DNA from: Streptomyces humidus
GTDB lineage: Bacteria; Actinomycetota; Actinomycetes; Streptomycetales; Streptomycetaceae
Reading direction: 5' to 3'
Length of the DNA stretch: 64,000 nt
NCBI RefSeq assembly: GCF_014649655.1
Contig: NZ_BMTL01000002.1
Location: 62,001 to 126,000 of the forward strand
Part shown: positions 1 to 64,000 of the stretch, piece by piece
How positions within the stretch are numbered: position 1 is the first letter of the stretch
Layout: each line of letters opens with the position of its first letter
Notes under the pieces: generated by a model
Databases searched by the model: none
Told to the model about the DNA's origin: nothing
The model's input: only the letters and a program-made list of their open reading frames with translations
Program-made: the position numbers and the translations under genes

Positions 1-131
1 GCGGGCGGCGGAACAGTACTGGTCGTAGCTTCGGCGAGGTGACATGGCACGCAGTCTAGACATGTCGTTGGACTTTCCAAGCTGGAACTTGGTAAAACCA
101 AGCAACACATCAACCGGAGGGGCGAGCGCGC
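1..131. other. Left edge upstream of the aminotransferase
   Basis: No complete gene is visible in these bases. A purine-rich run (CGGAGGGG, about 117-124) sits a few bases before the ATG at 132 and serves as its ribosome binding site. Whether the first 40 bases hold the end of another gene cannot be decided from this window. Confidence 0.4.
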
Positions 132-1340
132 ATGGAGTTCCGGCAGTCGAACAAGCTGAGCGAGGTCTGTTACGAGATCCGCGGCCCGGTGATCGAGCAC
201 GCCGACGCGCTGGAGGCGGCGGGTCACAGCGTCCTGCGCCTGAACACCGGCAACCCCGCGCTGTTCGGCTTCGAGGCGCCGGAGGAGATCCTCCAGGACA
301 TGATCCGGATGCTTCCCCAGGCGCACGGATACACCGACTCGCGCGGCATCCTCTCGGCCCGCCGCGCGGTGGCGGGGCGCTACCAGGCACTGGGCCTGGA
401 GGTCGACGTCGACGACGTCTTCCTCGGCAACGGCATCTCCGAGCTGATCTCCATGGCCGTCCAGGCGCTGGTCGAGGACGGCGACGAGATCCTCATCCCC
501 GCACCCGACTTCCCCCTCTGGACGGCCGTCACGACCCTCGCCGGCGGCAAGGCGGTCCACTATCTCTGCGACGAGCAGGCCGACTGGTACCCGGACCTGG
601 ACGACATGGCGTCGAAGATCACCGACCGCACCAAGGCCGTGGTGATCATCAACCCGAACAACCCCACCGGCGCGGTCTACCCGAAGGAGATCATCGAGGG
701 CATCCTCGACCTCGCCCGCCGGCACGGCCTGATGGTCTTCGCCGACGAGATCTACGACCGGATCCTCTACGACGACGCCGTGCACCACTCGGTCGCCGCG
801 CTCGCCCCCGACCTGGTCGTCCTGACGTTCTGCGGCCTGTCGAAGACCTACCGGGTCGCCGGGTTCCGCTCGGGCTGGCTGGTGGTCACCGGGCCGAGGC
901 AGCACGCCAGGAACTATCTGGAGGGCCTGACCATGCTGGCCTCCATGCGGCTGTGCGCCAACGCGCCCGCGCAGTACGCCGTCCAGGCCGCGCTCGGCGG
1001 CCGCCAGTCGATCCACGAACTGACCGCGCCCGGCGGCCGCCTGCACGAACAGCGCACCGTCGCCTGGGAGAAGCTCAACGAGATCCCCGGCGTGTCCTGC
1101 GTGAAGCCGAAGGGCTCGCTGTACGCGTTCCCCCGCCTCGACCCCAAGGTCCACAAGATCCACGACGACGAGAAGTTCGTCCTGGACCTGCTGCTGCGGG
1201 AGAAGATCCAGGTCGTCCAGGGCACCGGCTTCAACTGGCCGGCCCCCGACCACTTCCGCATCCTGACCCTCCCGCACGCGGACGACCTGGAGGCGGCGAT
1301 CGGACGGATCGGCCGGTTCCTGAGCGGATACCGGCAGTAG
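132..1340 (+). CDS. Alanine/aspartate-type PLP aminotransferase (AlaA-like)
   Basis: A class I/II fold-type I aminotransferase of 402 residues, the normal length for the AlaA/aspartate aminotransferase group. It should transfer an amino group between an amino acid (probably alanine or glutamate) and a 2-oxoacid in the cytosol. Visible motifs are NPNNPTGAVY, the cofactor aspartate in FADEIYDRI, the Schiff-base lysine in GLSKTYRVAGFRSGW, and a C-terminal substrate arginine in HFRILTL. The ATG is preceded by CGGAGGGG at a suitable distance. The gene stands alone, with about 200 bases before the next gene. The family is clear; the exact amino acid substrate is inferred from similarity to AlaA. 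Confidence 0.9.
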   Translation: MEFRQSNKLSEVCYEIRGPVIEHADALEAAGHSVLRLNTGNPALFGFEAPEEILQDMIRMLPQAHGYTDSRGILSARRAVAGRYQALGLEVDVDDVFLGNGISELISMAVQALVEDGDEILIPAPDFPLWTAVTTLAGGKAVHYLCDEQADWYPDLDDMASKITDRTKAVVIINPNNPTGAVYPKEIIEGILDLARRHGLMVFADEIYDRILYDDAVHHSVAALAPDLVVLTFCGLSKTYRVAGFRSGWLVVTGPRQHARNYLEGLTMLASMRLCANAPAQYAVQAALGGRQSIHELTAPGGRLHEQRTVAWEKLNEIPGVSCVKPKGSLYAFPRLDPKVHKIHDDEKFVLDLLLREKIQVVQGTGFNWPAPDHFRILTLPHADDLEAAIGRIGRFLSGYRQ

Positions 1341-1545
1341 CGGCGGGGGAAGCGGAACGCCCGCGACCGAGGGCGGACGCCGTGTACGGACACGGCTCGG
1401 CGACCGCCGGAACGTCCTGCCTGGTCACCGAAGGGCTGCGACCTCATAACAGCTTGAATCGTCCACGACAAAGGGATGGTTTTTCGCCACTCTGACCTGA
1501 TCAAATGGAGATCACACAAACGCAATCCCTGGGGGGACGAGAAGC

Positions 1546-1902
1546 ATGCATTGGTACGTGGACGTACTGAAGAAGTACGCGGTGTTCAGCGGACGCGCGC
1601 GCCGGCAGGAATACTGGATGTTCACCCTGTTCAACGTCATCGTCGCCGTCGTACTGGCGATCGTCGGCGCTGTCATCGGTTCGAACGTCCTGAACATCAT
1701 CTACACCCTCGCCGTGCTGCTGCCCGGCCTGGGCGTCGCGGTCCGCCGCCTGCACGACACCGGCAAGTCCGGCTGGTGGCTGCTCATCGGCCTGATCCCG
1801 CTGGTCGGCGCGATCATCCTGATCGTCTTCCTCGCCAGCGAGGGCAAGCGCGAGCCCAACCAGTACGGCCCCGACCCGAAGCTGGCCCCGGCCGCCTACT
1901 GA
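1546..1902 (+). CDS. DUF805 membrane protein
   Basis: A 118-residue integral membrane protein of the DUF805 (YhaH/YhaI) family. The N-terminus has the family signature (WYVDVLKKYAVFSGRARRQEYW), followed by three or four hydrophobic segments, the RRLHDTGKSGWW loop typical of the family, and a C-terminal tail ending in GPDPK. No biochemical role is established for the family. The ATG follows a GGGGGGACGAG run. A strong hairpin lies 18 bases after the stop, so the gene is probably monocistronic. Confidence 0.88.
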   Translation: MHWYVDVLKKYAVFSGRARRQEYWMFTLFNVIVAVVLAIVGAVIGSNVLNIIYTLAVLLPGLGVAVRRLHDTGKSGWWLLIGLIPLVGAIILIVFLASEGKREPNQYGPDPKLAPAAY

Positions 1903-1919
1903 GGCCGCACGGCTCACGA

Positions 1920-1944
1920 GGCCCGCCGGGACTCCCGGCGGGCC
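1920..1944. terminator. Rho-independent-type hairpin after the DUF805 gene
   Basis: An 11-bp perfect stem (GGCCCGCCGGG pairing with CCCGGCGGGCC) with a 3-base loop, followed by TTCG. It lies just downstream of the DUF805 stop codon. There is no long T tract, as is usual for Streptomyces terminators. Confidence 0.75.
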
Positions 1945-1990
1945 TTCGCCGTGTCCGCGCCAGTGCGCCACGACGCCTAACCTGTCGGTC

Positions 1991-2590
1991 ATGGGTGATC
2001 TCTTCCTCGTCCGGCACGGCGAGACCTCCTGGTCGCGTTCCGGACGGCACACCGGGTCGACGGACGTCCCGCTGACCGACCGCGGCCGCGCCCAGGCGCG
2101 TGCCCTGGTGCCACTGATCCGCTCGCACCGGATCGGGGCCGTGCTCGTCAGCCCGCTGCAGCGGGCGCGGGAGACGGCGGAGCTGATCGGGCTGCACGAG
2201 GTCCAGCTCGACCCGGACCTGCGCGAGTGGGACTACGGCGGCTACGAGGGCGTCACGACCGCCGAGATCCAGCGCACCAGACCGGACTGGTTCCTGTTCA
2301 CGGACGGGGTGACGCCCGGGCCGCCCGAGCACCCCGGGGAGACGCCCGAGCAGGTCGGGGAGCGGGCCGACCGGGTGCTGGCCCGGGCCGACGCGGCGCT
2401 CGCCGACAGCGAGGGGTGCGTGGTGCTGGTGGCGCACGGGCACTTCCTGCGGGTGCTCACCGCCCGCCGGCTCGGACTGCCCCCGTCGGCTGGGGCGCTG
2501 TTCCAGCTCGCGACGGGGACGCTGTGCCGACTGGGCACGGAGCACGGGCGGCCGGTGATCGCCTCCTGGAATGTCAGACCCCCGACGTAG
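1991..2590 (+). CDS. Histidine phosphatase family protein
   Basis: A 199-residue phosphoglycerate-mutase-like phosphatase. The catalytic histidine is in LVRHGETSW at the N-terminus, followed by a conserved arginine in SPLQRARET. The family's second histidine is in LVAHGHFLRVL, and the acid residue is in LREWDYGGYEG. All core residues of the branch are present, so it should be active on a small phosphate ester; the substrate cannot be told from sequence. The start is an ATG. The next gene begins 49 bases downstream on the same strand, so co-transcription is possible. Confidence 0.88.
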   Translation: MGDLFLVRHGETSWSRSGRHTGSTDVPLTDRGRAQARALVPLIRSHRIGAVLVSPLQRARETAELIGLHEVQLDPDLREWDYGGYEGVTTAEIQRTRPDWFLFTDGVTPGPPEHPGETPEQVGERADRVLARADAALADSEGCVVLVAHGHFLRVLTARRLGLPPSAGALFQLATGTLCRLGTEHGRPVIASWNVRPPT

Positions 2591-2638
2591 CCTCGGACGC
2601 ACCGGGGCGAACGGCCCGTCGCCGGGAGGGAGCACGCC

Positions 2639-3286
2639 GTGACACGACCGCCGACCGCCGCGCAGCGGCGGGTGATCGACGCCGCCGATCCGGTCTCCGG
2701 GCGGCTGCGGGGCACGCAGGCGCAGCTCGCGGCGCTGGTCCGACGCGGCCTCGCGTTCCGGCACCCCCGCCCGCCGCACGACCACTTCCTGACCCCGGCG
2801 GGCCACCGGGTACGGGAGGCCCCGCCCGAGCCGCCGGCCGGCGCGGCGAAGGCCGACGCCCCGGCAGGGGGCGCGGACAGCGGCGTGTTCGCCGCGCGCG
2901 TCGGCGGCGAGGAGGACGCCGGGGCGGCCGGCCCCGCCCGGCTCCGCGAGGTGCACAGCGCCTGGCAGGGCCTGCTGGAGCTGCGCCGGATGACCAACCC
3001 GGACGGGGAGACGGGCCGGCCCTGCGGCTGGGAGCGCGCGCATCTCGTACGGGCGGCCGCCCTCGCGCTGGAGGCGGCCGGCCACCGCCCCGCCGGACCC
3101 GGGGGGACCGACGGCTACCGGGTGCGGGCGACCCCGCAGCCGGAGGCGGTCGCCGTGCACGGGCCGGACGAGGCGACGCTGCGGGCCTGCGCGGCGACGC
3201 TGGAGACGGCGGGCTGGCAGAGCGGGCAGCACACCGACCCCCGCACGAGAGCGCGCTATCTGCTGGCTTCCCCCCGCCGGACGTGA
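2639..3286 (+). CDS. Hypothetical protein, 215 aa
   Basis: A GTG-start ORF preceded by GGGAGGG, with strongly biased third-position G/C typical of real genes here. The protein is soluble and charged. An Ala/Pro-rich linker (about residues 60-100) separates a short N-terminal part (PTAAQRRVIDAADP, then a winged-helix-like stretch ending HDHFLTPAGHRVREA) from a C-terminal domain with a repeated ALEAAGHRP / LETAGWQ pattern. I do not recognise a characterised family. It follows the phosphatase gene closely and may be translated from the same message. Confidence 0.65.
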   Translation: MTRPPTAAQRRVIDAADPVSGRLRGTQAQLAALVRRGLAFRHPRPPHDHFLTPAGHRVREAPPEPPAGAAKADAPAGGADSGVFAARVGGEEDAGAAGPARLREVHSAWQGLLELRRMTNPDGETGRPCGWERAHLVRAAALALEAAGHRPAGPGGTDGYRVRATPQPEAVAVHGPDEATLRACAATLETAGWQSGQHTDPRTRARYLLASPRRT

Positions 3287-3290
3287 AGGG

Positions 3291-3332
3291 CGTGCCAAGA
3301 TCGATGCCCGGCGTGCCAAGATCGATGCCCGG
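3291..3332 (+). repeat. Two tandem 21-bp units before the thioesterase gene
   Basis: The unit CGTGCCAAGATCGATGCCCGG occurs twice head to tail (3291-3311 and 3312-3332). A partial third copy of its core (GATGCCCGGAGCATCGAT, a hairpin-like dyad) continues to about 3341. The array ends about 25 bases before the GTG start of the thioesterase gene, so it lies in its leader or promoter. Confidence 0.85.
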
Positions 3333-3365
3333 AGCATCGATACTCGTCGAGGAGAAGGGGAGACC

Positions 3366-3788
3366 GTGAGCGATCCGTTTTCCGTCCGGGTCACCGTCCG
3401 GGGATACGAGACCGACGTGCAGGGACACCTCAACCAGAGCGTGTACATCAACTACGCGGAGCACGCCCGCTGGTCGCTCCTGCAGGCGGCGGGCATCACC
3501 CAGGCGGAGCTGATCGGCAAGGGCGTGGGACCGGTCGCCCTGGAGACCACCATCCGCTACCGGCGCGAACTCCTCGCCGGGGACGAGGTCGACGTGTCGT
3601 GCGCCTTCGAGTGGAGCGGCGGCAAGACGTTCCGCATCCAGCAGACCGTCACCAAGGCGGACGGCACGGTCGCCGCGGAACTCACCGCCGTCGGAGGTCT
3701 GCTGGACCTGACGGAACGCCGAATGGTGGCCAACCCGCAGGACGTCTTCAATGAACTGGCCTCGGATCCGGGCCTGTTCGGCCTGTAG
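3366..3788 (+). CDS. Acyl-CoA thioesterase, 4HBT/YbgC-type hotdog fold
   Basis: A 140-residue single hotdog domain. The N-terminal ETDVQGHLNQSVYINYAEHARW motif carries the catalytic aspartate position of the 4-hydroxybenzoyl-CoA thioesterase family. The family hydrolyses acyl-CoA thioesters in the cytosol; the acyl group preferred here is unknown. The start is a GTG with GAGAAGGGGAGACC upstream. A tandem 21-bp repeat lies just ahead of the gene. It converges on the 8-oxoguanine deaminase gene on the other strand. Confidence 0.85.
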   Translation: MSDPFSVRVTVRGYETDVQGHLNQSVYINYAEHARWSLLQAAGITQAELIGKGVGPVALETTIRYRRELLAGDEVDVSCAFEWSGGKTFRIQQTVTKADGTVAAELTAVGGLLDLTERRMVANPQDVFNELASDPGLFGL

Positions 3789-3893
3789 CCGTCGGCAGAA
3801 CGGCCGGGGCGGTGCCGGGACACGCGGTGACGCGTGCCCCGGCGCCCGCGCCCGGACGATGGCCGTCGCCTCGCCCGGAGCTCTCGGGCCCGC

Positions 3894-5273
3894 TCAGCCC
3901 TGCGCGGCTGTCCGCGCCAGCCGCTGCGCCTGTGCCCGGGTCGAGCGGGCGACGGCGTCCTCGTCGACGTACAACAGCCGTCCGTCCTCGACGATCTGAC
4001 GGCCGTTCACGAAAGAGGCGGTGACGGGGGCGGCCGCACCGAGGACCAGGGCCGCCACGGGGTCGGCTATGGAGGCGTGGGCGAGGGTGTCCAGCTTCCA
4101 CAGCACCAGGTCGGCCAGCTTGCCCGGCTCCAGGGAACCGGTCTCGCGGGACCGGCCCAGGACCTGGGCCCCCCCGAAGGTGCCCAGGCGCAGCGCCTGA
4201 CGGACGTTCAGGGCGGCTTCCCGGTGCGGGCCGAGGCGGTTGATGAGCAGGGCGTTGCGCAGCTCGGTGTGGAGTTCGCCGGACTCGTTGGACGCCGTCC
4301 CGTCGACGCCGAGGCCGACCGGGACGCCGGCCGCCAGCATGTCGGGGACCCGGGCGATGCCGGCGGCCAGCCGCGCGTTGGACGAGGGGCAGTGGGCGAC
4401 GCCCGTCCCGGTGCGGGCGAACGCCTCGATGTCGGAATCGTTCATGTGGACGCAGTGCGCCATCCACACGTCCTCGCCGAGCCAGCCGGTGGACTCGAAG
4501 TAGTCGGTCGGGCCCATGCCGAACATCTCGTGGCAGAACTTCTCCTCCTCCACGGTCTCCGAACCGTGGGTGTGCAGCCGCACGCCGAGCCGGCGGGCCA
4601 GCTCTGCTCCCTGGCGCAGCAGTTCGGTGGAGACCGAGAACGGCGAGCAGGGAGCGACGGCGACCTGGGTCATCGCGTCGAAGGAGGCGTCGTGATGCCG
4701 GCGGACGGTCTCCTCGGTGGCGGCGAGGGCGTCCTCGAGGGTCTCCACGGCGAAGTCCGGGGGCAGGCCGCCGTCCTTCTCGCCGCGGTCCATGGAACCG
4801 CGGGCGAGGGTGAAGCGCACGCCGACGTCGCGGGCGGCGCCGATGATCGCACCGGACAGGTCGCCGGAGCCCCGGGGAAAGACGTAGTGGTGGTCCATGG
4901 CGGTGGTGACGCCGCCACGGGCCATCATGGCCAGGGAGCCCTCGGCGGCCGCGCGGACCATCTCCTCGTCGATGCGCGCCCAGGTCGGATAGAGGGCGAC
5001 GAGCCAGTCGAAGAGGTTGTGGTCGGTGGCCAGGCCCCGGGTGATCCACTGGTAGAAGTGGTGGTGGGTGTTGACCAGGCCGGGGGTGACCAGGTGCCCG
5101 GCGGCGTCGATGCGGCGCTCGACGTTCTCCAGGCCCCGGGGCGCCGGGCCCGCGCCGAGCGACTCGATGCGGTTGCCCGCGAGGACGACGTGTCCGTTCG
5201 CGTGCTCGGTGTCCTGGGCGTCGACGGTCGCGATCGCGCAGTTCTCGATGACGGTGCGCCGGTCTGCTGCCAT
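3894..5273 (-). CDS. 8-oxoguanine deaminase (amidohydrolase family)
   Basis: A 459-residue metal-dependent amidohydrolase, the usual length for the 8-oxoguanine deaminase/guanine deaminase branch. Metal ligands are seen in PGLVNTHHHFYQ, LHTHGSE and WMAHCVHM, and the late aspartate in GLGVDGTASNES. The C-terminus has the composite-domain segment (GSLEPGKLADLVLWK). The predicted reaction turns 8-oxoguanine into urate plus ammonia, feeding the uricase encoded just upstream in the same orientation. The ATG at 5273 has an AAAAGGACGAAACC leader. It is the last gene of the purine operon. Guanine deaminase is the main alternative, but operon context with uricase favours 8-oxoguanine. Confidence 0.85.
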   Translation of the reverse strand: MAADRRTVIENCAIATVDAQDTEHANGHVVLAGNRIESLGAGPAPRGLENVERRIDAAGHLVTPGLVNTHHHFYQWITRGLATDHNLFDWLVALYPTWARIDEEMVRAAAEGSLAMMARGGVTTAMDHHYVFPRGSGDLSGAIIGAARDVGVRFTLARGSMDRGEKDGGLPPDFAVETLEDALAATEETVRRHHDASFDAMTQVAVAPCSPFSVSTELLRQGAELARRLGVRLHTHGSETVEEEKFCHEMFGMGPTDYFESTGWLGEDVWMAHCVHMNDSDIEAFARTGTGVAHCPSSNARLAAGIARVPDMLAAGVPVGLGVDGTASNESGELHTELRNALLINRLGPHREAALNVRQALRLGTFGGAQVLGRSRETGSLEPGKLADLVLWKLDTLAHASIADPVAALVLGAAAPVTASFVNGRQIVEDGRLLYVDEDAVARSTRAQAQRLARTAAQG

Positions 5274-5402
5274 GGTTTCGTCCTTTTCCCTCGGTGGACC
5301 CGGGTGGAGCGGGCACGGCGGGACCCCGGAGGTGTCGAGTGCGGCGGCCGGGAGGCGGGGTCCGGCCGCGGATGCCGGAATGAGGTGGAGGGGAGGTGTC
5401 GG

Positions 5403-6332
5403 TCAGAGGTTGGTGAGATCCACCGGTATCCGCGCCTGGCAGCCGTTCCGCAGGACGGTGGCCTCGATCAGCCCGTAGGGCCGGTCGGCGGCGAAGTAGA
5501 CGGCTCCGTCGGCGGTGTCGTTCGTCAGCCCGAACGGCTTCAGGTCGACGAGGAAGTGGTGCTTGTTGGGGAGCGAGAAGCGCACCTCGTCGATCTCGTC
5601 GCGGTGGTCGACGATCCGCGCGCCCATGGCGTAGAGGGTCTGCTGGAGGGAGAGCGAGTACGTCTCGGCGAAGGCCAGCAGCAGGTGCTTCTTCACCTGG
5701 GCGTACGACTCGTCCCAGTCGGGGGCCTGCTGGGCGTCGTCCGTCCAGTTGAAGCGCCAGCGGGCGGCCACCTCGGTCGCCAGGATCCGGTCGTGCGCCT
5801 CGGGCAGGGTCGTGTACTCGTCCTTGACGAAACCCCGGAACTCGGAGTTCGTCGAGTTCATGACGGTGAGGTCCTTGAGCCCGGAGACGACCTCCCAGGA
5901 CGAGCCGTCGTAGGTGATCTGCGCCAGACGGGTCTCCTGGCCGCGGCGGACGAAGGAGTGCTCGTCCGTGCCGGGCGTCTCGATCCGCTCCCAGGCGTAC
6001 TCCTCGACCCGGATCCGCGCGGTCGTGATGGCGTCCTGGGAGGTCACGAAGTGACGGGCGAGACGGATGCCGAACTGCTCGGCGGATGCGATGCCGTGCT
6101 CCTTGGCGAACGCGTACACCGTGTTCTTGGTGGTGTCGGTCGGCAGGACGTGGGCGTTGGAGCCGGAGTAGTGGACCTCGTCCATGTCGCCGCTCAGCGC
6201 GACGGACACGTTGAGGTCCTTGATGTGATGGGTGTCGCCGTCCCGCGTGATCCTGACGACCCGGTTCTCGGCCTTGCCGTACTGGTTCTGCCCCAGCATC
6301 ACCGGGCGGGCGGGGCGTGAGGTGTCGGTCAT
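5403..6332 (-). CDS. Urate oxidase (uricase)
   Basis: A 309-residue cofactor-free uricase (two T-fold halves) that oxidises urate to 5-hydroxyisourate and hydrogen peroxide. The N-terminus MLGQNQYGKAENRVVRI contains the catalytic lysine. The partner threonine is in LPTDTTKNTVYAFA, and the second half has NTKxTE-like NSTNSEFRGFVKDEYTTLPE. The length matches bacterial uricases. It starts 8 bases after the uraH stop and is translated directly after it. Its product is used by UraH and UraD, encoded immediately upstream, and its peroxide would be met by catalases such as KatG in this window. Confidence 0.95.
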   Translation of the reverse strand: MTDTSRPARPVMLGQNQYGKAENRVVRITRDGDTHHIKDLNVSVALSGDMDEVHYSGSNAHVLPTDTTKNTVYAFAKEHGIASAEQFGIRLARHFVTSQDAITTARIRVEEYAWERIETPGTDEHSFVRRGQETRLAQITYDGSSWEVVSGLKDLTVMNSTNSEFRGFVKDEYTTLPEAHDRILATEVAARWRFNWTDDAQQAPDWDESYAQVKKHLLLAFAETYSLSLQQTLYAMGARIVDHRDEIDEVRFSLPNKHHFLVDLKPFGLTNDTADGAVYFAADRPYGLIEATVLRNGCQARIPVDLTNL

Positions 6333-6339
6333 GTCTCTG

Positions 6340-6747
6340 CTAGCTCCCTCGGTATACGGAGTAGCCGAACGGGTTGAGCAGCAGCGGAACGTGGTAGTGC
6401 TCGCCCGGCGCGACGGCGAACGTGACCGTCACCTCCGGGAAGAACACCCCGCCGGCACCGCTGTCCCGATTCGCGGGGGCGTCCTGCTGCGCATCGGCTC
6501 GCTGGTTCTCACGGTGCTCGAAATACGCCTCCACGGCGAAGTCGAGCCGAACATGGGTGGTCCCCTCCGGCAGCGCCGGCAGGTCCTTGCAGCGGCCGTC
6601 CGCGTCGGTCGCCGAGCCGCCGAGCGCCTGCCAGTCGGCGTCCTGGCCGCCGCGGGCCGTGAGCCGGACGGCGACTCCCCGGGCGGGGCGGCCGACGGAG
6701 GTGTCCAGGATGTGCGTGGACACCGATGCGGGAGTGCTGGCGCTCAC
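6340..6747 (-). CDS. uraH: 5-hydroxyisourate hydrolase
   Basis: A 135-residue transthyretin-like hydrolase. Diagnostic features are the N-terminal STHILDTSVGRPA with its active-site histidine, the conserved arginine in THVRLDFAVEAYF, the histidine in GEHYHVPLLLNPFGYS, and the C-terminal tetrapeptide YRGS that closes the active site. It opens the 5-hydroxyisourate ring to give OHCU. The gene is a few bases from its neighbours on both sides, in pathway order (uraD, uraH, uricase). A roughly 20-residue insertion rich in Asp/Ala (about residues 85-100) is slightly unusual. Confidence 0.93.
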   Translation of the reverse strand: MSASTPASVSTHILDTSVGRPARGVAVRLTARGGQDADWQALGGSATDADGRCKDLPALPEGTTHVRLDFAVEAYFEHRENQRADAQQDAPANRDSGAGGVFFPEVTVTFAVAPGEHYHVPLLLNPFGYSVYRGS

Positions 6748-6754
6748 GGTGTTC

Positions 6755-7264
6755 TCAGTCCTCTCCGACGAGTCGCGCGAGACGGATACGGTTGATCTTG
6801 CCCAGTTCGGAGCGGACGATCTCCCGCTCCCGCTCCGGCGCGTTGCCGATCCGCTCCTCGGCCGCGTCGCGCATCTGCTCGCCCGTGCGGCCGGTGGCGC
6901 AGATCAGGAAGACATGGCCGAACTTCTCCTGGTAGGCCAGGTTCAGTTCGAGCATGTCCGCCCTGAGCCGCTCGGAGGCTCCGGCCATGCCGCCCTGCTC
7001 GCGCGTCGAGGCCGGGTCGCCGGGTCTCGGGCGGCCGATGGGCGGATGTCCGGCCATCGCCTCCGCCAGGTCCGCGGCGGTCAGTCGGGCCATGGCCGCG
7101 TCGCCGGCCTCGTACAGCGCGTCGAGAGTGGCGTAGGGGCGGGCCGCGAGCAGTCGGTCCGCCCACGCCGTGGAGGCGCACACCTCGTGGAGCGCGGCGC
7201 GGGCCGCGGACTCCTCGAGTGCGTTGAACCGGGCCAGGCCCGGGAGCGGGGAAGTCGACGTCAC
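6755..7264 (-). CDS. uraD: OHCU decarboxylase
   Basis: 2-oxo-4-hydroxy-4-carboxy-5-ureidoimidazoline decarboxylase, which makes S-allantoin. The catalytic histidine is in EAMAGHPPIGRPR, and the conserved blocks LNLAYQEKFGHVFLICATGR and IRLARLVGED end the protein. I place the start at the GTG at 7264, because GGAGG lies about six bases upstream and the family N-terminus (LPGLARFNALEESAARAAL) begins there. This gives 169 residues, the family's usual size; the open frame upstream is low-complexity and not conserved. It is the first gene of the urate operon, with a promoter and dyad at 7317-7358. Confidence 0.92.
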   Translation of the reverse strand: MTSTSPLPGLARFNALEESAARAALHEVCASTAWADRLLAARPYATLDALYEAGDAAMARLTAADLAEAMAGHPPIGRPRPGDPASTREQGGMAGASERLRADMLELNLAYQEKFGHVFLICATGRTGEQMRDAAEERIGNAPEREREIVRSELGKINRIRLARLVGED

Positions 7265-7316
7265 GGGAGCCTCCGTGGCCGCGGAGAACGGCCGTCGTGC
7301 TTGAGCGGACTGCGGC

Positions 7317-7358
7317 CAGCTAACGCCCCCGCCCGTCACTGCGTCAACACTTTGTTGA
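7317..7358 (-). promoter_or_regulatory. Promoter and inverted-repeat operator of the urate operon
   Basis: On the minus strand a -35-like TTGACG (7342-7347) and a -10-like TAGCTG (7317-7322) are 19 bases apart, upstream of uraD. The -35 is overlapped by a perfect dyad TCAACA-CTT-TGTTGA (7344-7358). A repressor bound there would block RNA polymerase, which fits induction by purines. The regulator cannot be named from sequence. The same dyad was not seen at the xdh/pucR intergenic region. Confidence 0.5.
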
Positions 7359-7659
7359 AAATTACCGAGGAGGGGGCGGGGCGGGAGGGGGCGGGGCTGG
7401 ATGCGGCTGGACAGGGCTGGGGAACGAGGCGGGCGGAGAAGGAGGTGGCTGGAGAACACGTCGGCCGCACTCCCGGCGATCCATCACCCGCACCCGCGGC
7501 CGCGCCGATGTCGCGCCCGGGCCGCATCCGGGCCGCATCCGGGTCTGCACCCCGTCCGCGCCCGCTTGGGCACCGGTCTCGGCCTCCGCTTCGGCTTGGG
7601 CTTCGGCTTCGGCTTCGGCTTCGGCTTCGGCCTGGGCTTCCGCCGGAACGCGTGGGCGG
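7359..7659. other. Non-coding stretch with TTCGGC hexamer array
   Basis: This spans from the urate promoter to the end of the HTH gene and holds no convincing gene. It contains runs of GGGGCGGGG-type sequence near 7370-7410 and an array of the hexamer TTCGGC (about 7590-7640, five exact contiguous copies in the core) just beyond the stop of the HTH gene. A Lys-Pro repeat ORF read through the array on the other frame is an artefact of the repeat. Confidence 0.5.
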
Positions 7660-8028
7660 TCAGGCGCCCTTCTCGCGATTGAGGTAGTTGTAGACCGTGA
7701 AGCGGCTCACCCCGAGCGCGCTCGCCACGGTCTCCACACCGTGGCGCACGGAGAAGGCGCCGCGCGCCTCGAGTATCCGCACGACCTCCTGCTTCTCCTT
7801 GCGGTCCAGATCGGCCAGGGGTCTGCCCGTCCTGCGCTCCATCGCGGCCAGGATGTGGTCGAGGGAGTCGGCGAGCTGCGGCAGACGCACGGCCACGGAC
7901 TCCACGCCCTCCCAGATCAGGACGACGTCCTCGGCACCCGCCTCGTCCGGCGGGAGCATCTCCCCGCCCATCGCGTCGACCAGCGGCTTCACGGCCGCGA
8001 TGAAGGCCGCGTCGCCGCCGGCGCTCAC
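7660..8028 (-). CDS. YheO/DauR-like HTH regulator, short form
   Basis: A 122-residue protein whose C-terminal half is a helix-turn-helix of the HTH_22 type (VASALGVSRFTVYNYLNRE). It is preceded by KEKQEVVRILEARGAFSVRHGVE, a pattern found in DauR/YheO-like regulators. The N-terminal half looks like a reduced ligand-binding part (about residues 1-60). The GTG start overlaps the stop of the upstream gene by four bases (GTGA), so the two are translationally coupled. It lies directly upstream of the urate operon on the same strand and is a candidate for its regulator, although nothing in the sequence proves this. Confidence 0.75.
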   Translation of the reverse strand: MSAGGDAAFIAAVKPLVDAMGGEMLPPDEAGAEDVVLIWEGVESVAVRLPQLADSLDHILAAMERRTGRPLADLDRKEKQEVVRILEARGAFSVRHGVETVASALGVSRFTVYNYLNREKGA

Positions 8029-8273
8029 CGCTCCTCCCCGACGACGTTGACCTGGAGCGAGATACGGGTGGCGCCGGCCCCGAGGGACTCGCGCAGCAGG
8101 GCGTCCACGGTGGCGAGCACCGCGTCGGCGGCACCCTCGGCGGTGTTGCCGAAAGGTCCGACGTCCACCGCGTCCAGGTCGGCCCGCTCGATCACCTCAC
8201 GGGCGGCCAGGGCGTGCGCGGGGGCCTCGTCGAGGTCGAAGGGCTCGGTGGTGAACTCCACTTTCAGTCGCAT
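8025..8273 (-). CDS. Small DUF77/MTH1187-like protein
   Basis: An 82-residue protein starting at the ATG at 8273. The pattern VEFTTEPFDL, then VDVGPFGNTAEGAADAV and GATRISLQVNVVGEE resembles the small alpha/beta thiamine-binding (MTH1187/DUF77) fold. Its stop overlaps the start of the HTH gene, so the two form a coupled pair. A ligand role, for instance sensing a small molecule for the adjacent HTH protein, is only an inference. The fold assignment is by pattern and moderate in confidence. Confidence 0.65.
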   Translation of the reverse strand: MRLKVEFTTEPFDLDEAPAHALAAREVIERADLDAVDVGPFGNTAEGAADAVLATVDALLRESLGAGATRISLQVNVVGEER

Positions 8274-8819
8274 CGCGCCCACACCTTCCTGAACGGGTCC
8301 CGGCCGTCGCTGCCCGGACCCCGACCTTAACCGACCGGGCGGACGGTCGGACGGGAGAGCCGGACGCCCTCGGGCGGGCGATCGACGGCCCGCGGCACAG
8401 CTCACCGGCCTCGACTTCCGCGCGGGACGCCTGCCGGGCCCGACCGCGGTGCCCCGCCGGTGTCCGGTACAGCGTCCGGTCCGGAGTCCGAGCGGTTCCG
8501 CGCCGGCACCGAGGTGGCCGCGGGCTTGGCGCAGTCCGTGGGCGGCGGGGCGTGCAAGGCCCTCCACGGCAACCGCGTCCAGGGCGTGGAACCCGCCGAG
8601 CAGGACGCGCTCGCGCCGGAGAACCGGGTCCTCGCGGCTTGCGCCGCCGACCGCGTCGGCCTCCCCTTCACGGGAGCGGGGCCCACCGCCCCCGTGTCGG
8701 TGGGCCCCGCCGTGAGGACAATGTGCCCTACTCCCGGGGCGGTTGCAGCCCGCTGAACAACGTTTCAGAGGTTGATTTGAGGTTGGCGCGCCTTCCCGCC
8801 GTCCGTCCGCCCGGGCGCC
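8274..8819. other. Intergenic region, no confident gene
   Basis: About 550 bases without a convincing gene. The forward strand has an open frame over 8460-8756 (GTEVAAGLAQSVGGGACKAL in the middle) that could be a remnant of a small gene. It has no ribosome binding site, and its C-terminus runs into low-complexity sequence. The minus strand frame opposite it is a shadow. Confidence 0.35.
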
Positions 8820-9071
8820 CTACCGCTCCTCAGGGAGCCGGTCGTGCTCCTGGGACAGCCCGGGCCAGTCGTCGGGGCCGCCGCCCTGCCAGTCGATGAG
8901 GTCGCTCTCCTCCACCTCGATCCGGTCCAGGTCGGCCAGGCGCAGGATCTCCACGACGTCGTCGAGGTGCGAGGCGAGGCCGAGCACGGCATCACCGGAG
9001 GTGACTCTGCGGGAACCGTCCAGAGCCGGGGGGTGGACCACGATGTGCGGGGGTCGCGTCAGATCGCCCAT
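8820..9071 (-). CDS. Small acidic hypothetical protein, 83 aa
   Basis: An ATG-start ORF of 83 residues, strongly acidic in its C-terminal half (VEILRLADLDRIEVEESDLI), with normal third-position bias. The N-terminus contains IVVHPPALDGSRRVT. No family is recognised. A GGGGGC run before the ATG is a weak ribosome binding site. It stands alone between two intergenic stretches. I regard it as a probable gene because the codon bias and acidic helical pattern are coherent. Confidence 0.5.
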   Translation of the reverse strand: MGDLTRPPHIVVHPPALDGSRRVTSGDAVLGLASHLDDVVEILRLADLDRIEVEESDLIDWQGGGPDDWPGLSQEHDRLPEER

Positions 9072-9142
9072 GCCCCCAGCGTCCTGCGGACGGACCGGAT
9101 GCGCACGTCGGACGCGATCCGCGGACCGGCCGTGCGGGCGCC

Positions 9143-9187
9143 TCGGCCGGGCGAATGTGTCGGCCGGGCGGGCGTCTCGGCCGGGCG
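9143..9187 (+). repeat. Three 11-bp units with a 17-bp period
   Basis: TCGGCCGGGCG occurs at 9143-9153, 9160-9170 and 9177-9187, exactly 17 bases apart, in the intergenic region before the zinc-ribbon protein gene. The function is unknown. Confidence 0.8.
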
Positions 9188-9328
9188 AGTGCGGCTGCGG
9201 TCGCTGCCCTCTCCTTCATTTCTGCATAACGGAACTCCACTTTCGCCACGTTGAAACAAGGCGCGAGTGGGCGCGCAAAGGTCGTCAAGAGACGGACAAG
9301 CGGGGGCCGGAGGAGGACGATGGGGGCC

Positions 9329-10273
9329 ATGTCCGAGAGCGTGCCGGTGCGCTGCCCGGCCTGTCGCCGCGAGCGCCTCTACACCGTGCCGTCCTACCCC
9401 TGTGCGTGCGGTTCACCGGTGACGCCGGTGCTCGACCGGCGAACGGCGCCGGCGGCCGTCGCCCACCGGGCGTGGGACGACGAATGGATCGTCCTGGGCT
9501 GCCGCGCCTGCGGCCGCCGTGCCCAGTGGCCGCGGCCCGAACTGGGCTGCGCCTGCGGGAGCGTGCTGCGGATCCCGGTGTCCGACCGCCCCGCCGAGCC
9601 CGCACCGGCGCAGGAACCCGGACAGGGACGCGCCCCCGAGCCGGAGTCCGGACCTGAGCCTGAGCCCCGACCAGAGCCTGCGCCCGGGCCTGAGCCTGAG
9701 CCCGGACCTGAGCCTGAGCCCGGGCAGGAGGCCGCGCCCGGACCTGAGCCTGAGCCCGGGCAGGAGGCCGCGCCCGGGTCGGAGACGGCGGTGACCGCCC
9801 CCAGACCGCACCCGCGCGTCTTCCGGCCCGTCTCCATCCGTACCGCGCGGGACGCGGTGACGGCCGCCGCTCTGTATCTGGGCTGGCTGGGGCACGGGGA
9901 TGTCCGGCGTGCCGACCAGCGGCCCACTTCCGGCATCGGCCTCGCCGCCCGGGGACTCCTGGCCCAGGTGGACCCGAGCGTGCACCCGGCCTCGCTGCGG
10001 GACGTGGAGTGCCTGTGGCTGACGGCGATGACGGAGTCCGCCGAGTGCGTGTACTTCTCCCTGGCCGGCTACGCCGACGACGCCAGGGTCCGCGCCGACC
10101 AGCTGTCTGTGCCCCTGTTCGTGCTGGACCTCACCGGCGCCCCGCAGCCGCTCAACGCGACGGCCCATGCCCTCGCCACCGCAGGCGTCCGGGACGCGCC
10201 GGACGTGCGGGACGATCCCGGCGGCCGGGACGTCCGCGGCCAGCGGCGACGGACGCCGCCGCAGGAGTCCTAG
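9329..10273 (+). CDS. Zinc-ribbon protein with Pro-Glu repeat linker and Mrr-like domain
   Basis: Three parts are visible. The first 90 residues hold two treble CxxC knuckle pairs (CPACRRE/CACG and CRACGRR/CACG), probably two zinc ribbons. The middle is a tandem low-complexity linker built on PEPEPG. The C-terminal 130 residues resemble a restriction-endonuclase-like (Mrr type) fold, with [20 protein letters not shown], then [20 protein letters not shown] and PLFVLDLTG. The typical D-ExK catalytic residues are not obvious, so nuclease activity is doubtful. Start choice: ATG at 9329, twelve bases after AGGAGG; an ATG at 9320 and more distal starts are possible. Function is unknown; nucleic-acid binding is inferred. 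Confidence 0.7.
9655..9780 (+). repeat. Pro-Glu coding tandem repeat
   Basis: Imperfect copies of the 18-bp unit GACCTGAGCCTGAGCCCG, some separated by GGCAGGAGGCCGCGCCCG, encode the PEPEPG linker of the zinc-ribbon protein. Copy number is likely to vary between strains. Confidence 0.8.
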
Positions 10274-11981
10274 TCCGGGCGTTCCCGCCGTGCGGGCCCG
10301 TCCTGAAGGGCGTACTTCTCGCGCAGTTCGATCTTGCGCACCTTCCCCGAGACGGTCATCGGGAAGGCGTCGAGGATCTGCAGCCTGCTCGGGATCTTGA
10401 AGTGCGCCAGGCGGCCCTCGCAGAACGCGCGCAGCTCCTCGAGCGTCAGGGGGTCCGCCGGGTCGGCCGGGATCACACAGGCGAGGACCTCCTCGCCGTA
10501 CTTCTCGTGCGGGACCCCGACGACCTGGACGTCCCTGATCTTCGCGTGGCTGTAGAGGAACTCCTCGATCTCGCGCGGGTAGACGTTCTCCCCGCCCCTG
10601 ATGATCATGTCCTTGATGCGGCCGACGATCTCCACGTAACCGTCCTCCCGCATCACCGCCAGGTCCCCGGTGTGCATCCAGCGGCCCGCGTCGATGACTT
10701 CGGCGGTCTTCTCGGGCTCGTTCCAGTAACCGAGCATCACGCTGTAACCGCGGGTGCACAGCTCGCCGGGGAAGCCTCGCGGACGGGTCACACCGTCCAC
10801 CGGGTCCACGACCTTCACCTCGATGTGCGGCAGCACGCTGCCGACGGTGCCGGTGCGGTGCTCCAGGTCGTCCTCCCGGCGGGTCTGGGTCGAGACGGGT
10901 GAGGTCTCGGTCATGCCGTAACAGATCGACACCTGCGCCATGTTCATCTCGGCGACGACGCGCTTCATCACCTCGGCCGGGCAGGGCGAGCCCGCCATGA
11001 TGCCGGTGCGCAGCGAGGAGAGGTCGTAGGAGGCGAAGTCGGGGAGGTTCAACTCGGCGATGAACATGGTCGGGACGCCGTACAGCGACGTGCATCTCTC
11101 CTGCTGGACCGCCTCCAGCGTGGCCTTCGGGTCGAAGGACGCAGCCGGGATGACGACGCAGGCGCCGTGCGAGGTGGCCGCGAGGTTTCCCAGCACCATG
11201 CCGAAGCAGTGGTAGAAGGGCACCGGAACGCAGACCCGGTCGTACTCGCTGTAGGCGAGCGACTCGCCCACGAAGTAACCGTTGTTGAGAATGTTGTGGT
11301 GGGAGAGGGTGGCGCCCTTGGGGAAGCCCGTCGTTCCCGACGTGTACTGGATGTTGATGGGGTCGTCGCAGGACAGCTCGTTTCTGCGCGTCCAGAAGTC
11401 CTCGTGGAGGTCGGGCGTTCCGCGTCGCAGCAACGCGTCCCAGCTCGGATCCCCGATGTAAACGGTTTCGCGCAGGTGCGGACACCTGCTGCGCACCTGC
11501 TCGACCATCGCCCGGTAGTCGCTCGTCCGGTGGCTGAGCGAGGCGAACAGCACGGAGATTGGGCCTGGTTGAGGACGTACTCGACCTCGTGCGTGCGGTA
11601 GGCGGGGTTGATGTTCACCATGATCGCGCCGATGCGGGCGGTGGCGTACTGGACCAGCACCCACTCGGGGCAGTTGACCGCCCAGACGCCCACCCGGTCG
11701 CCCTTGGCTACCCCGTCGGCGAGCAGCGCGTACGCCAGCCGGTCGACGTCCGCGACGAATGCGGCGTACGTCCAGCGCCGCCCGGAGGGCACGTCGACCA
11801 GGGCCTCGCGGTCCGGCCAGGCGGCCACCGCCCGGTCCAGGTCGGCCCCGATCGTGTCCCCGAGCAGACCCGTCGTGCTCGTCCCGTGGGCGTACGCCGG
11901 ACTGCGACCGGATGCGTACGCCGAGCCGTGACCGGGCGCGTACGCCGAGCCGCTTTCCGGCGTGGGGGGCGAGCCGCTCAA
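10270..11981 (-). pseudogene. Acyl-CoA synthetase (FadD-like), broken by a 1-nt frameshift
   Basis: An AMP-binding ligase that would be 570 residues if intact. The N-terminal part (TTG start at 11981, overlapping the upstream stop as TTGA, with GAGGAGGA ahead) runs through [18 protein letters not shown] and [16 protein letters not shown]. The frame then shifts at about 11558-11564. The rest continues in the next frame with the P-loop [41 protein letters not shown] and the acyl-lysine block [11 protein letters not shown]. The span is two bases over a multiple of three, so one base is missing. A strain mutation or a sequencing error are equally possible. It is translationally coupled to the intact synthetase gene upstream. 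Confidence 0.85.
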
Positions 11982-13648
11982 CGGAAGTCCTCCTCGCGGT
12001 ACTCGTCCGCCGAACCCGCCGCCGTGGCCTCGCGCAGCTCGATCCGGCGGATCTTGCCGCTGACCGTCTTGGGCAGCGGCGCGAACTCCAGGCGCCGCAG
12101 GCGCTTGTAAGGGGCGAGGACCTGGCGGGAGTGCTCGAAGAGCACCTTCGCGGTGTCCGGTCCCGGCTCCCAGCCCTCGGCGAGGACGATGTAGGCCTTG
12201 GGCACGGCGAGGCGCAGGTCGTCCGGGGCCGGGACGACGGCCGCCTCGGCGACCGCCTCGTGCTCCAGCAGCGCGCTCTCCAGCTCGAAGGGGCTGATCT
12301 TGTAGTCGGAGGCCTTGAAGACGTCGTCGGCCCGGCCGACGTAGGTGAGGTAACCGTTTTCGTCCCGGCTGCCGATGTCCCCGGTGCGGTAGTAGCCGCC
12401 GGCCATCGCCTCCGCCGTACGGTCGGCGTCGCCGTGGTAGCCGGTCATCAGGCCCACCGGACGGGCGGACAGGTCCAGTGCGATCTCGCCCTCCCGGGCG
12501 CCCGGCGCGCCCGAGACGGCGTCCAGGAGCTCCACCCGGTAGCCCGGGCTCGGCCGTCCCATGGAGCCGGCCTTCAGTTCCTGGCCGGGGCTGTTGGCGA
12601 TCTGCACGGCGGTCTCGGTCTGGCCGAAGCCGTCCCGGACGGTGACGCCCCAGGCGCGCCTTACCTGTTCGATGACCTCGGGGTTGAGGGGCTCGCCCGC
12701 GGCGACGGCCTCGCGGGGCGGAGTGCGCAGTTGGGTGAGGTCGGCCTGGATGAGCATGCGCCAGACGGTCGGCGGGGCGCAGAACGTCGTCACGCCCGCC
12801 CGGTCCATCTCCGTCATGAGACGGGCCGGGTCGAAGCGGGTGTAGTTGTGGATGAAAACGGTTGCTTCGGCGTTCCAGGGGGCGAAGAGATTGGACCAGG
12901 CGTGCTTGGCCCAGCCGGGCGAGGAGATGTTGAGGTGCACGTCGTGGGGCTTGAGCCCGATCCAGTACATCGTGGCCAGATGCCCGACCGGGTACGAGGT
13001 GTGGGTGTGCTCCACCAGCTTCGGGCGGGCGGTCGTGCCGGACGTGAAGTAGAGCATGAGCGGGTCGTCGGCGAGGGTCGGGCCGTCGGGCGTGAAGTCG
13101 GCCGAGGCGCTGTAAGCGTCTTCGTAACGGTGCCAGCCCGCGGGTGCGCCGCCGACCGCGATGCGGGTGTAGTCCCCCGGGACCTCGTCGAACTTGCCGG
13201 CGTCCTCGGAGCGGACGAGGACGTGCCGCACCCGGCCGCGTTCGACGCGGTCGGCGAGGTCGGCGGGGCCGAGCAGCGGGGTGGCCGGGATGACGACGGC
13301 GCGCAGCTTCATGGCGGCCAGCGCGGTCTCCCACAGTTCCGCCTGGTTGCCGAGCATGACGAGGATCCGGTCCTCGGCGGCGACGCCGCGGGCGCGCAGC
13401 CAGTTCGCGGCCCGGTCCGAACGCTCCGACAGCTCGGCGAAACTGAGACGCGTTTCGGAACCGTCTTCTTCGACGATGTGCAGGGCGGTGCGCCCGTTGC
13501 CCTCGGCGATGGCGTCGAACCAGTCCAGGGCCCAGTTGAAGCGCTCGGGCCGGGGCCACTCGAAACGCTCGTAAGCGGTTGTGTAGTCCTCGCGGTGCTC
13601 CAGCAGGAAGTCGCGGGCTGCACGGAAGAGCTCCGTCGCCGTCGTCAT
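11978..13648 (-). CDS. Acyl-CoA synthetase (medium-chain/benzoate-ligase type AMP-binding)
   Basis: A 556-residue adenylate-forming ligase that activates a carboxylic acid to its CoA thioester in two steps. Motifs are the phosphate loop [18 protein letters not shown], the adenine motif [37 protein letters not shown], and the C-terminal catalytic lysine in [13 protein letters not shown]. The sequence [34 protein letters not shown] places it near the AcsM/medium-chain and benzoate ligases. The ATG at 13648 has AAGGAGAG seven bases ahead; upstream in-frame sequence is low-complexity. It is coupled to a second synthetase gene downstream and divergent from a GAF-LuxR regulator. Confidence 0.9.
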
Positions 13649-13812
13649 CGATCTCTCCTTGGTCTCTTTGCTCTCTTTGCTCGGTCTCTCTGCCCGCTCG
13701 CCGGCCTCGGGGACGCGCTCGACAGCGGCGCGCCCCTGCGGCACACTCCCGTGGCGCCGGACCATTGCCGGGCGGCTCTCTGCCATCGTGTAATCCGTGA
13801 TGCAGGTCTCAC

Positions 13813-13830
13813 CACCCCCGAACGGGGGTG
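13813..13830. promoter_or_regulatory. Perfect 8-2-8 inverted repeat in a divergent promoter
   Basis: CACCCCCG-AA-CGGGGGTG lies between the divergently transcribed acyl-CoA synthetase and LuxR-type regulator genes. It is 34 bases before the regulator's start and 165 bases before the synthetase start. Its position makes it a candidate operator for that regulator; a hairpin in the leader RNA is an alternative. Confidence 0.5.
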
Positions 13831-13863
13831 TGCGGCACAACGCCGGGCGGAAAGGGCGACAAC

Positions 13864-14724
13864 GTGGCAGCAGACGCGGCCGGAACGGCTCAGATCGGCG
13901 GGGCGCTGGTGCGGCTGCGGCGGGCGACCGGACTGCCGGTCGCCTTCGGCGGGCTGGTGGAGCCGGGGCGGCAGCGGATGCGGATCAGCGAGTTCAGCGG
14001 GGCGGCCGGGCTCGCTCTGCGCGGGGTGGCGGTGATCCCGGGAAACGGTCTGGGCGGCAAGGCGGTGGCGCTGGCCCGGCCGTGCGCGGTGACCGACTAC
14101 TCCCTGTCCCGGCAGATCAGTCACGAATACGACGCGGCCGTCGCCGAGGAGGGGCTGCGCTCGGTGCTGGCGATCCCGGTGGTGGTGCGGCGCCGGGTGC
14201 GCGGGGTGCTGTACGGCGCCCTGCGCTCGGCCCAGCCGCTGGGGGAGCGCACGCTGACGGCGGCCGTGCAGGCCGCGCGGGACGTGGAGCAGGCGCTGGT
14301 GGTCCAGGACGAGGCGCGCGATCTGCTCGCGGCGGCCGAGGTGCGCGCGGCGGCCGCCGGGTCCGGCCGGGGCGGCGGGGCGGCCGCCGGGTGGGAGCAG
14401 GTCCGCGAGGCGCACGCCGCGCTGCGCGCGCTGGCCCCGCGGATCGCCGACCCGGTGCTGCGGGCGGAGCTCCTCGACGCCTGCGGGCTGCTCGCCCCGG
14501 GGGCGCCCCGGGAGCCGGAGCGGCAGCCGGTCGTCCTGGCTCCGCGTGAGCTGGACGTGCTGGCGTGCGTGGCGGCGGGGGCGACGAACGCCGCGGCCGC
14601 CGAGCGGCTGGGGCTGCGCGCGGAGACGGTCAAGGGCTATCTCAGGTCGGCGATGCGCAGGCTGGGCGCGCACACCCGGGGAGAGGCGGTGGTCGCGGCC
14701 CGCAGGGCGGGTCTGCTGCCGTAG
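13864..14724 (+). CDS. GAF-LuxR family transcriptional regulator
   Basis: A 286-residue regulator with an N-terminal GAF-like sensor (about residues 10-135, including GLGGKAVALARPCAVTDY and LRSVLAIPVVVRRRVRGVLYG). A helical linker rich in Ala and Gly follows, then a C-terminal LuxR helix-turn-helix (LAPRELDVLACVAAGATNAA, then LRAETVKGYLRSAMRRLGA). The GTG at 13864 is chosen because it follows GGAAAGGG and begins just ahead of the GAF domain; an upstream ATG at 13828 would add 12 residues. It is divergent from the two acyl-CoA synthetase genes and probably controls them, perhaps sensing an aromatic or fatty acid ligand. Confidence 0.85.
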   Translation: MAADAAGTAQIGGALVRLRRATGLPVAFGGLVEPGRQRMRISEFSGAAGLALRGVAVIPGNGLGGKAVALARPCAVTDYSLSRQISHEYDAAVAEEGLRSVLAIPVVVRRRVRGVLYGALRSAQPLGERTLTAAVQAARDVEQALVVQDEARDLLAAAEVRAAAAGSGRGGGAAAGWEQVREAHAALRALAPRIADPVLRAELLDACGLLAPGAPREPERQPVVLAPRELDVLACVAAGATNAAAAERLGLRAETVKGYLRSAMRRLGAHTRGEAVVAARRAGLLP

Positions 14725-15017
14725 GCCACCGATCACCGGCCACCGGCCACCGGCGTCACCGGCACCACCTCCCGCGACGCCTGCCACGCACCCCGCGGGG
14801 GCGGCTCGGTCGGCCCGCGGCGCGTACCCGGCGGAGTGCCGGCGAGGAGCGATCACATCAAGCCAGGGAGCCCCCTCACGACAAGCGATTATTCACTCAC
14901 CGTCACCATGAATTTCCCTGTACGTCACGTTGTTATATCCCTCACCACGCCGCGCCTCCGAATTTCAAAGAGTCGTTGCCTAGAATTTGGCCCGGACACG
15001 ACACTCGGAGGGGAGCG

Positions 15018-17849
15018 GTGACCGTGCGACGGGACTTCAAGGAGCCTGCCAGATGCCGCCCCGACCTGGTCATCGGCAGGGACGAGCTGTACACGGCCGC
15101 CCGCGAGCAGCTGACCCGCGGCGGCAGTGTGCTGCTGCACGGCCCGGCCGGAATAGGAAAGTCGACCGTGCTGCGGGCATTGGCCGCGGATTACGGCGAC
15201 GCGGCTCGCACCGTGCTGCGCTGCTCGGCGACCGAGTCCGAATCACACCTGCCGTTCCTGGCCCTGGCGGACCTCTTCGGTCTGGTCCTGGACGAGATCT
15301 CGGACAAGCTGCCCGCGGCCCAGCGCACCGCCCTGGAGTCCGCGCTGACCGGCCGCGGCGAGTCGACTCTGCAGCGCGACGGCCTCGCGCTGCGGCTGGC
15401 CGTCCTGTCGGCCCTGCGCGCGCTGGCCGCGGCGGGCCCGGTCCTGCTCGTCGCCGACGACCTCCAGTGGCTGGACTCGGCCAGCGCCGAACTCCTCGGG
15501 TTCGCCGCGCGCCGTCTCGGCGACACCCCCGTCCAGCTGCTCTGCGCCGTCCGCACCGAGGGCCAGGAGTACGACCGCCATCTTCGCGCGTCCCCGCCCG
15601 ACACCCTCGCCGTCCGCCTCAACCCGCTCTCCCGCGCCCAGGTCTCCGCGCTGCTCGACCACCGCGGCTACACCGACCTGCCCCGCTCGACGATGCGGGA
15701 GATCCACCGCACCAGCGGCGGCAACCCCCTGTTCGCCCTGGAACTGGGCCGCGCACTCGGCGAGAGCACCACCCCGCCCCGGCCGGGCGAGCCGCTGCCG
15801 GTGCCGACCTCGCTGCGCGCCCTGGTGCTCAGCCGCCTCGACATGCTCTCCCCCGAGGCCCGGCGGACCCTGCTGGTGGCCAGCGCGGGCGCCCGCCCCA
15901 CGCTGGCCCTGCTGCACGCGGCCGGGCGGGAGAACGCCGAGGCGGAGACCGCCCGGGCCGCCGAGCTCGGACTGCTGGCGACCGAGCCCGAGGGGCCCGC
16001 CGTGCGGTTCGCGCACCCGCTGATCTCCGCGGCGCTGTACGCGGAGGCCCCCGCGCAGGAGCGCCGGGCCGCGCACGCCGCGCTGTCCACCGCCGCCTCC
16101 GACCCCATCGAGCGGGCCCGCAACCTCGCTCTGGCCACCACCGGCACCGACCCCGAGGTGGCCGCCCGGCTCGCCGAGGCCGCCGCGCTGTCCCGCGACC
16201 GGGGCGCCCCCTCGGTCGCCGCCTCGCTCGGGCTGCTGGCCGCCCGGCACACCCCGCCGGACGGCACGCCCGCCCCGGACCGGCACCGCCTCCAGGCCGC
16301 CGAGGACGCGATCACCGCCGGCGAGGTGGACCTCGCCCGGGACATCGCGCGCGAGGTGCTGACCCGGGCCACCGTGCCCGCCGACCGGATCCGCGCGTGG
16401 GAGGTGGTCATCGAGGCCGCCGGGCAGGCGCTCGGCGACGTCGACGCCGTCTTCCCGCAGGCCCTGGCCGACGCCGGCGACGACCCCCGGCTGCTCGCCC
16501 TGGTCCGCTACCACCTGGCCTGGCGCAAGCTGATCGTCGAGGGCGACTTCTCCGAGGCGCGGCAGGAGGCGGCGAACGCGGCGGAGCTGGCCGCCCGCGG
16601 GGGCGACCGGCGCACCGAGCTGATGGCGCTGTCCTTCCAGTCGTCCACCGAGACCCTGATGGGTCACCCGAACGCGCCCGCCACCATCAAGCGGGCGATG
16701 ACGGAGCCTCAGGACCCGTATGTGGCCTGCCATCACAACGGGGTCGGCGCCGCCAGGTTCCGCTGGCTGATGATGAGCGACCAGCTGGCCGAGGCCCGTT
16801 CGACCATCACCGCCCTGCTGCGCGAGGTGCGCCGGCGCGGCATGGTCGAGAGCGAGGTGCACTTCCAGCGCTTCCTCGCCGAGACGGAACTGCGCTCCGG
16901 GCACTGCGGACGCGCCCTGGACCTGGCCCGCGAGAGTCTGCGGCTGGCCCGCGACTCCGGCATCGGCCTGGGCGCCTCCGCGATGCTGGCCTCCCTCGCC
17001 GAGGCATCCGGCGGCGACGTCGACCGGGCGCTGGCGCTGGCCCGGGAGGCGGCCGGGCGCGCCGGGGAGGACGGCGACCAGATGTACCTCTCGCGCGCGC
17101 TGGCCGCGCTGGGCCACGCCCAGCTGGTGGCCGGGGACGCGGCGGGCGCGGTCGGCTCGCTGCGCCGGGTGAGGGAGCTGGAGGCCGGACTGCGCATCAC
17201 CGACCCGGCGCGCGGCCGCTGGCAGGGCGACCTCGCGGAGGCGCTGGTGCTGGTCGGCGAGCCGGGCGAGGCCCAGGACGTCATCGACGTGACGCGTGAG
17301 CACGCGCTGCGGCTGGACCGGGAGAGCGTGCTGGCCGTGCTGGACCGCTCGGAGGCGATGGTGCGGGCGGCGCTCGGCGACCACGAGGCGGCGCTCTCCC
17401 GGCTGACGTCCGTTCAGGACCGGCTCGCCAAGCTGGGGTACGGCCTGGAGGAGGCGCGGGCGGCGTTCGCGCTGGCCCGGCTGCGCACCCTGCGGCCGGG
17501 GACGGGACCGGGGCCGACGTCGTACGACGAGGCGGCGCGGCTGTTCCGGCGGTGCCGGGCGCTGCCCTGGCTGCGTCAGGTGGACGAGGCCGCCGCGGAG
17601 GGCGCGGCCGCCCAGCGCCTGGTCGTCGTCCGGCAGCAGCCACCGTCCGACGTGCTGGAGGGGCTGGCGGCGATGGAGCGTCAGGTCGCCGCGCTCGTCA
17701 TGGAGGGCGCGACCAACCGGGAGATCGCCGCGCGCCTGTTCATCAGCGTCAAGACGGTCGAGGCGACGCTGACCCGGGTCTACCGCAAGCTGGGGATCCG
17801 CTCGCGGGTGGACATCGTCCGTCTGGCCGCCGGACGTCACGCGAAGTGA
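15018..17849 (+). CDS. LAL-family ATP-binding LuxR regulator
   Basis: A 943-residue Large ATP-binding regulator of the LuxR family. The N-terminal STAND-type ATPase has Walker A GPAGIGKST (residues 42-50) and Walker B VLLVADDLQWLDSAS. The middle is a long helical TPR-like region. The C-terminus is a LuxR HTH (REIAARLFISVKTVEATLTRVYRKLGI). The GTG at 15018 is taken as the start because GGAGGGGAGCG precedes it and the ATPase begins soon after. The leader from 14725 is AT-richer, with a promoter-like TAGAATTTG (about 14980). The secreted trypsin gene follows in the same orientation and carries repeated sites in its promoter; control of that gene is inferred from position. Confidence 0.92.
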   Translation: MTVRRDFKEPARCRPDLVIGRDELYTAAREQLTRGGSVLLHGPAGIGKSTVLRALAADYGDAARTVLRCSATESESHLPFLALADLFGLVLDEISDKLPAAQRTALESALTGRGESTLQRDGLALRLAVLSALRALAAAGPVLLVADDLQWLDSASAELLGFAARRLGDTPVQLLCAVRTEGQEYDRHLRASPPDTLAVRLNPLSRAQVSALLDHRGYTDLPRSTMREIHRTSGGNPLFALELGRALGESTTPPRPGEPLPVPTSLRALVLSRLDMLSPEARRTLLVASAGARPTLALLHAAGRENAEAETARAAELGLLATEPEGPAVRFAHPLISAALYAEAPAQERRAAHAALSTAASDPIERARNLALATTGTDPEVAARLAEAAALSRDRGAPSVAASLGLLAARHTPPDGTPAPDRHRLQAAEDAITAGEVDLARDIAREVLTRATVPADRIRAWEVVIEAAGQALGDVDAVFPQALADAGDDPRLLALVRYHLAWRKLIVEGDFSEARQEAANAAELAARGGDRRTELMALSFQSSTETLMGHPNAPATIKRAMTEPQDPYVACHHNGVGAARFRWLMMSDQLAEARSTITALLREVRRRGMVESEVHFQRFLAETELRSGHCGRALDLARESLRLARDSGIGLGASAMLASLAEASGGDVDRALALAREAAGRAGEDGDQMYLSRALAALGHAQLVAGDAAGAVGSLRRVRELEAGLRITDPARGRWQGDLAEALVLVGEPGEAQDVIDVTREHALRLDRESVLAVLDRSEAMVRAALGDHEAALSRLTSVQDRLAKLGYGLEEARAAFALARLRTLRPGTGPGPTSYDEAARLFRRCRALPWLRQVDEAAAEGAAAQRLVVVRQQPPSDVLEGLAAMERQVAALVMEGATNREIAARLFISVKTVEATLTRVYRKLGIRSRVDIVRLAAGRHAK

Positions 17850-17886
17850 GGAATTCGCGGGACAGGACTCCCGCAGCGGCTACCTA

Positions 17887-18064
17887 CCCTTAGTGGGTTT
17901 CTCTGGGTTCTGCGCCGCGCGCGGCGGGCGCACCGAGCGGTTCCCGGGCGACGGCCGCGGCCGCGCCCGTGGGCCCGCCGGGATGACCGAGGGTTTTCCC
18001 TGCCCCAACTCCCTTAGGGGGTTCCCTCATTGGGGCAAGCGGTGGCCGAGCCCTAGCGTGAGGG
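17887..18064 (+). promoter_or_regulatory. Trypsin promoter with repeated CCCTTAG-type sites
   Basis: The 314-base gap before the trypsin gene holds two near-identical 11-mers, CCCTTAGTGGG (17887-17897) and CCCTTAGGGGG (18011-18021). The second lies inside an inverted repeat, TGCCCCAA (18001-18008) with TTGGGGCA (18030-18037). The right arm overlaps a -35-like TTGGGG (18030-18035), which is 18 bases from a -10-like TAGCGT (18054-18059). A third CCCT/AGGG dyad brackets the -10 (18051-18064). These are good candidates for activator sites, probably for the adjacent LAL regulator. Confidence 0.6.
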
Positions 18065-18163
18065 ACGTGCCGCTCGCCCGGGCACACGGGGGCCGGTCCC
18101 GCGGCCCCCGTGCCCACCCCCACACCCGCGCGACTCCACCGGCTCTCTCCATCGAGGAGTTCC

Positions 18164-18955
18164 ATGCTCGGGCTCAACCGCGTGAAGAAGAACGCAGCCG
18201 TGGTCGCGGCGACCGCCGTCGCGGCGGCGACGGCACTGCTCAGCGCCCCCACCGCTGTCGCAGCGCCGCAGCCGGTCGTGGGCGGCACCACGACGACGAC
18301 CACGGCGTACCCGTTCATGATGCAGATCACCGACGCCTCACAGAACCAGTTCTGCGGCGGGACGCTCGTCTCGGCGACCAAGGTGGTCACGGCCGCCCAC
18401 TGCATGGTCGGCGAGACCACGAGCAGCGTGCGTGTCGTCGGGGGGCGCACGTACCTGAGCGGCGCCGACGGCACGGTCCGCCGGGTGAGCAGGATCTGGA
18501 TCGACCCGGAGTACACGGACGCCACCGACGGCGACGACGTGGCCGTCCTGACCCTGTCGACGTCGATGCCGTACGCCACGGCGTCGTACGTCTCCCCGTC
18601 GCAGACCGGGGTGTACGCGGCCGGCACCACCGCCCGCGTCCTCGGCTGGGGCGCCACCTCGGAGAACGGCAGCTCCTCCGAGCAGCTGCGGACCGCGACC
18701 GTGCCGGTCGTGTCCGACGCGAGCTGCGAGAGCTCCTACGGTTCGGACTTCGTCCGGACCGACATGGTTTGCGCCGGATTCGCTTCCGGCGGCACAGACA
18801 CCTGCCAGGGCGACAGCGGCGGTCCCCTGCTCATCGGGGGCGTCCTGGCAGGGATCACTTCTTGGGGCGAGGGCTGCGCGGAGGCCGGTCACCCGGGTGT
18901 GTACACCCGGCTGACCACCTTCTCGAGCCTGGTGACCGCGCAGGTCACCTCGTAG
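18164..18955 (+). CDS. Secreted trypsin-like serine protease
   Basis: A 263-residue chymotrypsin-fold (S1) protease precursor. Residues 1 to about 32 form a signal peptide (positively charged start, then AAVVAATAVAAATALLSAPTA, shortened here to the hydrophobic core AAATALLSA) with cleavage near AVAA, and a short propeptide precedes the mature VVGG terminus. The catalytic triad is visible as TAAHC, GDDVAVLTL and GDSGGPL. The aspartate in DTCQGDSGG at the S1 pocket base predicts Arg/Lys specificity. Cysteines are placed for three disulfides. The ATG at 18164 follows GAGGAG. It is exported to the medium and probably controlled by the upstream LAL regulator. Confidence 0.93.
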   Translation: MLGLNRVKKNAAVVAATAVAAATALLSAPTAVAAPQPVVGGTTTTTTAYPFMMQITDASQNQFCGGTLVSATKVVTAAHCMVGETTSSVRVVGGRTYLSGADGTVRRVSRIWIDPEYTDATDGDDVAVLTLSTSMPYATASYVSPSQTGVYAAGTTARVLGWGATSENGSSSEQLRTATVPVVSDASCESSYGSDFVRTDMVCAGFASGGTDTCQGDSGGPLLIGGVLAGITSWGEGCAEAGHPGVYTRLTTFSSLVTAQVTS

Positions 18956-19028
18956 CCGGCGCACGGCCGGCCCCGAAGAACGCCTGAGGGCCCCCACCCG
19001 TCCGGGGACTCTCAGGGAACGATCAGGG

Positions 19029-19096
19029 GGCGCTGCGAGCCTCCACGAGCGGCCCGCAGCGCCTCCTCTCCACTCCCCCGCCGGGCCCGGCGGGGG
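19029..19096. terminator. Two hairpins between convergent genes
   Basis: A 9-bp stem GGCGCTGCG/CGCAGCGCC (19029-19037 with 19055-19063) and a 22-bp perfect palindrome (19075-19096, CCCCCGCCGGG followed by its complement) lie between the trypsin gene and the convergent AlkZ-like gene. Together they probably terminate both transcripts. Confidence 0.7.
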
Positions 19097-19120
19097 CTTC
19101 CCGCGTGAAGCCCGCGACGT

Positions 19121-20236
19121 TCAGGGCGCGACGGCCCTCACCCGGCCGAAGCGGATGTCGCGGGGCTCCCCCGCATACAGCACGGACAGCATCCGCTCGC
19201 CCTCCGCGGCGACGTCCCGGCGCTGCGCCGCGGTGAGGGCGGCGAAGGTCTCGACGACCAGGGCGTCCGGCTCCGTTCTCCACACCCCCGCGAGGAAGCC
19301 GTCGACGAGGAGGGTGCGGTGGGCCTGGTTGCCCTGCCGGCTGCGGCCCAGGTACTCCGGCGGGACGACCCGCGCGCGGTCGGCGTGGGAGAGGAGCAGG
19401 TTGTCGTACTCGGGGAGGAAGCGGGGCGGGGCCGGGGTGTCGGGGTCGGGGCGGGGGGCGTCGGGGAGGTCGAAGAGTTCGACGCCCCGCTCGTCGCGGA
19501 AGACGAGCAACCGGGGCCGCAGCCGTTCGAAGGCCGGGCGCAGCCGGGTCAGTCCGGCCCAGGTCTGCATGTCCTTGACGGAGGCCGGGCCGAAGGCGGC
19601 CAGGTAGCGCAGGACGACGTCCTCGGGCGCGGGCGCGGGTCCGGCGGCGCGGCCGAGCCAGTGTTCGGCGGTGGTGAGGGCGACCTGCCCGCTCCTGCCC
19701 CACAGTCCGCGCGGGGTGACCTGGACCAGGGGCAGGCCGCACCGGGCGGCGACGGCGAGGGCGGAGGGGTCGGCGTCGGGCCATACGGCCCGGAGGGCTT
19801 CGCGCAGTTGCGCCATCGTGCGCGGCTCGGCCTCCACGAGGTCGCGGGCCAGCGCGGCGAGGCGTTCGAGGTCGACGCCGTCGAGGCCCTTGCGGAAGTA
19901 CGTCAGCTCGCGGTCGCGGGCGGGCTGCACGAACGGGCGCAGGGTCAGGCAGTCGTCCGCGGTGTGGGTGTGGATGGTGGAGCGCATGCTGACGATGCGG
20001 ACGGCCTCACGGCGGGCCATCAGGGCCGACAGCGCCTCCGGGACGAAGCCTTCGAGGCGGGCGGCGAGCGCGTGGTAAGGGGGTTTGACGTTCTGCGCCT
20101 GCAGCCCGAGGAGATGGTGCACGGCGGCTCCCGCCGACAGGGGCGAGCGACGCAGCAGCAGCTGCCGGCCGAGAGTGGCCCGGTTGAGGGCACGCACGCC
20201 GAGCACGGGGGCCGCCGGGGACGTCGTCTTCGTCAT
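19121..20236 (-). CDS. AlkZ-like winged-helix DNA-binding protein
   Basis: A 371-residue protein of the winged helix DNA-binding domain family that includes the interstrand-crosslink glycosylase AlkZ. The N-terminal block HHLLGLQAQNVKPPYHALAARL contains the conserved Q-x-Q, and EAVRIVSMRSTIHTHTADD and FLPEYDNLLLSHADRARV are family blocks. The family excises alkylated or crosslinked bases, and members often accompany natural product genes as self-protection; no such cluster is obvious here. I use the ATG at 20236; a TTG three codons upstream is possible. No strong ribosome binding site is seen. Confidence 0.85.
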   Translation of the reverse strand: MTKTTSPAAPVLGVRALNRATLGRQLLLRRSPLSAGAAVHHLLGLQAQNVKPPYHALAARLEGFVPEALSALMARREAVRIVSMRSTIHTHTADDCLTLRPFVQPARDRELTYFRKGLDGVDLERLAALARDLVEAEPRTMAQLREALRAVWPDADPSALAVAARCGLPLVQVTPRGLWGRSGQVALTTAEHWLGRAAGPAPAPEDVVLRYLAAFGPASVKDMQTWAGLTRLRPAFERLRPRLLVFRDERGVELFDLPDAPRPDPDTPAPPRFLPEYDNLLLSHADRARVVPPEYLGRSRQGNQAHRTLLVDGFLAGVWRTEPDALVVETFAALTAAQRRDVAAEGERMLSVLYAGEPRDIRFGRVRAVAP

Positions 20237-20360
20237 GAACGGCAACCTAGCGGTGATCGAGGACAGTATCTGTCCTACAGCACTCTGCGGACGGGGCCGG
20301 GCCCCCGCGTCGACGCCGTATGCCCCCTATATCCTGCTTGGTGATCGGCCTCCCCGGCGG

Positions 20361-20460
20361 CCGGTCCGGTGACCGGCTCGGTGACCGGCCCGTCGGCGGG
20401 CTCCGCGACCGGTCCGGTGACCGGCTCGAGGACCAGCCCCGTGACCGGTCCGGTGACCGG
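20361..20460 (+). repeat. Three exact 16-bp direct repeats ahead of corA
   Basis: CCGGTCCGGTGACCGG occurs exactly at 20361-20376, 20409-20424 and 20445-20460, with partial copies between. The spacings (48 and 36) are multiples of three, and the frame read through them (repeated RSGDRL) stays open into corA from an ATG at 20320. So the repeats may encode an N-terminal extension rather than a leader. Confidence 0.75.
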
Positions 20461-20514
20461 CCGGGATCGGACGACGTCCGCAACGACCGCAGTCTCGACC
20501 GAGAGGCAGCCGCG

Positions 20515-21645
20515 ATGCCCGAGCGCCCCATGAAGCCCGTCTGGCGCCGCAACCCGCCCGCACCCGCGCCGGGGGCGCTGCCGCCGCGCCCGTCGGCGAC
20601 GCCGTCCGCGGACCCGTCCGGGACGGCCGGCGTCGTCAGGGCCGTCCTGTACCGGGACGGCGTCCGGGTCGTCGCCCCGGACACGCTCGCGGAGACCTAC
20701 CGGGCGCTGCGCGAGCAGCCGGCGGGCATGGCGTGGATCGGGCTGGCCCGCCCGACCGAGGACGAACTGCGCTCCCTGTCCGCCGAGTTCGACCTGCACC
20801 CGCTCGCCGTCGAGGACGCGAAGGAGGCTCATCAACGGCCGAAGCTGGAGCGCTACGGCGAGACCCTGTTCGTCGTCCTGCGGGCCGCCCGCTACCTGGA
20901 CGCGCCCGAGGAGATCGACTTCGCCGAGCTGCACGTGTTCGTCGGCCCCGACTTCGTCATCACCGTCCGGCACGGCGCGGCGCCCGACCTGTCGGCGGTG
21001 CGCCGGCGCATGGAGGAGTCCCCGGAGCTGCTGAGGCTCGGCCCGGAGGCGGTCCTGTACGCGATCCTGGACGCGGTGGTCGACGACTACGCGCCGGTCG
21101 TGTCGGGCGTGCAGAACGACATCGACGAGATCGAGACCGAGGTGTTCCGCGGCGACCCGGAGGTCTCCCGCCGGATCTACGAACTCTCCCGCGAGATGGT
21201 GGAGTTCCAGCGCGCCACCCGCCCGCTGGTCGGAATGCTGCACGGTCTGATGGCCGGGTTCTCCAAGTACGGCACGGACGACGAGCTCCAGCGCTACCTG
21301 CGCGACGTCGCCGACCACGTCACGCACACCAGCGAACGCGTCGACGGGTTCCGCCAGGCCCTCACCGAGATCCTCACGGTGAACGCGACCCTCGTCACCC
21401 AGCAGCAGAACGCGGAGATGCGGGCGCTGGCGGAGGCCGGGTTCGAGCAGAACGAGGAGGTCAAGAAGATCTCGTCCTGGGCGGCCATCCTGTTCGCGCC
21501 GACGCTGGTGGGGACGATCTACGGGATGAACTTCACGCACATGCCGGAGCTGCGCTGGGTGTTCGGCTATCCCTTCGCGATCGCCCTGATGGCGGTGGTG
21601 TGCACCGGCCTGTACTTCGTCTTCAAACGGCGGGACTGGCTCTGA
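20515..21645 (+). CDS. corA: CorA family Mg2+/Co2+ transporter
   Basis: A 376-residue CorA-type divalent cation channel. The cytoplasmic N-terminal alpha/beta domain runs to about residue 250, with long helices (ALTEILTVNATLVTQQQNAEM). Two C-terminal membrane helices follow, with the selectivity signature YGMNF at the end of the first and FKRRDWL at the C-terminus. Functional as a homopentamer in the membrane. The ATG at 20515 has GAGAGG upstream; an in-frame ATG at 20320 would add 65 repeat-rich residues. Substrate (Mg or Co) cannot be separated by sequence. Confidence 0.92.
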   Translation: MPERPMKPVWRRNPPAPAPGALPPRPSATPSADPSGTAGVVRAVLYRDGVRVVAPDTLAETYRALREQPAGMAWIGLARPTEDELRSLSAEFDLHPLAVEDAKEAHQRPKLERYGETLFVVLRAARYLDAPEEIDFAELHVFVGPDFVITVRHGAAPDLSAVRRRMEESPELLRLGPEAVLYAILDAVVDDYAPVVSGVQNDIDEIETEVFRGDPEVSRRIYELSREMVEFQRATRPLVGMLHGLMAGFSKYGTDDELQRYLRDVADHVTHTSERVDGFRQALTEILTVNATLVTQQQNAEMRALAEAGFEQNEEVKKISSWAAILFAPTLVGTIYGMNFTHMPELRWVFGYPFAIALMAVVCTGLYFVFKRRDWL

Positions 21646-21729
21646 ACGGCCGGCTCTGAACGACCGGGTCGCTCGGCGCACGGCTCGGCGGGCGCCGAGC
21701 GGCCGACCCGCTCGCGCGCCGCCCCGCGG

Positions 21730-22659
21730 TCACGGGCTCTCCTCGCCCTGGGCGATCTCGACCCGGTGGTGGAAGTCGGCCACGCCGGCCGTCCCGGCGG
21801 CGACGGACAGGACCGTGCAGGCCACCAGGAGCGACGCGGTACGGCGCGTGGCACGGGAGCGCCCCCGGGACGGTTCGAGCAGGGCGGCGACGCGCCGGGG
21901 CACCGGACCGGTCGTCGCCGCGGGCGCGAAGGCCGGGCGGGTGGTCGGCGAGGCCTGACCGGCGAGGGCGGCGCGGGCGATGGCCGTGGCGGTCAGCCGC
22001 CGGTCGCCGACGACTTCCGCGGCGGCCTCGTCGGCGGCACGTTCGGCGGCGAGCCGGATGGCGTCGCGGGTGGCGCGCAGAGCGGGATGGCCGTGGGCGG
22101 CGAGCTCGGCCGCGGCCAGGAAGTAGTGGTGGCCGGACCGGTTGTGGGCGCGTTCGTGCGCGAACAGGGCCTCGCGTTCGGCCGGGCCGAGACTGCGCAG
22201 CATGCCGGTGGTGACGACGATGCGGTGGGGCCGTCCGGGAAGGGCGTACGCGTCCGGGTGGGGCGAGTCGATCACGCACAGGTCGCCGGCGGCGGGGCGA
22301 CGGCCAGCCTGCGTGCGGGCGGTGCGGAAGGCGCGGGTCTGCCGCAGCGCCGAGCGTACGAGGGTCCACGCGCTGAGCGTGAGCACCCCGGTGGCCGCCG
22401 TGGCCGCGGGGAGGACGACATGGTCCGCGGGGGTGCGCAGCGGGTGGACGAGCTCGCCGAGGGCGGCGAACGCGGGAAGGGTGAGCAGCCCGGTCAGGAT
22501 CAGGGCCCCGAGGGCGGCGACACAGGCCCCCGCCAGCGCCAGGGCCGAGGCGGTGAGGACCCACAGCGCCGTCGCGGGGGCCAGGCGGTCGGCGGCGCGG
22601 CGGGCCAGGGGCGGCGCGAGGAAGGGCACGAGCAGCGGCACGAGCAGCAGGGCGGTCAC
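21730..22659 (-). CDS. M56 family membrane metallopeptidase (BlaR1-like)
   Basis: A 309-residue integral membrane zinc protease. Several N-terminal membrane helices (residues 1-110) precede the active site ALFAHERAHNRSGHH, which contains the HExxH motif as HERAH, and there is one C-terminal helix (about residues 275-295). No extracellular penicillin-sensor domain is present, so it is the short M56 form. The GTG start overlaps the stop of the upstream BlaI-like repressor (GTGA), a coupled pair. By analogy with BlaR1/MecR1 it should cleave the repressor on a signal; the signal is unknown here. Confidence 0.9.
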   Translation of the reverse strand: MTALLLVPLLVPFLAPPLARRAADRLAPATALWVLTASALALAGACVAALGALILTGLLTLPAFAALGELVHPLRTPADHVVLPAATAATGVLTLSAWTLVRSALRQTRAFRTARTQAGRRPAAGDLCVIDSPHPDAYALPGRPHRIVVTTGMLRSLGPAEREALFAHERAHNRSGHHYFLAAAELAAHGHPALRATRDAIRLAAERAADEAAAEVVGDRRLTATAIARAALAGQASPTTRPAFAPAATTGPVPRRVAALLEPSRGRSRATRRTASLLVACTVLSVAAGTAGVADFHHRVEIAQGEESP

Positions 22660-23033
22660 CGCTCGTCCCCTTCGAGGAGGCGGCGCAGGTACTGCTCGTC
22701 GCCGGGGCTGAGCTGGGCGACGAAGCGGGCCAGGACCGTCTCCCGGTCGGCGTCGCGGTCGAGCTCGGAGTGCATGCGCCGGGCCGTCAGGCCGGGAGCG
22801 TCCTGCACGGGGAAGTAGGCGTAGCCGCGGCCCTGCCGCTCACGGCTGACGACGCCCTTCTCGTGCAGCCGGGTCAATATCGTCGCCACCGTGGTCCGCG
22901 CCAGACCGGAACCGAGTTCGGTCTGCACCAGGCCGGGCGTGAGCGGGGCCCCGGCTGCCCACAGCGCCGCCATGACGGCGGCCTCGAGCTCGCCGGCCGG
23001 CCGCCTCTCGTCCCGCGCATCGGCATCGGTCAT
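22656..23033 (-). CDS. BlaI/MecI-type transcriptional repressor
   Basis: A 125-residue winged-helix repressor. The block LEAAVMAALWAAGAPLTPGLV, then RTTVATILTRLHEKGVV and RERQGRGYAYFPV, is typical of the Penicillinase_R family, and the C-terminal part dimerises. I choose the ATG at 23033, nine bases after GAGGA; a GTG at 23048 is an alternative. Two dyads resembling BlaI operators lie 27-62 bases upstream, which fits autoregulation. It forms an operon with the M56 protease downstream. Confidence 0.9.
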   Translation of the reverse strand: MTDADARDERRPAGELEAAVMAALWAAGAPLTPGLVQTELGSGLARTTVATILTRLHEKGVVSRERQGRGYAYFPVQDAPGLTARRMHSELDRDADRETVLARFVAQLSPGDEQYLRRLLEGDER

Positions 23034-23059
23034 GGGAACGTTCCTCACTCCGCCATCGT

Positions 23060-23094
23060 CTACAGTGCAGTAGACCGTCTACATGATTGTAGTC
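23060..23094. promoter_or_regulatory. Paired BlaI-type operators
   Basis: Two dyads lie side by side: CTACAGTGCAGTAG (23060-23073) and GTCTACATGATTGTAGTC (23077-23094). Both have the CTAC/GTAG (TACA/TGTA) half-sites known for BlaI/MecI operators. They lie between the repressor gene and the divergent dedA gene, so both could be controlled. Confidence 0.75.
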
Positions 23095-23168
23095 AGTCGC
23101 CGGATGCCGCCACGCCAGCGTTGCGCCATGTCCGGCGGTCCGCAAGAAGGATGAGGGGGCTCCCGACG

Positions 23169-23873
23169 ATGACCACAGCCATGCATCTATCGTCGCAGCT
23201 CGCGGTCGACGTGCTGGATGCCCGGTCACTGCTGTCCGCCTTCGGCGTGCTGGGCGTGGGCGTGGTGCTGTTCGCCGAGACCGGGCTGCTGATCGGCTTC
23301 TTCCTGCCCGGCGACTCGCTGCTGGTCACGGCCGGCCTGCTGTGCACGGGCGCCGCCGACCGCGGCCTGAAGCTGTCGCTCGCCCCGCTGCTGGTGGCCG
23401 CGGCGGCGGGGGCGCTGGCGGGCGCGCAGTGCGGATATCTCCTGGGCCGCAGAGCGGGCGGCACGCTGCTGGCCCGCAGCCGCTCGGCCCGACTGCACGA
23501 GGGGGCGCGACACGCGGACGAGCTCCTGGAGCGCTACGGCTACGCCAAGGCGATCTTTCTGGCCCGGTTCGTTCCGGTGGTGCGCACGGTCCTGAACCCG
23601 ATGGCCGGGGCCCTGCGGGTACCGGTGCGGACGTTCACCGTGTGGCAGGTGACCGGCGGGCTGGTGTGGAGCATGGGCCTGACGCTGGCCGGATACGCGC
23701 TGGGCTCCTCCGTGCCGAACGTGGACCGGTATCTGCTGCCGATCGTCGCGGTGATCGTGGCCGTGTCGCTGATCCCGGTCGCCTCCGAGCTGCACCGCTC
23801 ACGCCGGGCCGCGAAGGCGAAGGCTGCGGCTGCGGCTGCGGCTGCGGCTGCGACGAAGGGGGCACGCGAATGA
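23169..23873 (+). CDS. DedA family membrane protein
   Basis: A 234-residue DedA/SNARE-associated (VTT) membrane protein. Characteristic blocks are VVLFAETGLLIGFFLPGDSLL near the N-terminus (given in part: LIGFFLPGDSLL) and FLARFVPVVRTVLNPMAG, with the arginine and G-x-x-R residues of the family. The family includes flippases for undecaprenyl phosphate and phospholipids. The C-terminal tail is Lys/Ala-rich and encoded by a GCTGCG hexamer array (23823-23852). The stop overlaps the next ATG (ATGA). Coupling to a repeat protein and a PAP2 phosphatase gene suggests a shared envelope-lipid role. Confidence 0.88.
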   Translation: MTTAMHLSSQLAVDVLDARSLLSAFGVLGVGVVLFAETGLLIGFFLPGDSLLVTAGLLCTGAADRGLKLSLAPLLVAAAAGALAGAQCGYLLGRRAGGTLLARSRSARLHEGARHADELLERYGYAKAIFLARFVPVVRTVLNPMAGALRVPVRTFTVWQVTGGLVWSMGLTLAGYALGSSVPNVDRYLLPIVAVIVAVSLIPVASELHRSRRAAKAKAAAAAAAAAATKGARE

Positions 23874-24316
23874 CGCCCGCCCTCGCCGGCCCGTCGGCCG
23901 GCGGCTGCCCGGTGAGCGGCTCCCCGGTGAGCGGCTCCCCGGTGAGCGGCTGCCCGGTGAGCGGCTCCCCGGTGAGCGGCTGCCCGGTGAGCGGCTGCCC
24001 GAGCAGGAAGGCGCCGGCCGACGGCGCCTCGATCGACGGCGAGGCCTGTACCGACGTGGCGCATCCGGCCCGGCACGCTCCGGGGCGGCCGCACGGCACG
24101 GCGCCGGCCGTGCCGATGCACGAGCACGCGTTCACCCTGTTCGGCGCGCTCATGACGTACGACCGGTGGCGCGCCCGACGGGTGGGCCCCGCCGCGTTCA
24201 CGACGGCGCCCACCGGGCTGCTCGCCATGTCCTCGCCGCGGCGCGGGCGGGCGCAGGCCCCGGTCCCGCGGCCTGTCGCCGCCCGCCTGCGCCCGCTGCC
24301 GGCGGTGATCCCGTGA
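23870..24316 (+). CDS. Repeat-containing hypothetical protein between dedA and PAP2
   Basis: A 148-residue ORF coupled at both ends (ATGA with dedA, GTGA with the PAP2 gene). Its N-terminal part is a tandem array of the five-residue unit CPVSG/SPVSG, encoded by a 15-bp repeat (about 23902-24000). The rest is basic, with MHEHAFTLFGALMTYDRW in the middle. No family is recognised. The overlaps and ribosome binding site (AAGGGGG) support translation, but it might serve mainly to couple the flanking genes. Confidence 0.5.
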   Translation: MTPALAGPSAGGCPVSGSPVSGSPVSGCPVSGSPVSGCPVSGCPSRKAPADGASIDGEACTDVAHPARHAPGRPHGTAPAVPMHEHAFTLFGALMTYDRWRARRVGPAAFTTAPTGLLAMSSPRRGRAQAPVPRPVAARLRPLPAVIP

Positions 24317-25005
24317 AACGCGGCGACCTCGCCGAACTGGCCGTCGGCTGCGGCCTCGGCGCCTGGGTGGCGTTCGGCGTGCTCACCATGGTCGTGGTGG
24401 GTCACGACGGCGCGCCGCTGTTCACGGACGCCTCGCTCGCCTCCTGGTCCGTCGGCCACCGGCCGGACGTGGCGGTGGCGTTCGTCCGCGGGGTGACCGC
24501 CACCGGTACCGGTGTCGTCCCGTTCGCGCTGGCCGTGCTGGCCGGGCTCGTCGCGGGACGCACCCCGCGTCGGCGCGCCGCGGCCGTCGCCCTCTGCCTG
24601 GTCTGCCTGGGAGCGGGCCAGGCGCTGCGCTACGCGGTGGTGACGCTCGTCGCCCGGCCCCGGCCGCCCCTGGCGGACTGGGCGACGCACGCCTCGTGGT
24701 GGGCTTTCCCGTCCGGCCACGCCACCACGTCCGCTCTCGCCGCGGGGCTGCTGGTCATCGCCCTGCGCATCCGCGCCCCGCACGGCTGGAGCGTGCTCGC
24801 CCTGGGCATCGGCTGCTGGGGCGTGCTGGTCGGGCTGAGCCGCGTCTACCTCGGGGTGCACTGGTTCACCGACGTCGTCGGCGGCTGGCTCTTCGCCCTC
24901 GGCTGGCTGAGCCTGTGCCTGGGCGCCGCGGCCCGGTGGCTGCCGGAGAGATGGAGCCCGGAGGGGACAGGGCCGACGGGCGCGACGGACACGACTGCGC
25001 CGTGA
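24313..25005 (+). CDS. PAP2 family phosphatase
   Basis: A 230-residue membrane phosphatase of the type 2 phosphatidic acid phosphatase family, with five or six hydrophobic segments. Motif 2 is FPSGHATTS and motif 3 is LSRVYLGVHWFTDVVGG, so both catalytic histidines are present. Motif 1 (VTLVARPRPP) has Val where the family usually has Lys. Such proteins dephosphorylate undecaprenyl diphosphate or other lipid phosphates at the outer membrane face. The GTG start overlaps the stop of the repeat protein. Pairing with a DedA protein fits polyprenyl-phosphate recycling. Confidence 0.88.
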   Translation: MKRGDLAELAVGCGLGAWVAFGVLTMVVVGHDGAPLFTDASLASWSVGHRPDVAVAFVRGVTATGTGVVPFALAVLAGLVAGRTPRRRAAAVALCLVCLGAGQALRYAVVTLVARPRPPLADWATHASWWAFPSGHATTSALAAGLLVIALRIRAPHGWSVLALGIGCWGVLVGLSRVYLGVHWFTDVVGGWLFALGWLSLCLGAAARWLPERWSPEGTGPTGATDTTAP

Positions 25006-25021
25006 GCCCAACCCCTCGGGC

Positions 25022-25243
25022 TCACCCTCTCGGGGGTACCTCCCGGGGGTGCAGGTGGAGAGTGCGGCTCGAACGGCGAGCCGCAAGGCCACCCCACCAC
25101 GGTCGCGCGGACAGGGCCCCGTTCCCGATCACGGTCCGGATCCCGGTCACGTCCCGGGCGCCGATGAGCCCGTCGGCAGCCAGGGTCGAGACCACCCATA
25201 CGCTCGGACAGAACGGGCAGGTCAGCAGCTCGTCTCTCCCCGG
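25022..25243 (-). pseudogene. DUF1360 remnant
   Basis: Directly after the Rieske gene stop, in a different frame, the minus strand encodes GRDELLTCPFCPSVWVVSTL and then ARDVTGIRTVIGNGAL. The ELLTCPFC-x(3)-W block is the centre of DUF1360 membrane proteins. The N-terminal half and any start codon are missing, and the frame ends in basic low-complexity sequence. I read it as a truncated remnant. Confidence 0.5.
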
Positions 25244-25245
25244 TC

Positions 25246-26148
25246 CTACGCGTCTTCCTGGTCGTGCCGGCAGAGACGCACCTCCAGGTGGCCGTCCACC
25301 ATCCGGGTGTCGAAGGCGGGCTGGGGCGCGGTGGCCGGCCCGCGTACGTTCCAGCCGTCCGAGAGCCTGAACACGCTGCCGTGCCAGGGGCATGCGACGC
25401 ACCCGTCCGCGATCGTGCCCTCGGACAGGGGCCCGGCCAGGTGGCTGCACCGGTCGGCCAGCGCGTGGACCTCCCCGTCCGGCTGGTGCACCACCACGAT
25501 CGGCACGTCGTCCACGATGCACCGTACCGCCCGGCCGACGGGGAAGTCGGCCGCCCCGCCGACGCGGTGCCAGCCCTCGCCGACGAGGTGCGCGACCTCC
25601 TCCGCGTGGTTGGCGCCCGAGGCCTGCCGGTAGGCCAGATGGCCGCCCAGCATGCCGCCGACTCCCACCGCCGTCAGCCCCAGGAACCCGAAGGTCCGCC
25701 CCGCCGCCGCGCGCCCCCTGAGCCGGCAGACGAGGGAGGCCGCGTACAGACCGACGGCGGTCGTGTTGGCCACGGCGTGCACCAGCCCGACGCGCTGCTG
25801 CTCGTGGTGCAGTTCCGCCCAGTCGGCCGCGCCGGTCAGGGCGGCGGGCACGGCCGCCGCCAGTCCGACGCCCACGAGGACGCCCGCGCCGCGGGAGCGG
25901 CCGGGCAGCAGATCCAGCACCGCCGCGGACAGCCAGCTGCCGACGGGCACCTGCACCAGCAGCGGATGCACCGGGTGGCCCAGCCACCTGCCGTGCAGCA
26001 CGTCCCGGCCGCGTCCCAGCGGCAGGGCGCGGACACCCGCGGCGAGCGCGTCGATGACCGCGTCGGCCCGGGGATCACGTTCGAGGCGGTCCAGCAGTCG
26101 CTGCGCTCGGTTCTGTCCTGACCGGGGGCTAGGAGACACAGTGCTCAT
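25246..26148 (-). CDS. Rieske 2Fe-2S protein with N-terminal DUF2231 membrane domain
   Basis: A 300-residue fusion. The first about 190 residues are a DUF2231 membrane domain, with WLGHPVHPLLVQVPVGSW and hydrophobic helices. The last about 105 form a Rieske domain with cluster ligands in CSHLAGPLSEG and CPWHGSVFRLSDG. It is probably a membrane-anchored electron carrier; the partner oxidase or reductase is not encoded nearby. The ATG at 26148 has only a weak purine run upstream. It converges on the PAP2 operon and is divergent from the FUSC gene. Confidence 0.88.
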   Translation of the reverse strand: MSTVSPSPRSGQNRAQRLLDRLERDPRADAVIDALAAGVRALPLGRGRDVLHGRWLGHPVHPLLVQVPVGSWLSAAVLDLLPGRSRGAGVLVGVGLAAAVPAALTGAADWAELHHEQQRVGLVHAVANTTAVGLYAASLVCRLRGRAAAGRTFGFLGLTAVGVGGMLGGHLAYRQASGANHAEEVAHLVGEGWHRVGGAADFPVGRAVRCIVDDVPIVVVHQPDGEVHALADRCSHLAGPLSEGTIADGCVACPWHGSVFRLSDGWNVRGPATAPQPAFDTRMVDGHLEVRLCRHDQEDA

Positions 26149-26503
26149 GAGCAGCCGGGTCCCCCTCAGCTCCCACGGCAAACGAACCGTCGACGGCAGC
26201 AGCGGACCGACGCACGGGGGCCGTTCCCGGCCCCTCCGTCGGCGACCCGACGTCGCGACCCAGCATCGGGGCGCGGCTACCGACACGGCGCGCGGAACCG
26301 TCGCCGTGCGAGGAGCGACGGCACCGACGGACCGCGGACCGCGGAACCGCCACCCGGACGCACCGTGGACGGTGTGCTCAGCGCAGCGAACGCACCGACG
26401 GCCGCCCCGGCCACGCGACGTGGGCGGGGCGGGTAGCCCGCCGATCCGGACGAAGTCGTCGCCGGCAGGTGCACAGTGCTTCCGGCGTGGCACCTGCTTC
26501 CCC
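26149..26503. other. Intergenic region between divergent genes
   Basis: About 355 bases between the Rieske and FUSC genes. It is G+C rich with many CGG/CCG runs. I see no gene, clear promoter hexamers or long dyad. Both genes must be driven from here. Confidence 0.4.
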
Positions 26504-27664
26504 ATGGAGTGGATGCGACAGGCGGTCCTGCCGGTCCGGCGCTCCGTCGGCGCGGCCGTGCCGGCGGTGCGGCGGGCGTGGGCAGGACCGGGCCGTGAGC
26601 GGGATCTGGCGGTGCAGGCGGGCAAAGCGGCGCTGGCCGCCTGGGTCGCGTGGGCGGTCGTGGGCTGGTGGCTGGCCGCGCCGATGGCGTTCGTGGCCCC
26701 GTGGGTCGCGGTCGTGCTGGTGGAGTCGACGGTGTACCGGTCGGTCGCGCACGGGCTGCAGCAGCTCGCCGCGATCGCGGTGGGGACGGCGGTGGCCACC
26801 GCCGTGGCGCTGCTGCTGGACGGCACGATGATCACGATGGCCCTGGTCCTTCCGGCCGTGCTGCTGCTGGGGCAGTGGCGGCGGCTGGGAAGCCAGGGCG
26901 TCTACGCCGCCACCGGTGCGCTGTTCGTGCTGACCGGTGGCCCGGTGACGGTCGCCGCGTCGGCCGCGCGCATCGCGGAGGCCGTATTCGGCGCGGTGGT
27001 CGGCGTGGCCGTCAACGTGCTGATCCGGCCTCCGGTGTATCTGCGCGACGCCCGCGCCGCGCTGGAGGACGCGGCCGCAGAGGCGCAGGAGATCCTCGAC
27101 GCGGTGGCCGACGGTCTGACCGGCGGCGAGTGGGACGGCCTGCCGGTCGGGGAATGGCACGAGCGCGCCCTGCGTCTGGGCCGCCTGGTCGACCAGGCCC
27201 GTTCGGCGATCGGCTGGAGCCGGGAGAGCCTGCGCGGCAACCCGCGGGGACGCCGTGCCCGTCCGCGTCTTCCGGGTGACGACGCGCACGCGGACGCGCT
27301 GGGCGTGCTCGAGTACGTCGCCCTGCACACGGCGGGCGTGACCCGGACGGTACGGGAGATCGCGGAGAGCGGGAGGGCGGCCCGGCCGGCCCCGGGCCTC
27401 ACACGGGCGTACGCCGAGTTCCTGCGTCACACCGCGCGTGCCGTCCGGCTGTACGGCGGGACCCTGGCCGCTCCGGGGGTCCCGGGCGGCCACGACGACG
27501 CCGCGGAGGAACTGCGCGAGGCGGTCACCGGGCTGCAGCGCACGCTCGACGACTTCCGCCGGGGCCTTCCGGGGGCCGTGCCCGACGACCCGGACGCTTT
27601 GGTGACCTACGGGACGCTGCTGGCCCAGGCACACCGCCTGGCCGATCTGCTCGCCCAGGACTGA
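26504..27664 (+). CDS. FUSC family membrane protein
   Basis: A 386-residue protein with a hydrophobic N-terminal half (about residues 40-150, five or six helices, including AWVAWAVVGWWLAAPMAFV) and a helical cytoplasmic C-terminal half. This matches the FUSC/aromatic acid exporter-like family, single-module form. Members are thought to export small organic acids or stress compounds; nothing here narrows the substrate. The ATG at 26504 is used; the open frame upstream is not conserved in character. The Tn7-like element is inserted 237 bases beyond its stop. Confidence 0.82.
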   Translation: MEWMRQAVLPVRRSVGAAVPAVRRAWAGPGRERDLAVQAGKAALAAWVAWAVVGWWLAAPMAFVAPWVAVVLVESTVYRSVAHGLQQLAAIAVGTAVATAVALLLDGTMITMALVLPAVLLLGQWRRLGSQGVYAATGALFVLTGGPVTVAASAARIAEAVFGAVVGVAVNVLIRPPVYLRDARAALEDAAAEAQEILDAVADGLTGGEWDGLPVGEWHERALRLGRLVDQARSAIGWSRESLRGNPRGRRARPRLPGDDAHADALGVLEYVALHTAGVTRTVREIAESGRAARPAPGLTRAYAEFLRHTARAVRLYGGTLAAPGVPGGHDDAAEELREAVTGLQRTLDDFRRGLPGAVPDDPDALVTYGTLLAQAHRLADLLAQD

Positions 27665-27895
27665 CGGATCCGCCCCGCGGGCAACGTGAGGAGCCCCGGC
27701 CGGAGTTCCGGCCCGGAGTTCGGCCGAGTTCCGGCCGGGCCCTGGTGGCGCCCTGGTGGGGAACCCTGGTTCAAAGCCCTGCCGGGTGGAACCCGGGTCC
27801 GGCACGAGCGTGCCCCGTCGACCCGCAGGAGGTCTCCGGCCGGCCGACTTGCCCGGCCCTCGGCCCCCGGACTCTCGGACCCACGGCTCCCCGGA
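27665..27895. other. Intergenic flank left of the transposon
   Basis: Holds GC-rich repeated blocks (GAGTTCCGGCC near 27700-27735, CCCTGGTGG twice near 27741-27757) but no gene. Together with 39875-40111 it would form a single intergenic region between the FUSC gene and cobH before the insertion. Confidence 0.5.
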
Positions 27896-27900
27896 CCCTC
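27896..27900. repeat. Target site duplication, left copy (CCCTC)
   Basis: The five bases CCCTC directly precede the left terminal inverted repeat and are repeated exactly at 39870-39874 after the right one. Five-base duplications are the hallmark of Tn7-like/Mu-like DDE transposition. Confidence 0.92.
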
Positions 27901-28046
27901 TGTAGGTTCCGCAGTGCCGTGAGCAGTGGGCTCAGCGCTTTCGTTCGTTCCGCGCGAGATGGGCACTGTTTCGTGCGGCTGATCATGAGCAGAATGGTGC
28001 TGGCGAGGGCGGGTCATAGTTACGCTCTGTGGTTGCGCACTTTTGC
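27901..28046 (+). repeat. Transposon left end: terminal inverted repeat and candidate TnsB sites
   Basis: The terminal repeat occupies 27901-27912. Further in are GAGATGGGCACTG (27956-27968) and TTGCGCACTTTTGCGG (28033-28048). These resemble the GATGCGCAC motif repeated at the right end and are probably transposase binding sites. They are more widely spaced than at the right end, as in Tn7. Confidence 0.75.
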
Positions 28047-28199
28047 GGTTGGATGGGTTCTGCGACAAGAGTGATGCCTCAGCGGGAGGGCGAATGGGAT
28101 GCATCAATGGTCGCGAGAAGGGCCGGTTACCCTAACCGGCGATCGTCGGCTATGTTGCCCCGCGCGCTCGGCGCAGGAGGGTGCCGCCGTGCGGCCGCA

Positions 28200-28380
28200 C
28201 GGCCTTTCCACCTGCAGTTCGCCGTTATCCCGCACAAGCGGCTCATGGTGGCCGAGCTCTTGCAGCACGCGGAGCAGCGTCGCGTCACTGGCCACCGAGG
28301 GTGGGGACTCCGACGCGGGCAGACCTTGGCGTGGTGTGGCCGCGTTCCAGGAGGAGCGGTACGAGGGTGACGGTGCAGGG
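28200..28380 (+). pseudogene. Decayed glycosyltransferase-like remnant
   Basis: The forward strand encodes FAVIPHKRLMVAELLQHAE (from about 28218) in one frame. It continues in another frame as TEGGDSDAGRPWRGVAAFQE (from about 28294), and then GTRVTVQ in a third. The order resembles small glycosyltransferase-like proteins that start with a VIPH motif, broken by several frameshifts. The identification is tentative. The rest of 28046-28716 shows no gene. Confidence 0.3.
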
Positions 28381-28718
28381 GGTAGGCCCTCCGCCCGCCG
28401 TAGGTGACGGGAGGTTATCCGGCCGGGGAACCGGCCGCTTCGGGGGCCGCGGTCGTGTCTGGGGAGCAGCGGATGATGGTGCTGGCTTTCCCCAGGTCCA
28501 GGGTCCGCATCACCGATGGGGTACTGCGGCCAGGTCCATTCCTCTGGGTCTCTTTTCCGCGCTCAGCTCGCTCGGCGGTTCGGAGCGATCAGAACGGTCC
28601 GGGACCGGGGTGATCGTCCGAGCCGGAGCCCGAAACAGCTGATCAGGCCAGTCTTTGACCGGGCTGCATGTTTGTTGGCAAGCGTCGCCGACGTTGCCGG
28701 GTTACGGAACGCACGTTC

Positions 28719-28758
28719 AGCAGAACGCCCGACTGGTTGCCCAGCCGGGCGTTCTGCT
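28719..28758. terminator. 13-bp stem hairpin after the lipoprotein gene
   Basis: AGCAGAACGCCCG (28719-28731) pairs perfectly with CGGGCGTTCTGCT (28746-28758). It lies about 60 bases beyond the stop of the minus-strand lipoprotein gene and probably terminates it. Confidence 0.8.
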
Positions 28759-28816
28759 TCCCGGGCTGCCGCCGGGCGGTGTCTCACGTGCTGTGGGTAC
28801 CGCCGGTGCGGGGTGT

Positions 28817-29416
28817 TTACCAGCCTGCCTTGGCGGTGTTGTAGGACGCGCGGCAGGCGGGGTCGGCGGCCGTGGTGGAGAGCTTGGTCATGACTTCCGT
28901 CCAGACCTTCTTGGCCAGCTTCTCCTGCGCCGCGTACTCGGCGGGGACCTCCGGGGCGTGCTTCTTGACCGTCGCGAGGGTGGCGACGGCCCACTTGTTG
29001 CAGGCCGGGGCGGCGGCGTTGCGGTAGCGGTTGTCGAGTTCGGTGGTCACGGCGGGGCCGTTGGTGACGGCCCACTTGTTCCAGGTCGCGCACGCGGGCT
29101 CGGTGAGCAGGGCTTGCTCTTCCTCGCTCAGGTTGCCCACGGCTGCCAGGAAGGCGTTCCACGGCTCGTCGGGAATGGCGTAGCGGGTGGTGGGGAACTT
29201 CTCCCCGGTCTTGAAGATCGCCTCCTGGCAGGCGGGCGGCAGGGGGGCTGCTTGGAGGCTGGCGCCCTTGGTCTGGAACTGGGAGGTGTTCAGGACAGGT
29301 CCGGACTGGGCGTTCGCCTGCGTGGGCGTCGTGGCGAAGGAGCACGCGCCCAGGAGCGCCGCGGAGAGGACCGTTGCGGCAACGGCGGGGCGCTTGAGGA
29401 TACGGGTGGGGTTCAT
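28817..29416 (-). CDS. Putative lipoprotein, transposon cargo
   Basis: A 199-residue precursor with a lipoprotein signal: a basic start (MNPTRILKRP), a hydrophobic core and the lipobox LLGAC, so lipidation is expected at Cys25. The mature part has paired blocks ACATWNKWAVTNGPAV and ACNKWAVATLATVKKHA, an internal repeat about 40 residues apart, and spaced cysteines. No known family is recognised. The ATG follows AAAGGAG, and a strong hairpin lies downstream. It is separated by 222 bases from the fusion enzyme gene and has its own leader, so it may be independently expressed from the same cargo. Confidence 0.8.
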   Translation of the reverse strand: MNPTRILKRPAVAATVLSAALLGACSFATTPTQANAQSGPVLNTSQFQTKGASLQAAPLPPACQEAIFKTGEKFPTTRYAIPDEPWNAFLAAVGNLSEEEQALLTEPACATWNKWAVTNGPAVTTELDNRYRNAAAPACNKWAVATLATVKKHAPEVPAEYAAQEKLAKKVWTEVMTKLSTTAADPACRASYNTAKAGW

Positions 29417-29638
29417 AGCGGTCAGCAGGCTCCTTTACGAGAAGGACAGGGGGCGAGCGCTGGCCCGGTACAGACCACTGCTCGATCAAAGAACGCCGAC
29501 CAGCCCTCACAGGACACGAAAGATCACCCGGTGGAGACGTGTTCGGCGACTGCGAGTGGTGGCTGGGCCGCCCATGTGCCCTCTTCGCGGCGAACCTCAC
29601 GTTGGTGAGGCCGCGCCCCGTGACTGTGCTGTGCGGTT

Positions 29639-31438
29639 CTAGCGGTGGCTTGCGATGTGGGCGTCCTGGTCGAGTTCCGCGGGCTGCGGCACAAGGACCG
29701 CGCCGAAACGTCGGGAGCGGTGGGTGTATTCGGTCACGGCCTGCCACAGGTCACGGCGGTCGATGTCGGGCCAGAGTTTGTCCGTGAAGAGGAGCTCGGC
29801 GTAGGCGGTGTGCCAGGGCAGGAAGTTGGAGATGCGCTGTTCGCCGCCGGTGCGCCACAGGAGGTCGACGTCGGGCAGGTCACCCAGGGGCAGATGGGAG
29901 CGAAGCAGGTGTTCCGACACCCTGGTGCCCTCGAGCTGTCCGGTGCGTGCGGCGCCAGCCAGGGAGTCGGCGGCCTGAGTGAGTTCGCTGCGACCGCCGT
30001 AGTTGAGGCAGAACGTCAGAGTGAGACCGGTGCGATCTTCGGTGGCCGTTTCGTTGGTGCGCAGGAGGTCGACGAAGTCGCTGGGCAGGCCGTCGGGGAG
30101 CCCGGCCCAGCGGATCCGTACGTCGTGGCGCAGGAAGTCTCCGGACTCCAGCTGTTCCCGTGCGAACGTCAGCAGCTTGTCGATCTCCTGCGACGGGCGC
30201 TTCTCCAAGTTCTCGGTGGACAGCAGGTACACGGTCAGGTGGGAGAGCCCTATTTCCAGCGCGCCGTGGACGACGTCGACGAGCATCTCCCCTCCGGTCT
30301 TGTGGCCGTCGCTGCGTGGGAGGCCGCGTGCAGTGGCCCAGCGGCCGTTGCCGTCCATGATGATCGCGACATGCCGCGGCATGTGCTCGGCCGGGAGAGC
30401 CGGCGGGCGGGCTCCACCGGCGTGCGGTTCGGGTGGTTGCAGGAGCTCGGAGGAAGCGGCCCGGGGAGCGGGGAGCACCGGGCGGGTCGGCGGGGGCGCG
30501 GTGCGTAGTTCGGGGAGTGGAAAGAGGCGCCAGGTGATGGCTGCGAGGAGCCGGCCGGGGCCGGTGATGCGCAGGCGGACGGCGAGAGTCGGACGGGCGG
30601 CATGTTGCAGCAGTGTGGGCCCGGCTTTTTCGGCGGCGTGCAGGCGGGCGCGGTAGAGAGTGCAGCCTGTGCGCAGGACGACGGCGGGGCCGGGCGGCAG
30701 ACCGGTCCAGAGCTGCGGTTGGTCCAGCCAGGTGCGGGCCGTGTCCAGGAGGTGGCTGATCAGTGCCTGGACGGCGGGGGTCCAGCGGCGTTGGAGGAGG
30801 TCTGTCTCGCGGGCGCCGAAGCGGTGCAGTTCCTCTGCGGGAAGGGTGATGTCGCCGCGGCTGAGGTCGTCGGCGAGGTCGGTCAGTGAGTCGGTGAGGA
30901 ACAGGCCGTCCGACAGCCGCTGGTAGGCGTCCAGGCGGGTGAGGTGGAGAGGGATGTCGAGGCCGGCGTGTCGCAGCATCGTCAGGCACAGCAGCAGGAA
31001 GGGCACATTGGTGTCCTTGCTGCGGGTCCGCCACTGCTGCCAGGATGCCGCGGCCGGAGCGGTCCGCAGGGCGTCTTTCTCAAGGGCCGTGAAGGTGACG
31101 TCGAAGGCGTCGGCCTTCAGGTTCCAGCACCACATGGTGTGCACCAGCGCCTGGCGCACCGGGTCTTGGCTGGTGCCCTGCCGCAGGTCGGTGTCCAGGG
31201 CTTCGCGCCATGCCCGCAGCCGCTGGGAACCGTCGCCCTCGGTGGTGTCGGCCAGGTCGTCGGCAAGGCAGTGCGCGGCGAAAAGGGCCCAGCATGCCGG
31301 ACGCAGAGCAGAAGGCATCAGCTGCAGACACCAGAACTCCTCGGCCCTGGTGGTCCGCAGATAATCGTGACACGCCTTGTACGCGGCTTTCAGCTGCGGG
31401 TCGTGGATCTCGGCCTGCGCGCAGTCGGCAGCGAACAC
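29639..31438 (-). CDS. Phytoene/squalene synthase-like - cis-prenyltransferase fusion enzyme
   Basis: A 599-residue two-domain protein. Residues 1-290 are a squalene/phytoene-synthase-like domain. Its first Asp-rich motif is DDLAD (60-64), and the second block DLADDLSRGDITLPAEEL (187-204) matches the family's D-x2-D-D-x2-R-G-x-I-x-LP signature. A Pro-rich linker (about 310-350) leads to a complete undecaprenyl-diphosphate-synthase domain (353-599): HVAIIMDGNGRWA with catalytic Asp362, STENLEKRPSQE, and RTGGEQRISNFLPW with ELLFTDKLWPDI. Both active sites look intact. The GTG at 31438 follows AAGGAG. It overlaps the permease gene by 49 bases and ends the ABC operon. I predict chain building in cis followed by condensation or release; the product is unknown. 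Confidence 0.88.
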   Translation of the reverse strand: MFAADCAQAEIHDPQLKAAYKACHDYLRTTRAEEFWCLQLMPSALRPACWALFAAHCLADDLADTTEGDGSQRLRAWREALDTDLRQGTSQDPVRQALVHTMWCWNLKADAFDVTFTALEKDALRTAPAAASWQQWRTRSKDTNVPFLLLCLTMLRHAGLDIPLHLTRLDAYQRLSDGLFLTDSLTDLADDLSRGDITLPAEELHRFGARETDLLQRRWTPAVQALISHLLDTARTWLDQPQLWTGLPPGPAVVLRTGCTLYRARLHAAEKAGPTLLQHAARPTLAVRLRITGPGRLLAAITWRLFPLPELRTAPPPTRPVLPAPRAASSELLQPPEPHAGGARPPALPAEHMPRHVAIIMDGNGRWATARGLPRSDGHKTGGEMLVDVVHGALEIGLSHLTVYLLSTENLEKRPSQEIDKLLTFAREQLESGDFLRHDVRIRWAGLPDGLPSDFVDLLRTNETATEDRTGLTLTFCLNYGGRSELTQAADSLAGAARTGQLEGTRVSEHLLRSHLPLGDLPDVDLLWRTGGEQRISNFLPWHTAYAELLFTDKLWPDIDRRDLWQAVTEYTHRSRRFGAVLVPQPAELDQDAHIASHR

Positions 31439-32229
31439 GGTGCTCCTTGGGTGGAAGAGGGGACCTGGCCGGTCACCGCGGACCGGGTGCGCCGACGGAA
31501 GGCGAGCAGGCTGAGAAGGGCCGCACCGGCGAACCAGGCCAGCTGCACGCCCAGGCAGCTCAGGAGAACGGAGTGGGAGAAACCGGCGGCGGAAGCGGAC
31601 TGCATGGCGCCGTAGGAAGGCAGCAGACGCACCAAGGCGGTGTCGGCTCCTTTGCTGGCGATAGGATTTTGCAGCGCGAGGTCGATGACGCTGATCATCA
31701 CGACGAGGAAGATGCCCTCCAGCTCGCGGCGCACCACCGTGCCCAGGGCGACGCCCACGGCCCCGTAGGTCATGGCCGCGCTGAACAGCGAAACGGCCAG
31801 CAGCACGGGCTGGCGGGGTGACCAGTACACGCACATGACGACCGTGGCGTAGAGGCTGACGACGGCCGAGGCCAGAACGAGGGAGGCGACCTTTGCCAGC
31901 AGCAGCTGGGGGCGGGGGTAGCCGGCCATGGCCAGCCGCCGGTCGAAGGTTCCCGAACTGAAGGTGGCCGAGAACATCGCGAACCCGACGATCAGCGTCA
32001 CCGCGTTCAGCGCACCGCTGATCTGCGTGAGCTCGTTACCGCGGGCGATGAGGTTCTGACCGGTGGCCCAAAGCCGGAACGACACCCGCACGTCCACGAT
32101 CATGAACTGCCCCAGCGAGATCCACAGAGGCACGAACAGGATCACCAGCGCCATGGCGAACTGGTTGCGCACATGCTCGATCAGCGCGAACCGTGTGGCG
32201 ATGACGAACCGGACCAGGGAAGGGCTCAC
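31390..32229 (-). CDS. ABC transporter permease
   Basis: A 279-residue ABC-2/CcmB-like permease with about six membrane helices. Hydrophobic segments begin with FAMALVILFVPLWISLGQF and end with VQLAWFAGAALLSLLAF. The start is a GTG overlapping the ATPase stop (GTGA). With the ATPase it forms an exporter half, which would act as a dimer. The 3' end overlaps the fusion-enzyme gene, so the two are tightly linked. It probably exports the terpenoid or polyprenyl product of that enzyme; this is inferred from operon structure only. Confidence 0.85.
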   Translation of the reverse strand: MSPSLVRFVIATRFALIEHVRNQFAMALVILFVPLWISLGQFMIVDVRVSFRLWATGQNLIARGNELTQISGALNAVTLIVGFAMFSATFSSGTFDRRLAMAGYPRPQLLLAKVASLVLASAVVSLYATVVMCVYWSPRQPVLLAVSLFSAAMTYGAVGVALGTVVRRELEGIFLVVMISVIDLALQNPIASKGADTALVRLLPSYGAMQSASAAGFSHSVLLSCLGVQLAWFAGAALLSLLAFRRRTRSAVTGQVPSSTQGAPCSLPTARRPRSTTRS

Positions 32230-32831
32230 GACGCCACCGCCGCCCCGGCGCGCAGCACGCCCTCCTCCAGGCGCCACAGGACGTCCAGCCGATCCACGTC
32301 GTAGGCGAGATGCGAGACCACGAGCACGGACTGGCCAGCGGCACGTAGCTGAGCGGCCAGCTCCCAAAAACGCAGATACGTGTCCCAGTCGAAGCCCTGG
32401 TAGGGCTCGTCCAGCAGCAGCACATCCGGATCGTGCATCAGCGCCAGGGCCAGGTTGAGCTTCTGCCGGGTCCCTCCGCTGAGCACCCCGACCCGCTCCT
32501 GCGCGAACTCGGAGAACCGCAACGCCTCCATGATCTCCTCAGCCCGGCACAGGTCCGGCAACGAGTACGCGATCCTGAAGAACTCCAGATGCTGGCGGAC
32601 GGTGAACGCGTCGTTGAGGTCCACCTGCTGCGGGCAGTACCCGAACCGACCCTCATGCCGCACCACCCCACGATCGGGCCGCAGCTCACCGGCGAGAATC
32701 TTCAACAGCGTGGACTTCCCCGCACCGTTCTCCCCGACGATGCCGACCAGCGCGCCACGCGGCAGCTCGACGTCCACCCCGCGCAGCACCGCCCGGCTGC
32801 CGTAGGCGTGATGGATACCTGCCACCTTCAT
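32226..32831 (-). CDS. ABC transporter ATP-binding protein
   Basis: A 201-residue nucleotide-binding domain. Walker A is GENGAGKST, the Q-loop is GYCPQQ, the signature is LSGGTRQKLNLA, Walker B is VLLLDEP and the H-loop is VVSHLAYD, so it is a complete ATPase. The ATG at 32831 follows GGGGG seven bases ahead. It is the first gene of the cargo operon, with a good promoter at 32857-32885 and a dyad further upstream. It powers the permease encoded immediately downstream. Confidence 0.92.
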   Translation of the reverse strand: MKVAGIHHAYGSRAVLRGVDVELPRGALVGIVGENGAGKSTLLKILAGELRPDRGVVRHEGRFGYCPQQVDLNDAFTVRQHLEFFRIAYSLPDLCRAEEIMEALRFSEFAQERVGVLSGGTRQKLNLALALMHDPDVLLLDEPYQGFDWDTYLRFWELAAQLRAAGQSVLVVSHLAYDVDRLDVLWRLEEGVLRAGAAVAS

Positions 32832-32856
32832 CAACGCCCCCTGTGGTCGAACCCGT

Positions 32857-32885
32857 CTTCTACCAAGAACGCCACAGACAGCCAA
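32857..32885 (-). promoter_or_regulatory. Cargo operon promoter
   Basis: On the minus strand TTGGCT (32880-32885) and TAGAAG (32857-32862) are 17 bases apart, which suits a vegetative sigma factor. The start of transcription would lie about 20 bases before the ATPase start codon. Confidence 0.5.
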
Positions 32886-32911
32886 TGGTCACGCCGGACG
32901 GCAGATACACA

Positions 32912-32931
32912 GGTCGTACCTGCGTACGACC
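32912..32931. promoter_or_regulatory. 8-4-8 inverted repeat upstream of the cargo promoter
   Basis: GGTCGTAC-CTGC-GTACGACC is a perfect dyad 27 bases upstream of the predicted -35. It may be an operator for the cargo operon. A terminator for tniQ, which ends at 33110, is a weaker alternative because no T run follows. Confidence 0.5.
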
Positions 32932-33109
32932 AGGACCTACCGTGCTCCAGACGCTTGGCGTCGGATCCAGGCCGCGCCGCGTAGCGCGGCCCAGCCAAGG
33001 GGCGGGGAAGGACTTCGAGACCTGTCCGTCCCGCGTTCCGCACGAACAGACGATGCGCGACTGGCCACTGTTCGCGGCGGCCGGCTCGGCCCCAGGGCGT
33101 CAGGCGCGA

Positions 33110-35704
33110 TCAGACCGCATCTGGGCGATCCGGGCCGGGTGGTTGGGACCGCTCGTGGTCGAGACGCTGTAGCAGTAGCTGTGCTTCGTCGAGCAGGGCC
33201 TGGCCGCGTGCCGTCAGGGCGACCGGCCGTTTGCGGTGGTTGAAGATCGCGAAGCCCGCAGCCGTCTCCAGCTTCTTCAGACGCCCGTTGAGGGAGGTTC
33301 GGGGGATGCCGAGCGTGAGTGCCGCCGCGCGGCGGGTGCGATACCCGGGAAGCAGCAGGGCAGTCCGTAGTTCTTCCAGTGCGCCCGCGCGCGTGCTGAT
33401 CCGTTCCATGTCCGGCGACAGCGGGACGCCGAGGCCGACGAAGGGGCTGGGCTGCCACGCTGGGGGCGCACTGTGGCCAGCCGCGTGGCGGGGAATCTCC
33501 CACGCGTCGAGGAGCTGTGAGACGTTCGTATCGGGTGCGGCCAGTTCGCGGGCGATGTCCGCCACCGTCCTGCCCTTGTCGTGGTACTCGGTACGAAGCC
33601 ATGCCAGGTCGACGGATCGCTTCAGTTCGCCCGGTGCGCGGCGCGGGCGCAGCGGGATGTTCGCCTGCTGCAGCGCGGTCTTGACGATCGACGGGGTGCA
33701 TCCGGCGAGTTCGGCGGTCTGCCGCTGTTGCAGGCGCTGCCGCTGGTAGAGATCGCGCAGCTGGTCGGGTACCAGGTAGCCCTGCCGCGGCGGGCGGGGG
33801 TAGTTGCCTTTGTTGTGTGGGCGGGTCTGGGCGCTCAGACGGCGGTTCTCCATCAGCAGGCGCAGTTGGTGCACCGTGAGGCCGAGCGTCTGGGCGACGT
33901 CCCGGGCGGTGGAGTCGGGGGTCAGCAGTGCGCGGACGCACTCAGTGGGGATGTCGACGAGCGGCTGGGGCGGAGCGATGTCATCGAGCCAGTGTGCCGG
34001 CGGCTCCCACGTCACCGGCTCGTCGGTGACATGGTGGGCGGCGAGGTTGCGGTGCGCCTGCTCGTCGAGGAAGGCGAGGATCTCCGGGTGCGTCCGGTAG
34101 GCGAAGCGGTGTGTCCAGTCGGGTGCGTGGTTACCGGGCAGCGGGTCGGCCCCGAGCAGCAGCCGCCGCAGTTGCCAGCGCAGCCGTTCCAGGTGAACTC
34201 GTTGGAACTGCCGGGTGCCCAGGCTCTTACAGAGACGCCAGTGGGCGTTCTCATCGAGGAGCAACGGATTCATCTCGTCGGCGAACAGGGCCCGGCGGCG
34301 TGCGTAGTCGATCGGTACCTCGTGCGCGTCGAGAACGCGTGCGTAGTGCACCAGGATGCTGCAGATGTGATCGGCGTCGACGAATGCCAGCAGCGACTCC
34401 AGGTTGCTGCGGAACTGCGGGTTGCCCATGATCCGTGCGGCCTGGCGGTGCCCGGCCGGGCCGCCGGGGATGAGCATGAGGCTCGCGCAGGCTCGTCGGA
34501 TGCCCGCGATCCGCGGCTGGTTCGGGCTCTTGGGCGGCAGCAGCCGCAGCGTCCAGGACGGCCAGAGCATCCCGGGCGTCTTGGACGCCCGCACAGTGAT
34601 GTCGGCCTCGTTCAGGTGGGGCTCGGCGGGCTCGGCGGTGGCGGTGCCGTAGCGCAGACGGGCCTTGAGGGTGAGTTGCGGATCGGACGCTGCCAGGATG
34701 CGCCTGACGACGCGCGGGCCCGCGGACGTCCAGTTGCGCAGATACCGTGTCGGATGCTCGCGCAGCTCGCCGGTCTCCTTCTCGGGCGAGAGGCACATCC
34801 ACGCGAAGACCTCGTCGACGAGGGGATGGTCGGGGTCGGTGGCGATGGCGGCAAGGGCGGTCCCGATCGCGACGTTGCGCGCGTCATGAACCTCCCACGA
34901 CGCCTCGTCCCCGCCGAGGGCCCGTCCGCAAGCGTGGACGATGTCCAGGGCGACGGCGGGGACGTCCTCGGGGCGGATGCGGATGCCGCGCAGAGCTCTA
35001 CGGCCCAGATACGACAGCTCACCGGCCCGCTCCAGCGCCGCAGGGCTGTGGTGATCGGCCATGACCGTCGCGTCCACATGGGCCTGGGCGAGCAGGACCG
35101 CCCCGCCGACGCGGAGGCCGACCGCGGGAGCCTTCGTCAGCTCGAACCCGCAGCGCGTCCCGCGCCCGCCGCGGTCGGTCAGGGCGCGGCAGGCTTCCGG
35201 GCGGGGCAGCATGCGGTGGTTCCCGCCACTGGCCACCGGTGGGTGCTTGCCGCAGGCCGGGCAGTGCTCCAGGAGCAGCAGGTTGTGCCGCGTGCAGGCG
35301 AAGGCCCAGCCCAGGCGCCAGTGCAGCTGCCACCGCCACTGGTCGTCTGCCAGGCAGGCGGGGCAGTAACGCGAGGTGGTGCCGTAGACCCGCCAGTGGG
35401 CCGGCGCCGTCAGACGCCGGGTCTGGGCAGCGATGCGCACCAGGGAGCCGTCGAAGCGCTCCAGAGTCATCGACCGCAGCTGCTCGACCTCGACGCCGGT
35501 GCGGGCCTGGAGCAGGCCGGCCTCGTCGTCGTTGAGGCGGCGCACCATCCGGCGCAAGGCGGCGTGCGACAGGCCCAGGTAATCGGCGAAGTCCACAGTG
35601 TGCGTGCGCAGTCGGTGCGCGTACCGCTCCAGCCAACTGTCCAGTGCCTCCCCGGGGGACGGCGCGACGAACAGGGGGATGCGCTCATCCGTCCAGGTGC
35701 TCAC
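33110..35704 (-). CDS. tniQ: TniQ/TnsD-type target selector with multiple HTHs
   Basis: An 864-residue TniQ family protein. The N-terminus shows the TniQ pattern (LFVAPSPGEALDSWLERYAH) and a zinc finger with CPAC, CTRH and CPAC ligands (C114, C117, C137, H140, C148, C151). The C-terminal third is a string of helix-turn-helix units (DVAQTLGLTVHQLRLL, TAELAGCTPSIVKTAL, DIARELAAPDTNVSQLL). It ends in a LysR-like winged helix with RRAAALTLGIPRTSLNGRLK. Its length and C-terminal DNA-binding modules resemble TnsD proteins that choose fixed sites. The GTG start overlaps the tnsC stop (GTGA). Confidence 0.92.
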   Translation of the reverse strand: MSTWTDERIPLFVAPSPGEALDSWLERYAHRLRTHTVDFADYLGLSHAALRRMVRRLNDDEAGLLQARTGVEVEQLRSMTLERFDGSLVRIAAQTRRLTAPAHWRVYGTTSRYCPACLADDQWRWQLHWRLGWAFACTRHNLLLLEHCPACGKHPPVASGGNHRMLPRPEACRALTDRGGRGTRCGFELTKAPAVGLRVGGAVLLAQAHVDATVMADHHSPAALERAGELSYLGRRALRGIRIRPEDVPAVALDIVHACGRALGGDEASWEVHDARNVAIGTALAAIATDPDHPLVDEVFAWMCLSPEKETGELREHPTRYLRNWTSAGPRVVRRILAASDPQLTLKARLRYGTATAEPAEPHLNEADITVRASKTPGMLWPSWTLRLLPPKSPNQPRIAGIRRACASLMLIPGGPAGHRQAARIMGNPQFRSNLESLLAFVDADHICSILVHYARVLDAHEVPIDYARRRALFADEMNPLLLDENAHWRLCKSLGTRQFQRVHLERLRWQLRRLLLGADPLPGNHAPDWTHRFAYRTHPEILAFLDEQAHRNLAAHHVTDEPVTWEPPAHWLDDIAPPQPLVDIPTECVRALLTPDSTARDVAQTLGLTVHQLRLLMENRRLSAQTRPHNKGNYPRPPRQGYLVPDQLRDLYQRQRLQQRQTAELAGCTPSIVKTALQQANIPLRPRRAPGELKRSVDLAWLRTEYHDKGRTVADIARELAAPDTNVSQLLDAWEIPRHAAGHSAPPAWQPSPFVGLGVPLSPDMERISTRAGALEELRTALLLPGYRTRRAAALTLGIPRTSLNGRLKKLETAAGFAIFNHRKRPVALTARGQALLDEAQLLLQRLDHERSQPPGPDRPDAV

Positions 35705-36837
35705 GCCGACCTCTTCTTCCGGCCGGCCTGGCGGGTGGGACGGGTGGTCAGCAGACCGGCCGTGATCGCGGCCTGCAGTTCCTTGCGGGCCTGTTCGGCG
35801 GCGGCGTCGTTCTTCACCATGTTCATCAGCTCCTCATCCAGGCGCTCGGCGCCGGTGCGGATCGCGCGCAGGCAGCCGCGGTTGATCAGCGCCATGAGAG
35901 AGGCGAAGTGGCCGGTGGAGCGGGCGAAGAGGTAGTCCGAGAGGTCCTCGGCGAGCATGCCGGGATGGGCGTCGGCGAGGACGAGCTTGTGCTCGATCGT
36001 CTTGAGTAACAGGCGCCACTGATGGCGGCCCTCGTCGTCATCGACCTGGAAGGGCGGCAGCGTCAGCGCGGTGGTGCGGCGCCCGAACTGGGCGAGCGGG
36101 CTGTTCTTCGGTTCGAAGCCCTCGTGCAGGATGCCGCGCTCCTGGACGCCGACGCCGACGTAGATCAGGGTGAGGGGGAAGACGTTGGAGAGGTACTTCA
36201 GCTGGTTGGCCATGCGGACGGAGTTGGACTTGCTGCCGGCCAGGAAGTGGATGTCGTCGATGATCATGGCGACGGTCTTCATCGACAGCACGGCGTCCAC
36301 GGCCCGCTCGGCCAGCGTGTCGGCGTCCCCCTTGACGGGCAGCCCGTAGAACCGGCAGATCGCCGCGTTCAGACCGCGGATCTGCGTATTGCCGCTCAGC
36401 GCGATGTAGATCACCGGCACCCGCCGGTCCCCGGCCAGTGTGGTCGCCCCGCGCAGCCTCACCTGGCGGCGGAACAGATCGCAGCCGTAGGCGCGCACCG
36501 CCGTGCTCTTACCGAGCCCCGGATGGGCATCGACCAGGGCGGCCGGCTTGGTCTTGTCGCCGTCCTGCCGATTCGACTCGATAATCTCGCGCAGGTCCGC
36601 ATGCAGAGCCAGGAGCTGTGGCGTGTCGATGGGGCCGATGTTGGCGTGCCAGACCTCCCGGCCATCGTTGTACATCAACAGATCCCGCGGCGACAGTCCG
36701 GCGAGTTCTGCCCGGGTGAGCCGCTCGGGCTGGATGCGGTCCGGGCCGTTGACCTCCTGCAGCCAGCCCGGAAGGCGGGTGGGCGAATACTGGCGGTCGT
36801 CGCCCTCGAACAGCCAGGGACTGTCGGCCGTACTCAA
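35701..36837 (-). CDS. tnsC: TnsC/TniB-like AAA+ transposition ATPase
   Basis: A 378-residue AAA+ ATPase that links target selection to the transposase. Walker A is HPGLGKST (residues 105-112), and Walker B is VAMIIDDIHFL with Asp194-Asp195. A C-terminal helical part follows (LSDYLFARSTGHFASLMALI). The TTG start overlaps the tnsB stop as TTGA, and the stop overlaps the tniQ start. Coupling implies fixed stoichiometry. TnsC-type proteins form filaments on DNA and recruit TnsA/TnsB. Confidence 0.92.
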   Translation of the reverse strand: MSTADSPWLFEGDDRQYSPTRLPGWLQEVNGPDRIQPERLTRAELAGLSPRDLLMYNDGREVWHANIGPIDTPQLLALHADLREIIESNRQDGDKTKPAALVDAHPGLGKSTAVRAYGCDLFRRQVRLRGATTLAGDRRVPVIYIALSGNTQIRGLNAAICRFYGLPVKGDADTLAERAVDAVLSMKTVAMIIDDIHFLAGSKSNSVRMANQLKYLSNVFPLTLIYVGVGVQERGILHEGFEPKNSPLAQFGRRTTALTLPPFQVDDDEGRHQWRLLLKTIEHKLVLADAHPGMLAEDLSDYLFARSTGHFASLMALINRGCLRAIRTGAERLDEELMNMVKNDAAAEQARKELQAAITAGLLTTRPTRQAGRKKRSA

Positions 36838-39013
36838 CGGCTCCCCCAGACGTCGGCGTAGTACTCATCCTCATCGACCAGGCCAGCGCTCTCCTCGTCT
36901 GCCGGGGCTGCCTCACACTCCTCGTCCTCGTCGTCGTCCCCGCCCAGGTCCTCACCCACAGGCGCGACCACCTGCAACTCCGGTGCCGGCCCACGGCCGG
37001 CTCCCGCGTCCGGCGAGCTGAGCGCTGCCAGACGGCGCACGGAGGGGAGCTCGGCGATCGCGTCGGCTTCGGGGTCGCCTTCGCCGACCAGCCGCCGACG
37101 GTCCTGCGACAGGCGCACGGCCATACGTCGCTCGGCCCGGTCCACGGTCAGCCCGGCACCCCAGCGTTCCAGCAACTCGATCAGCGCGCGCTTGGTGTCC
37201 GGGAAACGATGCGTGCTGGCCGCGATCCGGCGTGCGTACTTCAACGCTTCCAGGCTGGCAGGCCCGTTCAGGGCCGGGGCGTGCTCCCAGGCCAGGGTGT
37301 GCCACAGGTGAGACTGCTTCGGATCCTGGAAGTAGATCTTCCTGATGTCGGCGCGATCCACGGCGAGGGGCCATTTCCCGGCGTGTTCGCCGCGGTGCGG
37401 GCTGATCCGATTGCGGTAGTCGTCGAGCCCCGCGCCGTTGTAGCGGAGCCCGTTGATCTCCATCCCGTAGTGGTGGATGGGGCGCCACTCCTCTTCCAGG
37501 AACTCGAACGCGAGGCTCGGCCTGGACGGGATGCGCAAGGGCCCCGCCCGGTTCACACCGTGCTCGAACATCTCCAGCGGGCTCAGCTTCAGACCCGGGA
37601 CTTCCGGGACTGTCAGCCCTCGGTGATGCCGCCTGTGATAGATCAAAGTGATCCACTCACGGATGATCATCTCAAGCTCGTCCAGAAAGAAGTACGCCTC
37701 GGCCTCACCTTCTCCCCCCGGCTGTGCACATCCGGCCCCTTGTAGCCCGGAAGTGCAGCCAGAAGCCCCTGGTTCAGCGTTTTGAACCACCGCTCCACCG
37801 GTTTGTCGGTCGGCGTATGGGGGCGAGCCGGCTGCAGCGAGATGTCGAGCTTCGCGCTGACGCTCGCGATGTGGTTCGAGACGTAGATCCGGCCGTGGTC
37901 ATAGATGATCGTCTCCGCCGCGACCGCGGGCAGCAGCGGCTGCCCGTGCGCGTCCACCAGCTTCTGCGCGTCGAACACCACCGTGGATGGAACCCCGCAG
38001 TACGGGAGCGGCTCGCCCGTTGAAGCAGACGGCACCTCCCGCGGTCGGATCGTCTCGAACAGGACACCGGCCACGTCGGTCGACTTCGTCGATACCGGCG
38101 TCAGACGCAACCCGGTGATCACCTTGCTGTAGAGGTCCATGGCGACGGTGAGTTCGCACTGCACCCACCGGCAGGTCACCGGCTCCATTGCGAAGACATC
38201 CAGGCTGTTGGTGTCCAGCACGACGTACTCACCCGGTCGCGTCGCCCGCAGCTTGCCGAAGACCCCCTGGGGACGGTTCGCGATGGACCGCTTCCCCTTC
38301 GTACTGCCCTGGAACGCGTTCGTCCCCCGACCGAGTTCCTTCAGCAGTGCATAGCCCGTGGTCTGCTTCGGAATGCTCACCTCATCACTGCCGTACTTCT
38401 TAGCCAGCCGTTCTTCGATCTCCATCAGCACCAGGCCACGAACCGGGCGGCTGGACTTCTCCAAGCTCCCGATGACCGTGCGTGCCATCTCCAACCAGCG
38501 CGGATCGGCCCGGTCCAGCACGCCTTTGGGCTGGCGCTTGCTCACCAGCCCGGCCGGCCCGTCCCGCTCGACCTTGGACACCCATCGCCGGACCGTTGCC
38601 GGGTCGACTCCCAGCTCGGTGGCCTTTGCCCGGTACCGGTGCATCAAAGGCATCCCTGGCGCATAGTCCGGCCGCGGCTCACCCTCCAAAGCCAACTCGG
38701 AAGAACCGAGTTGAAAGCCGAAGCGAACTTCCTGCACATGCCGAAACCGAACGGTGAGCGCGTCGTCCTCCGCACTACTGAGACCGCCCAGCAACGCTGC
38801 GGCCGCCGGCTCCGCAGGCGAGGTCTCCACCAGGAACTCGGTAGAGGGGTGAGCCAGCAACACCGACAAGTCGACCTGCCGCCACGTGGGGCGGCCCTCC
38901 GCCGACATCTGCTGAAGGAGGATGCGGCGGCCCTCGATCTCCGCGATCGTGAACTGCTCGCCGTCATAGACGAGTGGCAGACCAGTCCGCAGAGTCGTTG
39001 TCCAGGCGTTCAC
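36834..39013 (-). pseudogene. tnsB: TnsB/TniA-like DDE transposase, frameshifted
   Basis: The two pieces add up to a 726-residue rve-type transposase if one base is restored. The N-terminal piece (GTG at 39013) carries an HTH (LGVDPATVRRWVSKVERDG) and the whole catalytic triad: Asp267 in VVLDTNSL, Asp372 in IYDHGRIYVS and Glu407 in PVERWFKTLN, a D-x34-E spacing. The frame breaks at about 37703-37719, at a run of six G, and resumes as EAEAYFFLDELEMIIREW with the C-terminal domain that contacts TnsC. It may be a slippery-site frameshift, a mutation or a sequencing error. If real and not rescued, the element cannot move by itself. Confidence 0.88.
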
Positions 39014-39762
39014 AGTGACCTCCGCAGGACCCAGTCGCCACTCAGCGGACGGGACAAATCAGTGGTCAGCCGCCCAGACCACACCAGCGCCAAGAGCGCT
39101 GGTCGCGCCTCGTGGTCCGGGCGCTCAGCTGCCAGCCGTCGCTCGGCGACACCGAGTCGGTCACCGTCCTGCACGCTTTCCCAAGCGCGCTCGATCTCGG
39201 CCTCCGGCACCACGCCCGGGCGACGGTAGGCCGCCAGGAACCGGACGTTCTCCAAGACCACCCGGTCCGCGCCGGACCAGATCTCGTACTCCCAACCGTG
39301 CCGTTCGACCAGGTCACCCGGCCAAGCCAGCGCCTCCGCAATCTCGGGGTCCGTGAGCCGGTCTGCAGGCTTGACGTTCACCACCCGCACCGCTCCCGAC
39401 TCCATGATCAGCAAGAAGTCCGGCACGTGCCGACGTACTCGATCGCCTACCCGAGCGGTCAGGTGACACGGCTGGGCATGGATCCCCCGCACGGCAGGAT
39501 CCATGTCGGCCAGGAGAAGCCGTGCCAGCTCCAAGCGGCTCTCATACACCACCGGGCCAGCCATCGTTGCCGACGAGTACCGCCCTGAGTAGTGCGCTTG
39601 GCCGTGGACGGAGCGAAACTTCCGCCAGGGAACTGACCATGTGAAATCCGCCAACCGCAGGTCTTTGAACGGGACCTGGCGCACCGACGCGTCGTCGTAA
39701 CGCACCGACGCCATCGGCTGCTTGTACTTCCCGCGGACCCGGGCTGGACTCGAAATGGCCAT
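39010..39762 (-). CDS. tnsA: TnsA-like endonuclease
   Basis: A 250-residue TnsA-type restriction-like nuclease that cuts the 5' strands at the element's ends, giving cut-and-paste movement. The catalytic set is Glu74 (YESRLE), Asp115 (HVPDFL) and Lys131 (VVNVKP). Upstream are the family lead-in SVPWRKFRSVHGQAHYSGRY, and downstream a winged-helix-like C-terminal part that would contact TnsC. ATG start with a weak ribosome binding site. Only 107 bases separate the start from the element's end, and these hold the TnsB sites, so transposase binding probably represses the operon. Confidence 0.92.
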   Translation of the reverse strand: MAISSPARVRGKYKQPMASVRYDDASVRQVPFKDLRLADFTWSVPWRKFRSVHGQAHYSGRYSSATMAGPVVYESRLELARLLLADMDPAVRGIHAQPCHLTARVGDRVRRHVPDFLLIMESGAVRVVNVKPADRLTDPEIAEALAWPGDLVERHGWEYEIWSGADRVVLENVRFLAAYRRPGVVPEAEIERAWESVQDGDRLGVAERRLAAERPDHEARPALLALVWSGRLTTDLSRPLSGDWVLRRSL

Positions 39763-39790
39763 AGGCCGGAAGCTAGTTACCGTGCGGAGT

Positions 39791-39869
39791 CAGTGCGCAC
39801 AGATCCCTGGAATTGCGCATCCGGTGCGCATCTCACGGGTACAGTGTGCATCGGTTCGCGGAACCTACA
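39791..39869 (-). repeat. Transposon right end: terminal inverted repeat and clustered TnsB sites
   Basis: The terminal repeat is 39858-39869. Inside it are four closely spaced copies of a TGCGCA-type site: CAGTGCGCACA (39791-39801), TTGCGCATC (39813-39821), GGTGCGCATCTC (39823-39834) and CAGTGTGCATCG (39842-39853). Dense overlapping sites at one end and sparse sites at the other are the Tn7 pattern. Confidence 0.82.
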
Positions 39870-39874
39870 CCCTC
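39870..39874. repeat. Target site duplication, right copy (CCCTC)
   Basis: Identical to 27896-27900; it directly follows the right terminal inverted repeat. Confidence 0.92.
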
Positions 39875-40111
39875 GGCGCCGGGGCGCCGGCCGACCCGGT
39901 GCGTAGGCGTCAAGGGAAGCGAACAGCCGCTCCGGCCGTCCTCCGCGTCCTCGATCCTCTCCAGCGGCCGACGGGCCAGGACCAGGCCAGAGCCAGGGCC
40001 AGAGCCGGTTGAGTATGCTCGCCGTCATGTCCACGGCAGCCACTCCCGGCCGCCGATCCGCAGGCCCCCGCAAGAGCGGTCCGACCACCCGAGAGCAGCG
40101 AGACGAGCACC

Positions 40112-40744
40112 GTGACCAGCTACGACTACGAGAAGGACGGCGCGGCCATCTATCGCCAGTCCTTCGCCACCATCCGTGCGGAGGCGGACCTCGCGGGCTT
40201 CCCCGCAGACGTCGGACAGGTGGCGGTCCGGATGATCCACGCCTGCGGAATGGTCGATCTCGTCCGCGACCTCGCCTACACGCCCGGTGTGGTGGCCCGA
40301 GCCCGTGAGGCCCTGCGGGCCGGCGCGCCCGTCTTCACGGACGTCCGGATGGTGACCGGCGGGGTGACCCGCAGTCGGCTCCCCGCCGGCAACGACGTGC
40401 TCTGCACGCTGTCCGATCCGGCCGTCCCCGCTCTGGCCGCGCGGCTCGGCACCACGCGCAGCGCCGCAGCGCTGGAGCTGTGGCGGGACCGGCTGGCGGG
40501 TTCGGTCGTCGCCATAGGCAACGCGCCGACCGCCCTCTTCCGTCTCCTGGAGATGATCGAGGAAGGCGCACCCCGGCCCGCCGCCGTGATCGGTGTGCCG
40601 GTCGGGTTCGTCGGGGCGGCCGAGTCCAAAGAGGCCCTGGTCGCCGCCCCGTCCGGGCTGGAGTATCTGACGGTGCGCGGGCGCCGGGGCGGCAGTGCCA
40701 TGGCCGCCGCCGCCGTGAACGCGCTCGCCTGCGAGGAGGAGTGA
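40112..40744 (+). CDS. cobH: Precorrin-8X methylmutase
   Basis: A 210-residue CobH/CbiC family enzyme that moves a methyl group from C-11 to C-12 to give hydrogenobyrinic acid in the aerobic cobalamin route. The catalytic histidine is in [10 protein letters not shown]. Other family blocks are [29 protein letters not shown] and [19 protein letters not shown] start. It is separated from the rest of the chromosome to its left by the Tn7-like element, which ends 243 bases upstream, so its original promoter region may have been disturbed. It converges on cobK. Confidence 0.94.
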
Positions 40745-40859
40745 GCGACGGAGCGGGTTGAACCGTCGGCGGGGCGCGAGGCAGGTGGAACGTCAGCAGC
40801 GGCGCGAGGCTGGACGGCATCGAGGAGCCCGCGCGGGGACCGGTCGGACCAGTTGCCGA

Positions 40860-41639
40860 TCAGGCCGGTTTCGTACGTGTCCTATCCCGGTCAGGGATCC
40901 GGTCCAGCCATGCTCCGATCCATCGTGCCGCCTCCTGTGGGTCCGGCACGACGGGAACGCCCGCGGGCGCCGGCGGTCTGCGCACCACGACCACGGGCAG
41001 CCCCGCCTCCCGGGCGGCGGTCAGCTTCGGCGCGGTGGCCTCACCCCCGCTGTCCTTGGTCACCAGGACGTCGACGCGATGACGGCGCAGCAGCTCGCGC
41101 TCCCCGTCGAGGGTGAAGGGGCCCCGGTCGAGCAGCACCTCCATGGCGGACGGGCAGGGCGGCTCGGGCGCTTCGACCGAGCGGACCAGGAACCACAGGT
41201 CGTCCAGGCCGGCGAAGGCCGCCAGACTCATCCGTCCGGTGGTGAGGAAGATCCGTCGCCCGAGCGCCGGCAGCAACGCCGCGGCCTCCGCCGGAGAGTT
41301 CGCCTCGTGCCGGCGGTCGCCCTCGACGGGCGCCCAGCCGGGGCGCCGCAGCGCGAGCAGCGGGACCTTCACGGCGGCGGCGGCCGCGGCCGCGTGGAAA
41401 CCGATCGTCCCGGCGAAGGGGTGGGTGGCGTCGACGATCGCGTCGACCGCGTGCTCGCGCAGCCACGCCGTGAGGCCCTCGACCCCGCCGAACCCGCCCA
41501 CGCGGACCTCACCCGGCGGCAGCCGGGGAGCGGCCACCCGTCCGGCGAGCGAGCTGGTCACCTTCAGGTCCGGCACGGCGCGCAGCAGCTCGGCGAGCCG
41601 GCGGGCCTCCGCGGTCCCACCGAGTATCAGTACGTGCAC
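40860..41639 (-). CDS. cobK: Precorrin-6A/cobalt-precorrin-6A reductase
   Basis: A 259-residue NAD(P)H-dependent reductase of the CobK/CbiJ family in cobalamin synthesis. The N-terminal nucleotide-binding motif is VLILGGTAEARRLAELL. Further blocks are AIVDATHPFAGTIG, RIFLTTGRMSLAAF and DVLVTKDSGGEATAPKL. The GTG at 41639 is chosen because the Rossmann motif begins at once; the ORF upstream is low-complexity. It faces cobH with 115 bases between the stops. Confidence 0.93.
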   Translation of the reverse strand: MHVLILGGTAEARRLAELLRAVPDLKVTSSLAGRVAAPRLPPGEVRVGGFGGVEGLTAWLREHAVDAIVDATHPFAGTIGFHAAAAAAAVKVPLLALRRPGWAPVEGDRRHEANSPAEAAALLPALGRRIFLTTGRMSLAAFAGLDDLWFLVRSVEAPEPPCPSAMEVLLDRGPFTLDGERELLRRHRVDVLVTKDSGGEATAPKLTAAREAGLPVVVVRRPPAPAGVPVVPDPQEAARWIGAWLDRIPDRDRTRTKPA

Positions 41640-42202
41640 GAGAGTCCGGCTCCGATCATGAGCGGCGGCGGGTCGGGGGCTGGGAGGACGGAGCAAGCGG
41701 TAGGAGGGGCCACGCGGGGAGACGCAGGGAGACGCAGGGAGACGCAGGGAGACGGTCCGCGGGGCGACGCGGGACCGGACCATGCGCGCTCCACTCAAGC
41801 ACACCGGCCCACGGGTACGCGGTCCCCGGTCCGGGGCCGCCGGCCGGAGTGCGGGATCCGGTTCCCGGGGCTCGCACCGCGCTGCCGCCCGGCGGCGGCC
41901 GCCTGAACCGGGCTCCGGGCGGCGGGACTCGGACCCGCCGCCCGGACCGGGGGCACAAGGCGCCTGTGGTAGCTTGCCGACGCCGGTCGCCCCCGTGTCC
42001 GTACATGCGGGCGCGCTTGACGCGCAGCGGTAAGAGCGGCGGACGGCCCCACCGGCCGCCGACAGCCACCGACCACCTTCGGCTACCGGCCACCTTCGGC
42101 CACAGGCCGAGGCCGCTGACCCCTGTCCACCGGCCGCCCACGACCGGGGCGACCTCGCGGCCGGGAACTCCGCGCATCTGCAAGCACCTGGAGGAGCATC
42201 AC
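41640..42202. other. Long intergenic region with GGGAGACGCA array and a possible B12-element fragment
   Basis: Near 41717-41755 a 10-bp unit (GGGAGACGCA) occurs about four times in tandem, just upstream of cobK. Around 41960-42050 the forward strand has GGTAGCTTGCCGACGCCGG and, about 40 bases later, GACGCGCAGCGGTAAGAGCG. These resemble the 5' arm and the CCGCAGCGGTGAG part of actinobacterial cobalamin riboswitches, but the central B12-box consensus is missing. No gene is seen. Confidence 0.4.
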
Positions 42203-42844
42203 GTGACGAGCCGTGTCACCTTCGTCTCGCCCGCCGTGAACGCGTCGCTGCGTCAGGCCCGTTTCGACGACGGAGGATCGATCGACGCGGGCGGGGCGGC
42301 GCGGGCCCGGGCCGCGGCCGGCGCGCTGCCCGCAGGCGCGCGCGTCGTGACGTCGTCCACCGTGCGCTGCCGGGAGACGGCCGCCGCGCTCGGCCTGGGC
42401 GCGGCCCGGCCGGCGGGGTCGGCGACGGAACCGGTGGAGCCGCTGGAACCGGTGGAGCCGCTGGAGTTGGCCGGGCTGGACGTGGGGCGCTGGCGCGGAC
42501 TGACCCTCGCCGAGGTGGGCGCAGCCGAGCCGGAGGCGGTGGCCCGCTGGCTGACCGACCCGGGATCCGCGCCGCACGGCGGGGAGTCCGTCCTGGACCT
42601 GTGCGCGCGGGTGTCCCGCTGGCTGGAGTCGTCGTCGGGGGCGGACGGCCGTACCCTCGCCGTGGTCGAGCCGGAGATCGTGCGGGCAGCGGTCGTCCAT
42701 GTGCTGGGGGCGCCCGCGACAGCCTTCTGGCGGCTCGACGTACCGCCGCTCACGGCCACCTCGATCAGCGGCCGCGACGGTCGCTGGAACCTGCGGCTGG
42801 GACATCCGCCGGACTCGGCCGAGGCCTCGTCCGGCGCATCATGA
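42203..42844 (+). CDS. CobC-like histidine phosphatase-fold protein lacking both catalytic histidines
   Basis: A 213-residue protein with the phosphoglycerate mutase fold order. However, the N-terminal RHG is replaced by FVSPAVNAS, and the late H-G motif by VVEPEIVRAAVVH. The conserved arginine region SSTVRCRETAAALGL is kept. An 18-bp duplication gives EPVEPLEPVEPLE (about residues 76-88). The GTG follows GGAGGAGC. It lies among cobalamin genes, where CobC-type phosphatases act, but this copy is probably not a phosphatase. A binding or regulatory role is only a guess. Confidence 0.75.
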   Translation: MTSRVTFVSPAVNASLRQARFDDGGSIDAGGAARARAAAGALPAGARVVTSSTVRCRETAAALGLGAARPAGSATEPVEPLEPVEPLELAGLDVGRWRGLTLAEVGAAEPEAVARWLTDPGSAPHGGESVLDLCARVSRWLESSSGADGRTLAVVEPEIVRAAVVHVLGAPATAFWRLDVPPLTATSISGRDGRWNLRLGHPPDSAEASSGAS

Positions 42845-43003
42845 CGTCCCGTCAGGTGACGGCGCGACAGGGCCGCTGTCGCAGTCACGCCGACGTGCCG
42901 TGTCGACCGTCGACCGCCACGTCGTCCTGTCACGTCGGCCTGTCAGATCGGCCAGTCACGTCGACTGTCGCGGCTGATCGGGTCGACTCCCCTGCCGGGA
43001 CGG

Positions 43004-43765
43004 TCAGTTCGGGGCGGCAGCGGGCGTCGTGCCCGCGGACACCGTCGCCGGCCGGGGATTCAGCAGCCGCTCGGCCAGTTCCCCGAAGCCGAGGCCGAAG
43101 GCCGCCCACATCGTCACCTGCAGGGCGAGCGAGGAGAGGCGGAACCGCCACAGCAGCGTGGCCGGGAAGTCTCCCGGCACCTCGTTGACGGCGGGCAGGA
43201 ACCCGTACGCCAGCCCGATCACGGCCACGAAGCCGACGACGGCGACCACGGTGGCGTGCCATGCGCCGAGCCTCGGCGTGAGCCGCTTGCCGACGATCAC
43301 CGCGGCGACCGCGACGAGGACGCCGAGCACCATCATCAGGAAGTAGAGCGTGGTGCGCTGGGCGATGGTGTCGTGGTCGCCGACCGCGGGCGGGTTGGCC
43401 GGGTACTTCAGGAACGGCACGACGTCCACGGTGAGCAGGGCGGCCCCGGACAGCAGCAGCGCCGTGGCCCGGGGGCCGAAGCGTCCGACGCGGCCCAGGG
43501 CGAAGCAGTAGGCCAGCGCGGCGATGCCGCCGAAGGCCACCCCGTAGACCAGGACGCCGGTGGCCAGGCCGGCGGTGGACTGCAGGCTGCGGGAGACGAG
43601 TTCGACCTCGTGGTGGTGCGCGGGGGTGTGGGACTCCTCGAAGCCGATCGCGCTGTCGACGTTCGGTTCGCCGAGGAAGTACGCCACGACCAGGGCGAGC
43701 ACGCCGGCCCCCAGGCCGGCGAGCATGCCCCGGACGAGCAGGTTCCTTACCGTTGCGGAATTCAT
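43004..43765 (-). CDS. cbtA: Cobalt transporter subunit CbtA
   Basis: A 253-residue membrane protein with five or six hydrophobic helices. A His-rich loop after the first helix (HTPAHHHEVE) is a likely metal site. The blocks GVAFGGIAALAYCFALG and DVVPFLKYPANPPAVGD are typical of CbtA. It works with the small CbtB encoded 19 bases upstream. The pair is associated with cobalt uptake for cobalamin and is under a B12 riboswitch here. ATG start at 43765. Confidence 0.93.
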   Translation of the reverse strand: MNSATVRNLLVRGMLAGLGAGVLALVVAYFLGEPNVDSAIGFEESHTPAHHHEVELVSRSLQSTAGLATGVLVYGVAFGGIAALAYCFALGRVGRFGPRATALLLSGAALLTVDVVPFLKYPANPPAVGDHDTIAQRTTLYFLMMVLGVLVAVAAVIVGKRLTPRLGAWHATVVAVVGFVAVIGLAYGFLPAVNEVPGDFPATLLWRFRLSSLALQVTMWAAFGLGFGELAERLLNPRPATVSAGTTPAAAPN

Positions 43766-43784
43766 GCGGGTGCGGCGCCCCTCG

Positions 43785-44006
43785 TCAGTGGCAGGGGAAA
43801 CCGAGCAGGTGACGGGCGTCGTGCACCCACTCGTGGACGCCCTCGCCGGAGACCACGGACGTGGCGCCCTGCTCGGCGCCCACGAAGTAGAGCATGACCA
43901 GCATCAGGACGCCGAAGAAGACGGCCCAGGGGGCGATGTCCCTCAGCGGCAGCTTGGCGGGTACGGCAGGGGTGGTGGCGGTCGGCTGGGCGACGTGCTG
44001 CGCCAT
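43785..44006 (-). CDS. cbtB: Cobalt transporter subunit CbtB
   Basis: A 73-residue single-span membrane protein (hydrophobic AVFFGVLMLVMLYFVG). Its C-terminus HEWVHDARHLLGFPCH carries the His/Cys metal-binding signature of CbtB. The ATG at 44006 follows AGAGGAGG. It is the first gene of the cbtB-cbtA operon; the B12 riboswitch ends about 40 bases upstream. Confidence 0.93.
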   Translation of the reverse strand: MAQHVAQPTATTPAVPAKLPLRDIAPWAVFFGVLMLVMLYFVGAEQGATSVVSGEGVHEWVHDARHLLGFPCH

Positions 44007-44044
44007 GGCAGGGCCTCCTCTGGGAGTTCGCGTCCCATCTCGGT

Positions 44045-44185
44045 GGTGCACAGGACGACGGCCCCGGGTCTGACTCGCGATGCGCCCCCGCTCCGGGCGG
44101 CGCATCGATCACAGTGGCGCGACCGTGCCGGATTTCCACCGGCTTCCGTGATCCCGTCGTCGATAACAGAGCGACGGTACCGTGT
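44045..44185 (-). promoter_or_regulatory. Cobalamin riboswitch
   Basis: On the minus strand the leader of cbtB contains GCCGGTGGAAATCCGGCACG followed by GTCGCGCCACTGTGA (44110-44146), the B12-box core. Downstream is the conserved GAGTCAGACCC region (about 44065-44077). High cobalamin should reduce cbtBA expression, so cobalt is taken up only when B12 is short. The limits given are approximate. Confidence 0.92.
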
Positions 44186-44445
44186 GTCGCGTCCATGGCC
44201 AATACCGCGCCACCTGGGGTGATGCCGTTCTCTGCTGTCGTGTGGCCCGGATCACCCGTCGGCGACGGGCCTGTGGGGGCCGGAGAGGACCCGGTGCGCG
44301 GTCGGCGCTCTCCGGCCGGCAGGCGCCGGAGCGGGGGTCCCGTCCCTGGCCCGCGCCCCTGTCCCGCGGCGTGATCCGCGTGGCCGCGTGGCGCGCCGCG
44401 CGACCCACTGGTGGGTTCCGGGCGGCCGGTGCCAGAGTCTGGGCC

Positions 44446-45756
44446 ATGGCCATAGACGTCGTAGCCCTCCGGGCCCACTTTCCCTCCCTCTCGCAAGGGT
44501 TCGCGTTCTTCGACGGCCCGGGCGGGACGCAGACCCCCGTGCCGGTCGCGGAGGCGATCGTCCGGACCATGACCGGTCCGCTGTCCAACCGCGGGACGGT
44601 CAGCACGTCCGAGCGCAACGCCGAGCGGTCCGTCGCCGGGTTCCGGGCCGCCTACGCGGACCTGCTGGGCGTGCCGGCGAGCGGCATCGTGCACGGCCGC
44701 AGCGCCACCCAGCTCACCTACGACTTCTCACGGCACCTGGCCAAGGGCTGGCGGGCGGGCGACGAGATCGTCCTGAGCCGGCTGGACCACGACGCGAACG
44801 TGCGGCCGTGGATCCAGGCGGCGGAACGCGCCGGGGCCGCCGTCCGCTGGATCGAGATCGACGAGGCGACGACCGGGCTCGACCTCGACTCCTACGAGCG
44901 GGCGCTGTCGTCCCGGACGAGGCTGGTCGCGGTGACGGCGGCCTCGAACGTGCTGGGCACCAGGCCGCCCGTGCGCCGGATCGCCGACCGGGCCCACGAG
45001 GTCGGCGCCCTGGTCTTCGTCGACGGGGTGCACTACGCCGCGCACCACCTGGTGGACGTGCCGGCGCTGGGGGCCGACCTGTTCGTCTGCTCGCCGTACA
45101 AGTTCCTCGGACCGCACTGCGGCGTGCTCGCCGGGTCGCCCGACGTCCTCGAGGCCCTCGCGCCGGACAAGCTGCTGCCGTCCACCGACACCGTGCCGGA
45201 ACGCTTCGAGTTCGGGACCCTGCCCTACGAGATCCTGGCGGGGGCCACCGCCGCCGTGGACTTCCTGGCCGCGATGGACCCGGGCGGGGAGGGGGACGGG
45301 CGCGCGCGGGACGGACACGCGCCGGCCGGGCGCGCGCCGGACGCCGGGAAGCCGGACGACGAGGGGCCGGACGACGAGGGGCCGGACGACGGGGAGCCGG
45401 GCGCCTCGCGCAGGGAGCGGCTGAAGCGGTCGCTGCGGTCCCTGCACGTTCACGAGAACGCGTTGCGCTCCAGGGTGGAGGAGGGGCTGCGCGCGCTGGG
45501 CGACGCCGTCACCGTCCACTCGAAGGCGCCGGACCGCACCCCCACCGTCCTGATGACCCTGAAGGGCCGGGACGCGCGGGAGGCGCAGGCGCATCTGGCC
45601 GCGCGGGGGGTGGTGGCCCCGGCGGGCTCCTTCTACGCGTATGAGGTCTTCGCCGCGCTGAAGCTGCCGGACCCGTCGCTGCGGGTGGGGCTCGCGCCCT
45701 ACAACGACACGGAGGACGTCGACCGGCTGCTCGACGGGCTGGCCTCGTTCCTGTGA
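44446..45756 (+). CDS. Class V aminotransferase (cysteine-desulfurase-like)
   Basis: A 436-residue PLP enzyme of the class V fold. The N-terminus is the typical FAFFDGPGGTQTPVPVAEAI, VFVDGVHYAAHHLVDV holds the cofactor aspartate and histidine, and SPYKFLGPHCG the Schiff-base lysine. A non-conserved acidic insert of about 55 residues (residues 282-322, including a 12-bp repeat giving DDEGP units) sits before the C-terminal part. Related proteins are annotated as cysteine desulfurases or isopenicillin-N-epimerase-like; the reaction here is unknown. ATG start with a weak binding site. Confidence 0.85.
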   Translation: MAIDVVALRAHFPSLSQGFAFFDGPGGTQTPVPVAEAIVRTMTGPLSNRGTVSTSERNAERSVAGFRAAYADLLGVPASGIVHGRSATQLTYDFSRHLAKGWRAGDEIVLSRLDHDANVRPWIQAAERAGAAVRWIEIDEATTGLDLDSYERALSSRTRLVAVTAASNVLGTRPPVRRIADRAHEVGALVFVDGVHYAAHHLVDVPALGADLFVCSPYKFLGPHCGVLAGSPDVLEALAPDKLLPSTDTVPERFEFGTLPYEILAGATAAVDFLAAMDPGGEGDGRARDGHAPAGRAPDAGKPDDEGPDDEGPDDGEPGASRRERLKRSLRSLHVHENALRSRVEEGLRALGDAVTVHSKAPDRTPTVLMTLKGRDAREAQAHLAARGVVAPAGSFYAYEVFAALKLPDPSLRVGLAPYNDTEDVDRLLDGLASFL

Positions 45757-45844
45757 ACCGCGTGACACGCGCCGTTCGGCGCCGGGTTCCGTGCGGGACC
45801 CGCCGCGACACACGCCGTTCTCCAGACTTGCACGGTTCGTTTTC

Positions 45845-45880
45845 TTGAATGGTTCGTCTTTATGCCGTAGATTCGACCTC
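45845..45880 (+). promoter_or_regulatory. furA-katG promoter, probably giving a leaderless mRNA
   Basis: TTGAAT (45845-45850) and TAGATT (45868-45873) are 17 bases apart. The -10 ends seven bases before the furA ATG at 45881, so transcription should begin at or next to the start codon. No ribosome binding site is present. The AT-rich stretch around the -35 (GGTTCGTTTTCTTGAATGG) is a likely FurA operator by analogy with other Streptomyces fur-cat loci. Confidence 0.75.
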
Positions 45881-46318
45881 ATGACAGCCCCCCGTGCACC
45901 GATCACCGCCGAGGAGCTGCGCGGTGCCGGCCTGCGGGTGACGGCCGCCCGTGTCGCACTGCTCGAGACCGTCCGCGAAGGCGACCATCTGGACGTCGAG
46001 GCGATCGCCTCCGGCGTCCGCGGCCGCGTGGGCCACATCTCCGTGCAGGCCGTGTACGAGGCCCTGCACGCGCTGACCACCGCAGGCCTGGTGCGCCGTC
46101 TGGAGCCGCCGGGCAGCCCGGCCCGCTTCGAGGGGCGCGTCGGGGACAACCACCACCACCTCGTGTGCCGTTCGTGCGGCGTCGTCGTCGACGTCGACTG
46201 CGCGGTCGGCCACGCCCCCTGTCTGACCGCTGCCGACGACCGCGGCTTCTCCATAGACGAGGCCGAGGTCATCTACTGGGGCCTGTGCCCCGACTGTTCG
46301 TCCGCCCGCAGCACCTGA
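45881..46318 (+). CDS. furA: Fur-family repressor of the catalase-peroxidase (FurA/CatR type)
   Basis: A 145-residue Fur family regulator. The winged-helix part contains RVTAARVALLETVREGDHLDV and ISVQAVYEALHALTTAGLVRRL. The metal and redox part has VGDNHHHLVCRSCG and a C-terminal CPDC pair, so both CxxC zinc pairs of peroxide-sensing FurA/CatR are there. It is cotranscribed with katG 66 bases downstream and should repress both until oxidised by peroxide. The ATG is chosen because a promoter lies directly upstream. Confidence 0.93.
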   Translation: MTAPRAPITAEELRGAGLRVTAARVALLETVREGDHLDVEAIASGVRGRVGHISVQAVYEALHALTTAGLVRRLEPPGSPARFEGRVGDNHHHLVCRSCGVVVDVDCAVGHAPCLTAADDRGFSIDEAEVIYWGLCPDCSSARST

Positions 46319-48607
<2,289 letters not shown>

Positions 48608-48642
48608 TCCCGCGACACCTGCACGAGGAGCACCGAACGCCC

Positions 48643-48683
48643 GGGGCGTCCGGCCCGGTCCACACGACCGAGCCGGACGCCCC
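48643..48683. terminator. katG terminator hairpin
   Basis: GGGGCGTCCGGC (48643-48654) pairs with GCCGGACGCCCC (48672-48683), a 12-bp perfect stem 36 bases after the katG stop. Confidence 0.82.
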
Positions 48684-48947
48684 GGCGCGTTGCCCGCCCG
48701 CCCAAACCATTGACGAGGACATGCAAGCCCCCTATCTTCTGGCCGAAGTTACGAACTGTGTTCGAGATGGCGAACATGGGAACAGGCTGCTTCACGGACA
48801 AGGGACGGTCCCTGGACAACACCTGCCGGGATCGGCGCCTCATGCCCACCACCCGACCCTCGCACACCCCGCCCTCGCACACCCTGACCACGCACAACCG
48901 GCCCTCGCACAACCGGCCCCCGCACACCCAGCCCCTGGAGAACCCCC
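48684..48947. other. Leader of the arabinofuranosidase gene with CGCACA repeats
   Basis: No gene is visible. From about 48867 to 48930 the motif CTCGCACAACC/CCGCACACC recurs six times with spacings of 12-20 bases. The AT-richer stretch at 48720-48780 (TATCTTCTGGCCGAAGTTACGAACTG region) may hold the promoter and an operator for a sugar-responsive regulator. Confidence 0.45.
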
Positions 48948-50396
48948 TTGAGACGCAACGCCGTTCGGCTGATCCTGGCCGGCCTCGTCGCCCTCGCGGC
49001 CGTGCTCACCGGCGTGGCCGCCCCCGCTCAGGCCGCCGCGCCCGACTCACCCGCGGTGACGTACACCAACCCGATCGCCGAGAAGCGCGCCGACCCGCAC
49101 ATCTACAAGCACACCGACGGTTACTACTACTTCACCGCCACCGTCCCCGAGTACGACCGCATCGTGCTGCGCCGGGCGACGACCATCCAGGGCCTGTCCA
49201 CGGCGCAGGAGGTCACCATCTGGACGAAGCACAGCAGCGGCGTCATGGGCGCCCACATCTGGGCGCCGGAGATCCACTTCATCGACGGCAAGTGGTACGT
49301 CTACTTCGCCGCCGGCTCCACCAGTGACGTGTGGGCGATCCGGATGTACGTCCTCGAAGGCTCCGGCGCCAACCCGCTCGCCGCGGCCTGGACCGAGAAG
49401 GGCCAGATCAGGACCACCTGGGAGAGCTTCTCCCTCGACTCCACCACGTTCGTCGTGAACGGGGTCCGCTATCTCGCCTGGGCCCAGCGCAACCCGGCGG
49501 AGAACAACAACACCAGTCTGTTCATCGCGAAGCTGGCCAACCCCTGGACGATCTCCGGAACTCCGGCGGAGATCTCGCAGCCGACGCTGTCCTGGGAGAC
49601 CGTGGGCTTCAAGGTCAACGAGGGGCCCGCGGTGATCCAGCACGGCGGCAAGGTCTTCATGACCTACTCGGCGAGCGCGACCGACGCCAACTACTGCCTG
49701 GGCATGCTGACCGCCTCCGCGACCGCCGACCTCACCGACCCGGCGTCCTGGGCCAAGGGGTCGCAGCCCGTCTTCCGGACGAACGACGCGACCTCGCAGT
49801 ACGGCCCCGGCCACAACTCCTTCACGGTCTCCGAGGACGGCAGGTCCGACATCCTCGTCTACCACGACCGGAGCTACAGGGACATCACCGGCGACCCGCT
49901 GAACGACCCCAACCGCCGCACCCGCGTGCAGAAGCTGTACTGGAAGGCCGACGGCACACCCGACTTCGGCATCCCGGTGGCCGACGGGGTGACCCCGAAG
50001 CGCCTCTCCTCCTACAACTACCCCGACCGGTTCATCCGCCACTGGGACTACCGCGCCCGGATCGAGGCGAACGTCAGCCCGCTCGCCGACTCGCAGTTCC
50101 GCGTGGTCCCCGGTCTCGCCGGAACCGGCACGGTCTCCCTGGAGGCGACGGGCTTCCCCGGTTACTACCTGCGGCACAAGAACTCCGAGGTGTGGCTGGA
50201 GAAGAACGACGGCACGTCCGGGTTCGCCTCCGACGCGACCTTCTACCAGCAAGCCGGACTCGCCGACGCGGCGGGGATCTCGTACGAGTCGTACAACTAC
50301 GCGGGCCGTTACATCCGCCACTACAACTACCTGCTCTACGTGCAGACGCCGAGCACCGCGACGGACAAGGGGGACGCGACCTTCTACGCCCAGTGA
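48948..50396 (+). CDS. Secreted GH43 alpha-L-arabinofuranosidase with C-terminal AbfB (CBM42) domain
   Basis: A 482-residue exported glycosidase. A signal peptide (RLILAGLVALAAVLTGVAAP, cleaved near AQAA) precedes a five-bladed propeller domain of GH43. It shows the catalytic Asp (KRADPHIYK), the pKa-tuning Asp/Glu pair in HIWAPEIHF and VNEGPAVIQ. The C-terminal 150 residues form an AbfB arabinose-binding domain, with three ESYNYAGRYIRHYNY / SSYNYPDRFIRHWDY-like repeats. It releases arabinose from arabinoxylan or arabinan in the medium. The start is TTG, eight bases after GGAG; no better codon fits the signal peptide. Confidence 0.9.
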   Translation: MRRNAVRLILAGLVALAAVLTGVAAPAQAAAPDSPAVTYTNPIAEKRADPHIYKHTDGYYYFTATVPEYDRIVLRRATTIQGLSTAQEVTIWTKHSSGVMGAHIWAPEIHFIDGKWYVYFAAGSTSDVWAIRMYVLEGSGANPLAAAWTEKGQIRTTWESFSLDSTTFVVNGVRYLAWAQRNPAENNNTSLFIAKLANPWTISGTPAEISQPTLSWETVGFKVNEGPAVIQHGGKVFMTYSASATDANYCLGMLTASATADLTDPASWAKGSQPVFRTNDATSQYGPGHNSFTVSEDGRSDILVYHDRSYRDITGDPLNDPNRRTRVQKLYWKADGTPDFGIPVADGVTPKRLSSYNYPDRFIRHWDYRARIEANVSPLADSQFRVVPGLAGTGTVSLEATGFPGYYLRHKNSEVWLEKNDGTSGFASDATFYQQAGLADAAGISYESYNYAGRYIRHYNYLLYVQTPSTATDKGDATFYAQ

Positions 50397-50580
50397 GCCG
50401 CCCGCCGTCGCACGCCCGGGCGAGACACGCGCCGCGGCGGGAGCTCCGTCGGTGCGGAAGCACCGTCGAGGCGGAAGCACCGTCGCGGAACGAGGCTCGG
50501 CACAGTGAGGTTCTCGTCACGGCGGGGCCCTCGTGGCGGTGAGGACGGCATGCTGCGGCGCGCCGACGGCACGACGCCGG

Positions 50581-50616
50581 GACTATACATTGAGCGTATA
50601 CCTTCTCTGTATAGTC
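50581..50616. promoter_or_regulatory. Palindromic promoter of the polysaccharide deacetylase gene
   Basis: GACTATACA (50581-50589) and TGTATAGTC (50608-50616) form a perfect 9-bp dyad around GTATAC. A -10-like TATAGT (50610-50615) sits inside the right arm, six bases before the ATG at 50622, which suggests a leaderless message. TATAC/GTATA half-sites are common for GntR/YtrA- and PadR-type repressors; the regulator is unknown. Confidence 0.65.
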
Positions 50617-50621
50617 TCGGC

Positions 50622-51410
50622 ATGCCTTCTCCGAGCAGGAAGACGAAGAACAGGGGGGCCGGGTTGCGCGCCGTCGCCGTCTCGGCGGTGACCGCCTGTA
50701 CCGCTGTCGCGCTCACCGGCTGCGGCGGCGTCGACCCCACACTTCCGAGCAGCGCCCGCGCCCGTCCCGCCGCCACCTCCCAGACCTCTCGCATCGGCGC
50801 TGTCGACTGCCGGGAGGTGAAGTGCATCGCCCTCACCTTCGACGCGGGTCCCAGCGAGAACTCCGCCCGCTTGCTGGACATCCTGAGGGAGAAGCAGGTC
50901 TCAGCAACGTTTTTCCTGCTGGGCAAGAGACATATCGAGAAGTACCCGGAGCTCGTCAGACGCATGGCAGCCGAGGGGCACGAAGTGGCCAGCCACACGT
51001 GGGACCACAAGATCCTCACGCAGATCGAGCCGGACGAGATACGCGAGGAACTCCGGCGTCCCAACGACGCGATAGAGCGCCTCATCGGCCGGCGCCCCAC
51101 CCTGATGCGGCCGCCGCAGGGCCGCACCGACAAGACCGTGCACGAGATCTCCCGCGAACTCGGCCTCGCCGAAGTGCTGTGGACCGTGACCGCCAAGGAC
51201 TACACGACGACCGACTCCGCGGTGATCGAGCGCCGGGTCCTCGCACAGGCCGACCGGGACGGCATCATCCTGCTGCACGACCTCTACGACGGAACCGTGC
51301 CGGCCGTACCCGGAATCATCGACGCGCTGAAGGAGCGCGGGTTCGTCTTCGTGACGGTGCCCCAGTTGCTTGCGCCCGGGGAAGCGGTGCCCGGGAACGT
51401 CTACCGCTGA
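50622..51410 (+). CDS. Polysaccharide deacetylase (NodB domain) lipoprotein
   Basis: A 262-residue precursor. The N-terminus is a lipoprotein signal with lipobox LTGC (the ATG at 50622 gives Arg/Lys then a hydrophobic core). The NodB domain follows: motif 1 is LTFDAGPSE, where the usual second Asp is Ala, motif 2 is SHTWDH, motif 3 is MRPPQGR, and IILLHD gives the last histidine. It should deacetylate peptidoglycan or another polysaccharide at the cell surface; the D-to-A change may alter metal binding. A palindromic promoter sits directly upstream. Confidence 0.88.
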   Translation: MPSPSRKTKNRGAGLRAVAVSAVTACTAVALTGCGGVDPTLPSSARARPAATSQTSRIGAVDCREVKCIALTFDAGPSENSARLLDILREKQVSATFFLLGKRHIEKYPELVRRMAAEGHEVASHTWDHKILTQIEPDEIREELRRPNDAIERLIGRRPTLMRPPQGRTDKTVHEISRELGLAEVLWTVTAKDYTTTDSAVIERRVLAQADRDGIILLHDLYDGTVPAVPGIIDALKERGFVFVTVPQLLAPGEAVPGNVYR

Positions 51411-51477
51411 CCGCGGGCCGCCCGGTGAGCCGGGGGCAATCCACAGCCCGCGCGCTCCGGCTGCCTACGATCACCGG

Positions 51478-51918
51478 GTGGCCCTCTTCCAGCTCGAGCG
51501 CACGGTCCCGCTGTCCCCCGACGACGCCTGGCGTCGTCTGACGCGGTGGTCCCGGCACGGCGACGTGGTACCGCTCACCCGCGTCACCGTGCTCACTCCC
51601 CCGCCCGACCACGAGGGCACTGTCTTCGTGGCCCGCTCGGGCCTCGGCCCGCTCGCCTTCGACGACCGGATGGAGCTGACCGTGTGGCAGCCGCCGGCCG
51701 ATGACGCCCCGGGCCGCTGCCGACTGGAGAAACGCGGCCGGGTCGTCCTGGGCTGGGCGGAGATCGAGGTACGGCCGCAACCGGACGGGCGGACCCGCGT
51801 GATCTGGCGCGAGGAACTGGACGTGCGCCTGCTGCCGTCCCTCCTCGATCCGCTCCTCGGGGCGGCGGCCCGCGCGGTGTTCGGCCGGGCGGCGGACCGC
51901 CTCCTCCGCACCCCGTGA
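51478..51918 (+). CDS. SRPBCC (polyketide cyclase/START-like) family protein
   Basis: A 146-residue helix-grip domain. The N-terminus FQLERTVPLSPDDAWRRLTRW, the central strand WQPPADDAPGRCRLEKRG and the long C-terminal helix LLDPLLGAAARAVFGRAADRL are typical of the SRPBCC fold. Such proteins bind lipid-like or aromatic ligands. The GTG at 51478 is taken as start; a -10-like TACGAT seven bases upstream and the lack of a binding site hint at a leaderless message. It lies 33 bases before the LanC-like gene on the same strand. Confidence 0.8.
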   Translation: MALFQLERTVPLSPDDAWRRLTRWSRHGDVVPLTRVTVLTPPPDHEGTVFVARSGLGPLAFDDRMELTVWQPPADDAPGRCRLEKRGRVVLGWAEIEVRPQPDGRTRVIWREELDVRLLPSLLDPLLGAAARAVFGRAADRLLRTP

Positions 51919-51951
51919 CCATGTCCCCGCCCCGCGTGCCAGGGTGGGGAC

Positions 51952-53250
51952 ATGACGACGGTGGACGAGTCCGAGGCCCTCGCGGCGGACGCCCTGCGCT
52001 GGCTACGGAACACCGCGCGGGACACCGGCGACGGTGGCCTCGGCTGGCCCGTCGCGCCCTCGGACGGTGCGGTCGAGCCGACGCTCTACAACGGCACGGC
52101 CGGGGTGGTACCCGTGCTCCTGGAAGCCTGGCGGCACTTCGGCGACGACTCGTACGCCGACACCGCCCTGCGGGCCGCCCGCAGCCTCGCGGACGCCGTC
52201 GACGAACACCCCGACGCCTCCCTGTACTTCGGCCTCACCGGCATCGCCGTGGTCCTGCGCGCCGTGCACCGCGACCTCGGCTCGGCAGCGGCCGGCGCCG
52301 CGGCGGACCGCGCTCTGGCACGGGTGCGCGCACGCTTCGACGGGACGCGCTGGGGCGACCTGTTCGAGCTGATGGGCGGCAACGCGGGCATCGGACTGGG
52401 AGCGCTGCTGTGCGGCGACGCCGATGGGGCGCTCGCCGCCCTGGAGCCTTACTCGCGCACGGCCGAGCCGACGGCGGCGGGCGTGACCTGGCCGTGGCTC
52501 GCCGGGGCCGGTACCAGGCTGCACCACCTGGCGCACGGCACGCTCGGCATCGCGTACGCACTCGCCGTGGTCGGAACGGCGACGGGCCGCGAGGACCTCG
52601 TCGGACTCTCGCGGGCCGGGGTCGCCGACGTCGTGTCCCGCGACGAGGCCGGGTCCCAGGGCTTCCTCGTCCCGCACTCGGACCCGCAGCACCGACCCGA
52701 CGTCGTCGACCGCCACAGCTACGGCTGGTGCCACGGACCGGCCGGGGACGCCCAGGTCTTCCGGATGCTGCGCGACGTCCTCGGCGAGTCCTCCTGGTCG
52801 GACCTGGCCGACCGCTGCTGGCACACCGTGACCCGCTCCGGTCTGCCGCGCAGGCTGCGGCCAGGATTCTGGGACAACAACGGCCGCTGCTGCGGGACGG
52901 CGGGCGTACTCGCGCTGGCCGGCGACCGCATCGCCGAACAGGGCGACTCCCCCGAGTTCGCCGCCGCCCTCGTGGCGGACCTCGCCTCCCGCGCGACGCG
53001 GGACGCCTCCGGCGCGCGCTGGCGCAACGTCGAGCACCGGGCCGCCACGAGCGACCTCGAAGCCCAGACCGGGTGGGCGATGGGCAACGCGGGCATCGCG
53101 CGCGAACTGCTGCGTCACGTGCGGTTGAGCCGGGGAGGAGATCCCCGCTACGCGTTCACCTGGCCGGACCAGCCCGCCGTCCGGGTGACGACGGCTCAGA
53201 CGACCGAACCGATCCGCCCCGCCGACGGCGGCGGCGACGTCACGTCGTGA
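51952..53250 (+). CDS. LanC-like protein, standalone
   Basis: A 432-residue lanthionine synthetase C-like alpha/alpha toroid. Repeated GxxG blocks are visible (LYNGTAGVVPVLLEAW, YFGLTGIAVVL, LMGGNAGIGLGALL). The zinc site is WCHGPAGDAQ and CCGTAGVL. No precursor peptide, LanB or LanM gene is nearby, so it is not an evident lantibiotic cluster; lone LanC-like proteins may modify or detoxify other thiol compounds. The ATG at 51952 follows GGGTGGGG. Its 3' end overlaps the convergent xdhC gene by 55 bases. Confidence 0.88.
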   Translation: MTTVDESEALAADALRWLRNTARDTGDGGLGWPVAPSDGAVEPTLYNGTAGVVPVLLEAWRHFGDDSYADTALRAARSLADAVDEHPDASLYFGLTGIAVVLRAVHRDLGSAAAGAAADRALARVRARFDGTRWGDLFELMGGNAGIGLGALLCGDADGALAALEPYSRTAEPTAAGVTWPWLAGAGTRLHHLAHGTLGIAYALAVVGTATGREDLVGLSRAGVADVVSRDEAGSQGFLVPHSDPQHRPDVVDRHSYGWCHGPAGDAQVFRMLRDVLGESSWSDLADRCWHTVTRSGLPRRLRPGFWDNNGRCCGTAGVLALAGDRIAEQGDSPEFAAALVADLASRATRDASGARWRNVEHRAATSDLEAQTGWAMGNAGIARELLRHVRLSRGGDPRYAFTWPDQPAVRVTTAQTTEPIRPADGGGDVTS

Positions 53251-54695
53251 TGGATCGGCGTGTGCGCGCCGGTGAGCGGCACTCCGCTGCCGCCACGCCG
53301 GTCGGCGACGATCTCCGCGGCGATCGACAGCGCCGTCTCCTCCGGCGTACGCGCACCCAGGTCGAGACCGATGGGTGAGCGCAGTCGCGCCAACTCCACC
53401 TCCGTGACGCCCGCTTCGCGCAAGCGGCGGTCACGGTCGAGGTGCGTGCGGCGCGACCCCATCGCACCGACGTAGGCGACCGGCAGACGCAACGCCCGCC
53501 GCAGCAGGGGGATGTCGAACTTCGCGTCGTGGGTGAGGACGCACAGCACGGTCCGCGCGTCCACCCGTGTGCGCTCCAGGTACCTGTGCGGCCACTCGAC
53601 GACGATCTCGTCCGCCTCGGGGAAGCGGGCCGCGGTGGCGAAGACGGGACGGGCGTCGCAGACCGTCACGTGGTAGTTCAGGAATCTGCCGACCCGCACC
53701 AGCGCCGCAGCGAAGTCGATCGCACCGAACACGATCATCCGCGGCGCGGGAACGGACGCCTCCACCAGGACGGTGACCGGGGCCCCGCAGCGTGAACCCC
53801 GCTCCCCGATCTCCAGCGTGCCGGTGCGACCGGCGTCGAGAAACGCCCGGGCCTCTGCCGCGACCGTACGGTCCAGCTCGGGATGGGCGCCGAAGCCACC
53901 CTGGTAGGAACCGGTCTCGCAAGGATTACGGCCGGGGGAGGCGGCGTCGAGCGGGCCGCCGTCACGGTAACCGTTCTCGAAAGAGCCGCAGCCTCCGGAA
54001 CCGCTCGCGTGATTGCGTCCGTCGCGGAAACCGCTCTCGAAACTACGACCACCCGAACCACCCTCGGCAACGAATCCGCCGCGGAAACCGTCTTCGGAAC
54101 AACCGCTCCCTCGGTAACCGCTTTCGTAGCGGACGCCCGTTGCGGAACCGCTTTCGAAACGACCGCTCCCTCCGAAACCGCTCTCGTAACGGGCGCCTCC
54201 TGTGGAACCGCTTTCGAGACGACCGCTGTCGTGGGAACCGCTGTCGTGATCGCCGTCCGGACGGACGAGCAGTGCGCGGCCCACGAGGCCGGGCGGGCCG
54301 CTCACCACGCGCGCCAGCGCGACCGCCGCGCCGGAAGCGGCTGCCGCGAGGGCGGCCGCGACCACCTGGCGGGCCGGGTCCCCCCTCCGCACCGGCATGA
54401 CGAGGATGTCGATGATCCCGCCGCAGGTGAGCCCGACGGCGAAGGCGTCGTCGTCGCTGTAGCCGAAGCGTTCCAGTAGCGGCTGCCCGTCCTCCAGCGC
54501 CTGCCGGCACAGCTCGTAGACCGCTCCCTCCACACAGCCGCCGGAGACCGAGCCGATCGCCGTGCCGTCGGCGTCCACCGCGAGGGCGGCGCCCGGCGGG
54601 CGGGGCGCGCTGCCGCCGACGGCCACGACGGTGGCGACGGCGAAGTCACGGCCCTGCCCGGCCCACCGGTCGAGTTCCTCGGCGATGTCCAGCAT
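53196..54695 (-). CDS. xdhC: XdhC family molybdenum cofactor insertion protein with repeat insert
   Basis: A 499-residue XdhC-type chaperone that delivers sulfurated molybdenum cofactor to xanthine dehydrogenase. The N-terminal XdhC domain (to about residue 145) has SVSGGCVEGAVYE and LTCGGIIDILV. The C-terminal Rossmann domain (from about 285) has FGAIDFAAALVRVGRF, CDARPVFATAARF and AYVGAMGSRRTH. Between them lies an unusual insert of about 125 residues (147-272) with 20-residue repeats like RFESGSATGVRYESGY. ATG start after AAGGAGACC. It is the last gene of the xdh operon and overlaps the LanC-like gene. Confidence 0.9.
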   Translation of the reverse strand: MLDIAEELDRWAGQGRDFAVATVVAVGGSAPRPPGAALAVDADGTAIGSVSGGCVEGAVYELCRQALEDGQPLLERFGYSDDDAFAVGLTCGGIIDILVMPVRRGDPARQVVAAALAAAASGAAVALARVVSGPPGLVGRALLVRPDGDHDSGSHDSGRLESGSTGGARYESGFGGSGRFESGSATGVRYESGYRGSGCSEDGFRGGFVAEGGSGGRSFESGFRDGRNHASGSGGCGSFENGYRDGGPLDAASPGRNPCETGSYQGGFGAHPELDRTVAAEARAFLDAGRTGTLEIGERGSRCGAPVTVLVEASVPAPRMIVFGAIDFAAALVRVGRFLNYHVTVCDARPVFATAARFPEADEIVVEWPHRYLERTRVDARTVLCVLTHDAKFDIPLLRRALRLPVAYVGAMGSRRTHLDRDRRLREAGVTEVELARLRSPIGLDLGARTPEETALSIAAEIVADRRGGSGVPLTGAHTPIHHDVTSPPPSAGRIGSVV

Positions 54696-54990
54696 TTCTC
54701 GGTCTCCTTGATCGCGGCCGGGTGGAGAACGGGCCCGCTCGGGCCGGTGACGACCGGCAGCATGTCGACGATTCCGTGCAGCACGCACATGCCCATCGCC
54801 TGCGGCCAGGTCGTCTGAGGGGCGGCCTGCGAGGACGGCGTCCCGGAGACGGACAGCCCGGCGGCGAGCGCCAGAGGCGCCGTGCCGCAGAAGCCCATGA
54901 GCCATGAGCAACGTGGTGGAAGCGGCTGCGGAAGCGGGGCCCCGGGGGCGAACACCCCCGGGGAGAACCGCGGGACCGTGACCGCGGGGA
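54696..54990. other. Gap between xdhA and xdhC
   Basis: A 295-base stretch inside the operon without a convincing gene. A minus-strand frame from an ATG at 54900 (MGFCGTAPLALAAGLSVSG) is open for about 65 codons, but it has no family match I recognise and no ribosome binding site. It may be a remnant. Confidence 0.4.
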
Positions 54991-57420
54991 TCACGTTCCG
55001 GTGAGGTGCTCCGGACGTACGGGCGTGCGGTCGAGCTCCAGCCCGGTCGCGTTGCGGATCGCCGCGAGGACGGCCGGGGTCGAGGACAGGGTGGGGGCCT
55101 CGCCGATGCCGCGGAGCCCGTAGGGCGCGTGGTCGTCGGCGAGTTCGAGCACGTCGACCGGGATGGTCGGCGTGTCGAGAATCGTGGGGATCAGGTAGTC
55201 CGTGAAGGAGGGGTTCCTGACCTTGGCCGTCTTCGGGTCGACGATGATCTCCTCCATGACCGCCATGCCCAGACCCTGGGTCGTGCCGCCCTGGATCTGA
55301 CCGATCACGGAAAGCGGATTCAGCGCCTTTCCGACGTCCTGTGCGCAGGCCAGCTCGATGACCTTGACCAGTCCCAGTTCGGTGTCGACCTCGACGACCG
55401 CGCGGTGCGCGGCGAAGGAGTACTGGACATGGCCGTCGCCCTGGCCGGTGCGCAGATCGAAGGGCTCGGTCGGCCTGTGCCGCCACTGCGCCTCGACCTC
55501 GACGGCTTCGTCACCGAGCACGTCGACGAGGCCGGCGAGCACCTCGCCGCCGTCCGTGACGACCTTGCCGTCCTCCAGGAGCAGTTCGGCGGTGGCCCAG
55601 GCGGGATGGTGGGCGCCGAACCTGCGGCGGCCGATTTCCAGGACCTTCTCCCGCACCAGTTCGCAGGAGTTCTTGACGGCGCCGCCGGTGACGTACGTCT
55701 GCCGGGAGGCCGACGTCGAGCCGGCGCTGCCGACCCTGGTGTCCGCCGGATGGATCGTCACCTGCGCGACGCCCAGTTCGGTGCGGGCGATCTGCGCGTG
55801 GACCGTGACGCCGCCCTGGCCGACCTCCGCCATGGCCGTGTGCACGGTCGCGACGGGCTCGCCCGCGATGACCTCCATGCGGACCTTGGCGGTCGAGTAG
55901 TCGTCGAAGCCCTCGGAGAAGCCGACGTTCTTGATGCCGACCGCGTAACCGATTCCCCGCACGACGCCCTCGCCGTGCGTGGTGTTGGACAGACCGCCGG
56001 GCAGCTGCCGTACGTCCGCGCCCTCGCTGCTCTCCCACTGGCGCTCCGGCGGCAGCGGCATCGCCTTGACGCGGCGCAGGAGTTCGGCGACCGGCGCCGG
56101 GGAGTCGACCCGCTGCCCGGTGGGCAGGAGCGCTCCCTGTTCCATCGCGTTGCGCTGCCGGAACTCCACCGGGTCCAGACCGAGTTCCTTCGCCACCTTG
56201 TCCATCTGCGCCTCGTAGGCGAAGCAGGCCTGGACCGCGCCGAAGCCGCGCATCGCGCCGCAGGGCGGGTTGTTGGTGTAGAGGGCGACGGCCTCGATGT
56301 CCACGTCGTCGACGGCGTAGGGGCCGATGCCGAGCGAGGAGGCGTTGCCGACGACCGCGGCGGACGTCGAGGCGTACGCGCCGCCGTCGAGGACGATGCG
56401 GCACTTGACGTGGGTGAGTCTGCCGTCACGGGTGGCGCCGTGCTCGTAGTACAGCTTGGCCGGGTGGCGGTGCACATGGCCGAAGAAGGACTCGAAACGG
56501 TTGTAAACGATTTTGACGGGTTTTCCGGTGCGCAGGGCCAGCAGGCACGCGTGGATCTGCATCGACAGGTCCTCACGGCCGCCGAACGCCCCGCCGACGC
56601 CGGCCAGCGTCATCCGCACCTTGCTCTCGGGCAGGCCGAGGACGGGGGCGATCTGGCGCAGGTCGGCGTGGAGCCACTGGGTGGCGATGTAGAGGTGGAC
56701 GCCGCCGTCCTCCTCCGGCACGGCGAGCCCGGACTCCGGGCCGAGGAAGGCCTGGTCCTGCATGCCGAACGTGTACTCGCCCCGGACGACGACGTCGGCG
56801 CGCCGGGCAGCCTCGTCCGCGTCGCCGCGCACGATGGGCTGACGGTGGACGATGTTGGGGTGCGGGACGTGGCCGATGTGGTGGTCGTCGCGGTTCTCGT
56901 GGATCAGGATCGCGTCCGGGGCGGTCGCGGAGGCCTCGTCGGTGATGACGGGCAGTTCGCGGTACTCCACCTTGATCTTGGCGGCGGCGCGGCGGGCGGT
57001 CTCCGGATGGTCGGCGGCGACGACCGCGACCGGCTCGCCGTGGTGGCGTACCCTGCCGTGCGCCAGGACCGGGGTGTCCTGGATCTCCAGGCCGTAAGTC
57101 CTCACGTCGGTCGGCAGGTCGTCGTACGTCATGACGGCGTGGACGCCCGGGGTGGCCAGGGCCTCGGAGGTGTCGAGGGAGACGATCTCGGCGTGCGCGA
57201 CCGGGGAGCGCAGGATCTGGCCCCAGAGCATGTCCTCGTGCCACAGGTCGGACGCGTACGCGAACTCGCCGGTGACCTTGAGGGTGCCGTCGGGGCGCAG
57301 GGTGGACTCGCCGATGCCGCCCCTGGTCCGGGAGTCCTGGGTGACCTTGACGGGGGCGCCGAGGGGGTGGCCGACAGGGGCGCCGTCCGCTCGGGGGAAG
57401 CCGCGGGTGGGGGAAGGCAT
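54991..57420 (-). CDS. Xanthine dehydrogenase, molybdopterin-binding subunit
   Basis: An 809-residue large subunit that binds molybdopterin and the purine and hydroxylates xanthine or hypoxanthine to urate. Conserved blocks are LAGVGGAFGGRED, the substrate arginine region GAMRGFGAVQACFAYEAQMD, GQGGVTVHAQIARTELG and the late GIGEAPT motif with the catalytic glutamate. The domain order is complete. It is 2 bases after the 2Fe-2S subunit gene, in the order FAD, 2Fe-2S, Mo. The urate formed would enter the uricase operon at 4-7 kb. Confidence 0.93.
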   Translation of the reverse strand: MPSPTRGFPRADGAPVGHPLGAPVKVTQDSRTRGGIGESTLRPDGTLKVTGEFAYASDLWHEDMLWGQILRSPVAHAEIVSLDTSEALATPGVHAVMTYDDLPTDVRTYGLEIQDTPVLAHGRVRHHGEPVAVVAADHPETARRAAAKIKVEYRELPVITDEASATAPDAILIHENRDDHHIGHVPHPNIVHRQPIVRGDADEAARRADVVVRGEYTFGMQDQAFLGPESGLAVPEEDGGVHLYIATQWLHADLRQIAPVLGLPESKVRMTLAGVGGAFGGREDLSMQIHACLLALRTGKPVKIVYNRFESFFGHVHRHPAKLYYEHGATRDGRLTHVKCRIVLDGGAYASTSAAVVGNASSLGIGPYAVDDVDIEAVALYTNNPPCGAMRGFGAVQACFAYEAQMDKVAKELGLDPVEFRQRNAMEQGALLPTGQRVDSPAPVAELLRRVKAMPLPPERQWESSEGADVRQLPGGLSNTTHGEGVVRGIGYAVGIKNVGFSEGFDDYSTAKVRMEVIAGEPVATVHTAMAEVGQGGVTVHAQIARTELGVAQVTIHPADTRVGSAGSTSASRQTYVTGGAVKNSCELVREKVLEIGRRRFGAHHPAWATAELLLEDGKVVTDGGEVLAGLVDVLGDEAVEVEAQWRHRPTEPFDLRTGQGDGHVQYSFAAHRAVVEVDTELGLVKVIELACAQDVGKALNPLSVIGQIQGGTTQGLGMAVMEEIIVDPKTAKVRNPSFTDYLIPTILDTPTIPVDVLELADDHAPYGLRGIGEAPTLSSTPAVLAAIRNATGLELDRTPVRPEHLTGT

Positions 57421-57422
57421 CG

Positions 57423-58025
57423 TCAGACCGCCTCTCCCTGTCGGGCGGCCGCCAGTCGGACCGCGTCCATGATTTTTTCGTAACCGGTACAGCGGCACAG
57501 ATTGCCCGAGAGCGCCTCGCGGATGTCCGCGTCGGTCGGGGTCGGGTTGTGTTCGAGCATCTCGTCGGCGGCGACCAGGAGGCCCGGGGTGCAGAAACCG
57601 CACTGGACGGCGCCGGCGTCGATGAAGGCCTGCTGGATCGGGGCGAGTTCGCCGCCCTCGCCGGCCTGGGAGTCGGAGCCCTCTGCCTGCCGGACCCGCG
57701 CCTCGTCGAGGGAGGGCCCGGAGGCGGCCGGGGCACCGTGGGAAACGGTCTTGCAACGGTCGCGTACGGCGCGCTGCCGGGCGTGGTCGGCGAGTCCTTC
57801 GACGGTGACGACGTCACGGCCCTCGACCTGGCCGGCGGCGACGAGACACGAGCACACCGGGACGCCGTCCAGCCGGACGGTGCACGAGCCGCACTCTCCC
57901 TGCTCGCAGGCGTTCTTCGATCCCGGGAGCCCGAGCCGTTCGCGCAGCACGTACAGCAGGCTCTCGCCCTCCCACACGTCGTCGGCTTCCTGCGGGCGTC
58001 CGTTGACGGTGAAGTTGACGCGCAT
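57423..58025 (-). CDS. Xanthine dehydrogenase, 2Fe-2S subunit
   Basis: A 200-residue electron-transfer subunit with two 2Fe-2S clusters. The plant-type ferredoxin part has CEQGECGSC and CSCL. The helical part has CGFCTPG and CRCTGYEKI. A loop of about 35 residues (AASGPSLDEARVRQ...GGELA) between the two domains is longer than in most relatives. Its ATG overlaps the stop of the FAD subunit (ATGA), so the two are coupled. Confidence 0.93.
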   Translation of the reverse strand: MRVNFTVNGRPQEADDVWEGESLLYVLRERLGLPGSKNACEQGECGSCTVRLDGVPVCSCLVAAGQVEGRDVVTVEGLADHARQRAVRDRCKTVSHGAPAASGPSLDEARVRQAEGSDSQAGEGGELAPIQQAFIDAGAVQCGFCTPGLLVAADEMLEHNPTPTDADIREALSGNLCRCTGYEKIMDAVRLAAARQGEAV

Positions 58026-58915
58026 CACGCGGCTCCCTTCGAGGCGCGGCGGGCGCCGCGGTACGACTCCCAGGTCCAGCTGAGCGTCCGGCGGGCCATC
58101 ACACCGACTGCGTGGCGGCGGTAGCTCGCGGTGCCCCGGACGTCGTCGATCGGGTTGCAGGCGGCGGCGCACAGGTCGGCGAACTGCTTGGCGACCGAGG
58201 GGGTGATGACTTTTCCGTTGTCCCAGAAACCGTCTTCTTCGAGCGCCGCGTCGAGGAACTCCTCGGCGGTCCTGGCCCGGACGGGGGTGGGGGCGGCGGA
58301 GCCGATGCCGGTGCGCACGGTCCGGGTCTCAGGGTGCAGGGCGAGGCCGAAGGCGCAGACGGCGATGACCATGGCGTTGCGGGTGCCGACCTTGGAGTAC
58401 TGCTGGGGGCCGTCGGCCTTCTTGACGTGGACGGCGCGGATCAGCTCGTCGGGGGCGAGCGCGTTGCGTTTCACCCCGGTGTAGAACGCGTCGATCGGGA
58501 TGCGGCGCGAACCGCGCACCGACTCGGCCTCGACCTCGGCGCCGGCGGCGAGCAGGGCGGGGTGGGCGTCACCCGCCGGGGAGGCGGTGCCGAGGTTGCC
58601 GCCGACGCCTCCGCGGTTGCGGATCTGCGGGGAAGCCACGGTGTGCGAGGCGAGCGCGAGGCCCGGCAACTCGGCGCGCAGGTTCTCCATGATCCGGGAG
58701 TACGGGACGGAGGCCCCGAGCCGCACGGCTTCCTCGCCGACCTCCCACTCGTAGAGGTCACCGACGCGGTTGAGGTCGAGCAGGTACTCGGGCCTGCGGT
58801 GGTCGAAGTTGATCTCGACCATCACGTCGGTGCCACCCGCAATCGGCACAGCGGTGGGGTGCTCCGCCTTCGCGGCGAGCGCCTCCTCCCAGCTGGCGGG
58901 GCGAAGGAAGTCCAT
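58025..58915 (-). CDS. Xanthine dehydrogenase, FAD-binding subunit
   Basis: A 296-residue FAD subunit (CoxM/XdhB type) that passes electrons to NAD. The FAD site is seen in PIAGGTDVMVEINF and GGVGGNLGTASPAGD, and a C-terminal CO-dehydrogenase-like domain follows. It is the first gene of the xdh operon and is divergent from pucR, with 387 bases between them. Confidence 0.92.
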   Translation of the reverse strand: MDFLRPASWEEALAAKAEHPTAVPIAGGTDVMVEINFDHRRPEYLLDLNRVGDLYEWEVGEEAVRLGASVPYSRIMENLRAELPGLALASHTVASPQIRNRGGVGGNLGTASPAGDAHPALLAAGAEVEAESVRGSRRIPIDAFYTGVKRNALAPDELIRAVHVKKADGPQQYSKVGTRNAMVIAVCAFGLALHPETRTVRTGIGSAAPTPVRARTAEEFLDAALEEDGFWDNGKVITPSVAKQFADLCAAACNPIDDVRGTASYRRHAVGVMARRTLSWTWESYRGARRASKGAA

Positions 58916-59302
58916 GACCGGCTCTCTTCTTCGTCTCGTGAGTCTCGTGGGTCGTCTCTATCGAGCCAGAATCGGGGGCGGCGGACCCCGGCTCGTTCCT
59001 GTGCTGTTCACGCGGGGTGAGGCCAGTACACAGGGGCTTGCTCCGACCGGGTCAGTCACGGAAGCCATGAAGGAGTTGGCTGGTCCGTCGAGGCATCTTG
59101 TAGATTCGTATGAATGGAGGCCTTCGGTAACCTCCGCGTTTTCCTGCAGAAACGCGGGAAACAGCCTGCAGTCGAAGAATGCGGTTTCTGAGATTCCACC
59201 GCAGCGGGCCCGGCTCTTCGGGGCGGAACCGGCGGCGGGCCCGAAGCCTCACATCCTTCAAGACTCATCGTAGATTTCGAGACAGAGAACGGCGGCGACG
59301 AG
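58916..59302. promoter_or_regulatory. Divergent xdh/pucR control region
   Basis: Two -10-like TAGATT hexamers face the pucR direction (59101-59106 and 59271-59276). The second would start transcription about 20 bases before the pucR ATG. The flanks TTGTAGATTCGTA and ATCGTAGATTTCG share the core GTAGATT, 170 bases apart, and may be regulator sites. I see no other gene in this stretch. Confidence 0.45.
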
Positions 59303-61051
59303 ATGCGGCTGCGCGCACTTTTGGACACCGATGCGCTGGGCCTCGGGCTCCTCGGCGGCGAGGACGAACTGGACCGCACGGTGCGCGGGGTCATGACCAC
59401 CGACCTCAGGGACCCCAGCCGCTACCTCTCGGGGGGCGAGCTGGTGCTGACGGGTCTGGCCTGGCGCCGGGACGCGGCGGACTCCGAGCCGTTCGTACGG
59501 ATCCTGGTGCAGGCCGGGGTGGCCGCGCTCGCGGCCGGCACGGCTGAGCTGGGCGACGTCCCGGAGGACCTGATCGCGGCCTGCGCCCGGCATCGCCTCC
59601 CGCTGTTCGCGGTGCACGAGTCGGTGGCTTTCGCGACGATCACCGAGCACGTCGTGCGGCAGGTCTCCGGCGAGCGCGCCGGGGACCTCGCGGCCGTGGT
59701 CGACCGGCACCGCCGGATGATGACCTCGGGCCCGGCCGGCGGCGGCCCGGACGTGGTCCTGGACCTGCTCGGCTCCGACCTGGACCTGCGCGCCTGGGTC
59801 CTGTCGCCCACCGGCCGGCTCATCGCGGGCCCGAAGACGACGGGCCCGGGCCTGCCGGCCGACGTCTGCGCCGGGCTCGCGGCGGAGCACCTGGCGGCCG
59901 TCCGCACCGGCCGCCCCGGCCCGCACCGGGTGCTCGTGGGCCGGACGGCGTTCTCCCTCTTCCCGATCCGCGGCAGCGGCGGCCGCTCACCGCACATGCC
60001 TCAGATCCACCGGTCCCCGCAGACGCCACGGACCGGACAGAACCCGGCCGGCGTGCCGAGCACGCCGGGGACTCGGGACGTGCGCGAGAGCGTCCTGTCG
60101 GACTGGCTGCTGGCCGTCGAGGCGGACGCCGGCGACTGGGCGGACGAGCGCCTCGACCTGCTCCAGGGAGTCACCCAGCTCATCGCGGTCGAACGGGACC
60201 GCCGGGACGCGGCGCGCACGGTGCGCCGCCGTCTCGCGCAGGAGGTGCTGGAGCTGGTCCAGACGGGCGCGGCTCCGGCGGAGATCGCGGCCCGTCTGCG
60301 GGTTGCCGCTCCGGTGCTGCTGCCGGGTCTGGGGGCCGCCCCGCACTGGCAGGTGGTGGTGGCCCGCGTGGAGTGGGACGACGGCGGCCCGGAGGCCGGC
60401 CCGGTCGCCCAGTCGCTGCTGGAGGAGATCCTGGTCGACCCCCTGGCCACCGGCCCCGAGCCGTCCGATCGCATCGCCGTCGCCCATACAGGTGACGAAG
60501 CCGTCGCCCTCGTCCCGCTGCCGGCCATGTCCGGCGAGCACGACGGCGCCGAGACCGGCGTCCTCGCGGACGCGCTGTCGGCCGCCGTACGGGAGCCGCT
60601 GTCGGCCGGTCTCGACGGGGACGGCCGGCTCACCCTGGGCGTCAGCGCGGCCGTGCATTCGGCGGAAGGGCTGCGGGGGGCGCTGGAGGAGGCACGGCAC
60701 GCCCGCCGGGTGGCCGCCGCCCGTCCCGGCCGGGTCTGCGCGGCGGGGCACCAGGAGCTGGCCTCGCACGTCCTGCTGCTCCCGTTCGTCCCCGACGACG
60801 TGCGCCGGGCGTTCACCGCCCGCCTCCTGGACCCCCTGCGCGACTACGACCGACGTCACCGCGCCGAGCTGATCCCGACCCTGGAGGCGTTTCTCGACTG
60901 CGACGGTTCGTGGACCCGGTGCGCGTCCCGTCTGCACCTGCACGTCAACACACTGCGCTACCGGGTCGGGCGGATCGAGCAGTTGACGAGTCGCGACCTG
61001 TCTCGACTGGAGGACAAGCTGGACTTCTTCCTGGCCCTGCGCATGAGCTGA
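59303..61051 (+). CDS. PucR family transcriptional regulator
   Basis: A 582-residue purine catabolism regulator. The N-terminal PucR ligand domain includes VRGVMTTDLRDPSRYLSGGE and ELVLTGLAW; a central GGDEF-like helical region follows; the C-terminal HTH_30 is CASRLHLHVNTLRYRVGRIEQL. It lies divergent to the xanthine dehydrogenase operon, which suggests direct control of that operon by purine breakdown products. ATG start with a purine-rich GGCGGCGACGAG leader. Confidence 0.92.
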   Translation: MRLRALLDTDALGLGLLGGEDELDRTVRGVMTTDLRDPSRYLSGGELVLTGLAWRRDAADSEPFVRILVQAGVAALAAGTAELGDVPEDLIAACARHRLPLFAVHESVAFATITEHVVRQVSGERAGDLAAVVDRHRRMMTSGPAGGGPDVVLDLLGSDLDLRAWVLSPTGRLIAGPKTTGPGLPADVCAGLAAEHLAAVRTGRPGPHRVLVGRTAFSLFPIRGSGGRSPHMPQIHRSPQTPRTGQNPAGVPSTPGTRDVRESVLSDWLLAVEADAGDWADERLDLLQGVTQLIAVERDRRDAARTVRRRLAQEVLELVQTGAAPAEIAARLRVAAPVLLPGLGAAPHWQVVVARVEWDDGGPEAGPVAQSLLEEILVDPLATGPEPSDRIAVAHTGDEAVALVPLPAMSGEHDGAETGVLADALSAAVREPLSAGLDGDGRLTLGVSAAVHSAEGLRGALEEARHARRVAAARPGRVCAAGHQELASHVLLLPFVPDDVRRAFTARLLDPLRDYDRRHRAELIPTLEAFLDCDGSWTRCASRLHLHVNTLRYRVGRIEQLTSRDLSRLEDKLDFFLALRMS

Positions 61052-61223
61052 CGACAGCCGGACACCGGTTACCCCCCGTTGCCGGCCGCTCGCGTGAATC
61101 TGGGGTGACACGGAGTCCCACGACTTTGTGAAATCCTTCACCCGCCCCCTTGGCCCGGTGCCGGGATTCGTGCTGAGATGCGGCCACCACTCAAAGCTCG
61201 ACGGCGCGCTCGGGGAGGGCAAC

Positions 61224-62009
61224 GTGGCGCATTCCGCCATGTCTGGTACCGGAACGACCTCAGGTGACGATCCCCTCCAGACCGCGGTATGGCGGCTGCG
61301 CTCGCGGGCCTGCTGGGCCGACGCGGCGGCCCTGATCCCACCCGGCACGGCCGCGGGCGCGACCCAGCGGGCCGCGCTGCTGGTGGAGCGGTGTCTCTAC
61401 ACCGAGCAGGGCTGGCAGGACGCCGAGGACGCGCTGCGCACGGCGGAGGCGCTGGCCCACGACGACGAGGAGCGCGGCGCGGCCGCTTGTGAACGCGGGC
61501 AACTTGCCTACGCGGCCACGCTGCACGGGGTGCGCGACCGGGCGGACGAGGCGCGGGCCGCGCTGGGACGGGCGGCGGCGCTGATCCCGCCCGACGCGAC
61601 GGGCCGGGCCCTGCTGGACTTCCGCCGGGGCCTGCTCGCGGAGAACATCTCGCGCTCCCCGCAGGCCGCGAGGGCCGCGTACCGACGCGCCCACACGGCG
61701 GCCGCCGCGCACTCGGACTCCCTGCTGCTGTCCTTCACCTGGCGCCACCTCGCCGGACTCGCCCTGCGTGACGGCGAGGTGGCCGAGGCACGGCACGGCT
61801 TCGCCGAATCCCTGCGTATCCGCGAGGAGTTGGGCTACCTGGTGGGCACCGCTCCGGCGCTCGCCTCACTGGCGGACGCGGAGGTCGAACCGGAGGCGTC
61901 GCGGCTGCGGGAGGAGGCGCGACGGCTGTTCCGGCTGCTGGGCGGCGTACCGACCTGGCTGGCACGGCAGTTGGCCACACCGACGGCCCCGAGCCCGTCG
62001 GGCGTGTGA
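61224..62009 (+). CDS. TPR-repeat protein
   Basis: A 261-residue protein consisting mostly of helical tetratricopeptide-like repeats rich in Ala and Arg (WQDAEDALRTAEALAHDDEE, DRADEARAALGRAAALIPP, SPQAARAAYRRAHTAAA). A final helical motif is EASRLREEARRLFRLLGG. It is probably a protein-interaction scaffold; no partner is evident. I choose the GTG at 61224 because GGGGAGGG ends four bases upstream. It follows the pucR gene by 172 bases but no direct link is apparent. Confidence 0.8.
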   Translation: MAHSAMSGTGTTSGDDPLQTAVWRLRSRACWADAAALIPPGTAAGATQRAALLVERCLYTEQGWQDAEDALRTAEALAHDDEERGAAACERGQLAYAATLHGVRDRADEARAALGRAAALIPPDATGRALLDFRRGLLAENISRSPQAARAAYRRAHTAAAAHSDSLLLSFTWRHLAGLALRDGEVAEARHGFAESLRIREELGYLVGTAPALASLADAEVEPEASRLREEARRLFRLLGGVPTWLARQLATPTAPSPSGV

Positions 62010-62055
62010 CCAGGAGCCTCCCGGGTCCACATCTCCGGCTCTTCGGTTCCTCGGC

Positions 62056-62103
62056 TCGGCGGCTCGGCGGCTCGGCGGCTCGGCGGCTCGGCGGCTCGGC
62101 GGC
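62056..62103 (+). repeat. CTCGGCGG octamer array
   Basis: About six tandem copies of the 8-bp unit CTCGGCGG (first copies shortened) lie between the TPR gene and the convergent GntR gene, followed by degenerate CTCCGC/CACTCCGG repeats to about 62170. Probably a variable microsatellite. Confidence 0.82.
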
Positions 62104-62194
62104 ACACTGGCTCCGCAGCTCCGCGACACTACGACTCCGCGGCACTCCGGCTCTGCGGCACTCCGGTTCTGCTCCGCGACTGGAGGGCGATCGT

Positions 62195-63103
62195 TCAGCC
62201 GTTCGAGGCCGCGAAGTGTTCCCGGGCCAGTGTCTGGACCACGTCCAACTCACCTGCCGTCAGCGCCTCCAGCAGAGACAGGTGCTCGGCCGCGTCGGCG
62301 ACGAGGTCCGCCCGTCCGTGTCGTGCCGGTCCGCCGACCGGCGGCCACTGCGCGCGTCGGTGCAGATCGTCGGCGATCGCGACCAACTGCTCGTTGCCGG
62401 AGAGGGCGAGCAGCGCCCGATGGAAGAGCCGGTCGGCTTCCGCGTACGTGGCGCGGCAGCCGGAGGCCGCCGCACGGACGCCTGCCTCGGCCAGGGGCCT
62501 CAGCTCGGTCCACCGCTCACCGGGCACCGTACGGGCGAGCCGCAGCAGGACGGGCACTTCGATCAGCGCGCGCACTTCGGCGAGTTCGGCCAGCTCGCGG
62601 GCGCCGCGCACGATCACCCGGAACCCTCGGTTGGGGACGACCTCCACGGCGCCCTCCAGCGCGAGCTGCTGCATCGCCTCGCGGACAGGCGTCGCGGAGA
62701 CGCCGAAGCGCTCGCCGAGAACCGGGGCGGAGTACACCTCGCCCGGGAGCAATTCCCCGGTGACGAGCGCGGTGCGCAGGGCGTCGAGTATCTGACCGCG
62801 TACCGAAGCCCGCTGGACCACGGGGCGGGAAGACACCGAAGCGGCCCCCGGCCGAGCGAAGCCGAGAGCGGGGGAAGGGGGTTCACCGTGCGTGTGCTCG
62901 CCGCGCGCGGCGTCCGCCGGCCCGCATCGTTCGCGGTCCGTGCCCTCGCCGTACTCGCCGTACTCGACGGAGCAGGAGCGCGACTGGGCCGGCACCCGGG
63001 CGCGGCCGTCGGCCCCGGGCGCGCCCGGGGTCTCCGTGCCGGTGGAGGCCTGTGCGCTCTGCTCCACGGGGCCTCCTCCGGCCTTGTCGGTACTTGAGGT
63101 CAT
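62195..63103 (-). CDS. GntR/FadR-type regulator (FCD domain)
   Basis: A 302-residue regulator. Residues 98-160 form the GntR winged helix (RGQILDALRTALVTGELLPG, then FGVSATPVREAMQQLALEG). Residues 170-295 form an all-helical FCD ligand domain (ELAELAEVRALIEVPVL, DRLFHRALLALSGNEQLV). The first 90 residues are a disordered, Pro/Gly/Glu-rich extension. The ATG at 63103 has no visible ribosome binding site; a GTG at 62836 would give a standard-length protein. The target is unknown. Confidence 0.8.
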   Translation of the reverse strand: MTSSTDKAGGGPVEQSAQASTGTETPGAPGADGRARVPAQSRSCSVEYGEYGEGTDRERCGPADAARGEHTHGEPPSPALGFARPGAASVSSRPVVQRASVRGQILDALRTALVTGELLPGEVYSAPVLGERFGVSATPVREAMQQLALEGAVEVVPNRGFRVIVRGARELAELAEVRALIEVPVLLRLARTVPGERWTELRPLAEAGVRAAASGCRATYAEADRLFHRALLALSGNEQLVAIADDLHRRAQWPPVGGPARHGRADLVADAAEHLSLLEALTAGELDVVQTLAREHFAASNG

Positions 63104-63654
63104 TACGACGGGTTGTTACTCGTCCGTCAAGCACCTTAGGCGCACCTGCCGCTTCAGAGGTAACGGGGGCTCTGCCTCGACGGGGCACGGGGGTGGCCGA
63201 AAACTCTCGAAGACGGAAGGCGAGGCAAGGCTTGGGTGTAAGCGCTTTCGAAACGGCGGCACGGGCACGTCCAGAGGCCGGTCACCCGCAGAGCGGCGGA
63301 TGGGTCACGGCCGGCCGACGGTGGCGCGACTCTGTAAGGTTTTCCGGCCCGGGGCGAGACCCAGGGCATCCGCGACTACGGCCAGAGGGCTTGCCTGAAC
63401 GTGGTAACCGGCTTCGGACCGCACCGTCACGCATGGCCCGTCTGCCTGCATGCATGTCTGCTGATCATCGTTGCGTGGTTTATGCACCAACGGGTCCTCC
63501 GCCCGTCTGTGACGCACATCTCGCCCGCGCGGTGGCCTCCGGGCGAGGAGGCACCGCGGGCGGATACCCGGGGTGGGCGACTGCCGAGCACCACGTGCCG
63601 CCGCCCGCCCCTTCCAGGCCGCGCACACGGCGGCGCGGCCGCGCCCTGTAGGTC
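63104..63654. other. Non-coding stretch at the right edge
   Basis: No convincing gene. Base composition falls near 63410-63500 (CTGATCATCGTTGCGTGGTTTATGC). A LacI-operator-like element TAAGCGCTTTCGAAAC lies at about 63239-63254. Several open frames here are short, lack binding sites and read through both strands. Confidence 0.4.
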
Positions 63655-63981
63655 ATGGCGACCGACGAGGTCGTCGAGGGACTCTGTTACTTCACCCATC
63701 TGCTCGGCGACGACGAGCAGGAGCGGGCACGACGGGACCTGGAGCTGCTGGAGCTGTGCTCCGGGGACCACGCGACCTACGTCGGCTCAGCCCCCTTACA
63801 CGAGCCGACCGGCCCCGGCGGTGAGCTGCCCACCCGGGACCGAGCGAGCTGCCCCACGTTTTGCGCCGCACGCCCCGACGACACCTACGCCTCCTGCGCT
63901 CCTGCCCGCACACCTGTGACACCGACCGCGTCACCGAGCTGGCAGGCACCTCGGCCGCGACCGGCTGACGGTCTTCAGTAG
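63655..63981 (+). CDS. Possible small protein or remnant
   Basis: An ATG-start frame of 108 residues. The first 55 (DEVVEGLCYFTHLLGDDEQE, then RRDLELLELCSGDHATYV) look like real protein, but the remainder is Pro/Thr/Ser-rich and may be out of frame. The upstream GTAGGT is a poor binding site. It could be the degenerate start of a gene cut by decay near the window's end. Confidence 0.3.
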   Translation: MATDEVVEGLCYFTHLLGDDEQERARRDLELLELCSGDHATYVGSAPLHEPTGPGGELPTRDRASCPTFCAARPDDTYASCAPARTPVTPTASPSWQAPRPRPADGLQ

Positions 63982-64000
63982 CGGTCCCGGCTTTCTCCCC

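Follow-up and report, generated by a model that had tools for sequence, protein, structure and literature searches.

The segment of the Streptomyces humidus chromosome that separates FUSC (an exporter gene) from cobH raises the question of what kind of element has settled there, whether it can still move, and what the genes that it carries might do. The window, that is, the whole stretch of DNA analysed here (64,000 nucleotides), had been interpreted in a sequence-only reading as holding an intact, recently inserted Tn7-like element, exactly delimited and with a terpenoid cargo. The explanation that we regard as probable differs in part: a mosaic Tn7-like transposon, probably immobile, located at an unusual site and carrying an isoprenoid-type operon as cargo. 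Its features, in window coordinates, are the following.

27896–27900, no strand: left target-site duplication CCCTC (sequence)
27901–27912, plus strand: left-end terminal inverted repeat TGTAGGTTCCGC (repeat search, genome-wide match)
27919–27991, plus strand: three putative TnsB sites of the left-end array, starting at 27919, 27959 and 27985
28817–29416, minus strand: putative lipoprotein of 199 aa (lipobox by eye; helical low-confidence model)
29639–31438, minus strand: squalene/phytoene-synthase (SQS/PSY) + cis-prenyltransferase fusion (PF00494, 99.3 bits; PF01255, 224.7 bits; start codon guessed)
31390–32241, minus strand: ABC-2 type permease (PF12698, 22.8 bits, below the cut-off of 31.6; start uncertain)
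32226–32885, minus strand: ABC transporter ATPase (PF00005, 103.8 bits; start uncertain)
33110–35704, minus strand: TniQ/TnsD-like target selector of 864 aa (PF06527, 86.9 bits, cut-off 27)
35701–36837, minus strand: TnsC/TniB AAA+ regulator (PF05621, 39.9 bits, cut-off 22.4; PF13401, 46.1 bits, cut-off 27)
36834–37718, minus strand: TnsB C-terminal part, in a different frame (comparison with relatives)
37667–39013, minus strand: N-terminal and catalytic portion of TnsB (in common with relatives for about 436 codons, then out of frame)
39010–39762, minus strand: TnsA endonuclease (NF033179, 233 bits, cut-off 110)
39794–39851, minus strand: four putative TnsB sites of the right-end array (motif scan)
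39858–39869, minus strand: right-end terminal inverted repeat TGTAGGTTCCGC (repeat search, genome-wide match)
39870–39874, no strand: right target-site duplication CCCTC (sequence)

Ends and transposition genes

The outer ends, at 27901 and 39869, enclose 11,969 bp. Rather than being scattered over many unrelated positions, exact copies of the terminal 12-mer number two in the whole 9.7-Mb genome, and both are the ends of the element (19 matches, these two included, are found at one mismatch or fewer). Taken alone, the 12-mer and its flanking letters are weak evidence for ends; by way of chance background, the GC-rich window of 64 kb contains 1,678 perfect 12-bp inverted pairs lying 1–60 kb apart, and six of them, the element's own pair among these, have a matching 5-bp direct flank. 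That frequency lends something to the notion that chance repeats surround an old transposase remnant and that the ends are not real, a notion to which we nevertheless give practically no credence in view of the family to which the element belongs. A right end of the same form is present close upstream of tnsA in 43 of the 47 relatives that have this gene (the misses are L026, L040, L043 and L052), and nine relatives have both ends together with a matching 5-bp duplication, the end pairs of L009, L011, L042 and L054 (8–9 matches out of 12) being counted as chance. It is this recurrence, along with the arrays of the motif RTGVRCA inside the ends, that raises them above chance. The motif, picked after inspection of the ends, has four same-strand copies in the right end and three in the left (background, 0.085 per 100 bp per strand), and every one of the 42 overlapping 93-bp stretches with at least four copies falls on the right end. 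The site spacing of the left end resembles that in other left ends; the left tips of L013 and L048 are full but lack a matching duplication, and the left end of the L009 element was not found within the 55 kb scanned. The two flanks have a GC content of 75.1% and 73.5%, and the parts of the element one of 66.6–70.9%. The boundaries are confirmed, and the exact 12-bp repeats with CCCTC on both sides stand as the sequence-only reading had placed them, coordinates and relatives being in agreement.

The four components that characterize Tn7-like elements, TnsA, TnsB with its DDE triad, the AAA+ ATPase TnsC and a large TniQ/TnsD, are all recognized by profile, as had been claimed, and are accompanied by TGT...ACA ends, unequal site arrays and a 5-bp duplication. 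TnsA scores just below the cut-off of the Pfam family PF08722 (25.9; cut-off 26.5). TnsB matches the PADLOC profile (2.9e-11) and TnsB chains of the PDB (8e-7), and, of the residues of its triad, D267 is retained in 46, D372 in 45 and E407 in 43 of the 51 aligned rows, a count that includes the window and gapped rows. Judged by these profiles, the element is a Tn7-like transposon of actinobacteria. Related Tns genes form a family of 50 loci; one TnsB scan of viral contigs gave no virus-borne relatives. The four right and three left sites would serve TnsA and TnsB for cutting and joining the ends, with TnsC as a bridge and the large TniQ choosing the target.

Several known systems invite comparison. 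Tn7 itself is described with three left and four right subterminal sites, as seen here, and the actinobacteria-dominated clade described in the same source, which has TnsABC and TniQ as well, is a candidate placement for the element; according to the account given there, no member of that clade has been characterized experimentally (Benler et al., 2021; PMC8649781). Tn7706 of Rhodococcus erythropolis NI86/21, another actinobacterial Tn7-like element, is similar in gene set (tnsA, tnsB, tniB, tniQ) and in its inverted and direct repeats, but it measures 19,377 bp and is reported in nine copies, whole or partial, most of which are on plasmids (PMC12915292). The type I-E CRISPR loci of Streptomycetaceae also include Tn7-like tnsB and tnsC in Streptomyces relatives, and are said in their description to be without terminal structures (PMC12231136); no cas genes came to light among the genes of the present element.

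A frameshifted tnsB and a mosaic element

The TnsABC–TniQ genes and the ABC and prenyl-enzyme genes do lie between the ends, in accordance with the earlier interpretation, but tnsB occupies two frames and the element cannot be called intact. The gene is frameshifted after codon 436 or thereabouts, downstream of the catalytic triad, and for this reason the element is probably immobile at present by its own genes. The lesion is seen directly in the sequence; it is situated near a run of G and could stem from a sequencing error. Among the relatives, tnsB is whole in 39 of 49 and broken in 10 (open frame shorter than 620 aa; L057, in which the gene runs off the contig, is excluded), so decay of this gene is common in the family. 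In L013 the break lies a few codons further on, and differs in place and kind from that of the window.

These observations bear on two other ways of reading the locus. According to one, nothing is missing from the element, which is active and recently inserted, and the frameshift is an error of sequencing or assembly. The perfect ends and duplication, the open reading frames of TnsA, TnsC and TniQ, and the proximity of the break to a run of G are all compatible with this reading, but the same gene is broken in a fifth of the counted relatives, and we consider it rather unlikely. As for the date of insertion, whole ends give none, and the claim of recency finds no backing in a clean empty site either (see below). 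According to the other reading, ribosome slippage at the break would yield full TnsB and act as a switch on transposition. The nearby break of L013 might hint at such a device; a single-frame TnsB in the 39 relatives, and the fact that the two breaks are different in place and kind, make it very improbable.

The comparison of the probably immobile element with its relatives also reveals that its parts have different affinities. The first 436 residues of TnsB agree at 93–98% with those of L009–L013, whose TniQs agree at 37–86%; for L020, L022 and L055 the same portion of TnsB stands at 67–70% and TnsC at 87–88%. The sliding identity shifts approximately 3.0 kb from the right end, and sequence comparison thereby shows a mosaic in which the right end and TnsAB resemble one group and TnsC–TniQ another. 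Within TniQ, the last 115 residues are at 92% to L020 and 68% to L009, and the rest of the protein shows the reverse. It has been suggested that the C-terminal part of TnsD reads the attachment site, and that target-selector modules of Tn7 have been recruited and exchanged (Faure et al., 2023; PMC10293859). In relation to that account, the present family joins near-identical TnsABs to different TniQs of one family; in the main text of that article "Streptomyces" appears only as a reagent name and "Actinobacteria" is absent.

The TniQ clades appear to go mostly with particular gene 3' ends or with a tRNA gene. Of 46 TniQ rows, the four shorter than 480 aa (L026, L034, L043 and L056) were omitted from the tree; among the remaining 42, of which 25 bear a target label, seven changes of label were counted (the tree is a rapid one, in which long branches are flagged, without a shuffled control). 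The target names GAPDH, PucR, NlpC/P60, ABC and DnaB come from one member each and glycosyltransferase from two, the tRNA-Met label was given by ARAGORN, and the flank proteins of L030 and L038 had no Pfam match. There are exceptions: L009, with the TniQ nearest to that of the window, has its site 3' of gap, as does the gap clade; L055 is placed with L010 but has a flank other than the glycosyltransferase; L030 and L031 fall within the PucR group, although their flanks are different; and the ABC label is found in two places of the tree. The TniQs of the window and of L009–L013 fall in four branches, and their sites are gap, the glycosyltransferase (two), an ABC gene, a PucR-type gene and the position upstream of cobH.

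The insertion site

Many relatives have a fixed placement beside a target gene, which is usual in Tn7-like elements without defining them. No gene end was found at the right flank of the window copy, which lies upstream of cobH. The glycosyltransferase target of the window's TniQ clade, present in the four genomes (of four) with an element there, was undetected in the source genome, and G000 and G416 gave no match to it; the unusual site is possibly a consequence of this missing preferred site. Two other candidate targets were discarded. For a cobalamin riboswitch, the lone Rfam match between 22000 and 46000 (E ≤ 0.5), at 44043–44200, lies approximately 4 kb from the right end; for a tRNA, none was found in the window.

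The search for an empty site covered both sides. The FUSC end was matched in 45 of 392 genus genomes, the source included (E ≤ 1e-40), and six of the 44 others were checked, approximately 4 kb past FUSC in five and 10 kb in G131, a single syntenic relative in which cobH lies downstream of FUSC with an M20-peptidase-like gene in between (by eye). The cobH region was matched in 52 of 61 genomes, and FUSC was near it in none of the 29 non-source loci checked (approximately 1.5 kb on each side). Neither the six genomes nor the 29 loci contained a clean empty site.

The cargo and its possible product

Profile matches bear out the presence of prenyl-enzyme and ABC genes in the cargo. Both halves of the fusion pass their cut-offs (26 for PF00494, 27 for PF01255), and motifs as well as profiles assign them to the squalene/phytoene synthase fold and to the cis-prenyltransferase (UppS) family. 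The Asp-rich motifs lie at residues 60–64 and 183–191 of the translation; the second is invariant in eight aligned rows, as are D181, D185 and D189, the first is DDxxD in six of the seven rows that cover it, and MDGNGRW and RTGxxxRxSN of the other half are invariant in eight. The permease homologue of L148 does pass PF12698 (32.2). The lipoprotein, without a Pfam or NCBIfam match, has a model of mean pLDDT 63.5 with no PDB match at E ≤ 0.001, and homologues in the L009 element and in five of 149 other genus genomes searched. A defence cargo was rejected, the PADLOC matches being merely of ATPase type for the ABC protein, besides TniQ and TnsB models; TniQ has a weak extra PADLOC match, mad1.

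Similar operons are found elsewhere with no Tns genes nearby, and on account of this recurrence the cargo is likely, though unproven, to serve isoprenoid synthesis and export. L148 has the ATPase, permease and fusion at about 72, 58 and 48%, and its 17.5 kb contain neither a Tns gene nor an end; the operon of L164 comprises ATPase, permease, a separate SQS/PSY, a trans-polyprenyl synthase in place of the cis one, and the lipoprotein. A transporter adjoins the lipoprotein gene in four of the five loci outside the source genome (three of these four are without a prenyl-enzyme match within the stretch examined), and a wax-ester-synthase-like gene adjoins it in two. In the two elements that share the cargo, it stands at 42–65% and the Tns genes at 86–98%; the cargo was therefore not simply inherited with them. 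Acting as one operon, the genes could work as follows: the cis-prenyltransferase half would build a Z-prenyl diphosphate, the SQS/PSY-like half would couple or transfer the prenyl product, and the ABC exporter and lipoprotein, to judge from their families and the recurring gene order, would carry a hydrophobic product out.

A profile of seven fusions matches CqsB4 (72.0 bits) and LvqB4 (85.4 bits; 7vws), which we take to be a phytoene-synthase-like carbazole prenyltransferase, and its other half matches cyclolavandulyl diphosphate synthase (76.4). The carbazole prenyltransferases NzsG and CqsB4 are described with the SQS/PSY fold and two Asp-rich motifs (PMC7466098), as in the fusion. In contrast to these enzymes and LvqB4, both predicted activities are present here in one chain, no carbazole genes were recognized, and the likeness to SQS-like aromatic prenyltransferases is only one of profile. 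The cis-prenyltransferase domain is at 48–49% to the chains of 7cpm, the dodecaprenyl diphosphate synthase of Thermobifida fusca, whose structure is that of a stand-alone enzyme.

This resemblance to long-chain polyprenyl synthases, the ABC pump and the additional PAP2 phosphatase of L009 would also suit a cargo that alters the cell-wall lipid carrier and confers tolerance to wall-active antibiotics instead of making a terpenoid. We find that proposal improbable, given the fused SQS/PSY domain with its conserved Asp-rich motifs, the P450 and GMC oxidoreductase beside relatives, and the trans-polyprenyl synthase that L164 has where the cis one would be. Within the isoprenoid reading, a more specific version is put forward tentatively, at somewhat less than an even chance: a single transposase lineage, with a near-constant module of right end and TnsAB, may have been re-aimed to different attachment genes by exchanging TnsC–TniQ–left-end modules through ordinary recombination and may have mobilized a terpenoid operon with a bifunctional Z-prenyl enzyme, in which, as part of the same joint proposal, Z-prenyl diphosphate would be handed directly to the squalene-synthase-like coupling domain.

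That a terpenoid cargo would be unusual is in line with the section of Benler et al. (2021; PMC8649781) concerned, where terpenoids go unmentioned. A description of an SQS/PSY–cis-prenyltransferase fusion was not found in the literature searched, which included few subscription journals, and the portions of PMC12453296 and PMC7192455 consulted held nothing bearing on it. Taken together, the cargo points to a recurrent and apparently undescribed fusion of this kind, the element suggests that Tn7-like transposons are able to move specialized-metabolite genes in Streptomyces, and the window with L009–L013 constitutes a natural series for studying the part of TniQ in setting the target and the compatibility of TniQ–TnsC pairs with each TnsAB.

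Ends, transposition genes and age of the element

The 12-bp inverted ends at 27901 (left, cargo side) and 39869 (R end, tnsA side) and the CCCTC copies outside them lie where the sequence-only reading had placed them, and the exact 12-mer, far from being scattered at unrelated positions, occurs twice in the 9.71-Mb genome (181 contigs), both times as an end of the element. The inverted repeat alone is not decisive, because the window holds 1,678 perfect 12-bp inverted pairs and six of these show a matching 5-bp flank; beyond the repeat itself, it is sequence comparison across the family that settles the reality of the ends. TnsB relatives were collected at 50 loci, and an end of the same form lies directly upstream of tnsA in 43 of 47 TnsB-relative loci. 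The two ends, together with a matching 5-bp duplication, were seen in L019, L024, L033, L036, L037, L039 and L049, and longer flanking DNA added L022 (20.2 kb) and L011 (41.7 kb). Four subterminal sites are packed closely at the tnsA end of the window element and three are spaced out at its other end, an asymmetry like that described for Tn7, with three sites left and four right (PMC8649781). In Streptomyces sp. WAC 01529 (L120) several ends are clustered: among them, one pair spans 5.2 kb and has a separate CGCGT duplication, and two imperfect ends lie 5 bp from each other. The cluster is read as repeated insertion at a single site, nested or in tandem.

From the R end the genes run TnsA, TnsB, TnsC/TniB and TniQ (864 aa), and their profile matches bear out the proposed TnsABC-TniQ set between the ends. 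The element had also been called intact, which does not hold for its TnsB, spread over two frames. The element's close relatives L010, L011 and L012 encode the protein in a single frame of 726-727 aa. With an open frame of 620 aa or more counted as whole, tnsB is whole at 39 of the 49 family loci and shorter at the other ten. The break in the window falls after residue ~436, beyond D267, D372 and E407, so that the catalytic core could be made and the C-terminal part could not. We infer that the element would be immobile by its own genes; TnsB supplied in trans could possibly still move it, and the frameshift is possibly a sequencing error.

A recent insertion had been proposed as well. Among six inspected relatives, only G131 has FUSC (the exporter gene flanking the left end) and cobH (the right flank) close together without an element; homology to the window stops 62 bases short of the left end and restarts 143 bases beyond the right one, with an M20-peptidase-like gene in the space between, so either the window lost this gene or G131 gained it. 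None of the six offers a clean empty FUSC-cobH site, and a recent insertion is therefore not supported. Near the cobalamin genes, a cobalamin riboswitch lies at 44043-44200 on the minus strand of the window.

Target sites and mosaic make-up

In relatives with a nameable flank, the stop codon of a gene falls in a range that runs from 26 bases outside the R end to 67 bases into it, and the flanks are the following.

gap, at its stop codon: R-end flank of L009, L014, L015 and L017
family-2 glycosyltransferase gene, at its stop codon: R-end flank of L010, L011, L020 and L022
genes for a PucR-type regulator and NlpC/P60 proteins, at the stop codon: R-end flank of further relatives
tRNA-Met: ~60 bases from the R end in L023-L025

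In some flanks the open frame runs on into the element and ends after 5 bases, at an in-frame TAG contained in the TGTAG at the tip of the R end. Such flanks number six of 29 (among them L010 9145-9149, L011 9145-9149, L030 9090-9094 and L038 2501-2505); the L016 and L031 frames appear to be spurious, and neither the L030 nor the L038 frame has a Pfam match.

A quick TniQ tree (42 rows, 25 with a target label) mostly groups target classes into clades. There are exceptions: the ABC label is split between two parts of the tree, the PucR group takes in L030 and L031, and L055 stands next to L010, these three loci having other flanks. The TniQ proteins of the window and L009 pair with each other within the glycosyltransferase clade, yet their elements sit elsewhere, between FUSC and cobH and after gap, respectively. 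The L020 glycosyltransferase query matched all four genomes whose element sits at that gene and gave no match in the genomes of the window and of L009, and we read these two insertions as possible fall-backs to a secondary site in the absence of the preferred target. This reading falls short of a full account, because L009 lies at the exact gap position used by the gap clade. In G418, two pieces of what appears to be a second glycosyltransferase gene flank the 41.7-kb element, ~55 kb apart (contig 8, 449020 and 504658).

Sequence comparison along the transposition genes shows that the window element is a mosaic. For L009-L013, identity to it is 92-96% (TnsA) and 93-98% (TnsB, residues 1-436), with TniQ at 86% (L009), 59% (L010), 80% (L011), 44% (L012) and 37% (L013); L020, L022 and L055 are 67-70% identical over the same TnsB residues and 87-88% in TnsC, with TniQ at 81%, 76% (over 625 of 864 residues) and 60%, respectively. 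For L020, L022 and L055 the sliding identity shifts at the TnsB-TnsC border, ~3.0 kb in from the R end; for L012 and L013 it does so at ~4.2 kb, where TnsC meets TniQ. Within the window TniQ, similarity changes along the chain: the final 115 residues match L020 at 92% and L009 at 68%, and the remainder matches L009 at ~87-90%. The TGCGCA core predominates in R-end sites of the TnsAB group (the window and L009-L013), and TGAGCA-like cores predominate in left-end sites of the window element, L011 and L013, a pattern that would fit joint arrival of the R end and TnsAB.

Cargo operon and fusion enzyme

The proposed ABC-exporter/prenyl-enzyme operon is indeed found between the ends: an ABC ATPase, a permease, a fusion of squalene/phytoene-synthase (SQS/PSY) and cis-prenyltransferase domains, and a putative lipoprotein, all on one strand, the first three frames overlapping end to start as given. 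Full-length or nearly full-length fusions (48-51% identity) occur in six of 99 other genomes searched, and a seventh, G009, has one in two pieces; two plasmid records also carry a fusion, that of S. tendae being probably the same place as the G027 match. No Tns gene or element end was found in nine fusion stretches of 16-26 kb each, two of them probably one place. L148 keeps the window order ATPase-permease-fusion, and L164 has ATPase-permease-SQS/PSY-trans-polyprenyl synthase-lipoprotein. L165, L166 and L168 have ATPase, permease and lipoprotein, with no fusion matched within the locus stretch searched, and L166 and L168 have a wax-ester-synthase-like gene nearby (~100 bits against a cut-off of 310).

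Within the stretches compared at the 50 loci, L009 is the sole other element with permease, prenyl-enzyme and lipoprotein matches; its cargo comprises a lipoprotein, PAP2, a stand-alone UppS, a P450, an ABC pair and a GMC oxidoreductase. Beside it lies a full elongation factor G gene (L121 17248-19338), possibly inside the element, for which no left end was found; the gene may encode a resistant copy of a target or simply belong to the host. Other cargo, read from a few proteins per element, includes MerB and an SBF-family transporter (L022), TerD-kinase and nSTAND (near L010), and a P-type ATPase, CopD, NO synthase and MMPL (L011). The nitric oxide synthase gene of the 41.7-kb S. microflavus element (L118 7289-8512), with MMPL and aminotransferase genes, is possibly part of a second biosynthetic cargo.

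In the SQS half of the fusion the second Asp-rich motif is invariant in eight rows and the first is DDxxD in six of seven covering rows (DNxxD in L146); the prenyltransferase half keeps its substrate motifs. A profile of seven fusions resembles, in its first half, HpnC and then LvqB4, CqsB4 and CrtM, and in its second half dodecaprenyl/decaprenyl synthases, with cyclolavandulyl diphosphate synthase lower. The predicted model (mean pLDDT 72.5) has an all-helical, mostly confident first domain and a poor C-terminal end. NzsG and CqsB4, the latter resembling the first half, are phytoene-synthase-like enzymes that prenylate carbazoles (PMC7466098), and it is therefore a sensible guess that the fusion would make a prenyl donor and then couple it; head-to-head coupling as in squalene synthesis would be equally possible. 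In L146 (6584-9934, G084) a flavoprotein-like part (Trp_halogenase at 22.6 bits, against a cut-off of 21) seems to precede the fusion N-terminally in one chain of 1116 aa, with the start taken from our own gene caller.

Taken together, these comparisons describe a genuine Tn7-like element, mosaic and with a broken tnsB, whose cargo is predicted to serve isoprenoid synthesis and export, which is uncommon for such an element; selector swapping and the fusion enzyme are the points that deserve follow-up.
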